In this document: piece after piece, positions 1-48,371 of the stretch | Layout: each line of letters begins with the position of its first letter | Position numbering within the stretch: position 1 is the stretch's first letter | From: a virus | Direction: 5' to 3' (one strand) | Length of the DNA stretch: 48,371 nucleotides | IMG/VR virus record: IMGVR_UViG_3300050821_006030 | Coordinates: 1 to 48,371 of that record | Notes under the pieces: model-generated | What the model was told of the DNA's origin: nothing | The model's input: only the letters and a program-made list of their open reading frames with translations | Databases searched by the model: none | Position numbers and translations under genes: made by a program

Positions 1-73
1 AGGCTCTCTCCACGCGGCTCGAATCCACCCCAGTGGGCCCACAGTGACGCCGAGACTGCTCGTTGGGCGTTCT
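1..73. repeat. Terminal overlap, copy 1 (contig closure)
   Basis: These 73 bases recur exactly at 48299-48371. The open reading frame crossing the joint stays intact when the two ends are merged. This is most simply an assembly overlap showing that the molecule is circular or circularly permuted. It lies inside a gene, which argues against a true packaging terminal repeat. Confidence 0.9.
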
Positions 74-345
74 TCTGCTACATCAACCCAGGGCCCTCGG
101 CGACTGTGTTGCTCGAGCACCGGCGGACCGGGATGCGGACGCACCCGGCGGGTGATGAGGAGCTGCGAGCGTGGCAGGACGATCACAATAACGTGGAAGC
201 GTGGCGCGTCGTTGGAGAGTTCCCGGGGGCTCCCAACCGGGCCCTCGTCATGCGAAGCGATCTAATGCATGGGGCAATTCCTCGGGATGGCTACGGCGAG
301 GACACGACCGACGCCCGGCTCATCCTGCTCAGCTTCTTCGATTAG
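1..345 (+). CDS. 2OG-Fe(II) oxygenase-like protein, C-terminal part (continues from 48074-48371)
   Basis: The reading frame is open from base 1 and joins the frame at the end of the window (start codon 48074). Together they encode about 189 residues. The visible part carries an H-x-D pair (WAHSDAE, about residues 88-90 of the joined protein), a distal His (SDLMHGAI) and a following Arg (ARLILLSF). This is the arrangement that binds Fe(II) and 2-oxoglutarate in this superfamily. It resembles the DUF6445-type phage and proteobacterial proteins, whose substrate is not known to me. The gene follows two acetyltransferases and precedes the internal virion genes, so it is probably expressed late. 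A role in modifying a protein or nucleotide is inference only. Confidence 0.75.
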   Translation, partial: RLSPRGSNPPQWAHSDAETARWAFFCYINPGPSATVLLEHRRTGMRTHPAGDEELRAWQDDHNNVEAWRVVGEFPGAPNRALVMRSDLMHGAIPRDGYGEDTTDARLILLSFFD

Positions 346-353
346 GAGGTTCT

Positions 354-1049
354 ATGGCAGCGGTAACAGCAGCAGTGATCGGGGCCGCCGCGACAGCGGG
401 CTCAGCAGGCTATGGCATCTACCAATCGAGCCAGACACCGACCGGGCCGGGGGCGAATCCCACCATCTCGAGGCTCCCTGAGGACCCACTGTCGAAGGCC
501 GAGCGGGACTACTACGCGCGGATGGGCATAGCGAACATCGACAAGACCGCGCCGACGTTCGGGTCGGTCCTCGCAACGGGTGGGACGGGCGCGCAGGGCG
601 GGGCGGACATGAACGCTGCCAAGTTCCCGCTCAGTGTCCCAGGCATGACGCCGAACGAGGCGTCGGCATTCGGGCTCGTGGGCTCGCATGGTGAGGCGAT
701 ACCCTACACGTCTCCAGGCGCGCTGGCGGGCTCGGCAGGTATGGGTGGACCTGGCGGGGCAGCGACGCTGTCACCCGAGCAGACCTTGTACATGGCACGC
801 GAGCGGAACCGCATTGCGGCACAGACGGGCCAGAAGGCCGGGCCGTGGGCCACGAAGGTCCTGAACACGAACAACCGGCTGGGGAATATCACCGATCGGC
901 TGAACACACTTCAAGGGATAGAGGACCCGACCCAGCATCAACAGAACAGAATTGACCGGTTGACGAACCGGCAGCAGAACGTGCAAGAGAGACAGAACCG
1001 CCAGCTTGGTGGTCAGATTGGCAGTAGCGGCGGATCAACACAATACTAG
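354..1049 (+). CDS. Ala/Gly-rich virion-associated protein (hypothetical)
   Basis: 231 residues. The start is ATG 354, preceded by a strong ribosome site (taggagg, 6-7 bases upstream). The N-terminus (MAAVTAAVIGAAATAGSAGYG) is a small-residue hydrophobic segment that could insert in a membrane. The C-terminal third is rich in Gln, Asn and Arg and looks coiled-coil-like. I do not recognise the family. Its place just ahead of three other large Ala/Gly/Gln-rich proteins, after the tail and modification genes, suggests an internal (ejected) virion protein of a short-tailed phage, which is inference from position and composition. Confidence 0.6.
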   Translation: MAAVTAAVIGAAATAGSAGYGIYQSSQTPTGPGANPTISRLPEDPLSKAERDYYARMGIANIDKTAPTFGSVLATGGTGAQGGADMNAAKFPLSVPGMTPNEASAFGLVGSHGEAIPYTSPGALAGSAGMGGPGGAATLSPEQTLYMARERNRIAAQTGQKAGPWATKVLNTNNRLGNITDRLNTLQGIEDPTQHQQNRIDRLTNRQQNVQERQNRQLGGQIGSSGGSTQY

Positions 1050-1058
1050 GAGGGGAGA

Positions 1059-1670
1059 ATGCCAGGGCAAGCATCGGCGCCCCTTGGGCAGCCAGGCGGT
1101 GGGACATCCAACCCAATTCAGCAGGCGAACGCGACGACGAACGCATCGATTCAGCCCTACTTCGTGGGTGGCGGGCAGGCTGGGAACAACCTAGGCAGCA
1201 TGATCGGTGGGTACTCTAGCGAGCTGAGCGACTTTGGGAAGCAGAGCACCGCGTCGTCATTCCAGGATATGTTTGGCAAGTACGTTGCCGCGACGAACCA
1301 GGCCGCGAACCAACAGTCGTCCCAGATCGGGGCAACCCTTGGCTCACGGGGCGCTGCGTACAGTAGCGCGAACCTGAACCAGCAGAGCGCACTGCGAGAG
1401 AAGACGTCGACAGACCTCGCGAGCAAGGCCGCGGATTACCAGACAACCCTTGAGCAACAGCGCCAGAATGCCCAGCAAGTGTATAACCAGGGTGCGGGCC
1501 AACTGATGCAACAGCAGGCTGGCTACGCAACGGCTGAATATGGGGCCCGCGAAGCGGCGATGGGCCGGATGTATCAGGACTACCTACGCCAGTCCCAGGT
1601 TCCGCCCTTCGCGGCGGGTGGTGCAGCGGGCGCTGCGAACCTGCCTGGGTCGGGGAGCTACGCACACTAA
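1059..1670 (+). CDS. Gln/Ala-rich internal virion-like protein
   Basis: 203 residues, ATG 1059 with an aggaggg-type ribosome site. The N-terminal 40 residues are rich in Gly, Gln and Pro. Residues from about 65 to 180 are Ala/Gln-rich and predicted helical, with many small residues. No enzymatic motif is visible. The stop codon overlaps the next start as TAATG (1668-1672), so translation is coupled to the 591-residue protein. The composition and the four-gene block fit the ejection proteins of podoviruses, but no family is recognised. Confidence 0.6.
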   Translation: MPGQASAPLGQPGGGTSNPIQQANATTNASIQPYFVGGGQAGNNLGSMIGGYSSELSDFGKQSTASSFQDMFGKYVAATNQAANQQSSQIGATLGSRGAAYSSANLNQQSALREKTSTDLASKAADYQTTLEQQRQNAQQVYNQGAGQLMQQQAGYATAEYGAREAAMGRMYQDYLRQSQVPPFAAGGAAGAANLPGSGSYAH

Positions 1671-3445
1671 TGGCTGGGGTCATTAGTGTTGGGGGCCGCC
1701 AGCGTGAGATGTACATGGCGCAGTTCAACAGGATGGCGAGCGGCCGTGACGAGGACCCGCTCACGAAGGAGCTGGATCGCCAGGCTGCGGAGGACGCGAA
1801 GGCTCAGGCGGAGAAGCGACTCGAGGATGTGGCGGGGGCTACCATCGCGGCGGGAAGGGCTCGCACAGAACAGGGAGCACAACGGACGGGCGCGTACGTT
1901 GAGGCCCAGGGCGCCGCGGTAAGAGCACGCAAGGCCGCGGAGCTAAAGGCTTACAACGATATCCTCGAGGGTAGGTTGGAGAGCGCGCGGAAGGATAGGG
2001 AGCTGCAGGAAAAGATTCCCCTATGGCGGGCGCAGACGGGGGAGGCCGGCGCGCACGCTACGCTCTTTGGGGCGCAGACCGAAGAGGCGAAGGCAAAGAC
2101 TAGGGGCGAGCAGGACAAGAACGCGCGGGAGGTAGCTGAGGGCCTGGTGAATGATTCGGAGCGGATTGCCAACCACTACATAGGGCTAGCCAGCGGCGGC
2201 CAACCCATCGACAAGTATGGGACGGACGAGTTCGTGAAGGCCATGCAGCACCTCGGGAACAACAAGTTCTACGATGTGCCCCGTAACCCTGACGGGGGTT
2301 GGAAGTACGATCCGAAGCAGGTGGCTCAGCAGTTCCCGATGACTGATGACAAGGGGATCCCTACCTTCAGGACCGCGAAGGATCTTCGGACGGTCAACAT
2401 GCCTGTGTCCGACTTTGGGCGCAAGCTGCAAGACGTGCGGGCAATCCTGGATGATCCGAACCAGACGGAGGACATGAAGCGCGCTGCGACGAACGAGCTC
2501 GTTAGCATAAGCTCGCCCACCATGCCGAAGATTCAGGGTGCTATGGTCCAGAAGCTGGTAGACCTGGGTGCCTACCCGCAGGCCATCAATCTGATGAAGG
2601 ACTTTCAGAACAAGGATGGCAGCGTGAAGGGAAAGCTGCCCGGTGCGGCGGCGCAGACGGACATGGCCAACCGAATATCGGTGATCGGGACCCAGAACGA
2701 GTTGATGGATCGGTGGAAGCAGCTGAACGCGCAGGGCCTGATTCCGGTGGGCACATGGCGGAAGCCCGTGTTGGACCTATTGAAGGACATCGGGGCGAAC
2801 AATCCTGACGTCCAAACGTTTAGGGATCTGCTGAACCTCCAGGTTAGCCAATACATGAACCTCATGCACGGGCGTCGGTACATGGAGAAGGAGATGGAGT
2901 TCATCATGAATTCCATGCCCAGCCAGTACGACTCGCCCGCTACCTTCGAGAAGATCCTGGGGAACATGCGAGCCCACATGATCCAAGATGTGCGGGAGCG
3001 GGCCGGCTCGCTGGCAGATTGGGGCTTCCAGGTTCCAAAGGGCATCGAGCCTATCCCCGTGATCCAGACGCTGAACGGGGGCCGGAAGCCAGCGGGGTTA
3101 GAATTCGATGATGGGGGCACCATAACTCCCGAGATGATAAGGGACCAGGCAATCGGCCTCGATCTCTTGCGGAAGCAGAATCAACGGTCCGGTCAGGACA
3201 TCGGTGGAAAGGGAGCGTTCCGTAGCAGCCAGCTTGGGATGACGGCCGATCCAACTGCGGGGGCACCAACTGCGCCAGTCGTGGATGACGAGAAGGCTAT
3301 CCGGGACGAGATTGCGAACATGACGCCCGAGCAGATCAAGAAGGAGCTTGGGAAGGTACCTAACCTAGACGTGTCGCCCGAAGACATGGCAAAGGATCTA
3401 GCGGACGCTCGCAAGGAGACGCTAGAGCAGGCACAAACACCATGA
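1670..3445 (+). CDS. Large internal virion-like protein (591 aa)
   Basis: 591 residues. The start is the ATG inside TAATG. Residues about 20-160 are a long Ala/Glu/Arg/Lys-rich stretch with heptad character (coiled coil). The middle and C-terminal parts are mixed helical without a recognisable catalytic motif, and the last 60 residues are acidic. No lytic transglycosylase signature was found. The stop overlaps the start of the next gene (ATGA, 3442-3445). A structural, injected role is inferred from the block and its length. Confidence 0.6.
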   Translation: MAGVISVGGRQREMYMAQFNRMASGRDEDPLTKELDRQAAEDAKAQAEKRLEDVAGATIAAGRARTEQGAQRTGAYVEAQGAAVRARKAAELKAYNDILEGRLESARKDRELQEKIPLWRAQTGEAGAHATLFGAQTEEAKAKTRGEQDKNAREVAEGLVNDSERIANHYIGLASGGQPIDKYGTDEFVKAMQHLGNNKFYDVPRNPDGGWKYDPKQVAQQFPMTDDKGIPTFRTAKDLRTVNMPVSDFGRKLQDVRAILDDPNQTEDMKRAATNELVSISSPTMPKIQGAMVQKLVDLGAYPQAINLMKDFQNKDGSVKGKLPGAAAQTDMANRISVIGTQNELMDRWKQLNAQGLIPVGTWRKPVLDLLKDIGANNPDVQTFRDLLNLQVSQYMNLMHGRRYMEKEMEFIMNSMPSQYDSPATFEKILGNMRAHMIQDVRERAGSLADWGFQVPKGIEPIPVIQTLNGGRKPAGLEFDDGGTITPEMIRDQAIGLDLLRKQNQRSGQDIGGKGAFRSSQLGMTADPTAGAPTAPVVDDEKAIRDEIANMTPEQIKKELGKVPNLDVSPEDMAKDLADARKETLEQAQTP

Positions 3446-5580
3446 CAGACGAAGAGAAATCCGCCCTGCGGTACAAGCTGCTTCGGGAGAAGCTCATAGA
3501 TAGCACCACGCAGGATTACCCCGAGGAGGCCACGAGCTCGGCGGCGGGCGGGGCCTTCCTGTCCACGAAGGACCCAAGCGTCGCCGACATATTCAAGCCA
3601 CCGGCCGCGCCTTGGGCGGTAGCGGGGGTCGTGCGGGCGATCCCGGCGCTCTATGCGGGTGGGAAAGCTGCGAGGAAGGGCGAGGAGATAGGTGCGGGGC
3701 TAGCCGAGGCGGCAGGTGCGCCTTGGCCAGTACCGCAGATAGCGGGCGGGGCGGGCGCGATTGTGGCGGGGGCGGGCGCTGCGACGCTGACCCAGTTGGG
3801 CCTCGAGGAGACGAAGCGCCGGTTGGGCCTGGAGGGGAACACCTCGGACTCGATGAGCGAGTCCCTTGCGCATGCATTAGCGGCGGGGACGGACGTGGCG
3901 ATGGGAGAGGTGTGGAGTCAGACGATGGATCCTCTGATGAAGGGCTTTGCGATACCGAGCAAGATTCAGCTATCCCCCGAGGAACAAGCCGCCATGACGG
4001 ACACGATGGGCCGTATGCGGGGGGTATATCAGAAGGTCACGGGGCACGACCCGCCGCCAAGCTGGAACCCATACATGAACAATGGATCGGCTGAGGACAA
4101 CATTGACGCCACCGCGGCCGCCGGGAAGCTGCGAGCGGCGGGCCTCGACCCGCGGGAGGCGCGGTTCATCGCGATGGGCAACCCGCAAACTGTTGCCGAG
4201 GCGAACGACGGGTTCCTTGGCCAACTCTTTCAGAAGGTTGCCAACAACTCGATGATCGGGCAGAACGCGCTGGAGAAGTTCAGGGGCACTCGGGACAAGA
4301 TGATGCGGATGGCCGTGAACGATCTCGGGGATAGGTTCGGTGCGGTCCTCCCGCCCGAGAAGCTAGGCGACGCTATCTTGGCTGCCGTCAACGGGAAGTT
4401 CCGACCCCTCGCAGCGGCGCGGCAAGAGGCCAGTCAGATGGTCTCGAACGCGCTGCCCCCTGGCTACACGATGGACGGGAAGTCCCTGCGTGCGGGCTTC
4501 TCGAGCCTAACCCGGGACGCCAACTCGTTGGTGGGGTCGCTGGGGGACTCGCCATTCTTCTCGCAGGTGCAAGACGTGAGGCAGAAGCTGAGCGTCCTGG
4601 CGCACGACATGAGCGACAAGACTCCTGCTGGCGATGCGGCTCGGGCACAGGCTGCGGCCGCGGCGGGCAAGCTGGACGAGCGGGTGGTCAAGCAGCTGCC
4701 CGCGAACCTGAAGAAGCAGTACGCTCGATTCACGAGCGCAGACATGGAGCTTGCGGAGGGCCAGTTCAACACGGACTTTGTGAAGGGCCTGCTGAACAAC
4801 AAGAAGGGCCTCTACCAGTATGCTACCAAGATCCTTAATGATGGGAACGCCGACAACTTCCTGAAGCTCGAAGCCGCGGCTGGGCCCGAGGTGGCAAACA
4901 ACGTGCGAGCCGCGTTGTGGCAGCGGGTGGCCAACGGTGCCGTTAAGGACGAGGTAGTCCGGCCCGACCTGATGAACCTGCAGCTGAATGGGCAGGGCAA
5001 GCTGGGGCGGGCGTTCCTCGAGACGGTGATGGGGAAGGACACCGTCAACGCTTACTCGAGTCTCGCGCTGGCGCAGCAGACACTCCAAAAGCGTATGCAG
5101 GAGACGGGCAACGCTAGGTGGGTTGGACTCGATGCCTTTGCGACGAGGGCTGGGCTGGCGGGTGGGATCAGTGCCTACCTGGGGCACAGCATCCCCGTGA
5201 AGGGGGCAGAGTTGATAGCGGGCCTGTTCGCGCCTCCCGTGATAGCCAAGCTCATGACCAATCCACGGGCGGCAGACTTTGCCCAGCGGCTGATCCACGG
5301 TGCGGCGAATCGAATAGGCCCTGGGAAGCTGAACCGCCTAGTCTCCTACACGCTGGAAGCGCTGGGCGACTCGCCCGAGAACATCATCGCGCAGTCGGGC
5401 ATGCCTGGCACGATGACGCTCGCCGAGAAGCGCAAGCAAATGGAGGAGGGACAACTCCCGTGGCGTCGCGCGTTGAGCGAGGGCAAGCTACCTTCGACCG
5501 GGCAGCCCATGACTGATTTTATGGTCAACCCCGCTGGGACTATGGCTCGTCTCGGCGCAAAGGAGGGTCCAGGTCAGTAG
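3442..5580 (+). CDS. Large internal virion-like protein (712 aa)
   Basis: 712 residues, ATG 3442 in an ATGA overlap. Gly/Ala-rich hydrophobic stretches at about residues 50-70 and 85-125 (for example AGGAGAIVAGAGAATL) resemble membrane-inserting glycine-zipper segments. A second one lies near residues 565-600. The remainder is helical and Gln/Ala/Lys-rich. This is the last gene of the rightward late transcription unit. It is followed by a palindrome and by the convergent terminator of the early operon. The features fit an ejection protein that lines a DNA-translocation channel, but no family was recognised. Confidence 0.6.
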   Translation: MTDEEKSALRYKLLREKLIDSTTQDYPEEATSSAAGGAFLSTKDPSVADIFKPPAAPWAVAGVVRAIPALYAGGKAARKGEEIGAGLAEAAGAPWPVPQIAGGAGAIVAGAGAATLTQLGLEETKRRLGLEGNTSDSMSESLAHALAAGTDVAMGEVWSQTMDPLMKGFAIPSKIQLSPEEQAAMTDTMGRMRGVYQKVTGHDPPPSWNPYMNNGSAEDNIDATAAAGKLRAAGLDPREARFIAMGNPQTVAEANDGFLGQLFQKVANNSMIGQNALEKFRGTRDKMMRMAVNDLGDRFGAVLPPEKLGDAILAAVNGKFRPLAAARQEASQMVSNALPPGYTMDGKSLRAGFSSLTRDANSLVGSLGDSPFFSQVQDVRQKLSVLAHDMSDKTPAGDAARAQAAAAAGKLDERVVKQLPANLKKQYARFTSADMELAEGQFNTDFVKGLLNNKKGLYQYATKILNDGNADNFLKLEAAAGPEVANNVRAALWQRVANGAVKDEVVRPDLMNLQLNGQGKLGRAFLETVMGKDTVNAYSSLALAQQTLQKRMQETGNARWVGLDAFATRAGLAGGISAYLGHSIPVKGAELIAGLFAPPVIAKLMTNPRAADFAQRLIHGAANRIGPGKLNRLVSYTLEALGDSPENIIAQSGMPGTMTLAEKRKQMEEGQLPWRRALSEGKLPSTGQPMTDFMVNPAGTMARLGAKEGPGQ

Positions 5581-5591
5581 CCGTCTTGGCG

Positions 5592-5607
5592 CTTCAACAA
5601 ATTGAAG
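5592..5607. repeat. Palindrome site 1 of 6 (yTTCAr-N4-TTGAAG)
   Basis: cttcaa-caaa-ttgaag forms a perfect 6-bp dyad, extended to 7 bp by the flanking g and c. It sits between the convergent ends of the late operon (5580) and the early-operon terminator (5615). The flank to its left, ttggcg, is shared with site 2. Confidence 0.7.
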
Positions 5608-5614
5608 CCCATAG

Positions 5615-5681
5615 AAAAAAGTCCCCCTTAGGTCTAGCATAAGCGAGACACCCACCCTCGCCGCTATCCTTTGGGGGACTT
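5615..5681 (-). terminator. Branched intrinsic terminator of the leftward operon
   Basis: Read on the minus strand, AAGTCCCCC (5681-5673) pairs with GGGGGACTT (5627-5619) and is followed at once by a run of T (six T in all, 5620-5615). The loop holds a second hairpin, GCGAG...CTCGC (5661-5643). It lies 22 bases past the stop of the last leftward gene. Confidence 0.8.
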
Positions 5682-5703
5682 CCTATGTCCGACGCCCGCG
5701 CCG

Positions 5704-5901
5704 TCACCGGCCTCCGGTCGGAGCCTCCCCGCCCGCGTCTCCCCCTACCAAGCCTCCGGTCTTCTCCGGCGACCTAAGCCGCATTTCTATGGCCTGTGCA
5801 ACCCACACATGAAACGGTATACCTCGCTGAATCGCATCGAGTCTCGCGGCCTTCCAAATGTTGCGTGGGATCCTGGTGCTCAGCTGAACCATGTTGTCCA
5901 T
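5704..5901 (-). CDS. Ribbon-helix-helix-like small DNA-binding protein
   Basis: 65 residues. The start ATG (5901) overlaps the TGA of the upstream gene (ATGA). Residues 4-40 (MVQLSTRIPRNIWKAARLDA) have the short strand followed by two helices expected of Arc/CopG-type ribbon-helix-helix proteins. The C-terminal 20 residues are Gly/Pro-rich and probably disordered. Such proteins bind palindromic operators as dimers of dimers, so this is one candidate reader of the six-copy genomic palindrome (inference). It is the last gene of the leftward operon. An internal ATG at 5892 is an alternative start. Confidence 0.6.
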   Translation of the reverse strand: MDNMVQLSTRIPRNIWKAARLDAIQRGIPFHVWVAQAIEMRLRSPEKTGGLVGGDAGGEAPTGGR

Positions 5902-7040
5902 CAGAATGGCCTCCCCGACCATACGTACATATCAGGCTTGTGCACGTCCCTATCCATGAACCCTGACTCGATGAGGGTCTCCACGATGTTCTTGAACACA
6001 TCCGCCCTGCACGGATACACGCTTCGTAGGAGCTCGCTATGACCAATCCGTACACGTCGCTGCACCGTGGTTGCAGCCCGTGTCAGGAACTGCGTGTTAT
6101 TATCCCCGCCGATCTCGTTGAGCGCATGATGAGTATTCTCCTCGACAGCCTCGAGAGCGAGAAGCGCTGCTTCGAGCTGATCCTGTTCAATGACTTTGTT
6201 TCTTGTTGCGCCGGTAAGAACCATCCCGACTCTTAGCAGGTGATCGTGCTTCCTGCCCCACATCCCTTCCATCCGCTTGTCAGCGGGCGGCTTCATGTTC
6301 TGGTACCAATCTACGTACCACTCCCTCGCTGCGCTGTCCAGCGTGAACTCCCCACCGATCTCGCCTATCTCTTCTAGCCTCCGCGTTAGCTCGCCGCGCA
6401 TCTCGTGTTCTTCCTGCGTGAGACTAGGCATCGCGTTCCGACGCGACGTGTCCCCCTTATAAACGAACAAAACCCTCGAGGCGAAACCATCCTCGAGGGC
6501 ACTCGGTGGTATGCCACGGGACACGCCGTCAGGGGTCGTCGCCGCGATGATGCAGAGGAACAGATCGTTCAGTGTCACCTCGCCCCTGTTCTTGGTCTTG
6601 TAGCTCCATGCGTCGGGGCAGTCATACATATCCGTCAAGATATGTATGAGTGGTTCCCCGTACTGTTGCTTCGTCAGGAAGACTGAGAGCTCTCCGCTGT
6701 GCACCAGCACGTTGGGTGCAGCAGTGCCGCCCTTTGGCGGGCCGATCTCGTCAATGAACTTTTCAGGAGTGATCTTGCCTGATATGACGCGAGTCGTCGG
6801 CACGCCCTTGAGTAGGTTAACCCCGATGTTGATAGCTGTGGACTTTCGGCATCGTGCTGAACCAGCGACAAGTATGGTAAACAGATTGGGATATAGTCGA
6901 TAGTACCCTCGCTCGATGAAGCACTTCCGCCCCATCGCCGCTGCGACCATCGTGATGCCCACCCAAAGATGGAACTCGGCGGGGCTTTCTTGCTTCTCGG
7001 TATACCGTAGATAGAGATCCAGGAATGACTCATCGGCCAT
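5901..7040 (-). CDS. DUF3987-like ATPase (replication-associated)
   Basis: 379 residues, with the start coupled to the polymerase stop as TAATG. A Walker-A-like loop, AGSARCRKSTA (about residues 60-70), carries an Arg where the usual Gly precedes Lys-Ser/Thr. A hydrophobic strand ending in ELSVF and the LFLCIIAATTPDG segment with the later DGFASRVLFVY arginine match the layout of DUF3987 proteins. These are RecA/helicase-like ATPases common in phage replication modules. The C-terminal region looks like a winged-helix domain (about residues 315-370). With no other helicase in the genome, it is the best candidate for the replicative or loader ATPase (inference). Confidence 0.7.
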   Translation of the reverse strand: MADESFLDLYLRYTEKQESPAEFHLWVGITMVAAAMGRKCFIERGYYRLYPNLFTILVAGSARCRKSTAINIGVNLLKGVPTTRVISGKITPEKFIDEIGPPKGGTAAPNVLVHSGELSVFLTKQQYGEPLIHILTDMYDCPDAWSYKTKNRGEVTLNDLFLCIIAATTPDGVSRGIPPSALEDGFASRVLFVYKGDTSRRNAMPSLTQEEHEMRGELTRRLEEIGEIGGEFTLDSAAREWYVDWYQNMKPPADKRMEGMWGRKHDHLLRVGMVLTGATRNKVIEQDQLEAALLALEAVEENTHHALNEIGGDNNTQFLTRAATTVQRRVRIGHSELLRSVYPCRADVFKNIVETLIESGFMDRDVHKPDMYVWSGRPF

Positions 7041-9307
7041 TACACCTCCACTTCGTGTAGATCTCCCCAGGAGTAGCCGCTTTTAAGCTCGACTGGTATC
7101 GTGAATGTCCCTCCCCATGAAGTAACAGGTGTCGTCATCGCCTCGTTGAGGGCTATCAAGCTCGTGCGCTCGTCCTCTTCGGGGACCTCGCAGACTATAG
7201 AGTCATGTACTTGTGCCACGACTCGATAACCTTGCTCAACGAGGCGGCAGACACCCATGTTAGCGACGGTTACGATAGACGATTGGGGTCGTTGGGCATA
7301 CGCCTTGCGAAAGAGATCTTCGTCCATGCGATCAAGAAACAACCGACGTCGCCCAAAGGCATCGTGAATACAACGTGTGGGCCTGACAGCATCGCGGATT
7401 CGCTTGTGCCAGACCGAGCGTATTTCAGGATAAGAAGCGTGGTAAGACTCAATAAGAAACTCCGCCTTCTTCTTACCACCCCACAGACCGCGTATGTCGA
7501 GGTCTTCGATGTTAATGCCCGCGAGACGAAGCACCATGATGAGCTTCTTCCACGCCATCCCATAGTTACTTGCATGAGTCACCTGCTTGAACGTCTTGTA
7601 GATAAGCTCGTCAGCCTTGGTGATCCTGCGGCGCATGACCTCGGTCGCAAACTCACAATACGGGTTGATTCTGTCATCTGTGTATAGAGCCTGGAGCTTG
7701 GGGCTCTGCGAGTCGAAGGCCACGAACATGGCCTCGGCCCGCTTGAGATCTCCCTGTATAAGTTTATGGCCAGGGCTCGCCACGAACATCTTCCTGGCCA
7801 TGAGCGGGATGTTCTGCAGCTGGGGACCTTCTCCTCTACCCCGACTGCTTAGGCGACCGCTTTTAGTCCCATGTATTAGATAGTTCGCCTTGTATCGACC
7901 ATCCTCACTGGTCGCGAGATTCAAGAACCCACTGAGCATGGTGCGGCGCTCGCGTACATCCAACACGTTCTTGAGAACCGCTGTGTGTTCGCTGTGACTG
8001 AACATGAGCGACCGGATTAACTCTTCGTCAGTCGCTGGGGCTTGAGCTTTTTTAGTCCGCTTCTTGACCGGAAGACGTAGATCGTCGTAAAGCAGTCTAC
8101 GCAGATCAGGCCCCGATCGAACGTTGATAGGAAAACCGACTTCCTTTTCGAGCAGTAGCTGCAGGTAATCCCTCTCAAGTTCAAGCCTACGTCGCGTTGC
8201 CGAAAGAGCGGGCTGGTCGATAACAAAACCCTCGTCCTGCATTTGCATGATCGGTCTGATGAGGGACATAACGTGCTCATTAAAGTAATCGAGCTGGTTC
8301 GCCTGCTTGAGTTCTTGGAGGAGTCCCTCATACGCTTCGTAGGTGTAGCTTGCGTCCTTGCAGTTGTACTCCCATCGGGAGGTTCGGATCTCATGTTTGT
8401 AATAGGGCTCTTTGGTGTAGATAGATGTGATGAACCCTAGGTCGTGGTCGAACTCGGGGTAGAGGAGATGATGCGCAAGCATCGTGTCGAAGTGGATTCT
8501 GGGGAACCTGAATCCATATCGTTCGAGCCGCGTGAGGTCGAATTGGATGTTCTGTCCAATGATTCCACGGGACAGAAAGAGACGGTAGAGACGACGCCAA
8601 ACATACGCGAGCTCTGAAGCTGTGAGACAACCTCCGATAAACGGGATACATATTGCCCGCTCGGCACTGTCACTGATACCGACACAGTCAATTGTCTCAA
8701 AGCCGATAGTCTCGATATCCACCGAAAGAGGGTCGCCAAGGTTGTCGATATACTCAACAGCTTGCTTAAGGGTGGGGTTGATGATAAACTCACGCTCGCG
8801 CGTACGGATATCCGGGTAAAGGGCTTCATGTCTTGCTCGTCTCAGATCATGCTCTATGATGTACGTCTGCGGGTAGTCCCGCAACGCATGCGCCGTATGA
8901 TAGGTTGCCAGTACCTTGCGGCCTGGCAGAAGACTGCAAGGTAGGACAGAACCTCGCCACTGTTCAATTGACGTCTTCCCAGTAAGAGCGTAGAGTGCTT
9001 GCGCTCCGAGGGCCACGAATAGAGTGGCAGTGGTTCGCGCAAGCTCATCCCGCAGCCCAGGCAACGCATCGTCGATCTCACCGGGGGTCGGAACGGAATG
9101 ACTTTCGCTGTAGTCTTTTCTGACATTTGTGACGTACACCTCGCTTCGAGGTATGCCTAACAAACGCCAGAGCATATCGCCCGATGGCCCCGTTAGGGGC
9201 ATCTTGCTAAAGCATTCATCGTACCCAGGACGGGCCGCCACTATGGCGATCATGCCATAGGGCGACCCGCTCGGGGGGACAATCGTTCCGTCAAGCTGGG
9301 ACGACAT
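7040..9307 (-). CDS. UDG-like domain / 3'-5' exonuclease / family A DNA polymerase fusion
   Basis: 755 residues. The N-terminal ~150 residues resemble the uracil-DNA glycosylase superfamily (family 4/5-like and SPO1-polymerase-like): ARPGYDE, PLTGPSGDML and YHTAHALRD. Next comes a DnaQ-type exonuclease with ExoI SVDIETIG, ExoII GQNIQFDLTRL and ExoIII YNCKDASYTYE. The polymerase follows, with motif A GDLKRAEAM, motif B KQVTHASNYG and motif C AQVHDSIV. Catalytic Asp residues are present in A and C, but motif C has HDS where HDE is usual. The start ATG 9307 overlaps the upstream gene by 17 bp. A start 8 codons earlier exists but looks weaker. This is the replicative polymerase. Confidence 0.9.
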   Translation of the reverse strand: MSSQLDGTIVPPSGSPYGMIAIVAARPGYDECFSKMPLTGPSGDMLWRLLGIPRSEVYVTNVRKDYSESHSVPTPGEIDDALPGLRDELARTTATLFVALGAQALYALTGKTSIEQWRGSVLPCSLLPGRKVLATYHTAHALRDYPQTYIIEHDLRRARHEALYPDIRTREREFIINPTLKQAVEYIDNLGDPLSVDIETIGFETIDCVGISDSAERAICIPFIGGCLTASELAYVWRRLYRLFLSRGIIGQNIQFDLTRLERYGFRFPRIHFDTMLAHHLLYPEFDHDLGFITSIYTKEPYYKHEIRTSRWEYNCKDASYTYEAYEGLLQELKQANQLDYFNEHVMSLIRPIMQMQDEGFVIDQPALSATRRRLELERDYLQLLLEKEVGFPINVRSGPDLRRLLYDDLRLPVKKRTKKAQAPATDEELIRSLMFSHSEHTAVLKNVLDVRERRTMLSGFLNLATSEDGRYKANYLIHGTKSGRLSSRGRGEGPQLQNIPLMARKMFVASPGHKLIQGDLKRAEAMFVAFDSQSPKLQALYTDDRINPYCEFATEVMRRRITKADELIYKTFKQVTHASNYGMAWKKLIMVLRLAGINIEDLDIRGLWGGKKKAEFLIESYHASYPEIRSVWHKRIRDAVRPTRCIHDAFGRRRLFLDRMDEDLFRKAYAQRPQSSIVTVANMGVCRLVEQGYRVVAQVHDSIVCEVPEEDERTSLIALNEAMTTPVTSWGGTFTIPVELKSGYSWGDLHEVEV

Positions 9308-9638
9308 TCTTGAAGAACTCGAACAGCGCATCTACATTGAAGAACACTGGGATACCCTCGTGCGTGGCTTGTGCTACCTCGCCGTCAGCACCTGCCGAGT
9401 GGCCTGGGATCCTGATCAAGCCGTCACAGAGTGAGAGCATGACTCGGTCGTAGTCTAGCCACGCTTCGTACGGTAGCGGCGTCAGGAAGTGCTGGAACAT
9501 GGTCCAGTGTGGGCAGATGGGATAGAACCCGCGGGCCCACAGCCGTGCCCACATCTCCATCGCCGCCCGGGTATTCACGACGGGATCGTCGTTCGAGTAC
9601 GGCCCTGCGATGTAAATAAGAATTTTGCCGTTACGCAT
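9291..9638 (-). CDS. DUF4406 / nucleoside 2-deoxyribosyltransferase-like protein
   Basis: 115 residues, ATG 9638 with a taggag ribosome site. The N-terminal motif IYIAGPYS, the central CPHWTMFQ and the later LIRIPGHSAGADGEVAQA (acidic residue followed by small residues) match the Rossmann-like deoxyribosyltransferase fold shared by DUF4406 proteins. These act on, or bind, nucleotide-type substrates, so a nucleotide-pool or modified-base role next to the polymerase is plausible. The exact substrate cannot be read from sequence. Confidence 0.75.
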   Translation of the reverse strand: MRNGKILIYIAGPYSNDDPVVNTRAAMEMWARLWARGFYPICPHWTMFQHFLTPLPYEAWLDYDRVMLSLCDGLIRIPGHSAGADGEVAQATHEGIPVFFNVDALFEFFKNVVPA

Positions 9639-9647
9639 AACGCACTC

Positions 9648-11090
9648 CTAGTCGACGGGAGCGTCGCTGCCGCTACCAGGCTCATCATCAGCTGGAACCA
9701 CGTCAGCTTCGGCCTGAGATGCCAGATCACGCGATATGCGGTCCACAGCCGAGCGCCAAAAGTCAGCATGTTTCTCGATGCCAAGGAATCGGCAGTCAAG
9801 CTGCGCCGCAGCAACCAGCGTAGAGCCTGATCCGGCGAAGGGATCCAGTATGAGTTCCCCTTTGACGGCGCTCGCCTCGATGATGTGTCGCATGAGCGCG
9901 ACGGGCTTCTCGACGCTGTGGATCTTTTTTGAGACGGTGTCATACTTCAACACATTGTACGGTTGAGGCTTGACCAGCCCGCGGCCCCTGTTGACCCAGA
10001 AGCACGGTTCATACGTGTAGATCCAGTTCCGGTTCGGGTCCCCGATTCCGCTAGTTTGCTTGACCCATATCAGGGGGGTTGCTTCGCATGTTCCAAAATG
10101 CTTTCGGAGCATGAGGTACACAGGTTCGTAGCGGGTCATGTGGAAGAACACGTAGGCATGTCCATCGGGCTTGAGCACCTTTGCGGCGTGCATGAACACC
10201 TCATCGAGCATGTCCATGATTTCCTTGGGATTATCCCCGTACATCGTGCCCTGGCTCGAGGCGAACTTACTCGAGGACATCGGCGCGCCCTCGCGGTACA
10301 TTCCTATCCCGTACGGTGGGTCAGTGACGATTAGATCGACCGATGCCGCCGGGAGTTGGCGAAGAAGGTCCCGCGCGTCTGCGTGGTAGAAGACTCCAAG
10401 ACCTTTCCATAGGGCTTTGCGGATGATTTGCCTTTGTATTCCCGAGGGAACGTCGGCTTGTGTCTCGGTATCACCGTCGAGAAAGTCTTCTTCCCCCTCC
10501 TCAGGTTCAGGACTGACTGCGTCCCCCTGCTTTCGCTTGGCGAGCTCGGCACGGAGGGCGGTTTCCTTGAGCCTGCGGTACCTTTTGAACGCCGCACTTT
10601 TGGTCTTCTCCTCGGTTAATTCAGGATACTCGTACAGACCTTTGGCCAGAGTAAGGTCCATAGAGATCGACCCGCCTGATCGGTCGAGCTCACGGGCGGC
10701 ATCCTCGATACCGTATCCGCCATTGCTTGCCAGAGCACTTCCTTTGTCTCCGTATCGTGCTTGTTTCGCTGTGTACAACTTGAAGAGACCGATGACTTCC
10801 TCCGGCCACTCGAGATCCTTGCGGCGTATGTTCTCTTCAAGCTCCAGCTCCTGCTTCAGGACGGGATCGAGCGCTGCCATTCTCCGAAAGGCAATCGCTG
10901 ACCAGCCCAGGTGTTGTGCCGCGAGGATGCGGCGGTGGCCCGCGATCAAGTTGTTCTCGTCATCGAGAACGACGGGCGTCATCAGGCCGAAGCGGGCCAT
11001 GCTGTTGGCAAGCTCCTCGACGTTCCCGAAGAACTTACGCATTCGGTTCCCGATGACTACATCTTTGATCGGTATGGTATCGTCAGGCAT
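9648..11090 (-). CDS. ParB/Srx-domain-DNA methyltransferase fusion
   Basis: 480 residues. Residues about 1-110 form a ParB/sulfiredoxin-like N-terminal domain with the box NLIAGHRRILAA. Residues 110-180 are helical (HTH-like partner region). A Glu/Asp-rich linker leads to a beta-class amino-methyltransferase at about residues 225-460, with catalytic DPPYGIGM before the SAM-binding DPFAGSGSTLVAA. The order (DPPY first, FxGxG last) defines the beta group of N6-adenine/N4-cytosine enzymes. It could protect phage DNA against restriction or mark it for packaging or segregation, and the target sequence is unknown. The start overlaps the upstream gene by 8 bp. Confidence 0.88.
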   Translation of the reverse strand: MPDDTIPIKDVVIGNRMRKFFGNVEELANSMARFGLMTPVVLDDENNLIAGHRRILAAQHLGWSAIAFRRMAALDPVLKQELELEENIRRKDLEWPEEVIGLFKLYTAKQARYGDKGSALASNGGYGIEDAARELDRSGGSISMDLTLAKGLYEYPELTEEKTKSAAFKRYRRLKETALRAELAKRKQGDAVSPEPEEGEEDFLDGDTETQADVPSGIQRQIIRKALWKGLGVFYHADARDLLRQLPAASVDLIVTDPPYGIGMYREGAPMSSSKFASSQGTMYGDNPKEIMDMLDEVFMHAAKVLKPDGHAYVFFHMTRYEPVYLMLRKHFGTCEATPLIWVKQTSGIGDPNRNWIYTYEPCFWVNRGRGLVKPQPYNVLKYDTVSKKIHSVEKPVALMRHIIEASAVKGELILDPFAGSGSTLVAAAQLDCRFLGIEKHADFWRSAVDRISRDLASQAEADVVPADDEPGSGSDAPVD

Positions 11091-11310
11091 CGCGCTTCAC
11101 CTTCTTCCACGGTTGAGTCTCGAGCAGCTTACCTAGCGTGGTCAGCTGCTTCGTGATTTCCTTCTTGCTTGGGAGACTCTCGACGCATTCATTGATCTCG
11201 TTCTCGTCCTCGTCGCGTATGCCGTCCGATAGATGTGACATTGTTTCTCCAAGCTCGATGAGGAACGAGGAGACACTGTTCAGCTGCTCGATTGGGTCTG
11301 CCTTTGGCAT
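11083..11310 (-). CDS. Small acidic/helical hypothetical protein
   Basis: 75 residues. I chose ATG 11310 because GGAG lies six bases upstream. An ATG four codons earlier (11322) sits before that site. The protein is largely helical with an acidic centre (RDEDENEINE) and a basic C-terminus. No family is recognised. It overlaps the methyltransferase start by 8 bp and is likely translated with it. A structured RNA leader precedes it. Confidence 0.65.
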   Translation of the reverse strand: MPKADPIEQLNSVSSFLIELGETMSHLSDGIRDEDENEINECVESLPSKKEITKQLTTLGKLLETQPWKKVKRDA

Positions 11311-11325
11311 GATGTTCTCCATGAT

Positions 11326-11391
11326 GCGGCCCGGAGCCCCGTGGGGAGGACCACCGGAAGGGGGAACGACCGATGTGGGACCCCGGGCCGC
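11326..11391 (-). promoter_or_regulatory. Structured mRNA leader (9-bp closing stem)
   Basis: GCGGCCCGG (11391-11383, minus strand) pairs perfectly with CCGGGCCGC (11334-11326), enclosing further GC-rich pairing. It fills the gap between the DUF669-like gene and the next start codon and ends about 7-9 bases before the ribosome site. There is no T run, so it is not a standard terminator. A role in translation or transcript stability is inference. Confidence 0.55.
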
Positions 11392-11397
11392 TATCAG

Positions 11398-11793
11398 TTA
11401 CGCCACCGCGTAGGGCGGGTTGACCTCCGCGCGGATCGCCTCGGGGTCGTTGTCGTTGGGCTTGTGATTCACCGTGACGTAGACCTCCCTGCCCACGAAG
11501 TCCTCGAGGTGGAAGCCCTCCTCAGTCATGGGGATCTTGGCCTTCTTGATGAACAGTTTCATGTTCCACATGGCCTGGGGGTGGAAGCTGAGGGTCAGGA
11601 ACAACTGCCGCTTGAGGAACTTGTCCTCGACATCCAGCGGGTTCAGCCGCACGTCGATGTACGGATACTCGCTGCCCTCCTTGTGTTTCTTCTGCGCGCT
11701 CTTGATCCTGCAATGCCTCAACCCAGCCGGGATGGGATCTGTCCCATCGTCCACGTCATCCAGGTTGATGTTGATGAAGCCTGCATCTGACAT
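11398..11793 (-). CDS. DUF669-like phage recombination-associated protein
   Basis: 131 residues from ATG 11793, which has a GAGGAG ribosome site six bases upstream. Features typical of DUF669 proteins are PIPAGLRHCRIKSAQ near residue 20, a central beta-rich core (YPYIDVRL, QLFLTLSF) and FVGREVYVTVNHK near residue 105. DUF669 genes are found next to Sak4-type ATPases and PD-(D/E)XK nucleases, as here, and are thought to be single-strand-binding-like. The same frame is open upstream to ATG 11952 (53 more codons, protein-like but without a good ribosome site), so a longer form cannot be excluded. Confidence 0.7.
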   Translation of the reverse strand: MSDAGFININLDDVDDGTDPIPAGLRHCRIKSAQKKHKEGSEYPYIDVRLNPLDVEDKFLKRQLFLTLSFHPQAMWNMKLFIKKAKIPMTEEGFHLEDFVGREVYVTVNHKPNDNDPEAIRAEVNPPYAVA

Positions 11794-11974
11794 GCGCTTC
11801 TCCTCTTGGGACACTATCGTGCCCCGGTTAAGGCCGGCGTACCGGCCGTGTAAGCGTGCGCAGACATTGTAGGGGTCAACTTCCGGGTCGTGGATGATCC
11901 TGATTCCATACTCGGGACTCGTCAACAACTCAAACCGGCAGCCGCGCGACATTTTGTCTAAATGACGCGGTGCG

Positions 11975-12061
11975 CTATCGACGGTTCATGAAATGGGCAA
12001 TCACGAGCGCAATGATGGCCGAGACGAACATCGCCTCGAGGAAGATCCACACGTAACTCAC
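11975..12061 (-). CDS. 28-residue single-pass membrane peptide
   Basis: A GTG start (12061) overlaps the TGA of the Sak4-like gene (GTGA), with GGAG eight bases upstream. The peptide is a short aromatic N-terminus, one hydrophobic helix (FLEAMFVSAIIALVIAHFM) and a basic tail (NRR), so it probably inserts with its C-terminus inside. The function is unknown. The exact coupling and clean helix support a real gene despite its size. Confidence 0.5.
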   Translation of the reverse strand: MSYVWIFLEAMFVSAIIALVIAHFMNRR

Positions 12062-12834
12062 GCGAAGATCTCCGGCCCGGCTAACGTTTCGGGGTCGAGC
12101 TTTCGGCTCGTTCGTGCCGCTGCACCGTTCGCAGTGACAGTCTGTAGCTTGTACTTCCCGGAGCGTTCGCGCCCGGAAAGCCAATAGGCTTCAGTGAAAA
12201 AACGTACGAGGTTATCTCCCATCTGCCCGGCGACGGAAGGGCGGATAACATCTTGCTTTGTATCCTCATCAGTTCGTCGCTTTTCATGGGCGATGACAAT
12301 TCGATCACACGGGAGAGTGAGAAAACCATTGAGATACTCCATCATGCCAGCGAGATATATACCCCACAGTCTCTCGGTCATGAACGAGACGCGATGCGTG
12401 TACATGAGCAACCGGCTCCAATGGTCGCCCACGCTCGTCAACGTGTCGAGCACGACACAGTCGTAGTCCAGCCCCTGGGGCGAGCGGGCTTGCTTGAGTA
12501 ACTCGTTGGTGACCCCCACCAACCGCTCGTACCCCAGGGGCTTCTTCGCTGGTATGGTGCCCGATTGCACGTTCTTTGGGTCGGGGCTCCACGGGATCTC
12601 GATCTTCTCGGGATTCCCCAGCGGCTCGTTGGGAGCCCAGACCTTGATCTTGTCTCGATCGGGGAGCATTTCCATCTCGCCGAGCTTCTGATCCATGTCG
12701 AGCCAGAGCTTGCGCTTGCCTGGATGCATGGCCGCCAGCGTGGTCTTGCCGGCGCCCGCTGGGCCATAGAATAGAAACGACCTGCCACCACGTGAGGCTT
12801 GGAGCGCCTCCATGATGTTATCGAGCTCACTCAT
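12058..12834 (-). CDS. Sak4-like RecA-fold ATPase (AAA_24), single-strand annealing/recombination
   Basis: 258 residues. The Walker A motif GPAGAGKTTLA is at about residues 22-32, and Walker B is DCVVLDTLTSV near residue 125. A later VIAHEKRR motif and C-terminal RecA-core strands match the AAA_24/Sak4 family of phage recombinases. It sits between a DUF669-like protein and a PD-(D/E)XK nuclease, a typical homologous-recombination module. The ATG overlaps the nuclease stop by 8 bp, indicating coupled translation. Confidence 0.82.
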   Translation of the reverse strand: MSELDNIMEALQASRGGRSFLFYGPAGAGKTTLAAMHPGKRKLWLDMDQKLGEMEMLPDRDKIKVWAPNEPLGNPEKIEIPWSPDPKNVQSGTIPAKKPLGYERLVGVTNELLKQARSPQGLDYDCVVLDTLTSVGDHWSRLLMYTHRVSFMTERLWGIYLAGMMEYLNGFLTLPCDRIVIAHEKRRTDEDTKQDVIRPSVAGQMGDNLVRFFTEAYWLSGRERSGKYKLQTVTANGAAARTSRKLDPETLAGPEIFA

Positions 12835-13732
12835 CTTCAGTGTCCTTCCGTGGCTCCCAGGGCTCGACGCGGTATGCAGACTCCTTGAGGGTTGCCCGAG
12901 TCTGGGCCGCGCTGATGCAGAGGGGATAGTACTCGCAGATTCGGTTGTACGCGCCGCAAGCGAACGGCGCTGACTTCGGGAAATATCCTTCGGCACGCAT
13001 CTCGAGAATCTCTGCAGCCAGGTGCTTGACCTGACGGTCCCACACGTCGAAGTCTTCGGGCGTGCGTTGTGTGTAGATGCGAGCGAAGGAGCTGTCGTCT
13101 ATTTTGGTGGTCACCCGGATCGCGTTGACGAGCCCATTGAAGACGGGCTGCCCGAACTTGGCTTCGGCGCCCTTCATGTACCCTGTGAACTGGCCGCTGA
13201 GCTTGAAGCTCGAGTCGAATACCATACCGAATCGGGTCGTGGTCTTGTGGTCCACAACCGTGGGTATGCCGCCGTTGTCGGCGAGTAGGTCGATGCGGCC
13301 GATGTACTTGAAGGTGACGCCGTAGGTCTGGAAGGGCAGCTCGAAGGGGATCTCCACCGCGATTGCCTTGAAGGGCTCCCGTCGCCACTTGTTCAGGTAC
13401 TGGACAAGCAGGTCGAGCCCGCGGTCGACTGTGCGGATCTCGCGGGGATCGTCTACGTCGTCTTGGTAATACTTGAGGAAGGTAGCAGAGATACGTGGGA
13501 TATGCAGATCTCGGCAACGTGGGCACGGGCCGAGTGGGCAGGGGACCATCTCGAAGCCAGTCCCCTTGTACAGCGTCTCCAGAGCCTTGTGGATGGCCCC
13601 GCCGAACATGAGTGCAGAGTCGCGCTTCTTGTCGACGGGTACTAGGTGTTCCTCGTAACGGTAGGCATACTTCTGCGGGCAGAGCATGAAGGTGTCGAGC
13701 TTGGAGTTATCCAGCCAGAATTCGTCGTCCAT
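12827..13732 (-). CDS. Cas4/RecB-like PD-(D/E)XK nuclease with Cys cluster
   Basis: 301 residues from ATG 13732, preceded by GAGG that overlaps the upstream stop. The RecB-type nuclease signature is visible: N-terminal MLCPQKYAYRY, GGAIHKALE (H of motif I), GRIDLLA (Asp), VVDHKTTT (D-x-K) and a following Q near SGQFTGY. One Cys near residue 18 plus a C-terminal C-x6-C-x5-C cluster (CGAYNRICEYYPLC) resembles the 4Fe-4S site of Cas4/AddB nucleases. A separate CPLGPCPRC near residue 70 may bind zinc. It probably processes ends for the Sak4-like recombinase. Confidence 0.82.
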   Translation of the reverse strand: MDDEFWLDNSKLDTFMLCPQKYAYRYEEHLVPVDKKRDSALMFGGAIHKALETLYKGTGFEMVPCPLGPCPRCRDLHIPRISATFLKYYQDDVDDPREIRTVDRGLDLLVQYLNKWRREPFKAIAVEIPFELPFQTYGVTFKYIGRIDLLADNGGIPTVVDHKTTTRFGMVFDSSFKLSGQFTGYMKGAEAKFGQPVFNGLVNAIRVTTKIDDSSFARIYTQRTPEDFDVWDRQVKHLAAEILEMRAEGYFPKSAPFACGAYNRICEYYPLCISAAQTRATLKESAYRVEPWEPRKDTEDE

Positions 13733-13739
13733 GTTGACC

Positions 13740-14000
13740 TCATTCTGTGTCAAGGACCTCGCGAATCTGATCTACGTTGTCGTTCATATCCTCTACGCAC
13801 TCGGCGCAGATAGGCCCGAGGCGCGTGTTCACCACAATGGGTGCCACGCGACCGCAGGCCTCGCAAACTTCACTGTTGGTGTGGTTGAGTCGAACGAATA
13901 GCTGCGACGCGAGCCACTGCATGTCCATGATGGGCAGCTCGACGTGGCCGCTCCAGTCCAGCGACTCTATCTCAGCGAGCAGGCGCTTCCGTGTGAGCAT
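13740..14000 (-). CDS. Small zinc-finger protein (CxxC ... CxxC)
   Basis: 86 residues, ATG 14000 with TTGAGG upstream. Residues about 50-75 contain EACGRVAP and GPICAECVE, two CxxC pairs that can hold one zinc. The N-terminal half is helical and the C-terminus acidic. The stop lies in the ribosome site of the nuclease gene. No family name is supported. A DNA- or protein-binding helper role is inference. Confidence 0.65.
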   Translation of the reverse strand: MLTRKRLLAEIESLDWSGHVELPIMDMQWLASQLFVRLNHTNSEVCEACGRVAPIVVNTRLGPICAECVEDMNDNVDQIREVLDTE

Positions 14001-14010
14001 GGGCGTGACC

Positions 14011-14184
14011 TCAACTTTCACCAAAGAGGTCGTCGCGCCACGTCCGCTTGGCCGGGTCTTTCTTCGGGCGGTCATCAAGTCGCTTCGGTTGCTTAGCTTT
14101 CTCACTGGGCACTCGCGTCTGCTGTAGTTGAGTAATTGCGGCTATCAGCTCGTCCTCGGACATCTCGTCGATCGTTTTTGGCAT
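14011..14184 (-). CDS. Small basic hypothetical protein
   Basis: 57 residues, ATG 14184 with a GGAGGG ribosome site. The N-terminal helix (MPKTIDEMSEDELIAAITQL) is amphipathic and the C-terminal half is Lys/Arg/Asp-rich. The family is not recognised. The ribosome site is the 3' arm of a small CCTTCCGGAGG hairpin, so initiation may be controlled by structure. Confidence 0.6.
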   Translation of the reverse strand: MPKTIDEMSEDELIAAITQLQQTRVPSEKAKQPKRLDDRPKKDPAKRTWRDDLFGES

Positions 14185-14198
14185 GTTGCCCTCCGGAA

Positions 14199-14248
14199 GG
14201 GGCCACCGAGCCGGCTCTCTGTTCGCAGCACTTACGCCCGATGGCCCC
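14199..14248 (-). promoter_or_regulatory. Structured mRNA leader before the 57-residue gene
   Basis: On the minus strand GGGGCCA (14248-14242) pairs with TGGCCCC (14205-14199). The loop includes the self-complementary GAGCCGGCTC. A further CCTTCCGGAGG dyad then encloses the ribosome site. No T run follows. This is one of several intergenic leaders with hairpins in the leftward operon. Confidence 0.5.
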
Positions 14249-14256
14249 AACAAAGG

Positions 14257-14553
14257 CTAGAGCCCGAGGGACTCGAGGTACTGCGCGCGCTTCCGCTCCT
14301 TGGGCTCGGTGTCCTGAGCCTTCATGAGCTTGGCGCGCTCGACGCCCTGCAGGTAGACGACGTGGGCGTTGATGAAGCGCCGGAACACCGCCTTCTCACC
14401 GAGTAGGGCAACCGCGTCGCCCAAGGATGCGGGCAGGTCCGCGTCGAAGTCCTGCTCGGACTTCTCGTCTCCACCGGCCTTGGTGGACACCTTGAGGACC
14501 ACGGTCTTGACCTTGGCCTCGTGCTTGTCGGGAACATTGATCGCTGCGGCCAT
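14257..14553 (-). CDS. Hypothetical phage protein (98 aa)
   Basis: 98 residues, ATG 14553 with GAGAGGAG upstream. A beta-type N-terminal half (KTVVLKVSTKAGG) is followed by an acidic linker and a helical C-terminus ending in a basic run (EPKERKRAQYLESLGL). No known motif is visible. It lies in the replication/recombination part of the leftward operon. Confidence 0.65.
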   Translation of the reverse strand: MAAAINVPDKHEAKVKTVVLKVSTKAGGDEKSEQDFDADLPASLGDAVALLGEKAVFRRFINAHVVYLQGVERAKLMKAQDTEPKERKRAQYLESLGL

Positions 14554-14640
14554 GCTGTCTCCTCTCTATGGGTTTCAAAACAGACCCGAAATGGGCCACC
14601 CTGAGAGACTGCAATTTCGGTGCCAATCCGGCCGGGTTTG

Positions 14641-15081
14641 CTAGAATGGACTGCTGGATCGGGCACGTATGATGGCAGCTTGTTCACGTAGCGCATCCTT
14701 GAGCTTCTTGACGTACGGCCTCAGGACTGCGTTCCCGACTATGGTTGGGTCATGGGCCAACTCGGGCGTGATTTGGTACTCCCACCACAGGATTGGACGC
14801 GGGTGCTTGCGGCGCATGATGGATGCGCCCGTGGCGCGAGTACGCAACTCAAGGCCGAGCTGGGCCATGATCTCCTCGCGAAGGAGATCGAGTCGGTGTT
14901 GAACAGCGGGATTAACGATCGCGCAGATTGCCTGCGCTAAGTTAAAGAGTTCTCGTTGGGCTTGGTCAAAGTGGGCACGGGCAACGTCGGTTGCGTTGCG
15001 GCCCGGTGGGTGGGTGTATCGGGCAGATAGGAAAATGAAGCGGTCGAGCAGGATTGCCAGCTTACGGTGTTCATGAGTCAC
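14641..15081 (-). CDS. Hypothetical helical protein (146 aa)
   Basis: 146 residues with a GTG start (15081) four bases after GAGG. An ATG seven bases downstream is out of frame, which supports the GTG. It is mainly helical, rich in Arg and Leu, with WWEYQITPEL near the middle. No domain is recognised. Its 5' side is a 219-bp gap carrying palindrome site 2, so this gene may head a sub-operon. Confidence 0.6.
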   Translation of the reverse strand: MTHEHRKLAILLDRFIFLSARYTHPPGRNATDVARAHFDQAQRELFNLAQAICAIVNPAVQHRLDLLREEIMAQLGLELRTRATGASIMRRKHPRPILWWEYQITPELAHDPTIVGNAVLRPYVKKLKDALREQAAIIRARSSSPF

Positions 15082-15140
15082 TGCACCTCATCCGTTGATC
15101 GTTCCACAGCAGCCCCACAACTCCAGCACTCGTGTTGGCG

Positions 15141-15156
15141 CTTCAACCGTTTGAAG
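15141..15156. repeat. Palindrome site 2 of 6
   Basis: cttcaa-ccgt-ttgaag is a perfect 6-bp dyad, extended by g/c to 7 bp. It lies in the 219-bp gap between two leftward genes. The left flank ttggcg matches site 1. Confidence 0.7.
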
Positions 15157-15300
15157 CATAAAGAGTGGAGGCCTCGCCATGCCCCCGCGCCTATCTGATC
15201 AGCTCGCCACGGTTTCACATCAATGCGGGGTAACAGCCCGCTCCGCTACTCCCTAGTCTTGCGACATATGGCGCGACAGGTTTCCGGCTGGCCAAGCCGG

Positions 15301-15822
15301 CTACGCTCTGTTGAGATACGGCATCAACAACTTTCGGCCCTCCTTTGTGAGTACACCATGCCTGTCGACCAGGTTGCGGAAGCGGCAGAGCGCCCACGCT
15401 ACCCGCTGGAGGTCTGGTGGTTGTGCCTTCCCCAGGAGATATCCTGTCTCCTCGGGGGCCAATCGGTCGCCGAGCGTAGTGTCCCACCTGTGATTCAGCA
15501 GGAAGTGGGAGTCCATGAAGAGGAACATCGTCCGGCGCCTTCCCTTGACAACCGGCAGGGCCGCTAGGGCCCGACCGCTCGAGATCTCTACTCTCAAATT
15601 CTCCTTCTGTGGTAAGGGCAAGCATTTGTAGTCACTCGTGCTGACGAGCCTGTACCGAATCCTGTTGGGCCCACGCATCGTGGACCCGACGAGTCGGACC
15701 TCCCGGCAACTCCGCAACCACACGTACCGACCCTGATAGAACAACTCGTCGCAGATCTTCATGAGGATCTCACGCTCGAGGTGTCCGCCGTGACGCTGGC
15801 ATCTGAATGCTCGTAGTACCAT
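15301..15822 (-). CDS. Hypothetical basic protein (173 aa)
   Basis: 173 residues. The start ATG 15822 lies in an ATGA overlap with the winged-helix gene. The first 30 residues contain FRCQRHGGHLE and a helical stretch. The centre is beta-rich and the C-terminus helical (ALCRFRNLVDRHGVLTKEG), compatible with a winged-helix-like end. No enzyme motif is seen. A 6-bp GC hairpin (ccggct/agccgg, 15284-15300) lies just after the stop. Function unknown. Confidence 0.6.
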   Translation of the reverse strand: MVLRAFRCQRHGGHLEREILMKICDELFYQGRYVWLRSCREVRLVGSTMRGPNRIRYRLVSTSDYKCLPLPQKENLRVEISSGRALAALPVVKGRRRTMFLFMDSHFLLNHRWDTTLGDRLAPEETGYLLGKAQPPDLQRVAWALCRFRNLVDRHGVLTKEGRKLLMPYLNRA

Positions 15823-16193
15823 CACGCCTTTCTGTAAGTTGCTCCCTTGCCTCGCCCATCGCGGACGAGCTTCTTTGCTTCCCTCATCTTGAGCATTGCG
15901 GACTGGATCGTCCAGCGGGGAATGCCTGTGGCCAAGCTGATGGGCGTAGGAGCACCACTCCCGTGCTTCTCGATGAAGGTCATGATCCTTTGCTCGATCT
16001 GCTGATCGGTCCGAGTGCCTGGCGCGGGCCCAGGCTTCTTCTTCGGGTTGAAGATCCGGATGAGCTTCAACCGATGCCCCTCGCACACATCAAGAGTGGG
16101 CGCGACGCCTTTCTGGCCGTTTAGGGCCAGCGTTACGACCGCGTCCCTTCTTGGCTCTGTGCACAAGTCGCAAACGAGTCTTGTTTCCTTCAT
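15822..16193 (-). CDS. Zinc-ribbon plus winged-helix putative regulator
   Basis: 123 residues, ATG 16193 after AAGGTAAAGG. The N-terminus has CDLCTEP and a later CEGHRLKL (treble-clef-like zinc site). A Lys/Pro/Gly linker (NPKKKPGPAPGTRTD) leads to a C-terminal winged-helix-like domain (ISLATGIPRWTIQSAMLKM, then a basic wing). This architecture suggests DNA binding and a regulatory role in the early operon. The exact family is not recognised. It overlaps the upstream gene by 104 bp in another frame. Confidence 0.6.
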   Translation of the reverse strand: MKETRLVCDLCTEPRRDAVVTLALNGQKGVAPTLDVCEGHRLKLIRIFNPKKKPGPAPGTRTDQQIEQRIMTFIEKHGSGAPTPISLATGIPRWTIQSAMLKMREAKKLVRDGRGKGATYRKA

Positions 16194-16467
16194 CCTTTAC
16201 CTTCTCTTTCGTCTCCGCTATGACGGAGATCCAGGCGGCGCTGCGCCTGTTGGTCCCCTTCGTCTCCTTGAGAAACGTCTCGTAGCTCGCGGAGTGGTCG
16301 TAGGACCTGCTGTGGAGGACTCCCCCGCTGGGGGACCGGGTATCGTAGCGGACGCCCCCGCAACGTGCGCAGACGAGGCGAACCCTATGGTCGCCGTTCT
16401 TTAGCACGTAGATGGGTGGCTTTATCTGCCACGGATGGTTTATCCCGCTGCATAACGATTCCTTCAC
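16090..16467 (-). CDS. Zinc-ribbon protein with basic C-terminus
   Basis: 125 residues with a GTG start (16467) preceded by AAGGAG. Residues about 30-40 contain VCARCGGVRYD and there is an N-terminal Cys-x-x-x-x-His. The last 40 residues are very Arg/Lys-rich because they share 104 bp with the next gene in another frame. Either the overlap is real or the protein ends in a low-complexity tail selected by the downstream frame. No function is assigned. Confidence 0.5.
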   Translation of the reverse strand: MKESLCSGINHPWQIKPPIYVLKNGDHRVRLVCARCGGVRYDTRSPSGGVLHSRSYDHSASYETFLKETKGTNRRSAAWISVIAETKEKVKDEGNKTRLRLVHRAKKGRGRNAGPKRPERRRAHS

Positions 16468-16482
16468 TCTTGCTCCTTTGGT

Positions 16483-16522
16483 CGGCGCATCGCGCCGGTT
16501 TGTAGGATCTGCGGGACGCAGA
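16483..16522 (-). promoter_or_regulatory. Two-hairpin mRNA leader
   Basis: On the minus strand TCTGCG-TCC-CGCAGA (16522-16508) is followed by CGGCGC-GAT-GCGCCG (16497-16483) and then CCAAAGGAG, the ribosome site of the gene starting at 16467. The arrangement (hairpin, hairpin, AAAGGAG) parallels the three covarying leaders further right, although the sequence differs. Confidence 0.5.
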
Positions 16523-16554
16523 CCCTGGGTCGAAACGCAGTGTACCGCATCGCT

Positions 16555-16758
16555 TCATCGTAGCCGCGAGATGATCAAGTGCGCGAGGATGGCGGACATG
16601 CCGGCCTTCAAGAGATCCTTATGCTCCTCGCCCATCCACGCAAACAGGTAGAGGGCCGCGGCGCACACGATCTTGGCCTCGTGGGGCATCTCGCTGTCGT
16701 TGACTGCGATCATGGTCGATGCGATGTCGTTCGCGAGTTCGTACTCGAATTCAGTCAT
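16555..16758 (-). CDS. Small helical hypothetical protein (67 aa)
   Basis: 67 residues, with ATG 16758 in an ATGA overlap with the upstream stop. It is predicted all-helical with a hydrophobic centre (IVCAAALYLFAWMG) and an amphipathic C-terminus. The hydrophobic stretch is interrupted and might be a core helix rather than a membrane span. Family unknown. Confidence 0.6.
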   Translation of the reverse strand: MTEFEYELANDIASTMIAVNDSEMPHEAKIVCAAALYLFAWMGEEHKDLLKAGMSAILAHLIISRLR

Positions 16759-16937
16759 ACGATGTTCACGAGTGCGCTGATGTGGAAGCGCAGCCCGGTG
16801 AGCCTCTCGAGTTGCTGCTCCAGATCGGGGATGCTCTGCAAGTCGTGCAGGGTCACGCCCTTGGGGTTGAGGTCCTTGACGCCCTTGAGCTCGGCGAGCA
16901 GCTCGGGCCCGTGCTTCACGGTGATGTTCAGCCTCAT
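16755..16937 (-). CDS. Small hypothetical protein (60 aa)
   Basis: 60 residues, ATG 16937 coupled to the upstream stop as TAATG. A beta strand (LNITVKHG) precedes a helix and a Leu-rich amphipathic segment (DLEQQLERLTGLRF). No motif is recognised. It is one of a run of tightly coupled short early genes. Confidence 0.6.
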   Translation of the reverse strand: MRLNITVKHGPELLAELKGVKDLNPKGVTLHDLQSIPDLEQQLERLTGLRFHISALVNIV

Positions 16938-17137
16938 TAGTCCTCCATCATCTCGTTGAACATTTTGAGTAGGTCGGCCTCGGTCTCACCAGCAAAGACG
17001 CCCAGGTCGGGCAGGCCCGAGAAAACAGACTCCAAGTGGATGACGTCGCCCCCGATGAGGTGGTCGATGTCGTCCCGATCGAGTCCTACAAGGACAATGG
17101 CCTTCCCGTTTCGTTTCGCGATTGTAACTATTGACAT
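16937..17137 (-). CDS. Small hypothetical protein (66 aa)
   Basis: 66 residues, ATG 17137 overlapping the upstream gene by 10 bp. It has an alternating beta/loop N-terminus (AIVLVGLDRDD) and an acidic helical C-terminus (EADLLKMFNEMMED). No family is recognised. Confidence 0.6.
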   Translation of the reverse strand: MSIVTIAKRNGKAIVLVGLDRDDIDHLIGGDVIHLESVFSGLPDLGVFAGETEADLLKMFNEMMED

Positions 17138-17346
17138 ACAGTCTCCAGATCTGTCATCATGATGTTCCAGATGACACGGGCTTGGTCTGGTGTTGGGGTC
17201 AGGAGACAGTCCTCTTCGACATCGTAGACCTCGTGGTCGAAGATGATCGCGTCATCGGCGTCGATTCGGTGGTCCCGCACTTGGATGACTACTAGCCGCC
17301 CGCTGACCGTGCTCGTGATTTGGTACGGCTTTGGCAACTCGAGCAT
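17128..17346 (-). CDS. Small beta-rich hypothetical protein (72 aa)
   Basis: 72 residues from ATG 17346. Beta strands (SGRLVVIQVRD, AIIFDHEVYDV) are followed by a helical end. Its first 95 bp overlap the previous gene in another frame and the ribosome site is weak (GGGG), so the start is uncertain. Function unknown. Confidence 0.5.
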   Translation of the reverse strand: MLELPKPYQITSTVSGRLVVIQVRDHRIDADDAIIFDHEVYDVEEDCLLTPTPDQARVIWNIMMTDLETVCQ

Positions 17347-17497
17347 AGGAGCACGACCCCTTGTCGATGCGAAGGACGAATGCGCAGCTCTCGTTTGGGC
17401 AAGCCCAGGCCTTGAAGATCACTGCTGCGCCTTCATTCGCGTAGTCACTCAGAGGGAGTAGGACTCCCTGGCACTTGGGGCACTTCGGAAATTCCAT
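17252..17497 (-). CDS. Zinc-ribbon protein (CPKC ... CPNESC)
   Basis: 81 residues, ATG 17497 with GGAGG eight bases upstream. Residues about 6-9 (CPKC) and about 31-37 (CPNESC) form a typical zinc ribbon. The C-terminal 30 residues, which overlap the next gene, are Arg/Ser/Pro-rich and probably carry little information. Likely a nucleic-acid- or protein-binding early accessory protein. Confidence 0.6.
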   Translation of the reverse strand: MEFPKCPKCQGVLLPLSDYANEGAAVIFKAWACPNESCAFVLRIDKGSCSYARVAKAVPNHEHGQRAASSHPSAGPPNRRR

Positions 17498-17738
17498 CAG
17501 CAACTCCTCCCATCACAGCAGCTAGATCATTGTCGAGTATAGACGGGGCCCTCGGCGGGCCGTTGACCACGAGGTTCATCGCCTCGTATAGATGGTGGTA
17601 TATCTGGCCCATGTGCTTCTCGTAGGCCAGCGTACCACACGGCTGGAGGCGTATCGCTTCCATCGCGGCCTGGAGGTGGTGGGATACCGAGTCCACCACC
17701 GCCGGCCGCTCGTCGTTGAAGATGAGTTTGGTGTTCAT
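17445..17738 (-). CDS. Hypothetical protein with KLIFN N-terminus (97 aa)
   Basis: 97 residues, ATG 17738 in an ATGA overlap. It begins MNTKLIFNDERP, resembling the openings of three other small proteins here (starts at 19827, 22537 and 23986). A helical middle (SVSHHLQAAMEAIRL and YEKHMGQIYHHLYEAMN) follows. The C-terminal ~18 residues overlap the next gene. Function unknown. Confidence 0.55.
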   Translation of the reverse strand: MNTKLIFNDERPAVVDSVSHHLQAAMEAIRLQPCGTLAYEKHMGQIYHHLYEAMNLVVNGPPRAPSILDNDLAAVMGGVADGISEVPQVPGSPTPSE

Positions 17739-17947
17739 CGAAGGCCTTGACAGTTGTTGCAGTACGTGTAGGGAGAGATAACCTTCGCCCCACACGACCG
17801 GCACCGGTTGTACGTTGTGCCCATCAGGGCCTCTTTGTATCCGCGATCGTATCGCTCCTGTAGCGCGGAGTCCTGAAACACGTAACGGGGCTCACCCCGG
17901 CGTGCGTGCTCCAGGCCCAGTTGGTAGTGATCGTCTCGCGACGCCAT
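17735..17947 (-). CDS. Small protein with C-terminal zinc ribbon
   Basis: 70 residues, ATG 17947. The N-terminal half looks like a helical DNA-packaging or EF-hand-like segment (HYQLGLEHARRGEP). The C-terminus has CRSCGAKVISPYTYCNNCQG, two CxxC pairs forming a zinc ribbon. Early accessory protein of unknown role. Confidence 0.6.
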   Translation of the reverse strand: MASRDDHYQLGLEHARRGEPRYVFQDSALQERYDRGYKEALMGTTYNRCRSCGAKVISPYTYCNNCQGLR

Positions 17948-17951
17948 CGGC

Positions 17952-18143
17952 CTACGCCTTCGGGGGAAGCTCGGTGTTGGGGTTCGGGGGCAGGCAGAGG
18001 CACATCTCTGCACATGCGTCGTTGGCGCAGGTGTGGCAGACCTCGGTGTCATCGTAGTAGTCACCGTTCATCTTCGTGACGGTGATCTTGAGGGTCGCTG
18101 GGTTGACGTCGCAGACAACGCACTTGGGTACTGCTTGACTCAT
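17952..18143 (-). CDS. Cys-rich small zinc-binding protein (63 aa)
   Basis: 63 residues, with ATG 18143 in an ATGA overlap. It has CVVC near residue 8, CHTC near residue 36 and a further CAEMCLC. The first two pairs can hold one zinc. The C-terminus is Pro-rich. No family name is supported. Confidence 0.6.
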   Translation of the reverse strand: MSQAVPKCVVCDVNPATLKITVTKMNGDYYDDTEVCHTCANDACAEMCLCLPPNPNTELPPKA

Positions 18144-18382
18144 AGCGCCTCCTCCAACTCGTGCTTGATTCGTGAGAGAACTTCCTTGACCGCTTCGGTG
18201 ACGAACTTGTGCTGCGAGATGTCATGCTCCTTGCAGAACGCACGCATCTCGTCACGCAGGTTCTCGGCTATGCGAACGCTGAGGATCACCTCGGGCTCGC
18301 GTTCCACGTTGAGGATGAGCTTGGCCCTGTAGCTATCGACTGGGCCGAGCATCTCCTCCTGTTTGGACTTGAGATCACTCAT
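18140..18382 (-). CDS. Ribbon-helix-helix-like protein (80 aa)
   Basis: 80 residues from ATG 18382. A GTG three codons earlier overlaps the upstream stop and is an alternative. After a 30-residue leader, the segment VILSVRIAENLRDEMRAFCKEHDISQHKFVTEAV has the strand-helix-turn-helix form of CopG/MetJ-type DNA-binding proteins. Another candidate binder of the genomic palindrome. Confidence 0.6.
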   Translation of the reverse strand: MSDLKSKQEEMLGPVDSYRAKLILNVEREPEVILSVRIAENLRDEMRAFCKEHDISQHKFVTEAVKEVLSRIKHELEEAL

Positions 18383-18387
18383 CGGAT

Positions 18388-18636
18388 TCACTTGTCAGCC
18401 TCTTGCGTGGGCTTGGTTCCCTTGTCTGCCACCGCCTCCGCGTGTTGGACGGCCTCGAGCAGGGACTCCGCGATTAGGCGAACGTCCGAGATCGGGGCGT
18501 GGATGAGGGCCATGAAGAAGTCGTGCTTCTTGCACGGCCCGTAGACGAAGGATCCACCACCGGGCGTCTCGACCTCGGTGGATTCCTGCGTCTGACACAA
18601 GCGTTGCATCGTGTTCGATCTGAGCCTCTTACCCAT
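18388..18636 (-). CDS. Hypothetical protein (82 aa)
   Basis: 82 residues, ATG 18636 with GGAGGTCCGCG upstream. A basic N-terminus (GKRLRSNTMQRL) is followed by a Gly-rich turn, GPCKKHDFFMALIHAP and an Ala/Glu-rich C-terminal helix. The gene is preceded by the two-hairpin leader element (copy 1). Function unknown. Confidence 0.6.
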   Translation of the reverse strand: MGKRLRSNTMQRLCQTQESTEVETPGGGSFVYGPCKKHDFFMALIHAPISDVRLIAESLLEAVQHAEAVADKGTKPTQEADK

Positions 18637-18667
18637 CGCGGACCTCCATCGTGTACCTCCTTTTGTT

Positions 18668-18716
18668 GGGCTGAGATTAGCCCTTAGTGGGGACTTCAGC
18701 GGTGTGAAATCCCCAC
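18668..18716 (-). ncRNA. Two-hairpin leader element, copy 1
   Basis: On the minus strand, stem-loop 1 is a 12-bp helix (18716-18687) with loop CACCGC. After 3 bases, stem-loop 2 is GGGCT-AATCTC-AGCCC (18683-18668). It is followed by AACAAAAGGAGG, which includes a ribosome site. The 5-bp stem, 6-base AATCnn loop and downstream CAAC/AAAGG are shared with copies at 20415-20476 and 21160-21233. Confidence 0.6.
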
Positions 18717-18722
18717 CGGGCG

Positions 18723-18887
18723 CTAGTCTTTGGCCTTTGCGTGTCTCCTCTTCTTCTTGCGGACCCACCGCTTCATCTCGCCTCCGCCGTGGTGCCACGA
18801 CTTGAGCATAGTCTCGGGCTCGAGTGCTCGGTCGAGGATTCGTGCGGCGGTACGCTTGACGGCCTGGTTGTCACGATGCCTCGTCAT
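18723..18887 (-). CDS. Small basic protein (54 aa)
   Basis: 54 residues from ATG 18887, overlapping the preceding zinc-finger gene by 17 bp. A strongly basic C-terminus (KRWVRKKKRRHAKAKD) suggests nucleic-acid binding. The N-terminal helix is amphipathic. ATG 18899 is an alternative start. Family unknown. Confidence 0.5.
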   Translation of the reverse strand: MTRHRDNQAVKRTAARILDRALEPETMLKSWHHGGGEMKRWVRKKKRRHAKAKD

Positions 18888-19011
18888 CGGGCTCGACATC
18901 GTCGAATGGATCCTCTTCGAGATAGCCGAACCCTGCGCAGGTCCTGCAGGGCACGCCGTTGACCGCCCCGTTGCCGTTGCAGTCGGGGCACTCCTCGGTC
19001 TCATCTTCCAT
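18871..19011 (-). CDS. DnaJ-type mini zinc finger (46 aa)
   Basis: 46 residues from ATG 19011, directly after the upstream TAG. It contains CPDCNGNG and CRTCAGFGY, the CxxCxGxG pairs of a DnaJ central zinc finger, followed by an acidic tail (EEDPFDDVEPDDEAS). Single DnaJ-like fingers of this size occur as small phage proteins and may bind host or phage proteins. The Cys pattern makes it convincing despite its length. Confidence 0.65.
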   Translation of the reverse strand: MEDETEECPDCNGNGAVNGVPCRTCAGFGYLEEDPFDDVEPDDEAS

Positions 19012-19272
19012 CTACGCCTCCTCGATCTGGATGTGGTAAGCCGTGAGCGGCTTGTTGGGCTTGCCGTCGGTCAGACGGATTGGATGGTTGCTGGGCACCG
19101 TGTTGTATAGATCGTAAGCTCCCTCGATAGTGAGTTGCATGGCCTTCGACTTGTCCTCGGTCCACTTGACCTCGCCGCGTCCATCGTGCGCTTCGGGATC
19201 GTAGGATTCGAGATACTTACCCTCGTCCTGTATGTCTCCTGTCGCGTGACCCATGCAGCGGATGACCTTCAT
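19012..19272 (-). CDS. Hypothetical protein (86 aa)
   Basis: 86 residues, ATG 19272 with AAGGAGAACG upstream. Mixed alpha/beta, with KAMQLTIEGAYDLYNTVPSNHP and a C-terminal strand (LTAYHIQIEEA). No motif is recognised. Its stop abuts the start of the DnaJ-type finger. Confidence 0.6.
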   Translation of the reverse strand: MKVIRCMGHATGDIQDEGKYLESYDPEAHDGRGEVKWTEDKSKAMQLTIEGAYDLYNTVPSNHPIRLTDGKPNKPLTAYHIQIEEA

Positions 19273-19282
19273 CGTTCTCCTT

Positions 19283-19630
19283 TCACCAATCCAGGAGCGG
19301 GCCTGGATCGAGCATGTGGGCCTTGCAGGCCCGGACCTCTTTGACCTCGCCCGTGTCGCGGCGAGTCACGAGCATGTACACGTCGAACGGTTGCTTGCAT
19401 GCATCGCACTCGGGCAGGCCGGATGCCCCGCCCTCGAACGCGCATTCCTGCACGTAGACGATCTGCTCGGGGGTGAGCCCGTTGTCCTCGGCGGAGATCC
19501 ATGCGTAGAGTTCGCCGAGCTCGTCGTCCACGAGTTGGTTGATGAGCTTGTCCCGTTCCTTGGACAGGCAATCGAACTCGTCGGCTAGGACCTTTCGCAC
19601 GAGCTTGATCGCGGCTTTGTAGGGGTTCAT
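19283..19630 (-). CDS. Hypothetical protein with zinc site (115 aa)
   Basis: 115 residues, ATG 19630 in an ATGA overlap. An N-terminal helical half precedes ECDACKQPFDV and ACKAHM, giving Cys and His ligands for one metal. The pattern resembles a small treble-clef finger. Function unknown. Confidence 0.6.
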   Translation of the reverse strand: MNPYKAAIKLVRKVLADEFDCLSKERDKLINQLVDDELGELYAWISAEDNGLTPEQIVYVQECAFEGGASGLPECDACKQPFDVYMLVTRRDTGEVKEVRACKAHMLDPGPLLDW

Positions 19631-19827
19631 ATCTCTCCTGTCAGCTTGCGGGTGGCCACGACGTATGCGCCGTAGGCCTCCGCGTATGCTCGTTGCGCCT
19701 CGTTTAGCACCGTCCAGGCGCGTTGATACTCACGCCAAAGAGGCTCTAGCTCAAGAGCCTGCTCTGGCGTGAGCTTGGTTGTCGGCGCTGACCCAGCCTT
19801 GTTGGCAAAGATCAGCGTCGTGGTCAT
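19627..19827 (-). CDS. Hypothetical protein, paralogue of the gene at 22142-22537
   Basis: 66 residues, ATG 19827. It opens MTTTLIFANKAGS, and the C-terminal helix (AWTVLNEAQRAYAEAYGAYV) resembles that of the 131-residue protein (ALRARNEADRAYNAALNAL). The two are probably diverged paralogues. No known fold is assigned. Confidence 0.55.
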   Translation of the reverse strand: MTTTLIFANKAGSAPTTKLTPEQALELEPLWREYQRAWTVLNEAQRAYAEAYGAYVVATRKLTGEI

Positions 19828-20138
19828 GGGGCGGTCTTGCTCACGAGGTCATCCACGACGAGCTTGATGTCCCTCAGGAGGTTGTGCAAGCTGATGTCCG
19901 GGTCGAGCCCGACCCTCTGTTGGGTCTCGAGCATGGTGTAGACCGTGCGGAGCTTCTGCATCTTGGCCCTGAAGGTGTAGCCTGGGGGCTGGATGATCTC
20001 AGCCTCGCGGCCGTAGGTCTTGGTGCGATCGTACGGGTCACACATCCACTGGCCGTTGTTGACCTTGTAGATGATGTACGGGACGGCCTCTTGCTTGACC
20101 CGGAAGACCGCGGCCTCGTGTGCTTTGTCGTGCGTCAT
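19824..20138 (-). CDS. Hypothetical protein (104 aa)
   Basis: 104 residues, ATG 20138 in an ATGA overlap. A beta-rich N-terminal half (YIIYKVNNGQWMCDPYD) is followed by a helical C-terminal half ending DIKLVVDDLVSKTAP. No family is recognised. Confidence 0.6.
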   Translation of the reverse strand: MTHDKAHEAAVFRVKQEAVPYIIYKVNNGQWMCDPYDRTKTYGREAEIIQPPGYTFRAKMQKLRTVYTMLETQQRVGLDPDISLHNLLRDIKLVVDDLVSKTAP

Positions 20139-20395
20139 TCCTCGCTCGTGTTGTTGATCGCGTTGACCAACTGGAAGTCGTGGACCTTGCGGAAGGTGCC
20201 CTCGGCGATGATGTCGGCCTCGATCTTTTGGCCGGGCATCAACTTGTTGATGGCCTCGTGGAGCTCCTTGGGGTAGGAGCCGTGCTCGAAGAACAGCTCG
20301 ATCTTCGTGTTCTTGGGCAGTTCGTACAGATCGTTGTTGCGGAAGGCGCGAACGGTCACGCCTGCCTCCTTGAGTCGTTCGATGTTGAGTAGCAT
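20135..20395 (-). CDS. Hypothetical protein (86 aa)
   Basis: 86 residues, ATG 20395 with AAAGGGAG upstream. The sequence LLNIERLKEAGVTVRAFRNN and the later LMPGQKIEADIIAEG suggest a compact alpha/beta fold. The leader element copy 2 covers its whole 5' gap, so its translation is a likely target of that RNA. Confidence 0.6.
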   Translation of the reverse strand: MLLNIERLKEAGVTVRAFRNNDLYELPKNTKIELFFEHGSYPKELHEAINKLMPGQKIEADIIAEGTFRKVHDFQLVNAINNTSEE

Positions 20396-20414
20396 CTTGT
20401 CTCCCTTTGTGGGC

Positions 20415-20476
20415 CGTGCAGCCCTGTCGTTGGGTGCCTGATTGCACCATGCATGGGGCTGGGCGACCAGCCCCAT
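20415..20476 (-). ncRNA. Two-hairpin leader element, copy 2
   Basis: On the minus strand, stem-loop 1 is a perfect 10-bp helix with loop TCGC (20476-20453). After 4 bases comes stem-loop 2, GGTGC-AATCAG-GCACC (20448-20433). The sequence CAACGACAGGGCTGCACG follows and is shared with copy 3. The element then runs into CACAAAGGGAG, the ribosome site. Confidence 0.65.
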
Positions 20477-20487
20477 CGGTGGCGTAA

Positions 20488-20679
20488 TCAATGCATATTC
20501 ATCGACCTCCTTAGGATCTCGAGGATGAAGTCGCGGGTCTTGTAGCCACGCTTCCGGGCCTCGGCGTCGAGTGCTGCGTAGAGGCTCGGGTCGAGCATCA
20601 CGTACTTGTAGCGGTTGACCGAGGTCTCCTTCGGTGGGGGCAGGATGAACTCAGCACCATCGCGGTGGCGTCGTGTCAT
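20488..20679 (-). CDS. Ribbon-helix-helix-like protein (63 aa)
   Basis: 63 residues, ATG 20679 in an ATGA overlap. After a basic leader, residues about 25-63 (NRYKYVMLDPSLYAALDAEA and the following helix) have the strand-helix-helix pattern of CopG/Arc repressors. A candidate operator-binding regulator in the early operon. Confidence 0.6.
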   Translation of the reverse strand: MTRRHRDGAEFILPPPKETSVNRYKYVMLDPSLYAALDAEARKRGYKTRDFILEILRRSMNMH

Positions 20680-20888
20680 CCCGCGACCTTGACCCAACCG
20701 TCACCGGTCTTGATGTAGTGTTGGCCCAGGCCGGTGCCCAGCCCGCGGCCCTTGGCGCGGTGGCACGGGAGGCAGAGGATGGCCCACGGGCCCCAGACTG
20801 TCGCGCCGTCCACGAAGTCCGTGGTGATGGGGTTGTGGCAGATGTTGCAGTCATCTGGTAGGGAGCCGTACCACTTCTTGGTTGCCAT
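20676..20888 (-). CDS. Small HNH/zinc-ribbon-like protein
   Basis: 70 residues, with ATG 20888 in a TAATG overlap. CNICHNPI and LCLPCHRAKG give two CxxC(H) pairs as in the zinc core of small HNH-type proteins, but the catalytic HNH helix is not convincing. The C-terminus is Gly-rich with short strands. Confidence 0.55.
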   Translation of the reverse strand: MATKKWYGSLPDDCNICHNPITTDFVDGATVWGPWAILCLPCHRAKGRGLGTGLGQHYIKTGDGWVKVAG

Positions 20889-21136
20889 TAGTCCACCACC
20901 CAACCATCGGCGAGTAGATCATCGACCATGACGGGTCGGCCGTGCGCGCGTGAGTAGTCCTCGTCGTAGTGCCAGATGTTCGCGCCTTCGACGAAGAAGA
21001 CCTTGCCGTTCTTGTCCGGGTCGCCCACGATCACGCCGCACTCGTTGGCCCCTCGCTTCTTCATCGGGCAGAGGGGCCATTTGGGCCAGCGGTTGGGATC
21101 GAGGATCCATTCCCGGTCTGTGGGTTGCGTTGCCAT
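20888..21136 (-). CDS. Hypothetical protein (82 aa)
   Basis: 82 residues, ATG 21136 about 9 bases after AAGGA. Trp- and Asp-rich (WILDPNRWPKWPLCPMKKRG, later NIWHYDEDYSRAHGR and DLLADGWVVD). No family is recognised. Preceded by leader element copy 3. Confidence 0.6.
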   Translation of the reverse strand: MATQPTDREWILDPNRWPKWPLCPMKKRGANECGVIVGDPDKNGKVFFVEGANIWHYDEDYSRAHGRPVMVDDLLADGWVVD

Positions 21137-21159
21137 TAGTCACATCCTTTGTGGCTGAT

Positions 21160-21233
21160 CGTGCAGCCCTGTCGTTGGGAGCTGGATTGCTCCAAGGATG
21201 GCTCTAGTTGGCTGGTCCGCCAGCCAGAGCCAT
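21160..21233 (-). ncRNA. Two-hairpin leader element, copy 3
   Basis: On the minus strand, stem-loop 1 has an outer 8-bp stem (ATGGCTCT/AGAGCCAT), a one-sided AACT bulge on the 3' arm and an inner 6-bp stem (GGCTGG/CCAGCC) with loop CGGA. After 4 bases comes stem-loop 2, GGAGC-AATCCA-GCTCC. The same CAACGACAGGGCTGCACG as copy 2 follows, then CCACAAAGGA. The middle pair of stem-loop 2 changes from T-A in copy 2 to A-T here. Confidence 0.65.
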
Positions 21234-21245
21234 CGTGTGGAGAAA

Positions 21246-21377
21246 TCAAGGCTGGAATAGAGCGCGTAGGATGATGAAGCCAATCAGAGTGAGGAATATG
21301 ATAATATCGTCCCAATCACCTAGATTGAACCGCCGCGCGATGGCGATGATGAAGAGGAAGGGGAGGGCAAAGATCAT
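21246..21377 (-). CDS. Small two-helix membrane protein (43 aa)
   Basis: 43 residues, ATG 21377 in an ATGA overlap. Two hydrophobic segments (IFALPFLFIIAIA and IIIFLTLIGFIILRALF) flank a short polar loop (RRFNLGDWDD). Probably a helical-hairpin inner-membrane protein made early. Function unknown. Confidence 0.6.
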   Translation of the reverse strand: MIFALPFLFIIAIARRFNLGDWDDIIIFLTLIGFIILRALFQP

Positions 21378-21601
21378 GCGTCGCCTCCGGTTGCGGCCTT
21401 GAGGTAGTGCTGGAGGTCCAAGATCAAGTCCTGGGCTTCGCTGGGCGTGAGCTTGATCGTGGGGACGTCGAAGACGCCCGTGCCGATGTGCATCCACTGT
21501 TCAACGCGGAAGTCGATCAGGGCCATGTTGATGGTGTTGCCGCTCTCGGTGAACTCGGTGTTGAGGACGATGCGCTCCGGGACCTTTGGAGTATCGCTCA
21601 T
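21374..21601 (-). CDS. Hypothetical protein (75 aa)
   Basis: 75 residues, ATG 21601 in a TGATG overlap (GTG 21604 also possible). The N-terminal half is beta-rich, followed by IKLTPSEAQDLILDLQHYL, which resembles the end of several small phage proteins that pair a sheet with one helix. No name is supported. Confidence 0.6.
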   Translation of the reverse strand: MSDTPKVPERIVLNTEFTESGNTINMALIDFRVEQWMHIGTGVFDVPTIKLTPSEAQDLILDLQHYLKAATGGDA

Positions 21602-21819
21602 CACTTCTCCTCGAAGGTGGCCATCTGGACCATGTGTGTGATGTAATTGATCCCATCACGATCCGCTTGGGTCAGCGGGACGGTGGGGGTGTGCTGGATG
21701 AAGAGGCCTGGCGCGATGGGCTCGAGGGTGGGCGTGCCGGTGGGCATCCTGATGTACTGCAGAGATGCGAGCAGAACGTTGTATTGGGCCTTGGTGAGCT
21801 TGAGATAGATGTGTTTCAT
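21601..21819 (-). CDS. Hypothetical protein (72 aa)
   Basis: 72 residues, ATG 21819 with AGAGGAG upstream. Opening KHIYLKLTKAQYNVLLASLQYI, then a Pro/Thr-rich middle and a C-terminal helix. Not recognised. Confidence 0.6.
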   Translation of the reverse strand: MKHIYLKLTKAQYNVLLASLQYIRMPTGTPTLEPIAPGLFIQHTPTVPLTQADRDGINYITHMVQMATFEEK

Positions 21820-21829
21820 AGACTCCTCT

Positions 21830-21991
21830 TTAGCGGGCGGGCTTTGCCGCCCGGTTGCGCGAGTAGTGCACGAGTGCAGCTGCTCGCAGGTTAGCCCACA
21901 TGGTGTAGACGATGGGCCGGGATCGTATTCGGGCTGCTTCAGTTGGATGCTCCTTGAGAGCCCGCTTGAGCAATGGGCCGAGCTTATTCAC
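21830..21991 (-). CDS. Small basic hypothetical protein (53 aa)
   Basis: 53 residues with a GTG start at 21991 overlapping the upstream TGA (GTGA). The sequence begins NKLGPLLKRALKEHPTEAAR and ends in a basic tail (YSRNRAAKPAR). Clean coupling at both ends (its TAA is followed by the next gene's ribosome site) supports it. Function unknown. Confidence 0.55.
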   Translation of the reverse strand: MNKLGPLLKRALKEHPTEAARIRSRPIVYTMWANLRAAALVHYSRNRAAKPAR

Positions 21992-22137
21992 TTTGCTGCC
22001 TCCTCGAGATGCTCTGTGATGACCTCGATGGCCTCACGCATCCATTGGATCAGCTCGGGCTCCACGCCTTTGTGCTTGAGTTGGATGATGCTGAAGTGTA
22101 GCTCTTTGGATACGGCGATGATGTCGCGCTTGTTCAT
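21988..22137 (-). CDS. Small helical hypothetical protein (49 aa)
   Basis: 49 residues, ATG 22137 after CAGGAGCTAGAGAT. Three short helices (MNKRDIIAVSKELHFSIIQL and IQWMREAIEVITEHLEEA). Acidic at the C-terminus. Family unknown. Confidence 0.6.
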   Translation of the reverse strand: MNKRDIIAVSKELHFSIIQLKHKGVEPELIQWMREAIEVITEHLEEAAK

Positions 22138-22141
22138 ATCT

Positions 22142-22537
22142 CTAGCTCCTGCCGTGTCGGATTGCGCGGCGAACCGGCTCAGCGATCTGATTCTCGAATT
22201 GTGGGGGCACGGAGCCGAAGGCCGCGAGCGCATTCAGCGCGGCGTTGTATGCGCGGTCTGCTTCGTTGCGAGCGCGAAGCGCCTGATGGCACGCATCCAT
22301 GAGCTTGTAGAATTCATCTTGTTGGGTCTGCGATAGATTCTCGCGCTTGAAGGCTTGATAGCCTTCGCGATGTGCATCATTATCGGTGCGCTTGCCGAGC
22401 CAGGTCTTGTAGGTCGGGACATCGGTCCAGACTCGCTTGGGCTCGTTGCGTGTGCGTGCGTCCACGCGATACTCTAGGCCCGTGCGTACGCCAGCCTTGG
22501 GCTTGCTTGGTTCGGTATTGAACAGGAGCTTGGTCAT
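22142..22537 (-). CDS. Hypothetical early protein with KLLFN N-terminus (131 aa)
   Basis: 131 residues, ATG 22537 preceded by AAAGG. It opens MTKLLFNTEPSKPK, very like the isolated rightward gene (MAKLTFNTSEPKAA). The centre is basic and Trp-containing and the C-terminus is a long Ala-rich helix. It is the first gene after the sigma-70-like early promoter at 22618-22646, so it is probably among the earliest made phage proteins. A structured leader (ccatcc/ggatgg and GCGCG/CGCGC hairpins) separates promoter and start. Confidence 0.6.
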   Translation of the reverse strand: MTKLLFNTEPSKPKAGVRTGLEYRVDARTRNEPKRVWTDVPTYKTWLGKRTDNDAHREGYQAFKRENLSQTQQDEFYKLMDACHQALRARNEADRAYNAALNALAAFGSVPPQFENQIAEPVRRAIRHGRS

Positions 22538-22617
22538 GGGCAACCTTTCTGCGCGACTGAGCGCGCCATCCCCGGGATGGGGCAATGTGTTGGGCGAAGT
22601 TCCGGGGGCATCAGCGA

Positions 22618-22646
22618 ACCATAACACACGGTGGGTTGCCTGTCAA
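22618..22646 (-). promoter_or_regulatory. Sigma-70-type leftward promoter with AT-rich upstream element
   Basis: On the minus strand TTGACA (22646-22641) is separated by 17 bases from TATGGT (22623-22618). Upstream lies an AT-rich tract (about 22647-22685, with TTTTTTA and AAAATAATT) that could act as an UP element. It fires toward the 131-residue gene and the rest of the leftward operon. Confidence 0.75.
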
Positions 22647-22716
22647 GAATTATTTTGATTGCGAGATAAAAAAGATTAAATCGAAGATGAGTGGCATGTC
22701 ATAAGGCCACTGGGGG

Positions 22717-22732
22717 CTTCAGGCATTTGAAG
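22717..22732. repeat. Palindrome site 3 of 6
   Basis: cttcag-gcat-ttgaag, one G.T mismatch in the dyad. The right flank tccgtaga is identical to that of site 4. It lies between the stop of the 161-residue leftward gene and the sigma-70-type promoter. Confidence 0.7.
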
Positions 22733-22754
22733 TCCGTAGAAAGGGAGCAGCGGG

Positions 22755-23240
22755 CTACTTGTCTCCTCGTGCTTTGCGCATGAATGCGTCGATGTCTAGG
22801 CCGCGCTCAGGCTTGTAGCTCAGGCGTGAGATTGATGCGTGGTCCTTGTTGGTACGATCCCGCTGCTCAGCTACGGCTACGATGTGGGCAACGCCACCAC
22901 TCACCCGGCTCATGCGGCGCTCGACAATGCGAGATTGGCGGTCCTCTATCACGATTCTGAACATGTCAGCATGTTCTTTGCACATGTTAGCGAACGTGGG
23001 GTCCATGTCTCCGTCGGCACATGGGAGCTTGCAGCGAATGCAGTATGCGAGGTGCCACTCGCTTTGGATATATTCGCGGTGCACGTTCCAATTGCACTCG
23101 AGAAGCATATCAGCGGGAATCTCGTGTATGTTGTGGCCGAGGTTATCTAGACGATCAGATAGGCGTGTCAGATAGCGATAGTTAACGCGCTGCTTGCGTG
23201 GGCCAATGAAGTTGATGGGGCGACGTCGTGGCGGGATCAT
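22755..23240 (-). CDS. Hypothetical Cys-containing protein (161 aa)
   Basis: 161 residues, ATG 23240 with AAAGGAG upstream. A basic N-terminus (PPRRRPINFIGPRKQRVNYR) precedes a helical stretch. CIRCKLPC and MCKEHADM supply possible zinc ligands, and the C-terminus is Arg-rich (IVERRMSRVSGGV). It is the first gene of the leftward direction and lies about 50 bases from a sigma-54-like promoter. A regulatory role is possible but not shown. Confidence 0.6.
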   Translation of the reverse strand: MIPPRRRPINFIGPRKQRVNYRYLTRLSDRLDNLGHNIHEIPADMLLECNWNVHREYIQSEWHLAYCIRCKLPCADGDMDPTFANMCKEHADMFRIVIEDRQSRIVERRMSRVSGGVAHIVAVAEQRDRTNKDHASISRLSYKPERGLDIDAFMRKARGDK

Positions 23241-23294
23241 AATCTCGTTCTCCTTTGTGTGGGATCGTTGACAGTGCTACCAATGGATGATATA

Positions 23295-23311
23295 TGCAAG
23301 TCCGGTGCCAC
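23295..23311 (-). promoter_or_regulatory. Sigma-54-type (-24/-12) promoter, leftward
   Basis: The minus strand reads TGGCAC-CGGAC-TTGCA. The GG and GC are separated by exactly 10 bases, as required by sigma-54, and the sequence matches the family consensus at nearly every conserved position. The predicted start would be near 23284, about 45 bases upstream of the first leftward gene (ATG 23240). Confidence 0.6.
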
Positions 23312-23375
23312 ACAGAGCTGACTTGCACGGGTCGAGACTCGTGATCAAGAGAGCGCATCACGTGAACTTTGCTAT

Positions 23376-23399
23376 CAGTCGTCTTGTCATCAACTATCC
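23376..23399 (-). repeat. Inverted repeat arm A
   Basis: Read on the minus strand this 24-base segment starts GGATAGTTGATGACAAG. It matches arm B (23526-23549, plus strand) at 21 of 24 positions. Similarity continues inward (CCACC...CAAGGCCC) and both arms are followed outward by CACGTGATG. The two arms face away from an AT-rich centre. Confidence 0.7.
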
Positions 23400-23525
23400 A
23401 GGCGGGCCTTGGTGGTGGTCGGGATCGTGAGTTCATCATTCATATACATTTATTTTTTTATTATGAACTATATATTCGCAGCGATGATCTACGAGCTTCA
23501 AACCTCCACCCTCAAAGCCCCCCGG

Positions 23526-23549
23526 GGATAGTTGACGACAGGACGACCG
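23526..23549 (+). repeat. Inverted repeat arm B
   Basis: GGATAGTTGACGACAGG and the following bases are the partner of arm A. The 126-bp interval between arms holds the AT-rich core with a run of seven T. The CACGTGATG lies at 23576-23584. Confidence 0.7.
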
Positions 23550-23610
23550 GCAACCGATGACTACGAGGATTAGCCACGTGATGGTGGAGACATGAACGGT
23601 CTCGTTGCCT

Positions 23611-23625
23611 GTTCAATGATTGAAG
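23611..23625. repeat. Palindrome site 5 of 6 (3-base spacer)
   Basis: gttcaa-tga-ttgaag differs from the other sites by a 3-base spacer. It lies between the inverted repeat and the rightward promoter. The preceding tctcgttgc also occurs at 24544-24552, directly followed by gtttcaatg, a half-site just upstream of the rightward sigma-54-like promoter. Confidence 0.6.
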
Positions 23626-23893
23626 CATCCAGATATCCACCAGCGGCCGTGCTATCGGCTTGCCCCAGCAAGCCATCGGGCAACTGACCAGCGGCCTGAC
23701 CAGCGGCCCGCCACCGACCCGCCTCGCGAGCTCACTCGGGCATTGGAGTAGCGCAAGGCAGAGCGCGTAGCGCAGCCCGTAAGGACGGGCGTAAGAGCGG
23801 GATGCAAGGCATCGCGAAGCAGAGCACGAGCTAGAGCACCAAGCAATGCCGCAGGTAGCAGGAACTGTGCCAAAAATAAAGTTGAAAAAAACC

Positions 23894-23922
23894 TTGACTG
23901 TGGGGGGTGCCTGTGGCAGTAT
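23894..23922 (+). promoter_or_regulatory. Sigma-70-like rightward promoter
   Basis: TTGACT (23894-23899), a 17-base spacer and CAGTAT (23917-23922), preceded by an A-rich tract (taaagttgaaaaaaacc). The -10 box is only a partial match. It would drive the single gene at 23986. Confidence 0.55.
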
Positions 23923-23958
23923 CCGGTTGTCCGCGCAACAAAGCGCGGCCACAACCGG
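23923..23958 (+). promoter_or_regulatory. Strong 5' leader hairpin
   Basis: ccggttgt-ccgcgc-aacaaa-gcgcgg-cc-acaaccgg gives 8 bp plus 6 bp with a 2-base bulge. It begins right after the -10 box, so it would form at the very 5' end of the transcript. Such 5' hairpins usually protect abundant phage mRNAs from decay (known behaviour, applied here by inference). Confidence 0.65.
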
Positions 23959-23985
23959 CGGAAAACCCGCCAGAAAGATAGGGAA

Positions 23986-24348
23986 ATGGCAAAGCTCACT
24001 TTCAACACGTCGGAGCCCAAGGCAGCACAAGTCAAAGGCGGAAGCTACATCCGGCTGATCGGGGATCAGCAGGCCGCTTTCCGCAATCTGATGCGCGATC
24101 TCGGATTCGATCCGGAGAGCCCGCGAGCCGACGCCGGGGTCAAGAAAGTCGGAGAGATGGTCGCGGGACTTGGTATTGATCTAGCTCGCGAGCTTCTGGC
24201 AACGGGCACCGAGAGCCTCGCACAGTACAAGGAGAAGCTCACGGCAGGTGATCAGGCCGAGGATAACGCGGCCGCTGCGGCAATCGCCGAGGACATCGCG
24301 TCCCAGGCAGAGGCCAAGGCTGATCAGAAGGCCAAGCCGAAGGCCTAA
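23986..24348 (+). CDS. Isolated early-type protein with KLTFN N-terminus (120 aa)
   Basis: 120 residues, ATG 23986 after agatagggaa (weak ribosome site). The N-terminus MAKLTFNTSEPKAAQVK resembles the opening of the leftward gene at 22537. The centre (AFRNLMRDLGFDPESP to GLGIDLARELL) is helical. The C-terminal 35 residues are Ala/Lys/Glu-rich and probably extended. It is the only gene with its own promoter, leader hairpin and terminator, implying separate and probably heavy expression. No family is recognised. Confidence 0.65.
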   Translation: MAKLTFNTSEPKAAQVKGGSYIRLIGDQQAAFRNLMRDLGFDPESPRADAGVKKVGEMVAGLGIDLARELLATGTESLAQYKEKLTAGDQAEDNAAAAAIAEDIASQAEAKADQKAKPKA

Positions 24349-24361
24349 GATCAGGCACATG

Positions 24362-24396
24362 ATGGGGGGTGCCGCAAGGCACCCCTCATTTTTTTT
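24362..24396 (+). terminator. Intrinsic terminator with GCAA tetraloop
   Basis: GGGGTGCC-GCAA-GGCACCCC, extended by flanking pairs to about 12 bp, then a run of eight T (24389-24396). It closes the single-gene unit and isolates it from the late operon. Confidence 0.9.
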
Positions 24397-24573
24397 GCTC
24401 ATGGATATATATCTTGCCACAGCTCCTTATAAAGCAAGAGCCTTAGCTTGACGCCCCCCACACAAACGCATCACGGCTGGGACCCGCAGGGTACCCCTCC
24501 ACCAAACCGCGGCACAAAATTTTGCGATTTCCAAGATAACTTCTCTCGTTGCGTTTCAATGCCTGCCGGCAGA

Positions 24574-24590
24574 CTGGCACTGTACTTGCA
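24574..24590 (+). promoter_or_regulatory. Sigma-54-type (-24/-12) promoter, rightward
   Basis: CTGGCAC-TGTAC-TTGCA, with GG and GC 10 bases apart and one departure from the standard consensus. The predicted start is near 24601. Upstream lie a CTGCCGGCAG dyad and a half-site of the genomic palindrome. Downstream, before the first late gene (ATG 24657), is a GGGGCG-GAGA-CGCCCC hairpin (about 24627-24642). No other promoter-like sequence was seen in this 308-bp gap. Confidence 0.65.
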
Positions 24591-24656
24591 TAGTCCCCAG
24601 GGGCGGCATCGCTCATCGAGATAGGGGCGGAGACGCCCCGCTACAGGGAGGACATC

Positions 24657-24995
24657 ATGGCAACAGTCGAGAAGGCCCACGGGGTGGCGGACCACGGAGT
24701 GGCAGACAAGCAGGCAGGGAAGCCCACGAACCAAGCCGAGGCCGCGAAGGCCGTGAACAAGGCAACTGGGCACGGTCCGGATGGAACCCTAACCGAGAAC
24801 CAGCTCTCGCGCGCGGCGTCCGAGTATATGGTTGCTCTGCGAGCCCAACCGACGCCGCCCGTGATGGAGGAAGTTCTCATCAAGATCGTCGAGGTCGACG
24901 AACACGGCAAGCTCAAGCATCAGTGCAAGTCGACCGACGAAGTGCCCGCACTCGTGGATGCCGCCCTGAGCGAAGCCGCTCAGCCGAAGAAGTAA
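24657..24995 (+). CDS. First late gene, hypothetical (112 aa)
   Basis: 112 residues, ATG 24657 with a GGGAGG ribosome site. A disordered N-terminal half rich in Ala, Lys, Gln and Gly precedes a short alpha/beta C-terminal part (VMEEVLIKIVEVDEHGKLKH). No family is recognised. It heads the rightward late unit. Confidence 0.6.
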   Translation: MATVEKAHGVADHGVADKQAGKPTNQAEAAKAVNKATGHGPDGTLTENQLSRAASEYMVALRAQPTPPVMEEVLIKIVEVDEHGKLKHQCKSTDEVPALVDAALSEAAQPKK

Positions 24996-24998
24996 GCC

Positions 24999-25202
24999 AT
25001 GGCAGCGCCCACGCCCGATCCGGGCATCGCAGCCCTCGCGCACGAGTTCCCGTGTATGATACGACGGTGGCTCGGCAAGGGCGGCAACGCGGCAGTCTTC
25101 CCCAACTACGACTTCTTCCCCTGGCTGGGCCAGAACATCAACACCCCGGCGGGCCGCACGCCGCCCTGGACAACTGACGACAAGACGCACCCCATCCCGT
25201 GA
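24999..25202 (+). CDS. Short paralogue of the following gene (67 aa)
   Basis: 67 residues, ATG 24999. RRWLGKGGNAAVFPNYDFF and PWLGQNINTPAG are nearly repeated in the next protein (RRWLGKSGNAAIFPAYDFF, PWLGQRVDSPPG). It is either a stand-alone N-terminal module or the remains of a tandem duplication. Its TGA overlaps the next GTG start (GTGA). Confidence 0.6.
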   Translation: MAAPTPDPGIAALAHEFPCMIRRWLGKGGNAAVFPNYDFFPWLGQNINTPAGRTPPWTTDDKTHPIP

Positions 25203-25696
25203 GCACCGATCTGGGCATAGCGTGGCTCTCCAGCCTACGCACCCGGCGCTGGCTCGGGAAGAGTGGGAACGCCGCGATCTTCCCCGCCTACGATTTCTTC
25301 CCGTGGTTGGGCCAACGTGTCGACTCGCCGCCGGGACAGAGTTGGAACTCTGACGACCCGCACCGGTCTGTCGTCACGAAGTCGGACACCGCCATATCGG
25401 GCTCGTGGGCATGGGGAGCCAACTACATTGGCGAGACGCTCACGGGAGCCCCAGCCCCCGTAGACGTGCTATACGTCAGCTACGGTACCATGTGGGTCAA
25501 CATTGTGTGGCCCACCGTGAAGGCCGGTGCGAACATCCAGATATGGTCCCAGGATGGGGCAACCTTCTACCAAAACTGGACCGCAACGGGTGACTTCATC
25601 GTGGCTGATCCTGGCGGGCACGTAGCCGTAGCTGGTGGCACGCCCCTCATCGGAATCCAAGCGACCTTTGGCGTGTTGGTCAAAGTCACACAGTGA
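25199..25696 (+). CDS. Beta-rich late protein with duplicated N-terminal module (165 aa)
   Basis: 165 residues with a GTG start (25199). Residues 10-45 repeat the module of the preceding small gene. Residues 55-165 are beta-rich with Gly/Thr/Val alternation (SGSWAWGANYIGETL, VLYVSYGTMWVNIVW), like a small jelly-roll or decoration domain. Placed ahead of the lysis genes. Function unknown, possibly virion-surface. Confidence 0.55.
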   Translation: MSTDLGIAWLSSLRTRRWLGKSGNAAIFPAYDFFPWLGQRVDSPPGQSWNSDDPHRSVVTKSDTAISGSWAWGANYIGETLTGAPAPVDVLYVSYGTMWVNIVWPTVKAGANIQIWSQDGATFYQNWTATGDFIVADPGGHVAVAGGTPLIGIQATFGVLVKVTQ

Positions 25697-26451
25697 AAGA
25701 GATCGAAGTCAGCGCGGGCCAGCGTGCTCGTACGCAGGCCATGATGAAGCTCCTGTACCGCGTGCGCCCCGGCGACACGCTTTCGGGGCTCGCCGAGCGA
25801 TCCGGTATGCGCTGGCAAGACTTATACGCCGCCAACCGTGACACGCTAGACGATCCCAACAAGCTTCGTGTTGGTCAGCAGCTCCGGCTCCGCCCCACGG
25901 CTTCACCACCGGCGCCCCGCACCGAAGCCGGAACCCCCCGCACCTCCACCCCTCCCAAGCCTCCGGCCTCTCCGGCGACTACAATTAAGCCCGTTGGGGA
26001 TGACGTTCCTGTCTATCCTGCAGCGGGCTTTGTGTTTCATCATTCGGGTGGAAGCACCCTCGCGAGTCTACGAGCGACGCTCCAACAGCGCGGGCTAGGT
26101 TCCCAATACCTCATGGATCGGGACGGCACAATCTACAACTTCGCTGGTCCCGGCTCGCCACACATCAGGCCCAACGATCTCTACCACGGTCGAGCCCCAG
26201 GCTTGTCGAACGAGAATGCCGTAGGCATGGAAGTTGTCGCCCGTGACAACAGCGATGTCACGCCCGCTCAGATAGCAGCAGCCCGTAAGTTCATTGACCA
26301 ATATTATCCCGACGTACCCGTGTACGGTCACGGTGAGGTCAACCCCGGGCACAAGCAAGCGGACGAGGGCATGGCTATTGTCAACACGATCCGTGGCGAG
26401 CGAAACGCCACCCCGATAGGCCAAAGTATCGAGTTAGCAGCTAATGAGTAA
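25693..26451 (+). CDS. Endolysin: LysM plus N-acetylmuramoyl-L-alanine amidase (Amidase_2)
   Basis: 252 residues, GTG start in a GTGA overlap. Residues about 20-67 are a LysM peptidoglycan-binding domain (YRVRPGDTLSGLAERSG ... LRVGQQLRL). A Pro/Thr linker follows. The C-terminal ~130 residues are a PGRP/Amidase_2 domain with FHHSGG (first zinc His), DRDGTIYNF, ENAVGMEVVA and YGHGEVNPGHKQADEG (second His and catalytic region). It cuts the amide bond between muramic acid and the stem peptide. No signal peptide is seen, so it needs a holin. Confidence 0.85.
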   Translation: MKEIEVSAGQRARTQAMMKLLYRVRPGDTLSGLAERSGMRWQDLYAANRDTLDDPNKLRVGQQLRLRPTASPPAPRTEAGTPRTSTPPKPPASPATTIKPVGDDVPVYPAAGFVFHHSGGSTLASLRATLQQRGLGSQYLMDRDGTIYNFAGPGSPHIRPNDLYHGRAPGLSNENAVGMEVVARDNSDVTPAQIAAARKFIDQYYPDVPVYGHGEVNPGHKQADEGMAIVNTIRGERNATPIGQSIELAANE

Positions 26452-26758
26452 TGGAGGAACACCGACACCACAATGGATAACAAGCCTATCTCAGCTTGTT
26501 ACGAACGTTGGCTTCCCGGTCGTGGTAGCCGCGGCGCTATTGTGGTTCCTGCTCACTCGATTCCAAACGAACATGGACGCGGTAACCACCCGGCTAGAGA
26601 TCAGCTCCACCAATGCGCAGCAATTCTTGATCATCTCGAAGCAGCAGATCACGGAGCTCGAGAGGCAGACGGCGCTCTTTGAGGATATCAACGAGCACCT
26701 TGCTAAGATCGCTGGCGAGGTCGAACAGAAGCGAAAGATGGAAGGAAGACCCCAATGA
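26444..26758 (+). CDS. Holin-like single-pass membrane protein
   Basis: 104 residues, ATG 26444. One hydrophobic helix at about residues 19-41 (VGFPVVVAAALLWFLLTRF) is followed by a long polar coiled-coil region ending in a charged tail. This matches single-span holins of the BhlA/UviB type (NVGFP start of helix). It lies between the amidase and the exported protein. A spanin-like role is less likely because there is no lipobox. Confidence 0.6.
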   Translation: MSNGGTPTPQWITSLSQLVTNVGFPVVVAAALLWFLLTRFQTNMDAVTTRLEISSTNAQQFLIISKQQITELERQTALFEDINEHLAKIAGEVEQKRKMEGRPQ

Positions 26759-27360
26759 CTAGATATCTCGTAGCCCTGTTCTTGTGCATCCCAATCTACG
26801 CCAGCGCGCAGGTCTGCAACCCAGTGTGTGCCAATCAGCCAGCGCAATGCTGCAATCAGCCGCAGGCTGATCTCTTCTCGGCTCTCGAGTCCGACACGCA
26901 CGATTCTGCAGGCTCGCTCTTTCGTGGAATCATGCCCGATAACCAGATTGGTGCGCAGTGCGTTGTCGACACCACCATCACCAACCTGCTCGCTAATATC
27001 CCGCAGCCTGGAGCCCTATTTCAGAGCTACACCGCCCCTGGCCTTGGTGGGCTACTCTTCGCGCTCAAGTTGAAGCTCGAGTTCGCTCATCTCGACGGTG
27101 CACTTGGCTCGAACAGCGCATGTTTCAAGTTAGACGTCAAGAACTTCACTCATCCTCCGTCCCCGATCACCTTCACGGATGGTTGCGGCACCCACGTTCT
27201 CTCGATCGGCCAACCCAAGTACGCTTGTGTTCTCGGCCCACCAATTGGCAAGACTATCGTTTGCTTCTCTGCCAAGAACGCTGATGGCCCGCTGCCGCCA
27301 CTTCCTCCGGGCTTCGATCGTCTCGAAGATGTGTGCACGCTAGTTGACCTGGTGCCGTGA
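26755..27360 (+). CDS. Secreted Cys-rich protein with Sec signal peptide
   Basis: 201 residues, ATG 26755 in an ATGA overlap. The N-terminus MTRYLVALFLCIPIYASA is a classical signal peptide with an AxA cleavage site before Gln-Val-Cys. The mature part has about ten Cys, including a VCNPVCANQPAQCCNQP cluster, suited to disulfides in the periplasm. No known domain is seen. Its position in the lysis cassette suggests a periplasmic lysis helper, an inhibitor or a superinfection factor, which is inference. Confidence 0.6.
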   Translation: MTRYLVALFLCIPIYASAQVCNPVCANQPAQCCNQPQADLFSALESDTHDSAGSLFRGIMPDNQIGAQCVVDTTITNLLANIPQPGALFQSYTAPGLGGLLFALKLKLEFAHLDGALGSNSACFKLDVKNFTHPPSPITFTDGCGTHVLSIGQPKYACVLGPPIGKTIVCFSAKNADGPLPPLPPGFDRLEDVCTLVDLVP

Positions 27361-27584
27361 TGCCGGGCCTCATGCAGAAGGACATCGACAAGATCTTTGT
27401 CTACCATGACAAGCCGGCACAGGTGCCGAACTACGTCAAGATTCGGGACGATGCTCGTGAATTTGCTACTACCATCCTTGAGCTGTGCCCCGAATCAGCC
27501 GAAGCAACGCTAGCGATCCGGCACATCCAGCAAGCTGTGATGTTCGCCAACGCAGCAATCGCGATTCACGCGCCGGAGGGGTGA
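27360..27584 (+). CDS. Acb2/Tad1-like hairpin-domain protein (putative cyclic nucleotide sponge)
   Basis: 74 residues, ATG 27360 in a TGATG overlap (GTG 27357 also possible). The sequence IFVYHDKPAQVPNYVKIRDD, followed by AREFATTILELCPESAE and AIRHIQQAVMFANAAIAIH, fits the two-helix hairpin family shared by Acb2 and Tad1. These proteins bind the cyclic oligonucleotide or cADPR-type signals of CBASS and Thoeris. If correct, it would block host signalling defence. Membership rests on the motif pattern from memory, not on a search. Confidence 0.65.
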   Translation: MPGLMQKDIDKIFVYHDKPAQVPNYVKIRDDAREFATTILELCPESAEATLAIRHIQQAVMFANAAIAIHAPEG

Positions 27585-27778
27585 TGGAACTCATCCAGCT
27601 CGTAGTCATTCTCATCGTAGTGGGCGTTCTGCTATGGCTGGTCAACACGTACATCCCGATGGACGCTCGGATCAAGCAGATCATCAACGCCGTGGTGATC
27701 ATCGCGATTGTCTTGTGGTTGTTATTCTGGATCCTAGCCGCCGTGGGGATCAGCACCCACACTAGGCTATCGCCATGA
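27584..27778 (+). CDS. Two-span membrane protein (Thivi_2564-like)
   Basis: 64 residues, ATG 27584 in a TGATG overlap. Two hydrophobic helices (IQLVVILIVVGVLLWLVNTY and INAVVIIAIVLWLLFWILAAVG) surround IPMDARIKQI, the pattern of the Thivi_2564 family of small phage and bacterial membrane proteins. In a lysis cassette it may be a holin or holin antagonist. The true holin could be this or the 104-residue protein. Confidence 0.7.
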   Translation: MELIQLVVILIVVGVLLWLVNTYIPMDARIKQIINAVVIIAIVLWLLFWILAAVGISTHTRLSP

Positions 27779-28353
27779 TCCAGCGCAAGTACTTCTTCGA
27801 CTCGATACGGGAGTCGTTGTTCACGGATGGCTTGACGCAGGACCAAGTCGATGGGTTCAACGTGATCCTCGACTACGCGGAGAGCGAGGGTTGTGATGAC
27901 CGACACCTCGCATACGTCCTCGCGACGACATACCACGAAACCGCCCAGACCATGCAGCCCATTACAGAGTATGGTAAGGGAGCGGGCAAAACTTACGGCG
28001 AGCCTGACCCGGAAACTGGCCAGACGTATTACGGTCGCGGTTACGTTCAGCTTACTTGGCGTGAGAACTACCAGAAGCAGGACGATAAACTCGGGCTGCA
28101 TGGTGCGCTTGTGCAAGATGCTGACCTTGCCCTCGAGCCCGGGATTGCCCTCAAGGTGCTATTTGGTGGAATGTACGACGGAGACTTCACAGGCGTCGGG
28201 CTCCCCAAGTTTATCACGTGTGAGGACCCTGATAACGATACAACCGATTTCCTCAATGCTCGGAAGATCGTCAACGGGCTCGATTGCGCGGAGCAGATTC
28301 AAGGCTACGCGCAGAGCTTCGCCAACGCGATCACACACGCAGGAGAACGGTAA
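27775..28353 (+). CDS. GH19 chitinase-like lysozyme (second cell-wall hydrolase)
   Basis: 192 residues, ATG 27775 in an ATGA overlap. LAYVLATTYHETAQTMQPI supplies the catalytic Glu, and YYGRGYVQLTWRENYQ is the hallmark substrate-cleft motif of glycoside hydrolase family 19 phage lysozymes. The later DADLALEPGIALKVLF is also typical. It should cut the glycan strand, complementing the upstream amidase. Confidence 0.85.
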   Translation: MIQRKYFFDSIRESLFTDGLTQDQVDGFNVILDYAESEGCDDRHLAYVLATTYHETAQTMQPITEYGKGAGKTYGEPDPETGQTYYGRGYVQLTWRENYQKQDDKLGLHGALVQDADLALEPGIALKVLFGGMYDGDFTGVGLPKFITCEDPDNDTTDFLNARKIVNGLDCAEQIQGYAQSFANAITHAGER

Positions 28354-28568
28354 TGCCAAGCGTGAGTAAGGCCCAGCAGCATTACATGGGCATGAAGTAC
28401 GGCGAGGCCAAGGCGGGCAAGAAGACGGGCATGGACATGACGAAGTCGCAGCTCAAGGACTTCGCAGCGACCAAGACTAAGGGACTCCCAGGCCACGTGA
28501 AGGACGGTAAGGCAACTCGTGGCAAGGCTGTCGAAGCACGGGCACGGGCCCTAAAGAGGGGCAAATGA
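28353..28568 (+). CDS. Small basic DUF3008-like protein
   Basis: 71 residues, ATG 28353 in a TAATG overlap, with GGAG upstream. MPSVSKAQQHYMGMKYGEAK resembles the opening of DUF3008 proteins (SKAQQRxMG). The rest is Lys/Ala/Gly-rich and strongly basic, suited to nucleic-acid binding. Role unknown. Confidence 0.6.
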   Translation: MPSVSKAQQHYMGMKYGEAKAGKKTGMDMTKSQLKDFAATKTKGLPGHVKDGKATRGKAVEARARALKRGK

Positions 28569-28714
28569 AAAAGACGAAGCTCACGGGACAGCTACCCTCG
28601 TACGGCAAGGACAAACTCATGGTGGGGGCTACGAAAGGGCTACGGGCGACGCAGGCTCGGGGGAAGGCGCCGAACCCGCTGAAGCAGAGCAAGGGAACGA
28701 AGCCGGCTTACTGA
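28565..28714 (+). CDS. Small basic peptide (49 aa)
   Basis: 49 residues, ATG 28565 in an ATGA overlap with the preceding gene and TGATG with the next. Rich in Lys, Gly and Thr (MKKTKLTGQLPSYGKD, later QARGKAPNPLKQSKG). Similar composition to the preceding gene and to the peptides at 29639 and 33319. Coupling supports it. Function unknown. Confidence 0.55.
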   Translation: MKKTKLTGQLPSYGKDKLMVGATKGLRATQARGKAPNPLKQSKGTKPAY

Positions 28715-28890
28715 TGGAGTTCGAGTGGCCATACTGTGCGATCTGCGGGCACGGTGTTGAGCGTGTGGACAAGCACGTTGATCCTTTCACGAGCAATGTG
28801 CTCTACACGATCCATTGTCACGGAGCGACCGAGACGCAGGTCGTTTGTGACCTCGATCTTCACGACGCAACAATAATGGGCCGAGCGTGA
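28714..28890 (+). CDS. Small zinc-site protein (58 aa)
   Basis: 58 residues, ATG 28714. WPYCAICGHGVERVDKH gives a CxxC pair, and later IHCHGATETQVVCD gives Cys/His, consistent with one zinc. The TGA overlaps the next GTG start (GTGA). Not recognised. Confidence 0.55.
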   Translation: MEFEWPYCAICGHGVERVDKHVDPFTSNVLYTIHCHGATETQVVCDLDLHDATIMGRA

Positions 28891-29183
28891 GCGCCTCAAT
28901 TAAGATACGGAACAAGGGTCGCTTGGCCACCGCGGAAGTCGATCTGTGGCACACACGCCTGTGCTTTACGGATGAGGCAGGAGAGAGGCTCCGGAAATTT
29001 TACCTGAAGAGGGTATCTCGAGGTTCGACGTTAGTGGTAGGGAGGCTCACGTTTTACATCCGGTGCGTTACTGACAAGAGCACGCTACAAACACTAACCA
29101 ACGAGCTTCTTACGGAGTACACCGTCACGGATCCACGACTGGAAAGATTAGCGCACAAGCATGAGTCGACATCTGGATTATAG
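28887..29183 (+). CDS. Hypothetical protein (98 aa)
   Basis: 98 residues, GTG 28887. A basic, beta-rich small protein (RLATAEVDLWHTRLCFTDEA; LVVGRLTFYIRCVTDK). It overlaps the terminase small subunit by 23 bp. Not recognised. Confidence 0.55.
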   Translation: MSASIKIRNKGRLATAEVDLWHTRLCFTDEAGERLRKFYLKRVSRGSTLVVGRLTFYIRCVTDKSTLQTLTNELLTEYTVTDPRLERLAHKHESTSGL

Positions 29184-29748
29184 AGAGCTTGAGCCACTCG
29201 AGCGCCGCGTGGCCTTAATGCGCGCCGCTGGCATGTCGGAGCAAACTATAGGTCACTTCATCGACGTAGATTACATGACAATCTCGGCGATTTTGAAGCG
29301 GCCTCGAGTGGCTCGCTATCTCCTCGCCATCGAGTCGACCTTCGCGAACGATATCCGGGCCGGGGCAAAGACGCTCGACGACGCGATTACGCATACCGCG
29401 AACAGGGCGTTTGTCATCGAGAAGGAGGTGATGGAGCGACTGTTTGAACAAAAGGAGAGCGTCCGCGCCCAGCTCGGTGCTGCTACGACCGCGCAGGATA
29501 TACTCGATCGGGCTGGGAAGCGGGCGCCGACAAGGATACAAACCGAGGTCACTCATACCGTAGACGCGGAAGCGTTGAGTCGAGTGGCCCGTGTTCTGCA
29601 GGAGCACCAGGCCATCGACGTGACCCCGCGGAGGGTACATGAAGAAGTTCGGGAAGGCACAGAAAGCGGAGTTCGTCAAGAAGGTTCGGTCGATGAAGGA
29701 GCCGAAGACGAAGAAGGCTCCAGTCTCGAAGCGCGTGCCGAACGCTGA
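29161..29748 (+). CDS. Terminase small subunit-like protein
   Basis: 195 residues, ATG 29161. Residues about 12-50 form a helix-turn-helix (RRVALMRAAGMSEQTIGHFI then MTISAILKRPRVARYL), as in small terminase and HTH_23-like subunits. A central helical oligomerisation region follows (residues 60-100). It lies just upstream of the large terminase, as expected. The last ~37 residues overlap a small basic gene in another frame and are low complexity. Confidence 0.7.
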   Translation: MSRHLDYRELEPLERRVALMRAAGMSEQTIGHFIDVDYMTISAILKRPRVARYLLAIESTFANDIRAGAKTLDDAITHTANRAFVIEKEVMERLFEQKESVRAQLGAATTAQDILDRAGKRAPTRIQTEVTHTVDAEALSRVARVLQEHQAIDVTPRRVHEEVREGTESGVRQEGSVDEGAEDEEGSSLEARAER

Positions 29749-29773
29749 TGGGCCAGGCGGAGGACTCCAGTGA
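29639..29773 (+). CDS. Small Lys-rich peptide overlapping the TerS end (44 aa)
   Basis: 44 residues, ATG 29639 with a GGAGGG ribosome site. Sequence begins MKKFGKAQKAEFVKKVRSMK and ends PNADGPGGGLQ. Its TGA overlaps the next GTG start. The strong ribosome site and coupling favour a real gene within the C-terminal coding region of the small terminase. Confidence 0.55.
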   Translation: MKKFGKAQKAEFVKKVRSMKEPKTKKAPVSKRVPNADGPGGGLQ

Positions 29774-30024
29774 AGGCACTCAATCGCGTTCGTAACGTCA
29801 CGCTCAAATACCCACGAGACACACCGCGGATCTCTCGCAAGCGCCTGTGGTACGATCGCTCGGAGTGGCGGCAAGATCCCCAGGCCACGATGGAGGGATC
29901 GCTTGGGATGATCGACAACGCGTTCGAGAATGCACGGAACCCGCCTCCGGCGGGTGGTGTGAACTACCAGGACTTCCCCGACATGATGGAGCGCGCAGCC
30001 CGCGTCGGGCTCAAGAAGCTCTAG
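29770..30024 (+). CDS. Hypothetical late protein (84 aa)
   Basis: 84 residues, GTG 29770 in a GTGA overlap. A basic N-terminus (NRVRNVTLKYPRDTPRISRK) precedes a helical C-terminus (FPDMMERAARVGLKKL). Not recognised. Between the terminase subunits. Confidence 0.55.
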   Translation: MKALNRVRNVTLKYPRDTPRISRKRLWYDRSEWRQDPQATMEGSLGMIDNAFENARNPPPAGGVNYQDFPDMMERAARVGLKKL

Positions 30025-30032
30025 GAGGAGAC

Positions 30033-30149
30033 ATGGATTGTAAGAGTCCCGAGGAGGATGTCCAGGATGAGCCGTCCGAGGAGGAGCTCAGCGAGCTCAC
30101 CGACGACCTGATCGACGATGAAGACGAGGACGACGCTTCAACGGATTGA
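30033..30149 (+). CDS. Small very acidic protein (38 aa)
   Basis: 38 residues, ATG 30033 with a perfect taggaggag ribosome site. Nearly half the residues are Asp or Glu (DDLIDDEDEDDASTD). Its stop lies inside palindrome site 4. An acidic peptide could mimic DNA or cap a basic protein, which is inference only. Confidence 0.6.
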   Translation: MDCKSPEEDVQDEPSEEELSELTDDLIDDEDEDDASTD

Positions 30150-30151
30150 AG
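30136..30151. repeat. Palindrome site 4 of 6
   Basis: cttcaa-cgga-ttgaag, a perfect 6-bp dyad. The right flank tccgtaga is identical to site 3. It contains the stop of the acidic gene and ends 7 bases before the large terminase ATG, in the place of that gene's ribosome site. Confidence 0.7.
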
Positions 30152-30158
30152 TCCGTAG

Positions 30159-31691
30159 ATGCTTTCCGACTTTGAATACGCCGGGATGGCGGTCGCTGAA
30201 GGACTCAGCGATGATCACTCCGAGAAGGTGCGCCAGTCGCTGCGACTTCAGGCCCAGCGATCCACCTATATCATGGGCAAGGCCATCGTGGGGTTCGAGG
30301 ATCTCGTCCCTGGTATCCATGGGGATATGTGTCGGTGGATCGAGCGACCGTCTCGTCGTAAGCTCGGGCTCGTCCCTCGCGACCATCTCAAGACCTCTAT
30401 CTGGACCATCGCCGACACGGTCCGTCGCATCGCCGTCGACTGCAACACCCGCATGCTCATTGGCAACGAGACTGCGACGAACGCCGCCCATTTCCTGCGG
30501 CGTATTCAAGCCGTGTTCGAGCGAAGTGAGATCTTCCGTTGGCTCTTCCCCGAGATCGTCCCCGACACTTCTAAGACGAAGTGGTCCGAGACCGAGATGC
30601 TTGTCCCCCGGACTCAAGACTTTCCTGAGTCCACCGTAGAAGCAATGGGTGTGGGTGGTGCCGTCGTCTCGCGGCACTACACCCACATCAAGCTCGACGA
30701 CCTCGTTGGCAAGGAGGCTTCCGAATCCGTCGACGTGATGAAGAAGACGATCGACTGGTACCTATATACCGAGTCGCTGCTCGTGCGGCCCACGGATCCA
30801 ATCGACGTGTATGGCACGACCTGGACCTTCAAAGATCTATACAGCTGGATCCAGGAACATGAACTAGACGTGGATTTCTTCCACCGCAAAGCGATCGACA
30901 AGCGTGGCCGAGTGCTGTGGCCCGAGCGTTTCCCTCTAGTCGAGCTGGAGCGCATACGGGCCAAGATTGGCCCCTTCAAGTTCAGCTGCCAGTACCAGAA
31001 CGAGCCCTTCGATCCCGAGCACATGACGTTCGATCCGGGATGGCTCCGGTACTTTGAATTGGATGGTTGGGAGACCGACCAAGAGTCCCAATCCCAGCTG
31101 TTGCGAATCATCGGCCAGCCGAAGCCATCCCGGGTCATACCCGTGATCCTGATCGACCCCGCGATCTCTGAGAAGGACTACGCCGCCCGAAGTGCCGTGG
31201 TCTGCGCGGGCCTCGATGAGATGGAACGCATCATGGTCCTCGAAGTGTGGGCCGATCGGTGTCAACCGCTTCGCATGATCGACAAGGTGTTCGAGATGGC
31301 GGAGCGGTGGGACCCGATGGTGGTGGCTGTCGAGGGCGTTGCCTATCAGCGTGCACTCAAGGGCTTCATGGAAGCCGAATGTCTGCGCCGTAGGCGGTGG
31401 CTGAACATACGGGAGGTGCGGCCCGGTAGCCGTGAGGGGAAGGAGACCCGGATCCGTGGTCTTCAGCCCTACGCAGAGCGCGGCAAGCTGTGGCTACGGC
31501 GCAGCACATGTAAGCCCCTAGTCGAGGAGTTCGAGAGCTTCCCTTTGGGCGAGACTGTAGACCTGTTGGACGCTCTGGGGTACGGCCCTCAGGTGTGGGT
31601 CTCTCCGGAGGGAAGCTCTCAAGTAGACATGGAGCCCGAGGAAGACAAGCCCTATCGGTACGAGGGAATCTCCTCGCACACAGGTTACTAA
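30159..31691 (+). CDS. terL: Terminase large subunit
   Basis: 510 residues, ATG 30159. The N-terminal ATPase has a Walker-A-like LVPRDHLKTSIW (about residues 72-83) and a Walker-B-like HIKLDDLVG (about 174-182). The C-terminal RNase H-fold nuclease shows VILIDPAISEKD (first Asp), VVAVEGVAYQRAL and DLLDALGY (last Asp). This is the packaging motor and headful or end cutter. No clear Shine-Dalgarno sequence is present. Palindrome site 4 occupies that position. Confidence 0.9.
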   Translation: MLSDFEYAGMAVAEGLSDDHSEKVRQSLRLQAQRSTYIMGKAIVGFEDLVPGIHGDMCRWIERPSRRKLGLVPRDHLKTSIWTIADTVRRIAVDCNTRMLIGNETATNAAHFLRRIQAVFERSEIFRWLFPEIVPDTSKTKWSETEMLVPRTQDFPESTVEAMGVGGAVVSRHYTHIKLDDLVGKEASESVDVMKKTIDWYLYTESLLVRPTDPIDVYGTTWTFKDLYSWIQEHELDVDFFHRKAIDKRGRVLWPERFPLVELERIRAKIGPFKFSCQYQNEPFDPEHMTFDPGWLRYFELDGWETDQESQSQLLRIIGQPKPSRVIPVILIDPAISEKDYAARSAVVCAGLDEMERIMVLEVWADRCQPLRMIDKVFEMAERWDPMVVAVEGVAYQRALKGFMEAECLRRRRWLNIREVRPGSREGKETRIRGLQPYAERGKLWLRRSTCKPLVEEFESFPLGETVDLLDALGYGPQVWVSPEGSSQVDMEPEEDKPYRYEGISSHTGY

Positions 31692-32257
31692 TGCCTGGCA
31701 CAACTGGCGACATCATTTGGAAGAAGCTCGATCCAAAGACCTTCGAGCTCTACAACGAGCACCCCGAAGAAGCCCCGCAGGATCAACAAACCACTGAAGA
31801 ACAACCTGAGCCCACGGTCGATCCTTGGCGAGGCCGACGGGCTGTTCCGAGCGAGAAGGAGATGTTCCAACGCGATCTGGCGATCCATGGAGCCGAGGAG
31901 GCTGCTCGGCGGGCGATGAAGCACCAGCACATGCGCCAACTGAGCGACTTCGACCACGAGCTGCGACACAATCCAAACGCAGATATCCAATCGGGTATTC
32001 AGGGTCTACTCGATAGCGGGGCGCTTCGACTCGATGAGAATGGCGATCTTTGGAGCCCTACGGTCAAGCTTGGTCCCCACGCGAGCCAGCGTATTCTGGA
32101 AGCCTCGCGGATATGGCAGCCGCCCACTCGAGATCCTGAAGAGGAAATGCGTGATGAGCCCACCCGAGGATCCACGGATATGAGCGAGAGCATCGACAGC
32201 CAGATCCAACAGGCGGCCAGTGGCATAGGTGGCAGACCCGATGAGGATGAGAACTAA
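31691..32257 (+). CDS. Acidic hypothetical late protein (188 aa)
   Basis: 188 residues, ATG 31691 in a TAATG overlap with terL. Glu/Gln/Pro-rich N-terminal part, a helical centre (RRAMKHQHMRQLSDFDHEL) and a disordered acidic C-terminus. Position between terminase and portal suggests a head-related factor. No family is recognised. Confidence 0.55.
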   Translation: MPGTTGDIIWKKLDPKTFELYNEHPEEAPQDQQTTEEQPEPTVDPWRGRRAVPSEKEMFQRDLAIHGAEEAARRAMKHQHMRQLSDFDHELRHNPNADIQSGIQGLLDSGALRLDENGDLWSPTVKLGPHASQRILEASRIWQPPTRDPEEEMRDEPTRGSTDMSESIDSQIQQAASGIGGRPDEDEN

Positions 32258-32619
32258 TGCCAACCACGGCTAGGGTGAACATCGCGGCGAACGACCCGAT
32301 CACGCAACTCATCGACGACGTGATCGTGACCCAATTTGGGCGCCACACGACTGTGAATCTGCCCGCAGTGACAGACGTTGTCGTGCCTTGGCCCACTACA
32401 GGCGAGCTGTTCATGTACATGACGCTATCCTCGCCTGTCGAGACGCAGGTGGGGATTCGTCCATTCGGAGCAGGAGACTCGTGGGTGTTCTTCGTTGAGC
32501 CCTCTGCACCAACGTCAATACTTCTACCGAAGCTACTGGGTGATGTTGCTGGTGATCCCCCTGCGTTTATCCTCAACTCATTTCAGCCGATCGACGTCGT
32601 GTCGATAATGTTCTTCTAA
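32257..32619 (+). CDS. Beta-rich hypothetical structural protein (120 aa)
   Basis: 120 residues, ATG 32257 in a TAATG overlap. Strongly beta pattern (TTVNLPAVTDVVVPWPTTGE, GDSWVFFVEPSAPTSILLP), like a small head-decoration or fibre-attachment domain. Not recognised. Confidence 0.55.
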   Translation: MPTTARVNIAANDPITQLIDDVIVTQFGRHTTVNLPAVTDVVVPWPTTGELFMYMTLSSPVETQVGIRPFGAGDSWVFFVEPSAPTSILLPKLLGDVAGDPPAFILNSFQPIDVVSIMFF

Positions 32620-32891
32620 TGACGCCCGAAGAACATAAGCTGTTCCTCCAGCTCGTACAGAGCACGACGAACGAGGTTCCCCCAATGGGCCTTGGGACCC
32701 CAGCGTGGGACCCAAACGCCGGGTTAGCAGCCTATCGAAACAAACAGCGTGCACAGGGCCTGACGGCGCAACAGCGGATAGGTATGTTACAGAGCGCTGG
32801 GGTGTCTAACCGTACTGACATGTACAAAGTGTTCCAGAACATGCATGCTTCGCCATATCAGGCGTTCATGCTCAACGGGAGGAAACGATGA
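32619..32891 (+). CDS. Hypothetical head-region protein (90 aa)
   Basis: 90 residues, ATG 32619. Helical with Gln-rich turns (LTAQQRIGMLQSAGVSNRTD). Coupled to both neighbours (TAATG, ATGA). Not recognised. Confidence 0.55.
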   Translation: MTPEEHKLFLQLVQSTTNEVPPMGLGTPAWDPNAGLAAYRNKQRAQGLTAQQRIGMLQSAGVSNRTDMYKVFQNMHASPYQAFMLNGRKR

Positions 32892-33322
32892 GTTCGATGC
32901 TAGGCGGCGCGGGTACAGGCGTAGATCCAGGGATGGCGGGCGTCAGTGGGCCAGCAGGCCCAATGCAGGTTCCGCAGGGCGCGGGCGATATGTCGGGTGC
33001 CCAAGCTCTGAATAGCCCTGACGCTACCGCGAACATGATGGGCGGGGCAAAGGGCTTGTTCAATATCGCAAGCATGTTTGGCGACACGCCGGAAGAGCGC
33101 TCGAAGAACATCAGGGCGTTTTCGGGCATGGTGGATCAACTCGGCAAGTTCGGGAAGTCGGTCCAGGATTCTACCATCCTGCAGCGCATGATGAAGGGCC
33201 GGATCCGAGACATCGGCGTGATCAGCTCGGGCCAGCAGTCAGGTGGCGTGGGGCCGATACCCGAGTACGGTGGGGGCGTGGCTGCCCCGATCATGTCCAA
33301 CGCAACCTTCGGAGGACGATGA
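32888..33322 (+). CDS. Gly/Met-rich hypothetical virion protein (144 aa)
   Basis: 144 residues, ATG 32888 in an ATGA overlap. The N-terminal 50 residues are Gly/Ala/Pro-rich and probably disordered. A helical middle (PEERSKNIRAFSGMVDQLG) and a Gly-rich tail follow. A virion-associated role is inferred from context. Confidence 0.55.
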   Translation: MSSMLGGAGTGVDPGMAGVSGPAGPMQVPQGAGDMSGAQALNSPDATANMMGGAKGLFNIASMFGDTPEERSKNIRAFSGMVDQLGKFGKSVQDSTILQRMMKGRIRDIGVISSGQQSGGVGPIPEYGGGVAAPIMSNATFGGR

Positions 33323-33486
33323 TGGGACGTGCAATGAAGAATGAGCGGCGTGGTGGGAACTCACAAAAAACCGCCCCGAACCCCAACCCTCAAGTAAACA
33401 AGGCTGGGAAGGGCGGTATGAGCGACGGGAGCGGTCTGGGCCGCTCGCGCAGCTCGAAGGTGTGGGGAGCGGCGAAGAAGGTCTAA
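33319..33486 (+). CDS. Small basic peptide (55 aa)
   Basis: 55 residues from ATG 33319 (ATGA overlap; the next ATG at 33322 is also usable), ending just before the portal gene. Rich in Lys, Arg, Gly, Ser and Asn (GRSRSSKVWGAAKKV). Similar in character to the basic peptides at 28565 and 29639. Function unknown. Confidence 0.5.
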   Translation: MMGRAMKNERRGGNSQKTAPNPNPQVNKAGKGGMSDGSGLGRSRSSKVWGAAKKV

Positions 33487-35379
33487 ATGCCAATCGTCAC
33501 AGGAGTAACCCCAGGGGCGCCCGTTGCGCTCACAGAATCTGATCGAAAATTCCTCATACCGTACCTATATGAGGAAATCGAAGAGGCTCTGCGAGCGCAC
33601 GAGCGTAAGCTCGAATGGATAGACGAATCGACCCGTCTATACATGGGCGAGCCCCTATCCAAGCGCAAGACGTTCCCGTGGGATGGGGCGGCGAATCTTG
33701 TTGTTCCCCTTGTTGGGATCACGGTCGATTCGATCGTGGCTCGCATCATGAACACGATATTTGCCGTCCAGCCCTTCTGGTCATCGCAGGCGCTGATCAA
33801 AGACCTCGAGCCCGTCGTGCACCCACTGCAGGACTTCATGGAGTGGAGTCGTGTCAACGAGTTGGATATGTACATGCAGACCCGCTCCTGGATCATGGAA
33901 GTCGTGAAGCACGGGTGGGCCTACCTCAAGGTGTACTGGTCGAGCTTTACGCAGCGGACATTCCGAATCCAAAGCGGGGCTGCGCGCCCAGTCGATGCGA
34001 TCGTTCGCAAGCCCACGGTTGAGCATGTGCTCCTGCAGGACATCATCTGCCAAGCGGGCATCGAGGACGAGCTGATCCAGGCAGAATGGATCGCGCAGCG
34101 GATTCGACTCACCGATGGTCAGCTGGCGTGGCGCAAGCATGACCGGGTGTACGATGACGTGGACAAGATTATCAAGGCCAAAGAGGAACCCACGCCCGAG
34201 CAGGAGAAGCTAGAGGAAAACGTGTTCGAGAAGATGGCCTCCCGGCCACGGGAGAAGCTGAACACGCTCTACGAGATCTATGCCGACCTGCCGCTCGCGG
34301 GCTCGAAGCTGCCCGTGCCCGTCATGATCACGTTCCATAAGGAGAGTCGGACCATCGCGCGGTGCGTCTACAATCCCGACATCACGGGCCAGCGCCCCTT
34401 CTTCAAGGGGAAGTTCCTCGATATCGAAGGAAAGCGAGAAGGCATTGGCATTTCTCGACAGCTTCAACTCATTCAGGAGGAAATCAGTACAATACATAAT
34501 CAGCAGGTGGATAACGCCACACTGGCCAATACTCGTTTTTTTGTTGGCCGTCGCGGCGTTATTCGCAATGGCACACGTGTCTGGCCTGGCCGGTTTCTAA
34601 CCGTGCCTGATCCATCCCGAGATGTCGTCACCCTACCGATGGCGGACATCTACCCAAGCATGCAGCAACTCGAGCAGTCGTGCCTCGCGTACAGCGAGCG
34701 TCGTAGCGGCATCGCAGACTATCAGCTTGGCCGTGAAAGCTCAACTGTGGGAAATCGGGCAACGGCGACCGGCACATTGGCCCTCATCCAGGAAGGCAAC
34801 CGCCGCTTCGATCTTAATGTACGCGATATTCGGGAGTGCTTGGGAGATGTGGGTAAGAAGTTACTACTGCTCAACGCGCAGTTCCGCCCCTCGGGCATGG
34901 CGTACTTCGTCAAGGGCAGCGACGGGAAGCTCGTCGAGACCGCGTTCAATCTACCCGAGGACTTCATCGCAGATGGCATTGGGATCGAGCTGACAGCCTC
35001 TACCGCGACGATCAACCGCGAGATAGAGAAGCAAGGCTTGATGGCCATGATGGGCCAGCTATCCCAATACTATCAGCAATTGCTCCAGATCAGTGGCGTT
35101 GCAATGAACCCAGCGACGCCCCCACCGATACAACAGCTAGCTCTCCAGATGGCAGACGGGGCTCGATACCTAATGAGCATGATCGTCCAGACGTACGAGA
35201 TACGTGCTGTCGACACGCTGCTGCCACAGAGCATAGCAGGAGGACCGCAGAATGGCCAGCCGACAGGCCCTCCAGGAGGCCCTCCACAAAATCCAGCAGA
35301 GCCCGGAGTGGCAGCTTCTGTGGGCCCACCTGCTGCAAGCACGCCAGGACTGCCTTTTGCGCCTGGCGGGGGTCAGTAA
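33487..35379 (+). CDS. Portal protein
   Basis: 630 residues, ATG 33487 directly after the previous stop. The N-terminal motif RKTFPWDGAANLVVPL, the central wing and stem helices (residues 110-160), the crown region with LQLIQEEISTIHNQQVDN and a Pro/Gly-rich C-terminal tail (from about residue 590) match portal proteins of podovirus-like and T4-like groups. It forms the dodecameric DNA gate. The tail overlaps another gene by 128 bp. Confidence 0.85.
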   Translation: MPIVTGVTPGAPVALTESDRKFLIPYLYEEIEEALRAHERKLEWIDESTRLYMGEPLSKRKTFPWDGAANLVVPLVGITVDSIVARIMNTIFAVQPFWSSQALIKDLEPVVHPLQDFMEWSRVNELDMYMQTRSWIMEVVKHGWAYLKVYWSSFTQRTFRIQSGAARPVDAIVRKPTVEHVLLQDIICQAGIEDELIQAEWIAQRIRLTDGQLAWRKHDRVYDDVDKIIKAKEEPTPEQEKLEENVFEKMASRPREKLNTLYEIYADLPLAGSKLPVPVMITFHKESRTIARCVYNPDITGQRPFFKGKFLDIEGKREGIGISRQLQLIQEEISTIHNQQVDNATLANTRFFVGRRGVIRNGTRVWPGRFLTVPDPSRDVVTLPMADIYPSMQQLEQSCLAYSERRSGIADYQLGRESSTVGNRATATGTLALIQEGNRRFDLNVRDIRECLGDVGKKLLLLNAQFRPSGMAYFVKGSDGKLVETAFNLPEDFIADGIGIELTASTATINREIEKQGLMAMMGQLSQYYQQLLQISGVAMNPATPPPIQQLALQMADGARYLMSMIVQTYEIRAVDTLLPQSIAGGPQNGQPTGPPGGPPQNPAEPGVAASVGPPAASTPGLPFAPGGGQ

Positions 35380-35536
35380 CTGGAATGAATACCTCGAGAT
35401 TCGGGGTGAGCTCAACGCGATCAACATCTTTGTTTCGTTTGGAGACGAACTCCTGAGTCGCCTCGAAGAGGCCCAGGTGAGAGAAGGGGACGACGATGCC
35501 GGATTTGGGCGCCAAGGTGGCTACAACGGAAGCTGA
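35252..35536 (+). CDS. Helical protein overlapping the portal C-terminus (94 aa)
   Basis: 94 residues, ATG 35252 eight bases after AGGAGG. It has a well-formed helical sequence (ALQEALHKIQQSPEWQLLWA and NAINIFVSFGDELLSRLEEA) in a different frame from the portal's Pro/Gly tail. This real-looking protein coexists with the portal end, so the portal tail may be what the overlap tolerates. It also overlaps the scaffold-like gene by 41 bp. Possibly a head-assembly accessory. Confidence 0.65.
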   Translation: MASRQALQEALHKIQQSPEWQLLWAHLLQARQDCLLRLAGVSNWNEYLEIRGELNAINIFVSFGDELLSRLEEAQVREGDDDAGFGRQGGYNGS

Positions 35537-36209
35537 GGAGGAGAATCCTCTTGCGGCTGAAATAGCGGCCCTCAAGGCAGAAAACGCAGAGTTCAAGAAC
35601 GTAGCCCAGCGAAGCCTCGAAGAGGCGGCGGGGGCGCGTGGTCAGGTTCAGCTAATCCTCGATCAGATTCAGCGGGCCGCGGCGTCGGGCGAGATCACGC
35701 AGAAGGACGCGACGCAGGCCGTTGCATCGCTACGGGAGCAGTTCGACACAGATCCCGTGAAGGCAATGAACGACCTCGTCACGATGCGGGTGGGCCCAAT
35801 CGTGCAGGAGTATTTCGGTCGGTCCGCCGAGACGGAGCGGGCCGACGCTCACCGTGCGGAACCCGCTTTGTTCAAGAAGTACGGGAACGAGGTCGACGAG
35901 TTCATGAAGGACATGCCGTTGGACGTGAAGGCGAAGTCCGGATCGTATCTCGCGGCATTAAAATACGTGCGCTCGCAGCACCTCGAAGAGGAAGTCGAGG
36001 ATGCACGTAAGGCAGAACGGGAGCGGGCGTCCCAGCCCGAGGGTGCGTCCAGCGCCGAGCCCGACAAGGAGCGGAAGAAGGCCCTGTCGCGGGAAGAGCG
36101 CGAGGTCATGAAGCTTGGCTTCAAGGACATGAGTGAGGACGACTGGGGCAAGTGGAACACGCCGGCTGGAGACAGGCCGCCCCGTGCAAAGAAGGGACGG
36201 GCAGCATAA
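35496..36209 (+). CDS. Scaffold-like protein
   Basis: 237 residues, ATG 35496. Residues 10-75 are a Glu/Ala/Gln coiled coil (EIAALKAENAEFKNVAQRSL), and the C-terminus is highly charged with a basic end (RPPRAKKGRAA). Position between portal and major capsid, composition and length fit a capsid scaffolding protein. The last 60 residues may be the capsid-binding hook. Confidence 0.65.
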   Translation: MPDLGAKVATTEAEEENPLAAEIAALKAENAEFKNVAQRSLEEAAGARGQVQLILDQIQRAAASGEITQKDATQAVASLREQFDTDPVKAMNDLVTMRVGPIVQEYFGRSAETERADAHRAEPALFKKYGNEVDEFMKDMPLDVKAKSGSYLAALKYVRSQHLEEEVEDARKAERERASQPEGASSAEPDKERKKALSREEREVMKLGFKDMSEDDWGKWNTPAGDRPPRAKKGRAA

Positions 36210-36658
36210 TGGGCATCGAGTTCGTCAAGGACGAGAAGGACAAGAAGATGGCTGGTGGGGAGTACGATCCCCTCAGCGTGAAGAACAAGGATCCAAACTA
36301 CCACTACAGGTGGCTCCGCAAGGAGAAGCTCAACATGACCCGAAAGCGCGATTTTCTCCACTACGAGATCGTGCAGGGCGGTCAGGAGGAAGGTGTCTGC
36401 AGCGACAACACGCCGATGAAGGCGGGTGAGTCGGTGTCGGGCACCGTAGAGGTCGGTGATCTGGTCCTCGCGAAGATTCCGAAGGAGCTTCACGAAGAGT
36501 ACCGGCGCCGGAACAAGAGGAAGATCGACGCGATGGCCACTGGCGTCTCGGCGACCTTCAAGGCGCAGCTGGGCGACCGGGCATACGAGGAACACAAAGA
36601 TGTTCCTGGGTACGCGGGGTCGGTCAGCAAAGACGACATTGATCTGGGGGATACATGA
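36209..36658 (+). CDS. Hypothetical head protein (149 aa)
   Basis: 149 residues, ATG 36209 in a TAATG overlap. Lys/Arg/Glu-rich, with YHYRWLRKEKLNMTRKRDFL and GDLVLAKIPKELHEEYRRR. It is found between scaffold-like and decoration-like genes. No family is recognised. Confidence 0.6.
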   Translation: MGIEFVKDEKDKKMAGGEYDPLSVKNKDPNYHYRWLRKEKLNMTRKRDFLHYEIVQGGQEEGVCSDNTPMKAGESVSGTVEVGDLVLAKIPKELHEEYRRRNKRKIDAMATGVSATFKAQLGDRAYEEHKDVPGYAGSVSKDDIDLGDT

Positions 36659-37131
36659 GACAGCTAACACAGCAGCAGACTGTGAGCGGCAACTCGCCGC
36701 ACACATTGACCTTTCCGGAAGCTGCGGCGCAGACTTTCGAGCGGGGGGCTCCCGTCGTGCTCAGCGGCGGAGTCCTTCAAGAAGCTGCATTCCCAATTGC
36801 GGCGACAGGAAACGCGTCGCTTGTTGGCGTTGCGGCCATGCCCGCGAACGGAGCCGGGGCCTCGCGGTACGAGTCTCCCGCAAGTGGGAAGCCCGTGACC
36901 GTGTGGGTCGCCAACGACGATACTCTGTTCGGCGTTCAGATGAACGGGGGCGTCCAGGCCGACGTGGGCAAGCTGGTCAACGTCACCAAGACGGGTGTGC
37001 TCTGGAGCGCAGACCGGACCACCGTCGGAGCGTTCCTGGTGATGTTCATCTACACCGAGATCCCGACAAATGCGGTGATCGCGGTGGGCAAGTTCCTCGA
37101 GGGGGCCACGCAGATGGCCAGGGTGGCGTGA
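36655..37131 (+). CDS. Head decoration-like protein (158 aa)
   Basis: 158 residues, ATG 36655 in an ATGA overlap. Beta-rich and Ala/Val/Gly-rich throughout (FERGAPVVLSGGVLQEAAFP, GKPVTVWVANDDTLFGVQM). It lies directly before the capsid gene and resembles capsid-cement proteins in length and composition. The assignment is positional. Confidence 0.5.
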   Translation: MRQLTQQQTVSGNSPHTLTFPEAAAQTFERGAPVVLSGGVLQEAAFPIAATGNASLVGVAAMPANGAGASRYESPASGKPVTVWVANDDTLFGVQMNGGVQADVGKLVNVTKTGVLWSADRTTVGAFLVMFIYTEIPTNAVIAVGKFLEGATQMARVA

Positions 37132-37132
37132 G

Positions 37133-38041
37133 ATGGTAAACGTAACAGGGGCCTTTTCATACCTACTCGCGCCGGGCCTTCGGAAGGTCTTCTTCCAGAA
37201 TCTCGAGGAGCGACCCCCGGAGTACAGCAAGATCGCGAACGAGGAATCCAGCGAACGTGCATGGGAAGAGGACCTGGAGGTTGCGGGTCTTCGGTCCATG
37301 CCCGTCAAGCCCGAGGGCCGTGGTATTCAATACCAGGATCTCCTGCAGGGTGGGAAGAAGCGCTACACCCACCTGACCTACGGACTCGGCTTCCGCGTCA
37401 CCCTGGAGATGATGGAAGACGATCTGTACAACATCATGAAGAAGAACACCCGGGAGCTCGCGAAGGCGGCTCGGAATGGCCGCGAGGTCGCGTTCTTCAA
37501 CATGCTCAACAACGGGTTCACGACCGAGTTCGGATTCCCGAAGTTCGGGAACAATGAGCCGCTGTTCAGCGCGACTCACACGAAGTTGGGTGGCGGGGTT
37601 GGAAGCAACCGGGCGACCACCGATGCAGACCTTTCGCCGACCAGCCTGGAGGCTGCAATCATCAGCTTCGAGTCGCTTAGCGATGAGATGGACATCCCCG
37701 TGGTCATCAAGCCGAAGCTCCTGCTGTGCGGGCCTCAGCTCAAGATGACTGCTCGGGAGATCCTCGGCTCGGAGTTCCGGCCATACACCAGCAACAACGA
37801 GATCAACGCGCTCCGCGAAGAGGGCCTGGACTACATGGTCGGGCACTACATCGTGGACCCCGACAGCTGGTTCCTGCTCGCGGGCAAGGGCGACCACGAT
37901 CTCAACTTCTTCGAGCGGCAGCCGGAGCGTTTCCAGAATGGGGACGACTTCGATACTGGCGACGCGAAGTTCAAGAGCTTCCAGCGCTTCTCGGTGGGTG
38001 CTGGCGAGTGGAGGGGAACCTACGCCTCTCAGGGAGCGTGA
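37133..38041 (+). CDS. Major capsid protein (HK97-fold, Mu gpT-like)
   Basis: 302 residues, ATG 37133. Features include YGLGFRVTLEMMEDDLYNIM, the long helix AKAARNGREVAFFNMLNNGF, the P-loop-like NNEPLFSATHTKLGGG and MDIPVVIKPKLLLCGPQL, with a C-terminal strand ending GEWRGTYASQ. These are the layout of HK97-fold capsids of the Mu-like major head subunit type. No long N-terminal delta domain is visible, so a separate scaffold is expected and one is present upstream. Confidence 0.82.
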   Translation: MVNVTGAFSYLLAPGLRKVFFQNLEERPPEYSKIANEESSERAWEEDLEVAGLRSMPVKPEGRGIQYQDLLQGGKKRYTHLTYGLGFRVTLEMMEDDLYNIMKKNTRELAKAARNGREVAFFNMLNNGFTTEFGFPKFGNNEPLFSATHTKLGGGVGSNRATTDADLSPTSLEAAIISFESLSDEMDIPVVIKPKLLLCGPQLKMTAREILGSEFRPYTSNNEINALREEGLDYMVGHYIVDPDSWFLLAGKGDHDLNFFERQPERFQNGDDFDTGDAKFKSFQRFSVGAGEWRGTYASQGA

Positions 38042-38044
38042 GTC

Positions 38045-39079
38045 ATGCTTCCTCAGTCCACACTCTACCCTCGGGACGTCAGTAACTACGGCACCGAGCG
38101 CATGCGGAGCCTCGTCGGGCTGATTAGCCTGCCGAACACGCAGGGCGTGCTGTGCCTACAGGCGCCCGATGGGAACGAGTTCTACATCTTTCAGGATGGG
38201 CTCACGCCCTCGTTTGGGGGTGTCAACGAGGTCATGGCGGGGACAGTTGGGGCCGTAGGGTGCCACATTGGAGCCGCCGTGACTCCGGCTTTCCCGCCTA
38301 CAAGTATGCGTGATGGGCTGACGATCATTGGGAGCCGAAGGCTCTCTAGTTCGTTGGCCATCGCGGCAAGCGATACCCTTAGCGGTGCCCTTGGGATGAT
38401 GACCGGCTTCGGGAACATCGGGGCCTTCCTGTACCTACACAAGACTGCCACCAACACGTGGCAGCTGATGATCGGTACCGAGGCCCAGTTCCTAGCCGAT
38501 GCTGGTGGGACTGCTGTTGGGACCCCAGTTGTGGGCTCGGGTGCCATTGACGCTACAAGGGCAACCTTGGGCTTCGAGCGGCACGAGGGGCGAACGATCA
38601 TCGGTGGGAACAAGGGTAAGGATCGGCACCTACCAGGCGTCATGTTCATCGAGTCGGCGGGTCGGGGCGCGGGCCTCGCATTTGAGTACGGTACAGACGA
38701 TGAGACTGGTGCCGTGACAAGCCCCGCGGTCGTGATGTACTTCCCCGACGCGGTAACTGCGCCAGCTTTCGTACAACCCCTGCTATGGCTCCAGTGGAAT
38801 GCCATGGTTGTGGTTCTCACGACCTCGTTGCCAGGGGCAACGCATGGGGTCCCCTACACAGCTACACTCAGTGCCCAATCTGGCGGAACCTCGCCAACCA
38901 TATGGAGCCTGTTCGCTGGTTCCTTGCCCGCTGGATTGGCTCTTTCGCCCAGTGGAATCATCTCGGGAACACCAACCACAGCGGGGACCGTGGCTTTCAC
39001 GGTCTCGGCTACCACGGCCCAATGTGTTGCTCTAGGCGGTGTAACCTCTAGTCAGGCCCTCTCCATTGTGGTTGCGTAA
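38045..39079 (+). CDS. Virion protein with C-terminal Ig-like (He_PIG) domain
   Basis: 344 residues, ATG 38045. Residues 1-250 are beta-rich with no recognised motif. Residues about 260-344 (GVPYTATLSAQSGGTSPTIW, then GLALSPSGIISGTPTTAGTV) are a putative Ig-like domain of the He_PIG type, common on phage surfaces and thought to bind carbohydrate weakly. Immediately after the capsid gene, so probably a head or neck decoration. Confidence 0.65.
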   Translation: MLPQSTLYPRDVSNYGTERMRSLVGLISLPNTQGVLCLQAPDGNEFYIFQDGLTPSFGGVNEVMAGTVGAVGCHIGAAVTPAFPPTSMRDGLTIIGSRRLSSSLAIAASDTLSGALGMMTGFGNIGAFLYLHKTATNTWQLMIGTEAQFLADAGGTAVGTPVVGSGAIDATRATLGFERHEGRTIIGGNKGKDRHLPGVMFIESAGRGAGLAFEYGTDDETGAVTSPAVVMYFPDAVTAPAFVQPLLWLQWNAMVVVLTTSLPGATHGVPYTATLSAQSGGTSPTIWSLFAGSLPAGLALSPSGIISGTPTTAGTVAFTVSATTAQCVALGGVTSSQALSIVVA

Positions 39080-39267
39080 TGGACGAGCGGTATCGTATCG
39101 AGATCGAGCACGATGGGGAATGCTGGACCGTCAGCTTCCCCAAGCTGCCTGGTTGCTTCGCGCGGGCTTATGACCTGCTCGAAGCAATCAGTGCAGCGGA
39201 ATTCACACAGGAGGACTATCTAGGTCGATACGCGAATGCCGAGCGATGGGGAGAGAAGTGTGGCTGA
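39079..39267 (+). CDS. HicB-like N-terminal domain protein (62 aa)
   Basis: 62 residues, ATG 39079 in a TAATG overlap. [20 protein letters not shown] followed by [10 protein letters not shown] matches the HicB antitoxin-type partial RNase H fold (xxFPxLPGC). No HicA partner is next to it. In a structural operon it may be a stand-alone decoy or regulator (inference). Confidence 0.55.
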
Positions 39268-41218
39268 CTTGATACAAGTCTCGCTTCCGCGACTGACAAC
39301 ACAAGATGCCTTGATTCAATGGAGTCGGCATCTTGTTGATACGTTGCAGGACGTCTTCAGCGGGAAGCGGATGGGCATGATCAGCCCCAGCGCCATAGTT
39401 GGTGGGGTGGGCACCGGCAGCGGTACTCCTGTACCAGGCCCGCCTGGGCCGAGGGGACCACAAGGTCCGCAAGGTCCGCAAGGGCCTCCCGGCTCGGGCA
39501 CGGGTCCGCCTGGGCCCGCAGGCCCGACAGGCCCCACCGGCCCGACTGGGCCAACGGGTCCACCGGGGCCGACAGGACCAACTGGTGCGGCCTCAACGGT
39601 GCCAGGTCCAGCGGGGCCAACTGGCTCCACAGGTCCACAGGGACCTAAGGGTGATACCGGCTCGGTGGGTCCGCAGGGGCCAACTGGCGCCGATTCTACG
39701 GTGCCAGGTCCAGCTGGCGCAACGGGTGCAACTGGCGCGACGGGGCCACAAGGAGCCCAGGGCGTCCCTGGAGCTACAGGCCCGCAAGGCCCAAAGGGAG
39801 ATCCTGGTGCAACTGGATCCACGGGAGCGACGGGTCCGACCGGTCCTGCCTCCACCGTCCCAGGGCCGGCGGGGCCTACGGGCGATGTGGGACCTACTGG
39901 CCCGCAAGGTCCGAAGGGTGATACGGGTTCCCAAGGAACAGCGGGAACCCCAGGTGCTCAAGGACCGCAAGGAGTAGCCGGCCCGCAAGGCCCAGCTGGA
40001 GCAACAGGTTCAACGGGACCTGCTGGTCCAGGTGTGCCTACTGGCGGTGCTGCGGGCACCGTTCTGACCAAGAACAGTGCGACTGATTTCGACGCGATTT
40101 GGGCCGCAGTTAGCGGTGGGGCACCGAGCGGACCCGCTGGTGGGGACCTCGCCGGGACGTACCCGAACCCCACGCTCGCACCAGCGCAGAAGAACCTTTG
40201 GCAGGTTGCGGGCGCGGCGCTCACGCCAATCGACGCGACGAAGGGTATAGCCATTCCAGGAGGCACTACTCATGCGTCGCTTGTGCTTGGTCCCCGTACC
40301 GTAAAGGGGCGTGTTTTTAGTGACAAGAATCTAGATGCGATTCGGGTGGTTGCCAATCGTGACCTAAACGCCGCCGAGAATGCGTGGGTTCAAGACGACA
40401 CGACGAAGCCGAGTTGGGGACTCCAGTTCGATGTGACCAACGATCGCTTCCAGATCGAACGGAACGCCGCCAACATGGCTTCGTCGGCTGTTCCGCTGGT
40501 GCTCGACAGCGGGGGCAACCAGACGATTACCGGGAGTCATTATTTGGGGGGTGGCTACGGCTCACTCCTCGCCGACGCGAATGCCACCCAGATTCACTTC
40601 AACAACTACGGCGCGCCTGTCGATCCCAGCAAGAATTCCTGGCTCATCCAGATGTACAGTAACAACAACTTCTACATCTATCGTCGTCCGCCAGGATCAG
40701 CAGCCGGCACACTCACGATGCCCTTTCACATCGACGGGGCTACTGACAAGACCTACTGCTCGCTTGCCAACGCTAGCGTCACGCCTGCGATGCTCGTGGC
40801 TGGTGCGACATATCGGAACTCGGCTTCTGCCAACATGCCGAGCGGTTTCAATTCGGGTACCGCGACGCTGAATGCGTGGATCCTGGTGGGGTCCGTCGCC
40901 ATTACCACCTCCGGTGGTCCAGTTATATTCAACGCAACCTGCTGCCAGTTGTTCATCGGTGGATCGGGGAATACGCAGCCAAATTGTTACGTCGGACTGA
41001 GCCGGGATGGCGCGGGTCCTGGCCCATACATCCGGATCAATAACTACACGACAGCGGGGGGAATCGCGTTCTATCATTGCCCGACGCAATTCATGTTGGA
41101 TGTTCCCCCAGCTGGTGCCCATACGTACAAGTTGTGGTGCTACCTCACGAATACCGCGTGGACCTTCCAAACGCTTACGGACGCACCGGGGTATCTTACG
41201 GTGTATGAGCTGTGCTAA
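39260..41218 (+). CDS. Collagen-like tail fibre protein
   Basis: 652 residues from GTG 39260, with GGGGAG upstream and an 8-bp overlap. Residues about 55-270 are Gly-X-Y collagen repeats, broken by short [10 protein letters not shown]-type inserts. [21 protein letters not shown] linker precedes a C-terminal beta-rich domain of about 330 residues ([35 protein letters not shown]), the likely receptor-facing or trimerising head. Triple-helical fibre shafts are known in phages. An upstream ATG (39236) is a weaker start. Confidence 0.85.
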
Positions 41219-41227
41219 GGAGTTTAG

Positions 41228-41461
41228 ATGGCAACCTCCTATCAATGTGACCAGTGCGGCGTGACTATCGCGACGCTGTACGATGCCTTAGTTATATCGG
41301 TATCATTTCTGCACTATAGTCCCGATATGCCCACAACTGGGCAGCCGACGGGAAAGTCGCTCGACGAGACGCTGCCTGACCTCCTATTCCACAACGTTAC
41401 GTGCCGAGACGAGTGGTGTGCGCAGGCGGGTATAACACCGCCAGCAGGGGCGAAGGTATGA
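41228..41461 (+). CDS. Small zinc-finger protein in the fibre operon (77 aa)
   Basis: 77 residues, ATG 41228 with TAAGGAG upstream. An N-terminal YQCDQCGVTIATLYDAL and a later VTCRDEWCAQAG give four Cys for one zinc. Not recognised. It may be a fibre chaperone or accessory. Confidence 0.6.
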   Translation: MATSYQCDQCGVTIATLYDALVISVSFLHYSPDMPTTGQPTGKSLDETLPDLLFHNVTCRDEWCAQAGITPPAGAKV

Positions 41462-41619
41462 CACTCGAGAGACTCCAGAAGCGACGCGAGGAGCTACACG
41501 AGACCCTCAAGCAGGCGGCTATCCAGATGGAGCAGGTTCGGGGTGCGCTGGCCCTGTGTGATGAGTTGATCACGGAGGCCCAGGCTAGCATGAACGGAGA
41601 TGCTCATGCCGGAACTTGA
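41458..41619 (+). CDS. Small coiled-coil protein (53 aa)
   Basis: 53 residues, ATG 41458 in an ATGA overlap. Almost entirely one helix with heptads (LERLQKRREELHETLKQAAI). It resembles the start of the gene at 44787 (LEEQLKRYEGRLLKRRAWLA), each placed beside a fibre gene. A fibre-assembly helper is inferred. Confidence 0.6.
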   Translation: MTLERLQKRREELHETLKQAAIQMEQVRGALALCDELITEAQASMNGDAHAGT

Positions 41620-43249
41620 CTTTCCGAACAACCCAGCCAAGGGCGATCAGTACGTAGGCACCAATGGTGCGCGGTACCAATGGGATGGCGCAGTTTGGGA
41701 CCTAGCGTCTATCACACCGGGGACCGCTGCGGGTGGGGACCTGATGGGTTCGTACCCGAATCCCGACATCGCACCCGGCGTGGTGGGCACCATTGAGCTG
41801 CAGACGAATGTTGTCAACAGGCTCCCGCCTACTCCCACGATGCCTGCCGATGGGGGCAAGGTACTGACCGTTACGCCTGTGTCAGGTGTGTTCGCGTGGG
41901 CATTGCCGGTAAGCAATGTGTGGGGGGATATCGCTGCGCATTCGACCGTCAAGCCCCTCACCGCGGGCCGCTCGATTGAGCTTGATCCCCAGACAGCGTT
42001 GTGGTTCGGGGACTCGACGACCCCGTGCCCGGCGGTGCGGACACCAAACCAGGACATCATCGTGCAGTCTGCGGTGGGCCGCACGGCGTGGCTCCAATCG
42101 GGGCAGTCGGGTGGGATCCTGGGCATCACACCCACAAGTGCATCTCTGAGTGTGGACCTGGCACTTGCTGGCGGGCTGAAGGTCTCGCAGTATATAGGGG
42201 GCTCCCCCGCGGCGGGCTCGCTCCAATTCTTCGCGAACCAACTGCAGCTCCGCGTAGCGGGAGCATGGCAAAACGTGTATCCCGCGGCTGGAGGTGGGGG
42301 TGGCGGCATACCCGAGGCCCCGAACGATGGGCAACTGTACGGGCGGAAGTCCACCGCGTGGTCCGTCGTGCCGACGCCGCCGGCCGGGCTGATAGATGCT
42401 CCCGTCGATGGCACGCTCTATGGACGGCTGAACGCGGCGTGGGCATCTGTGACCCAGCCGACCACGTTGCCACCGTCAGGCCCGGCAAGCGGTGACCTGA
42501 CGGGTAGCTACCCAAACCCCTCGCTGGGGATCATCCAGTCGGCAAAGGTCCGACTCGTTGGGCGTGGATCTTTCTTCAGCGGCCCGGGTGGGGCATCGGT
42601 GGCTGTGAACGATAGTGCCCACGATGCTAGCTTCGTGGCCACGCTCCCCTCTTGGTCGTTGGACTTCGGGAACGATCTTGGTCAGGACTCCGCGGCGGTT
42701 CGGCGCCGCCCGGCCAATGCGGGTGGCAACGCGTACACGGCGCTGATGACCGTCAATCCCGATGGGACGATCCGCGCGACGGCTGATCCCGTCAACGTAC
42801 TCGATCTCGTGACGAAGCGGTACGCGGATGCACATGCCGGTGGCGGTGGCGCGGTCAAGCAGGTGGTTGCTGTCGCTATCCCTATGAATCTCAACATCAC
42901 CAACTCGGCGTGGGGCGACATCCTGACCATCTCCATCACCACAACAGGTGGCTGGGTCGTATTGATTTGTAGTCCTGGCTGGTCGGTGAGCGGTGGCTCG
43001 GGAGGGTACCTAGAGTTTGGGTGGGGTCGGGACGCCGTGTCTCCGACGGTGGTCGAGCAGAACTTGAATTACTCCACGGGTGCGGACTTCAGTGTGCCAG
43101 CCACATCCCCGTTGTCCGGCCCGATTGGGATGGATCACCCCCCGGCGGGGGCCCACGTTTACCATCTGATAACTATCTGCGCGACGCCCAATGCCCTTCA
43201 AACGCAGGGCTATGGGACGGGCATGTGCTGGGCGGTGGAGCTGGCATGA
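41606..43249 (+). CDS. Tail fibre protein with GDLxGSYPNP linkers
   Basis: 547 residues, ATG 41606 (overlaps the previous gene by 14 bp). The opening FPNNPAKGDQYVGTNGARYQ is typical of phage fibre N-termini. AAGGDLMGSYPNPDI (about residue 45) and GPASGDLTGSYPNPSLG (about residue 300) are linkers also found in the other two fibres. The C-terminal part is beta-rich (GGWVVLICSPGWSVSGGSGG). Receptor-binding or base-plate fibre. Confidence 0.75.
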   Translation: MPELDFPNNPAKGDQYVGTNGARYQWDGAVWDLASITPGTAAGGDLMGSYPNPDIAPGVVGTIELQTNVVNRLPPTPTMPADGGKVLTVTPVSGVFAWALPVSNVWGDIAAHSTVKPLTAGRSIELDPQTALWFGDSTTPCPAVRTPNQDIIVQSAVGRTAWLQSGQSGGILGITPTSASLSVDLALAGGLKVSQYIGGSPAAGSLQFFANQLQLRVAGAWQNVYPAAGGGGGGIPEAPNDGQLYGRKSTAWSVVPTPPAGLIDAPVDGTLYGRLNAAWASVTQPTTLPPSGPASGDLTGSYPNPSLGIIQSAKVRLVGRGSFFSGPGGASVAVNDSAHDASFVATLPSWSLDFGNDLGQDSAAVRRRPANAGGNAYTALMTVNPDGTIRATADPVNVLDLVTKRYADAHAGGGGAVKQVVAVAIPMNLNITNSAWGDILTISITTTGGWVVLICSPGWSVSGGSGGYLEFGWGRDAVSPTVVEQNLNYSTGADFSVPATSPLSGPIGMDHPPAGAHVYHLITICATPNALQTQGYGTGMCWAVELA

Positions 43250-43611
43250 GTGTCCCGACCTATCCAGTTGCACATGAGCAGTGGTACGAGTGTTGGGTCT
43301 GCGGGTTCGATTATCCACTGAGCACAGCGACGCGGCACTTTCGATCGAATCGGCTGGTGTGCCACTTTTGTGATGACCAGAAAACTAACACAGACTTCCT
43401 CCAGGACATGCAGATCCCGACCGAGGCCGAGGCCGCGCGGCGGCAGGTGTCGGAGCAACCGGTCACGTGCCAGGGCGAGGTCACGGGGACACGGTGGTAC
43501 GAGGGTCGCTTCTACGAGGGCAAGTGGTATGATCCAGGCGACAACGATTGCTCAGGGCGTAACATGAGCGACGCACCGATTGATCCGCCTGCATTTATAC
43601 CCCCGAGGTGA
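43246..43611 (+). CDS. Zinc-ribbon protein in the fibre operon (121 aa)
   Basis: 121 residues, ATG 43246 in an ATGA overlap. YECWVCGFDYPLSTATRHF and RLVCHFCDDQK form a zinc ribbon, and the C-terminal part is Trp/Tyr/Gly-rich (TRWYEGRFYEGKWYDPGDND). Not recognised. Probably virion or fibre accessory. Confidence 0.6.
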   Translation: MSVPTYPVAHEQWYECWVCGFDYPLSTATRHFRSNRLVCHFCDDQKTNTDFLQDMQIPTEAEAARRQVSEQPVTCQGEVTGTRWYEGRFYEGKWYDPGDNDCSGRNMSDAPIDPPAFIPPR

Positions 43612-43614
43612 CGC

Positions 43615-44790
43615 ATGGGCGTAGTTATCATCCAGCGACCTATCAAGCGTGGGAACGTTCGGACGTTTGACGAAGAATATAATAGGGGCTACACGGATAT
43701 CTGGGCGAGCGAGGTGGACGCGGAGTTCGACCAGCTATACGCAACATGGAACCAATCGTTCCAAGGTGTGGGCGATGCTATAATGTCGCCTACGCCCCCA
43801 CAGAATCCAACTGTGGGGGACCTGTGGTGGAGGACCACGGATGGGAACCTGTACATCTTCTACGATGATGGCAACTCGAAGCAGTTTGTGCCTGCCGTCT
43901 CGACGGGGCAATTCATAGGAACAGGGCTCCCAAACGGGCCTGTGCCTCCGGGTCAGGGTGATCTCGCGGGGAACTACCCAGCGCCGGTGATTGGACCCCT
44001 CAAGGTCACGACGCCTAAGATCGCCGATGGGGCGGTGACGGACGTAAAGATCCACGATGTGGCGTGGGCCAAGGTGACGGGCGCACCGACAACATATCCG
44101 CCGAGTGGACCGGCTGGTGCAGGTGGGGGCGCGCTGACAGGTACGTTCCCGAATCCGGGCGTCGACTACACAAAGGTCACGGGTATACCTGCACACTTGC
44201 CGCCATCGGGACCCGCTAGTGGGGCTCTCACAGGTGTGTATCCGAACCCTGGTGTGGATTACAACCAGGTTAGCAACAAGCCGGCCATACCGACCATCCC
44301 ATCTTCGTTGCCGCCTACCGGGCCGGCCTCGGGTGATCTTAGGGGTAACTATCCCGGCCCGACACTTCGAGCTGGTTCCACCAGTAGGACAAAGAATTGG
44401 ACCGAGATAGGGACACCCGTTGACCTGAACCAAAACGAGCAGTTGATCCAGGATCTTAGCTGGATCGCGGGTGGTGGGACTTGGTTCGCGATGGCTGCCA
44501 TCCATGGGCACTTCGCGCTGCCCGTGGCGGGAACCCCGGGTGGGGTCCTGTCTGTGGTACACTTCGATAACACGCCAGGAGCCATCAATGGGTACCCGCT
44601 TTCCCAGCAGTCGTTCACTGGGGGTGTAGTTGGTGCTAGTACCTTCGCGGTCGTCCCGTTTACGATCATACACGCTATGAATGGCCAGGGTTCTTCGGGA
44701 ACCCAATACCTGCACCTAACTGCTTACCTATCGGTGGGAACGACGGCGAGGGTGGACACGGGTTGGATCATGGTCTACGAGGCGACATGA
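43615..44790 (+). CDS. Tail fibre protein with three to four SGxLxGxYPNP repeats
   Basis: 391 residues, ATG 43615. The N-terminus (GYTDIWASEVDAEFDQLYAT) resembles fibre attachment domains. PSGPASGALTGVYPNPGVDY, a second copy with GTFPNPG, and GPASGDLRGNYPGPTL repeat between residues 155 and 260. The C-terminal ~130 residues are a beta-type tip (GGTWFAMAAIHGHFALPVAG). It resembles the fibre at 41606 in layout. Confidence 0.75.
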   Translation: MGVVIIQRPIKRGNVRTFDEEYNRGYTDIWASEVDAEFDQLYATWNQSFQGVGDAIMSPTPPQNPTVGDLWWRTTDGNLYIFYDDGNSKQFVPAVSTGQFIGTGLPNGPVPPGQGDLAGNYPAPVIGPLKVTTPKIADGAVTDVKIHDVAWAKVTGAPTTYPPSGPAGAGGGALTGTFPNPGVDYTKVTGIPAHLPPSGPASGALTGVYPNPGVDYNQVSNKPAIPTIPSSLPPTGPASGDLRGNYPGPTLRAGSTSRTKNWTEIGTPVDLNQNEQLIQDLSWIAGGGTWFAMAAIHGHFALPVAGTPGGVLSVVHFDNTPGAINGYPLSQQSFTGGVVGASTFAVVPFTIIHAMNGQGSSGTQYLHLTAYLSVGTTARVDTGWIMVYEAT

Positions 44791-45056
44791 ATCTAGAGGA
44801 ACAGCTGAAGCGATACGAGGGGCGCCTGCTCAAGAGGCGGGCGTGGCTCGCGCAGGTGCAGCACGAGTGTTACCAACTCGAGGGGGCCATCCTGGCCGTT
44901 AGGGAGATGATGGATGAATCCGCAACTGTACGACGACCTGAAGACGGAGATCATTCAACGGATGGGGAACCGAACGGATCTGGACAGTCGGGTGGACCAG
45001 TGGGCAATGGACGCATTCACGGAACTGACCCAGGCCCCGAAGGCGAGCTTCCGTGA
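44787..45056 (+). CDS. Coiled-coil protein, partly overlapping the adaptor gene (89 aa)
   Basis: 89 residues, ATG 44787 in an ATGA overlap. The first ~42 residues are a helix (EEQLKRYEGRLLKRRAWLAQ). The rest overlaps the next gene by 143 bp and is Gly/Pro/Asp-rich. The stable part is probably the helix, similar to the 53-residue protein at 41458. Confidence 0.5.
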   Translation: MNLEEQLKRYEGRLLKRRAWLAQVQHECYQLEGAILAVREMMDESATVRRPEDGDHSTDGEPNGSGQSGGPVGNGRIHGTDPGPEGELP

Positions 45057-45522
45057 GCTAGACGCGGTATACACACCGTTGGTCAAGACGGGCACGTCAC
45101 AGATAGATACCCCCGCAGACTTCTGGTTCATCCTCTCGATGAGGGACCAGTGGCGGAAGCTGGATCAGGTTCATTGGCAGGTGATCGACAGGACGTACCG
45201 GTCGCAGGGAATCCCATCGAGGTACGCTCGGTATCAGGATCACATCGAGCTTGATCCGATACCGAACCAGGATATCCAGTACACTATCAGGTATCGGAAG
45301 CGGTTGCCCAAGCTACATGCTGGGCTGACTATCCCACTGGAGAGGGAGTGGCACGAACTCTTGATAACGCTGACGGTGGCGAAGGGCTTGTCGGCGCTGC
45401 AGCGTTACGAAGAGTCTGCGGGCCATCGCCAGATGATCGACGCTGATATGCTCAGTCGGCAGGACACACAGAACCTCGAAGAGGATAACTATGAGGGAAC
45501 GATCGGTGTCCGTTTCAGATAA
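44914..45522 (+). CDS. Head-tail adaptor-like protein
   Basis: 202 residues, ATG 44914. Helical with PADFWFILSMRDQWRKLDQV, YQDHIELDPIPNQDIQYTIR and a C-terminal helix (HELLITLTVAKGLSALQRYE). This is the pattern of short-tailed phage adaptor proteins that bind the portal. Its TAA lies in palindrome site 6. Confidence 0.65.
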   Translation: MNPQLYDDLKTEIIQRMGNRTDLDSRVDQWAMDAFTELTQAPKASFRELDAVYTPLVKTGTSQIDTPADFWFILSMRDQWRKLDQVHWQVIDRTYRSQGIPSRYARYQDHIELDPIPNQDIQYTIRYRKRLPKLHAGLTIPLEREWHELLITLTVAKGLSALQRYEESAGHRQMIDADMLSRQDTQNLEEDNYEGTIGVRFR

Positions 45523-45528
45523 TTGAAG
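45513..45528. repeat. Palindrome site 6 of 6
   Basis: tttcag-ataa-ttgaag, imperfect on the left half. It includes the stop of the adaptor gene and ends 9 bases before the ATG of the next gene, like site 4 before terL. Confidence 0.65.
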
Positions 45529-45537
45529 TAGCGAGCG

Positions 45538-47193
45538 ATGGCACAACAAGTCTTTACACGGCAGCCCGTACCACAGAAGGGACTCTGGACCGCAGCGTCG
45601 CCGGACGCGATTGGTCCCGAGTATAGCCCGTGGTGCGAGAACGTCCGGTTCCGCTTCGGGAAGGTCCTGCGGACGCCTGGCCGGTCGGTCTTGCTGGACA
45701 CAGCGCCGGCGTTGTCATTTGTGGACTTCGCGACGCTCGTGGATACGAGTGGGTACACAAACATCATGGCCCTATGGACGGGGGCTAACAACGAGATCGG
45801 GGTGTTTGATCCAGCAATCAATAAGTTTGCACTCATCGGCGTGCTGCCCGGCACGCTTAAGGAGGTTCGGTTTAGCTGGACGATGGGGGAGGAGCAGCTC
45901 TTTGTGGTGCGGGGCTCCCGAGTCGTGGCTGTGAACACACAAGTAGCAAGTGGTGTAGCCCCGGGGCTAAAGGCCGCGACACCGCCGGCCTCGTTCAACA
46001 TCATCCACCTCAATGCACCAAGTGGATGTTTCCTCTCGTACTTCAAGGACCATGTGTTCGTGGGAAACATACTAGAGAGCACAGTCTCGACAGACAACGC
46101 CGGGGCTATGTCGAACCGCTTGATATGGAGCGCGCCGCGTAACTACCAAGATTGGTCCCTCGTACATAGCGATGGGACCGAAGCGGGAGGCTTCCTCGAT
46201 CTGTACGATGGGATCGTGGAGCCCATCACGGGCATGAAGGTCCTGAACGATCGGCTCGTGGTGTACAGAAACTCAACGATCACGGATATGAACGCCACGG
46301 GTGACGCGCTCACGCCGTTCTTGCCCGAGAATCGGGTCATGGGGATTGGTTGCATGATCCCCTGGTCGCTGGTTTCGGTGGGCCAGTTCCATATCTTCGT
46401 GGGCAACGACTTCAACATCTATGCGTGGGATGGCTCGAACCTCGATCCCATCGGGTCGCCCATCCACTCGTACCTGCGGCAGTTGTTCGATCCGAGCATG
46501 TCGGGCATAAGGTGGCAGAACATGCCGTTTGCTACGGCATTCATGGGCTTCAAGGAATACTGGCTCGTGATCCCACAGGGGAACCAGGCCACCGTTCTAA
46601 TCTACGATTACTTTCGGGGCGCGTGGACTCGAGACGTGCTTGAGACTCCCATCACAGCGATGTTCGAGCAGATCCTACCAGGCGCGGTGGGCACGCCGGG
46701 CTTCCACGGGGAGAAGTACCCGACCACCTACCCAACTATGATGGTGGGGTCTGGGGCGAATTTCTTCGAGATTGACGAGCGGATCGTTGGGGATTTCTAC
46801 ACGGGTGGGATGGACATGTTCTTCGATACGCCGGACATGTACTATAACCAGAACGCCATGATCAACGGGACGCTCGAACGGGTGCTCGTGTCGCAGGATA
46901 TTCCCGAGGACACCACGCCGTATGAAGTGCGGGTGAGCATTGATAGGGGCAACTCGTTCCCGTACATTCAGAGCGTCAAGCCGAGCGGGATGCATTGGGG
47001 CTTCGAGTTCGCAGACTTGAATATATCGTCCAACGTGCGGCGGTTCCGATTCTTCTACCCCAGGGAGAACGGGGCAACGAAGCCTACGCTGAGGGCCTAC
47101 ACCGATGTTTACGTCCCAAGTGGAGAGTTCTTCCCAGTCGACCGAACCCTCAACCCCGCCGACCCTGACGTTCCGCCCACTAATATTAACTAG
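45538..47193 (+). CDS. Large tail hub/stabilisation-like protein (P22 gp10-like)
   Basis: 551 residues, ATG 45538. Repeated beta units (YTNIMALWTGANNEIGVFDP; GQFHIFVGNDFNIYAWDGSN) suggest a propeller-like fold. VRFRFGKVLRTPGRSVLLDT near the start and the length resemble packaged-DNA stabilisation/tail-hub proteins such as P22 gp10. Its position after the adaptor supports a tail-nozzle role. Family assignment is by analogy. Confidence 0.6.
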   Translation: MAQQVFTRQPVPQKGLWTAASPDAIGPEYSPWCENVRFRFGKVLRTPGRSVLLDTAPALSFVDFATLVDTSGYTNIMALWTGANNEIGVFDPAINKFALIGVLPGTLKEVRFSWTMGEEQLFVVRGSRVVAVNTQVASGVAPGLKAATPPASFNIIHLNAPSGCFLSYFKDHVFVGNILESTVSTDNAGAMSNRLIWSAPRNYQDWSLVHSDGTEAGGFLDLYDGIVEPITGMKVLNDRLVVYRNSTITDMNATGDALTPFLPENRVMGIGCMIPWSLVSVGQFHIFVGNDFNIYAWDGSNLDPIGSPIHSYLRQLFDPSMSGIRWQNMPFATAFMGFKEYWLVIPQGNQATVLIYDYFRGAWTRDVLETPITAMFEQILPGAVGTPGFHGEKYPTTYPTMMVGSGANFFEIDERIVGDFYTGGMDMFFDTPDMYYNQNAMINGTLERVLVSQDIPEDTTPYEVRVSIDRGNSFPYIQSVKPSGMHWGFEFADLNISSNVRRFRFFYPRENGATKPTLRAYTDVYVPSGEFFPVDRTLNPADPDVPPTNIN

Positions 47194-47200
47194 TGGGAAG

Positions 47201-47842
47201 ATGGAATACATGTGGGACCACTACACCAAGTACCCACAGATCTTCGACGATATCATCCCCCGCACGTTCGATGCATTCAAGGCGAGCCTGCTCGCGCCGA
47301 CGAACCAATTCTACGAGTTCATGCAGGGGGACGAAACGATCGGGCTCGCTGCGGCAACCAACGTGCGGCCGTGGCTCGACGCGTCGGTCCATCTTGTCAT
47401 GTTCGATCGGCGCCTCAGGGGGCGCGAGGATCTGTTCCGGGGCGCGATGGCGGACTTCATGTGGCGGGCTCGGCTCATGCGACTGACGGCGCAACTCCCT
47501 GAGGATAACAAGACTGCGATCAAGCTCGTCCAGCGGTTGGGCTTCCAGCCCGAGGGCGTGATCAGAAAGGCGCACCTACGAGATGGAATCTATCGAGACT
47601 ACCACATCTTCGGAATCCTCCGAGAAGAGCTACTCGATCTCGACAGCAACCGAGCACGACCTCGACCAGCTGGCGGAGATGGGGTACCTGTTCGCGGACC
47701 TGTACGGGAAGAACCTGATGAAGTTCCGGGCGAGCGTGTTCGTGCGGAAGATGCAGGAATTCATGAAGGCTGGCCAGGGCACAGTGCTTTGTCTCCACCA
47801 GAAGTGGGACCTGAAGGGAGCGATAGCGGGGGTCCTGTATGA
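47201..47842 (+). CDS. GNAT acetyltransferase 1 (long 3' overlap)
   Basis: 213 residues from ATG 47201 (ATG 47210 has a better-placed GGAAG; an ATG at 47105 lies inside the previous gene). Residues about 25-130 fit the GNAT fold: IGLAAATNVRPWLDASVHLV, DFMWRARLMRLTAQLPEDNK and AIKLVQRLGFQPEGVIRKAH (core motif A/B), ending YRDYHIFGILREELL. The frame then runs about 66 codons beyond the natural domain end, over the next gene. A lost or distant stop is possible. Substrate unknown. Confidence 0.7.
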   Translation: MEYMWDHYTKYPQIFDDIIPRTFDAFKASLLAPTNQFYEFMQGDETIGLAAATNVRPWLDASVHLVMFDRRLRGREDLFRGAMADFMWRARLMRLTAQLPEDNKTAIKLVQRLGFQPEGVIRKAHLRDGIYRDYHIFGILREELLDLDSNRARPRPAGGDGVPVRGPVREEPDEVPGERVRAEDAGIHEGWPGHSALSPPEVGPEGSDSGGPV

Positions 47843-48077
47843 AAACGTGTTCGACGGGGCGCCGTGCGCAACGGAGTTGTTCTGGTACGTCTGGCCGGGC
47901 GCCGAGCGAGGAGCCGGCACGGCCCTACTCGAGGCGTTCGAGGGGTGGGCCCGCTCGCGCGGTGCGACCCGCGTCACGATGGCATACATGGTGCACAACA
48001 TGCCAGAGGGTCTTGGACGCTTCTACGAGAAGCGAGGATACGAGCCCTTCGAGACCCACTACGTGAAAGCTCTATGA
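47583..48077 (+). CDS. GNAT acetyltransferase 2
   Basis: 164 residues, ATG 47583. After a Ser/Glu-rich 20-residue leader, ATELFWYVWPGAERGAGTAL carries a motif-A-like pyrophosphate-binding loop (R-G-A-G-T). MPEGLGRFYEKRGYEPFET is the usual C-terminal GNAT motif. Together with the preceding paralogue and the oxygenase it forms a three-enzyme group at the end of the tail genes. It might modify proteins or host factors. Confidence 0.75.
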   Translation: MESIETTTSSESSEKSYSISTATEHDLDQLAEMGYLFADLYGKNLMKFRASVFVRKMQEFMKAGQGTVLCLHQKWDLKGAIAGVLYENVFDGAPCATELFWYVWPGAERGAGTALLEAFEGWARSRGATRVTMAYMVHNMPEGLGRFYEKRGYEPFETHYVKAL

Positions 48078-48371
48078 CCCCGTTCGTGTACCTTATCGAC
48101 GAGTTCTTCCCACACTATGAGTTCGAGCTCGTCCAAGCGTATGCCCATCAGCTAGAGTACAAGCCAGTTGAGGCGCCGTTCGATCACGTGGTCTACCCCA
48201 ACATTGGACTGCCGGTGCCTGAGGTGGTTATCGAACGCATTGCCCAGAGCATGACGTGGCTCTTGGGCTACAAGGTGATACCCAAACACAATGCTTTCAG
48301 GCTCTCTCCACGCGGCTCGAATCCACCCCAGTGGGCCCACAGTGACGCCGAGACTGCTCGTTGGGCGTTCT
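48074..48371 (+). CDS. 2OG-Fe(II) oxygenase-like protein, N-terminal part (continues at 1-345)
   Basis: The start ATG 48074 overlaps the acetyltransferase stop (ATGA). This part encodes about 99 residues, including VYLIDEFFPHYEFELVQAYA and the H-x-D pair. The last 73 bases are the contig overlap, so coding continues at base 74. The whole protein is about 189 residues. See the entry at 1-345 for motifs. Confidence 0.75.
   Translation, partial: MTPFVYLIDEFFPHYEFELVQAYAHQLEYKPVEAPFDHVVYPNIGLPVPEVVIERIAQSMTWLLGYKVIPKHNAFRLSPRGSNPPQWAHSDAETARWAF
48299..48371. repeat. Terminal overlap, copy 2 (contig closure)
   Basis: Identical to bases 1-73. Removing one copy gives a 48,298-bp circle with an unbroken oxygenase gene. 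Confidence 0.9.

Follow-up and report, generated by a model that had tools for sequence, protein, structure and literature searches.

We consider it near certain that several uncultivated soil phages possess a two-state RNA element situated between their genes. Three copies lie in the window analysed here (positions 1 to 48,371 of IMG/VR virus record IMGVR_UViG_3300050821_006030, 48,371 nt). From 5' to 3', the element comprises the stop codon of the preceding gene with arm a, the long hairpin P2, a linker of 3 nt, arms b and c, in many copies a further hairpin (P4), the ribosome site and the start codon, the whole unit occupying ~90 nt. Arms b and c form P3, a 5-bp hairpin with a loop that is mostly AATCNN, located ~3 nt 3' of P2. 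Arm b consists of the 5' strand of P3 together with its loop, and arm a, which lies upstream of P2 and begins at the preceding stop codon, is complementary to all of b; a:b and b:c pairing are therefore mutually exclusive, with a and c as near-identical competitors for b. Pairing of a with b lengthens P2 into one ~20-bp hairpin with a ~3x3 internal loop. The copies in the window are as follows.

18728-18650, minus strand: W1, from arm a to the last base before the start codon
18717-18728, minus strand: W1 arm a (GACTAGCGCCCG), including the upstream gene's stop TAG; pairs with b
18687-18716, minus strand: W1 hairpin P2, 12 bp (sequence and fold)
18668-18683, minus strand: W1 hairpin P3 (b:c), GGGCT AATCTC AGCCC (sequence; covariation)
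18650-18667, minus strand: W1 tail with ribosome site AAAAGGAGG (sequence)
20491-20396, minus strand: W2, from arm a to the last base before the start codon
20477-20491, minus strand: W2 arm a (TTGATTACGCCACCG), including the upstream stop TGA; pairs with b
20453-20476, minus strand: W2 hairpin P2, 10 bp (fold)
20433-20448, minus strand: W2 hairpin P3 (b:c), GGTGC AATCAG GCACC (sequence; covariation)
20411-20424, minus strand: W2 hairpin P4, GGGC tgcacg GCCC (sequence; fold)
20396-20410, minus strand: W2 ribosome site AAAGGGAG (sequence)
21249-21137, minus strand: W3, from arm a to the last base before the start codon
21235-21249, minus strand: W3 arm a (TTGATTTCTCCACAC), including the upstream stop TGA; pairs with b
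21197-21234, minus strand: W3 hairpin P2, 15 bp with internal mismatches (fold)
21178-21193, minus strand: W3 hairpin P3 (b:c), GGAGC AATCCA GCTCC (sequence; covariance model)
21153-21168, minus strand: W3 hairpin P4, GGCTG cacgat CAGCC (sequence)
21137-21152, minus strand: W3 ribosome site AAAGGA (sequence)
16468-16542, minus strand: W0, tentative weak fourth copy; arm CACTGCG, P2 AGGGTCTGCGtccCGCAGATCCT, P3 CGGCGcgatgCGCCG, site AAAGGAG before GTG 16467 (architecture scan)

The original prediction had described three minus-strand gaps of common architecture, and all three are present as described, including the second stems GGGCT/AGCCC, GGTGC/GCACC and GGAGC/GCTCC (loops AATCTC, AATCAG and AATCCA) and a further sequence common to W2 and W3 (CAACGACAGGGCTGCACG). 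The CAAC placed after the second stem needs adjustment in W1, where its C belongs to the stem. Both hairpins of the proposed two-hairpin leader are real, but the competing third arm had been missed, and the element is a two-state one located between genes rather than at the start of an operon. The linkers of W1, W2 and W3 measure 3, 4 and 3 nt respectively, and both W2 and W3 have P4 ahead of their ribosome site. Downstream of W1, ATG 18649 opens a 6-codon frame (MEVRDG) and ATG 18636 an 82-aa gene (18388-18636); W2 precedes an 86-aa gene (20135-20395, start at 20395) that is conserved in 9 phages, and W3 an 82-aa gene (20888-21136, start at 21136). W0 is regarded as tentative because it was not found by the covariance model described below.

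Initial architecture scans proved too permissive in G+C-rich DNA, with reversed controls giving as many matches as the real sequences. Proximity and ribosome-site filters were therefore added, and finally a covariance model. The filtered scan returned 12 sense matches, against 0-1 on reversed controls. The covariance model, trained on 16 copies, recovered copies outside its training set, among them W3 (39.3 bits), with the five best E-values ranging from ~4e-9 to 5e-6. In total, ~26 copies were found in 11 phage records belonging to two unrelated genome types, with up to 6 copies per genome, each before an individual gene; they include orthologous sites and show compensatory changes in both stems. 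Chance origin is excluded. The earlier proposal of a selected RNA structure is thus strongly supported, the covariance model, the further copies in 5' gaps and the compensatory changes all being positive. Among the pattern matches set aside, those in L010, L011, L013, L014, L017 and L018 appear to be chance occurrences within coding regions, and in L012, L015, L016, L053 and L055 the architecture is incomplete. Divergence of the proteins at site A made their alignment unusable for scanning.

No Rfam 15 family matched in the window at the gathering cut-off, a permissive scan of 18500-21400 gave weak off-target matches only, and tRNA was the sole match in six relatives. Searches for the exact common 18-mer in viral contigs and for near-identity to cultured phages returned nothing, while a host search in genomes gave weak partial archaeal matches only. 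The RNA family is previously undescribed and has no Rfam entry.

Both helices are supported by covariation. The predicted a:b energy was -10.2 kcal/mol for an element's own pairs and -7.4 kcal/mol for swapped ones (0/20000 permutations), and this result was retained when elements were chosen without regard to a:b (again 0/20000). For b:c, the permutation result was likewise 0/20000, with the own partner best in 21/21 cases; the negative controls of the test were null. A set of 25 elements also gave 0/20000, and the 10 of them with non-AATC loops gave 8/20000. Column 56 of the alignment, within b, pairs with arm a (column 9) in 16/16 and with c (column 69) in 16/16 copies, and displays compensatory changes toward both partners. 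Shifting the pairing register by 1-3 columns left 31-52% of positions paired, compared with 91% in the true register. P2 sequences are unrelated among copies yet paired, and within the 95-kb phage b and c are nearly constant while P2 varies. We conclude that this is a well-supported structured RNA family that joins two conserved, mutually exclusive helices to an upstream stop-codon anchor.

A simultaneous pseudoknot, in which a pairs with the loop only and P3 stands, would require a tight steric fit, and exclusive states are preferred. Arm a also shows some match to P3's 5' strand, although taken by itself this part is only weakly significant (779/20000), and a pseudoknot might still form transiently.

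Folding z-scores for W1, W2 and W3 were -3.2, -3.2 and -4.4. For W2 and W3, the fold predicted at minimum energy contains the a:b helix and not the second stem originally described. Free RNA is predicted to favour a:b, while masking of arm a yields b:c in most elements. Control of translation had been suggested. However, predicted ribosome-site accessibility was the same in both states (0.60 free versus 0.62 with a masked; Wilcoxon p = 0.29), which argues against a simple translational on/off control, and sequestration of the site was rejected on the basis of folding. No promoter or terminator was found inside the elements, nor any attenuator-type terminator (a hairpin followed by a U run) in those of the window.

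The processing site that the original prediction had offered as an alternative appears to fit this anatomy best. We tentatively favour an intercistronic RNase III-type site built like T7 R0.5, R1 and R1.1, an explanation that is quite possibly correct. The extended a:b-P2 hairpin would be the substrate of the double-strand-specific RNase III of the host; an RNase III of the phage's own was absent from all seven of these phages checked, a point against this reading, and a host enzyme must therefore be assumed. Cleavage in the 3' linker, on the 3' side of the internal loop, would separate two messages. The upstream message would retain P2 as a protective 3' hairpin directly after its stop codon, while the downstream message would begin at b, which, once separated from a, could pair with c so that P3 caps the very 5' end. 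The a:b helix would thus represent the form before the cut and b:c the form after it. Stem-loops at the extreme 5' end are known to protect mRNA. If correct, the phage cuts a polycistronic message such that both new ends gain a protective hairpin from one ~90-nt unit, a refinement of the T7 model.

An intercistronic ~20-bp hairpin with an internal loop, as is characteristic of a T7 R-type site, was indeed found, and its dimensions are uniform. Over 23 elements the extended hairpin has a median of 19 bp and a ~3x3 internal loop, with a lower helix of median 10 rungs, a P2 of median 11 bp and a 3' linker of mostly 3 nt. When a linker cut was simulated, P3 formed at the 5' end in 19/21 predicted products; the exceptions, W1 and L003b, in which P3 is not stable in the predicted product, count against processing. 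So does the size of the helix, ~19-20 bp being close to the minimum for RNase III. Unrelated but paired P2 sequences would be expected if only double-strandedness matters, and the absence of promoters and terminators together with the unchanged ribosome-site accessibility was also counted in favour of processing.

The position of the stop codon raises a rival explanation. It lies -9 to +2 nt from arm a in 21/23 elements, with a median of 11 nt to P2, such that a ribosome terminating there would cover arm a with P2 just beyond its leading edge. The element could then act as a sensor, b:c forming while the ribosome is present and a displacing c to give the long hairpin once it has gone, and the state would report upstream translation to the downstream gene, polymerase or an RNase by an attenuator-like logic. 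The predicted switch from a:b to b:c on masking of a, and the near-identity of a and c as rivals for b, are consistent with this. However, no output was seen, given the unchanged accessibility, the absence of a terminator and the absence of a conserved downstream partner for arm c. Furthermore, one copy (G1a) has no upstream gene end within 70 nt, which was counted for processing, and gene packing by itself would put the element at the stop codon. Processing does not require such tight anchoring, which gene packing explains and which T7 R0.5 and R1 share. We regard ribosome sensing as rather unlikely, and are similarly doubtful of a new class of intergenic switch, reused by phages, that reads ribosome termination through a:b/b:c exchange to set how the next gene is expressed or processed. 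Were sensing true, it would constitute a new kind of translation-coupled switch; both it and processing are open to exact, cheap mutational tests.

The AATCNN loop of most copies, and the near-constancy of b and c in the 95-kb phage while P2 varies, might instead indicate that P3 (consensus GC-AAUCNN-GC) is the recognition site through which a protein of the phage or its host controls translation or decay, with a:b masking the site. Against this, arm a changes to match where the loop is TATCTT, ATCCCC, AAGTC, AACCT, ACTTAC or ACGTT, so that the loop sequence seems to serve pairing, and we consider a protein site improbable. A structured spacer that blocks Rho or ribosome scanning without switching would account for an element that occupies the whole gap and leaves the ribosome site unaffected, but not for two conserved, mutually exclusive helices, and is slightly less probable again. 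DNA-level roles are not favoured because the copies are oriented with the genes, just before ribosome sites.

Least probable among these is antitermination in cis by an RNA resembling HK022 put, in which two hairpins bind RNA polymerase and lead to terminator read-through; to our knowledge, put RNA has no competing arm, and arm a would be left unexplained. The resemblance lies in two adjacent stem-loops in early transcripts, putRNA being ~70 nt with two stem-loops (PMC9378689). The two differ in how many copies there are, where they lie and how far their sequence is constrained: the put sites of HK022 number two, follow its early promoters and have a conserved sequence, whereas here a genome may have as many as 6 intergenic copies, each before a single gene, with P2 unconstrained in sequence.

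In the trp and his attenuator leaders, mutually exclusive 1:2 and 2:3 helices form and a ribosome at a stop codon can mask arm 1; the soil-phage element differs in lying between genes, without a leader peptide or terminator. Repetition upstream of many phage genes is shared with the SAS/ESAS elements of Cluster K mycobacteriophages, in which a 17-bp imperfect inverted repeat lies by the start site and which are conserved alongside gene families, their function being unknown (PMC3203893). SAS, however, is a fixed 13-bp sequence (GGGATAGGAGCCC), absent from the tails of all 21 curated elements, and ESAS arms have a consensus, whereas P2 has none and is accompanied by a second, competing helix.

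T7 R0.5, R1 and R1.1 resemble the element in lying between early genes with a ribosome site close after. When folded for comparison, they consist of two helices separated by an internal loop, the upper helix being of ~10 bp; R0.5 and R1 likewise start at the stop codon of the gene before. The internal loop of T7 R1.1 measures 4/5 nt, and cleavage at site a yields pieces of 47 and 13 nt (PMC6121014). The T7 sites are RNase III-cleaved, whereas the soil-phage elements are known here from sequence and predicted folds. No sequence similarity was seen between the two, and the 3' arm of the soil-phage element can pair instead with c, a partner that is both conserved and strong (b:c 100% paired). In the T7 folds, a hairpin comparable to P3 was confined to the sequence following R1.1 and, in weak form, that following R1.

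The window spans 48,371 bases, an entire IMG/VR virus record, and is far from cultured phages (its polymerase and terminase show <30% and at most ~40% identity to their best matches). Its early genes lie on the minus strand and run from a sigma-70-like promoter at 22646. Three intergenic gaps were originally described as sharing a long hairpin (P2), a 3-4 nt linker, a 5-bp stem with a 6-nt loop starting AATC (P3) and a ribosome site, and all of these features were found in each gap (coordinates of the copies run from arm a, described below, to the last base before the start codon):

18728-18650, minus strand: copy W1
20491-20396, minus strand: copy W2, with a third hairpin, P4
21249-21137, minus strand: copy W3, also with P4

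Beyond that description, the flanks of all three copies hold an arm (a) immediately 5' of P2. When W2 and W3 were folded with RNAfold, arm a paired with b (the P3 loop together with the 5' half of its stem) and P3, the pairing of b with arm c, was not formed.

A search with the PD-(D/E)XK nuclease yielded about a dozen related contigs, and a core pattern retrieved two exact copies from an unrelated 95-kb phage, G001, in which the number of copies later rose to six. A filtered architecture scan matched 12 times on the sense strand, against 2 matches on the antisense strand and 0-1 when reversed controls were scanned. In the good alignment obtained for 16 copies, P2 and P3 were 91% paired versus 62.5% after shuffling, with a covariation score of 0.709 versus 0.189; sliding the alignment by one column collapsed the pairing. 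The covariance-model search proposed at the outset, run with a P2 and P3 model, recovered further copies outside its training set: L037 1551 (48 bits), L039 1651 (46), W3 (39), the copy G1a (35) and L036 4243 (29), followed later by L052 9434 (53 bits) and L052 12114 (43). Whole-record scans at E < 1e-4 returned 1-6 matches per genome, all of them sites already described except one antisense echo. Fitted to the structure, an alignment of 23 copies had 98% of cells paired and two-sided changes at all nine P2 pairs.

Orthologs of the small gene that follows W2 (22-60% identity) occur in eight other phages, in every case with the element directly upstream. A second orthologous site is common to the related records L003, L040 and L041 and, judged by protein start, L052; the W1 site recurs in L037 and, on the same basis, in L036. 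In G001 (L026 6000-11700), six genes in a row each have a copy in front of them; the products of this operon include, as we read the sequence, an ATPase of MoxR-like type and a VWA-like protein. The element is absent from Rfam, and the RNA family is undescribed in Rfam 15 and in the open-access papers found.

The pairing of a with b was assessed by permutation using 21 elements delimited by hand and verified letter for letter. Arm a bound its own b at -10.23 kcal/mol versus -7.36 for the b of others (0/20000 permutations; related copies are not independent, hence such counts are not strict probabilities). The pairing of b with its own c likewise gave 0/20000, the own partner being best in 21/21, and loop:c and a:tail pairings gave no signal in the same test. 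The a:b signal persisted in the 17 elements found without requiring a:b (0/20000), with four elements added to the 21 (0/20000) and in the ten non-AATC-loop elements only (8/20000). Changes in the loop or b were matched in the arm (AATC/GATT, TATCTT/AAGATA, TATCCC/GGGATA, AAGTC/GACTT, TCAAC/GTTGA, ACTTAC/GTGAGT), as was CGTT/AACG in the out-of-sample copy L052 12114. Alignment column 56 pairs in 16/16 copies with column 9 (in a) and also in 16/16 with column 69 (in c); the a:b helix alone was 83% paired, with covariation of 0.462 versus 0.171 shuffled. Sequence comparison demonstrates P2, P3 and a:b, together with the orientation, position and conservation of the element. Since b cannot pair with both a and c, the simplest reading of these sequences is that the RNA switches from one state to the other. 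Ensemble predictions, the source of our estimates of the free-energy balance, have a:b dominant (6.5 pairs versus 1.0) and b:c formed once arm a is masked (4.2 pairs); predicted ribosome-site accessibility was unchanged by masking (0.60, 0.62; p = 0.29).

The a:b state is very regular, with a lower helix of ~10 rungs, an internal loop of ~3x3 (the 3' side being 3 nt in most copies) and a P2 of 10-13 bp in most copies, in which pairing is kept and sequence is not. The upstream stop codon lies -9 to +2 nt from the first a:b pair in 21/23 copies. No upstream gene ends within 70 nt of G1a; the gene preceding the copy L003a falls below the length cut-off of the stop-codon test, yet its stop lies in arm a. 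The T7 intercistronic RNase III sites, folded identically at their presumed positions (the T7 record carries no annotation of them), show the same plan as the a:b state, and R0.5 and R1 start at a stop codon, as does the element. R1.1, between genes 1.0 and 1.1, has a 4/5-nt internal loop, and cutting at its site a yields 47 + 13 nt (PMC6121014).

As to mechanism, the likeliest reading is a new form of such phage intercistronic processing sites. Cleavage by RNase III, end protection and any regulatory consequence are inferred: the enzyme would cut the new RNA in the 3' linker, giving a downstream product that starts at b. In the predicted product, P3 folds at the first nucleotides in 19/21 copies. 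Cutting in the linker would make sense of the retention of both a:b and b:c, of the random yet perfect P2 stems and of the unchanged ribosome site. Stabilisation of mRNA has been reported for single cuts leaving a folded 3' end (PMC6993053), and stem-loops at the 5' terminus are also known to stabilise it (Emory et al. 1992, reference 39 of PMC5371410). Two promoter-proximal leaders (L006 position 254; L038) seem to have a hairpin with an AATC loop but no evident a arm. If P3 merely structures the 5' end, that is what one would expect, though the cases are few and anecdotal. Seven of these phages were searched for an RNase III gene and none turned up, so a host enzyme is assumed. A serious rival is that the element senses a terminating ribosome, whose footprint coincides with arm a; the output of such a sensor, however, is missing.

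In W1, a six-codon frame (ATG GAG GTC CGC GAT GGG TAA; 18649-18630, minus) separates the ribosome site from the 82-aa gene, and its stop overlaps the ATG of that gene; in the L037 ortholog the equivalent position holds a frame of 13 codons. The copy at L036 4243-4325 bears an extra hairpin inserted in the P3 loop (GGCGGcataCCGCC). Leaders of the first early genes (window 22617-22538, minus; L036, L040, L052) terminate in a short, G+C-rich, P4-like hairpin abutting GAAAGG/AAAGGAG, and a tRNA gene (Rfam) lies within the early operon of L003 (3269-3339). Elsewhere in the window, a predicted tail-region protein (39236-41218) carries long Gly-X-Y repeats like those of collagen, and the protein of 9648-11090 (minus) combines a DNA methyltransferase with an N-terminal part resembling ParB (PHROGs).

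Follow-up and report, generated by a model that had tools for sequence, protein, structure and literature searches.

Lytic phages mostly begin transcription on the housekeeping sigma factor of the host, and sigma-54 (RpoN) cannot initiate without an ATP-driven activator. The bacterial sigma-54 promoter has the consensus TGGCACN5-7TTGCT, as given in the accessible part of a recent survey (PMC12316311). Dependence of a phage on RpoN was called uncommon in the original prediction for the DNA studied here, which was made from sequence alone. It is indeed rare, but there is a precedent in Pseudomonas phage YuA (Yuavirus, NC_010116), the development of which is strictly dependent on host sigma-54 according to the available portion of PMC5053324, where phage use of sigma-54 is described as rare though with precedent. 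YuA likewise has −24/−12 promoters, of which three are annotated, with 'high activity', and elsewhere in its genome there are two −35/−10 promoters plus five repeats noted as putative sigma-70 promoters. Here we analyse a virus record of 48,371 bases, the whole of which we term the window.

The −24/−12 elements and the operons that they precede

The terminal 73 bases of the window are identical at both ends, which makes a complete circular map probable. Gene calling with a simple hexamer-based program yielded 87 genes. Most genes are small in the first block, which is leftward and extends from 23240 down to about 14641. The replication block, also leftward, starts at 14553 and, as judged by Pfam and PHROG families, comprises the 98-aa gene, a PD-(D/E)XK nuclease, an AAA_24 ATPase, a DNA polymerase and a primase, together with a methyltransferase that has a ParB-like part. 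The rightward block begins at 24657, extends beyond the end of the record, and contains LysM-amidase, terminase, portal, capsid and tail fibre families. Gene content suggests that the three blocks would be expressed in the order early, middle and late. The first protein of the rightward block has one Pfam match, DUF6197, with E = 0.08, below the family cut-off. No tRNA was found in the window, nor any Rfam match reaching the gathering score.

Among 32 scanned proteins, one from the rightward operon matches the Acb2/Tad1 hairpin domain (E = 3.4e-14); phage proteins of this family counter signal-based defence. Collagen triple-helix repeats (E = 6e-24) are present in one of 32 scanned proteins, also from the rightward operon, where tail fibre families match too. 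One of 36 scanned proteins matches the nucleoside 2-deoxyribosyltransferase family (E = 4e-20).

Each of the three blocks has one exact sigma-54-type element at its head, designated A, B and C (Table 1). The sequence TGGCAC-N5-TTGC lies at 14611-14625 (−), 23296-23310 (−) and 24575-24589 (+); the next base is A in all three, and GG and GC are ten bases apart. The original prediction had placed sigma-54 promoters at two operon heads, those of B and C, and had seen no further site. Both named sites are present with the expected spacing, at the stated positions to within one base, but two heads were too few; promoter A is a third exact match, and there is in addition a one-mismatch copy, the weak fourth element. 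A distance of 45-55 bases to the first start codon had also been given, which is correct for C and too short for B. A comparison with shuffled sequence had been proposed, and this favours the elements: against the three exact matches, 100 dinucleotide shuffles gave a mean of 0.08 and a maximum of one.

The fourth element faces left with no gene directly behind it. At the same place there is an exact match in relative G002 and a site with one mismatch in each of G003 and L167, while the G004 counterpart is degenerate. A possible structured RNA leftward of this site gave z = −2.9, −3.8, −5.0 and −1.3 in four phages, relative to 30 plain shuffles.

Table 1. Features of the window, with coordinates, strand and properties
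Feature	Position	Strand	Properties
Promoter A (putative)	14610..14625	−	TGGCACCGAAATTGCA; exact match; intergenic; 56 nt upstream of the ATG of the 98-aa gene, replication operon
Promoter B (putative)	24575..24590	+	TGGCACTGTACTTGCA; exact match; 66 nt upstream of the 112-aa gene, rightward lysis/structural operon
Promoter C (putative)	23295..23310	−	TGGCACCGGACTTGCA; exact match; 54 nt upstream of the 161-aa gene, leftward small-gene operon
Weak fourth element	23857..23872	−	TGGCACAGTTCCTGCT; one mismatch; between gene D and promoter C
First gene, replication operon	14257..14553	−	98 aa; 72-91% identity in relatives; no Pfam match
First gene, rightward operon	24657..24995	+	112 aa; no PHROG match
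First gene, leftward operon	22755..23240	−	161 aa; no Pfam or PHROG match
Gene D	23986..24348	+	120 aa; between B and C
Sigma-70-like pattern before gene D	23894..23922	+	TTGACT-17-CAGTAT; 8 of 12
Terminator-like hairpin and T run after gene D	24361..24396	+	
Sigma-70-like pattern before second leftward gene	22646-22618	−	TTGACA-17-TATGGT; 10 of 12; extended −10
Conserved 19-base element	24479-24497	+	GGGACCCGCAGGGTACCCC; 77 nt before promoter B
Three repeats	23638..23708	−	GGCCGCTGGT; near AT-rich stretch at about 23450-23480

Conservation of the elements among related phages

Relatives were collected using terminase, polymerase and capsid queries, giving 27, 11 and 73 viral loci respectively, with contigs partly shared between the sets. 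To define orthologous regions, we took as anchors the genes that open the three operons, using the window, the 27 terminase records and five further polymerase contigs; close capsid contigs were covered only where they coincide with these. In each we took the best GG-N10-GC site within up to 350 nt upstream of the anchor gene. Such a site with 0-2 mismatches was present in 12/12 regions for promoter A, 14/14 for B and 12/12 for C. The same elements were thus retained, with the GG/GC spacing that had been expected of relatives, in all 38 regions. Element C is kept although the first protein of its operon shares just 25-40% identity with its counterpart in the window. In G004 (at A, 32227-32516) and in G020 (at B, 46343-46596) element and operon are separated by a small HNH_3 gene, and HNH-like frames were seen by eye in G019 at A and, shortened, at B, and in L167 after B. 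The sigma-54-type element remains in front of the inserted HNH genes.

Removal of duplicates left 36 distinct sites, of which 21 have no mismatch, 11 have one and 4 have two. The information in their profile is high at TGGCAC and TTGCA, with 0.92 bits at the following base; within the spacer it is 0.02-0.52 bits per position, and elsewhere in the flanks no more than 0.42. The GG and GC are invariant because both were required in the site search. The agreement of the profile at TGGCAC and TTGCA with the bacterial consensus, in the form quoted from the accessible part of the survey (PMC12316311), supports the assignment to sigma-54. The sequence of the five-base spacer varies among the relatives. 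Because the best site was picked from as much as 350 nt, the profile looks better than it should, and the regions upstream of genes D, E and F were used as controls to gauge this. In 19/20 of these the best site had at least three mismatches or there was no candidate; the other, upstream of gene D in G004, had one.

Exact matches with a five-base spacer number 21 in the 601,146 bases of the window and the 27 terminase records taken whole. Eight are at B, six each at A and C, and one is elsewhere, at the position of the fourth site in G002; 20 of the 21 therefore precede an A, B or C gene on the strand of that gene. With spacers of 3, 4, 6, 7, 8 and 9 bases the same DNA has 1, 0, 0, 0, 4 and 0 matches. 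Only a spacer of five is strongly enriched, and the four matches at a spacer of eight count against the sigma-54 reading. The exact pattern occurs in 8/27 terminase records, many of which are fragments without operon heads, and the reversed pattern in 0/27. G014, G023 and G024 have no exact match, and their best sites have 1-2 mismatches. In 11 phages a site with no more than one mismatch lies within 100 nt of the start of 22/30 A, B and C genes, compared with 2/758 other genes; of these two, one is a short frame in G019, situated between promoter B and the operon that follows.

Five fresh contigs were obtained, four among 15 loci from one search and one among eight from another, the remaining loci being known contigs. 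All five have the GG-N10-GC site with 1-2 mismatches. In the four A contigs the element is 57-73 nt before the start. In L167, the B contig, it is 77 nt past the conserved 19-base element, an offset shared with the window, G004 and G007. Three further sites were seen in L167: an exact leftward one assigned to no gene, an exact rightward one that was unplaced, and a leftward one with a single mismatch that resembles the fourth site. On these comparisons we consider it very likely that A, B and C are real sigma-54 promoters.

Sigma-70-like patterns and other control sequences

We searched for sigma-70-like patterns in the 260 nt upstream of the operons. A pattern matching at least 9 of 12 positions was found in 0/12 phages for A, 1/14 for B and 1/12 for C, in both cases at a distance above 200 nt. 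Lowering the threshold to 8 of 12 revealed several others in the region from B to C in a number of phages. These weak patterns, matching 8-9 of 12, give some weight to the idea that the sigma-54 promoters work beside a sigma-70 start that the consensus scan missed. The parallel start would carry the early genes, and sigma-54 would only boost them in some host states. YuA pairs promoters of the two kinds, and the window has a pattern matching 10 of 12 before the second leftward gene (Table 1), yet this was not found in the four relatives that carry the gene behind it, and the sigma-54 element persists at each of the three heads. We regard a parallel sigma-70 start as a real possibility, if a rather less than even one.

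The reading in which sigma-54 alone gates the whole lytic programme, through the early, replication and late operons, comes close to an even chance while staying just under it. If it holds, each infection would have to await an active host enhancer-binding protein at every stage, not just late as in YuA, and the window and its three closest relatives would have a sigma-70-like start only at gene D; to both of these we give the same slightly less than even standing.

A rightward gene occupies the position of gene D in all 12 phages that have both the B and C genes. BLAST connects gene D to its counterparts in G002, G003 and G004 alone. These three have TTGACN-17-TANNNT at the same place before the gene, matching 8, 9 and 10 of 12 positions respectively, and the other eight lack a sigma-70-like pattern just before it. 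The product of gene D possibly has a DNA-binding ribbon-helix-helix fold, according to a structure model with mean pLDDT = 67 and pTM = 0.36; a fold search with it gave no significant match, the best in the PDB having E = 2.3. Given the position of gene D between B and C, and the many small genes of unassigned function, the motif might be an operator instead of a promoter, bound by a phage regulator such as the gene D product or some other small protein, and it does lie near operon heads where a regulator would act. Yet the motif is asymmetric and points into the operon every time at A, B and C, its informative bases and five-base spacer match those of sigma-54 promoters, and there is no nearby sigma-70-like pattern (9 of 12) for such an operator to control. 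An operator is consequently very unlikely.

Two further sequences may bear on the control of putative promoters B and C. The 19-base element GGGACCCGCAGGGTACCCC is found 77-223 nt before B in 13 of the 14 phages with a B gene, with 0-3 mismatches in 12 and with one inserted base in G019; in the exception, G014, the record ends 209 nt upstream of the B gene. The element is conserved while its surroundings differ, and it may be a protein-binding or activator site. Between C and gene D, four close phages have the three GGCCGCTGGT repeats and the AT-rich stretch. The repeats are spaced by 12 and 48 bases in the window, G002 and G004, and by 24 and 49 in G003. They too may be an activator site, and with the AT-rich stretch they also resemble a replication origin. 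The 19-base element precedes B only and the repeats precede C, in the four phages; neither is shared by A. Dyad counts and alignments revealed no activator site shared by all three putative promoters. A TTTCAA-N3-TTGAAA palindrome was considered for this role and dropped, as it occurs elsewhere in the genomes too.

That the matches have arisen by chance in a G+C-rich genome, the motif having 10 fixed bases only, is vanishingly improbable, being opposed by the shuffles, the profile, the spacer control, the fresh contigs and the gene-set control, and in practice refuted by conservation across the relatives.

Host factors and comparison with known systems

The original prediction that the phage encodes no activator ATPase is upheld, in that a six-frame search of the record for PF00158 gave no matches. 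Similarly, the families listed for the 83 of 87 called proteins that were compared with Pfam, PHROGs or both include no sigma factor, RNA polymerase or activator. The AAA_24 ATPase of the replication block is distinct from the sigma-54 activator family. If the elements are sigma-54 promoters, both sigma-54 and its activator would therefore come from the host, since no such machinery was seen in the phage itself. We infer that host RNA polymerase with host RpoN would bind ahead of each of the three operons (leftward at C, replication at A, rightward at B), and that a host enhancer-binding ATPase would open the promoter complexes. As opening requires the ATPase, the main operons of these phages would wait on a host activator.

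A scan of genome contigs gave one MAG contig with a distant capsid relative (36%); this MAG has an RpoN DNA-binding domain, a weak pointer to a host that carries rpoN. When 19,901 bases of the window were compared with 398 genomes, short matches were found in 19. The one inspected, a 31/32-base match in L165, was considered as a spacer and rejected; it is not flanked by repeats, and its translation resembles an acidic protein-coding stretch. In tblastn searches of the portal, terminase, capsid and polymerase against named phages, the matches listed all have less than 60% identity. There was no match by blastn for 22000-26000, or by tblastn for 24999-25202. Plaquing on rpoN mutants would call for caution, because such mutants resist a phage through loss of its flagellar receptor, according to the accessible part of PMC11877940.

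If all the main operons do lie behind sigma-54, infection would depend on the physiological state of the host, with the state of a host activator serving the phage as its go signal at each stage. The original prediction had supposed a tie to the nitrogen or stress state of the host, which would be one conceivable form of this. With three conserved promoters in each genome, the group would also offer a clean natural set of sigma-54 promoters, with candidate control sites, from uncultured hosts. Most subscription papers lay outside the literature searched, in which nothing was found about these phages or about any phage having a sigma-54 promoter at every operon.

The elements of the window share the consensus boxes of bacterial RpoN promoters, in which the element is likewise mostly within about 100 nt of the start codon. 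They differ in lying in a phage with no recognised activator gene, and in that no shared upstream activator site was found. In distant phages with capsids 31-46% identical, one −24/−12-like site (0-1 mismatch) diverges from the terminase operon in 4/8 records (G041, G042, G047 and G048). Of the others, G037 has a site pointing toward the terminase operon, G049 has no site with one mismatch or fewer, and the sites of G058 and G066 were assigned to no operon head. Exact matches occur in 2/39 distant records, drawn from 48 such capsid loci, and the reversed pattern has one match. G041, G042, G047 and G048 have one such site and not three, and the three-promoter layout was seen only in the window's own group. 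YuA is absent among the tblastn matches listed for window proteins and, unlike the window, has no site with GG, GC and one mismatch or fewer in its 58,663 bases. Its three −24/−12 promoters are confined to the structural and lysis region, whereas the near-perfect elements of the window head all three main operons. Use of host sigma-54 by a phage is already known from YuA; what sets this group apart is the presence of near-perfect elements at the heads of all three main operons.
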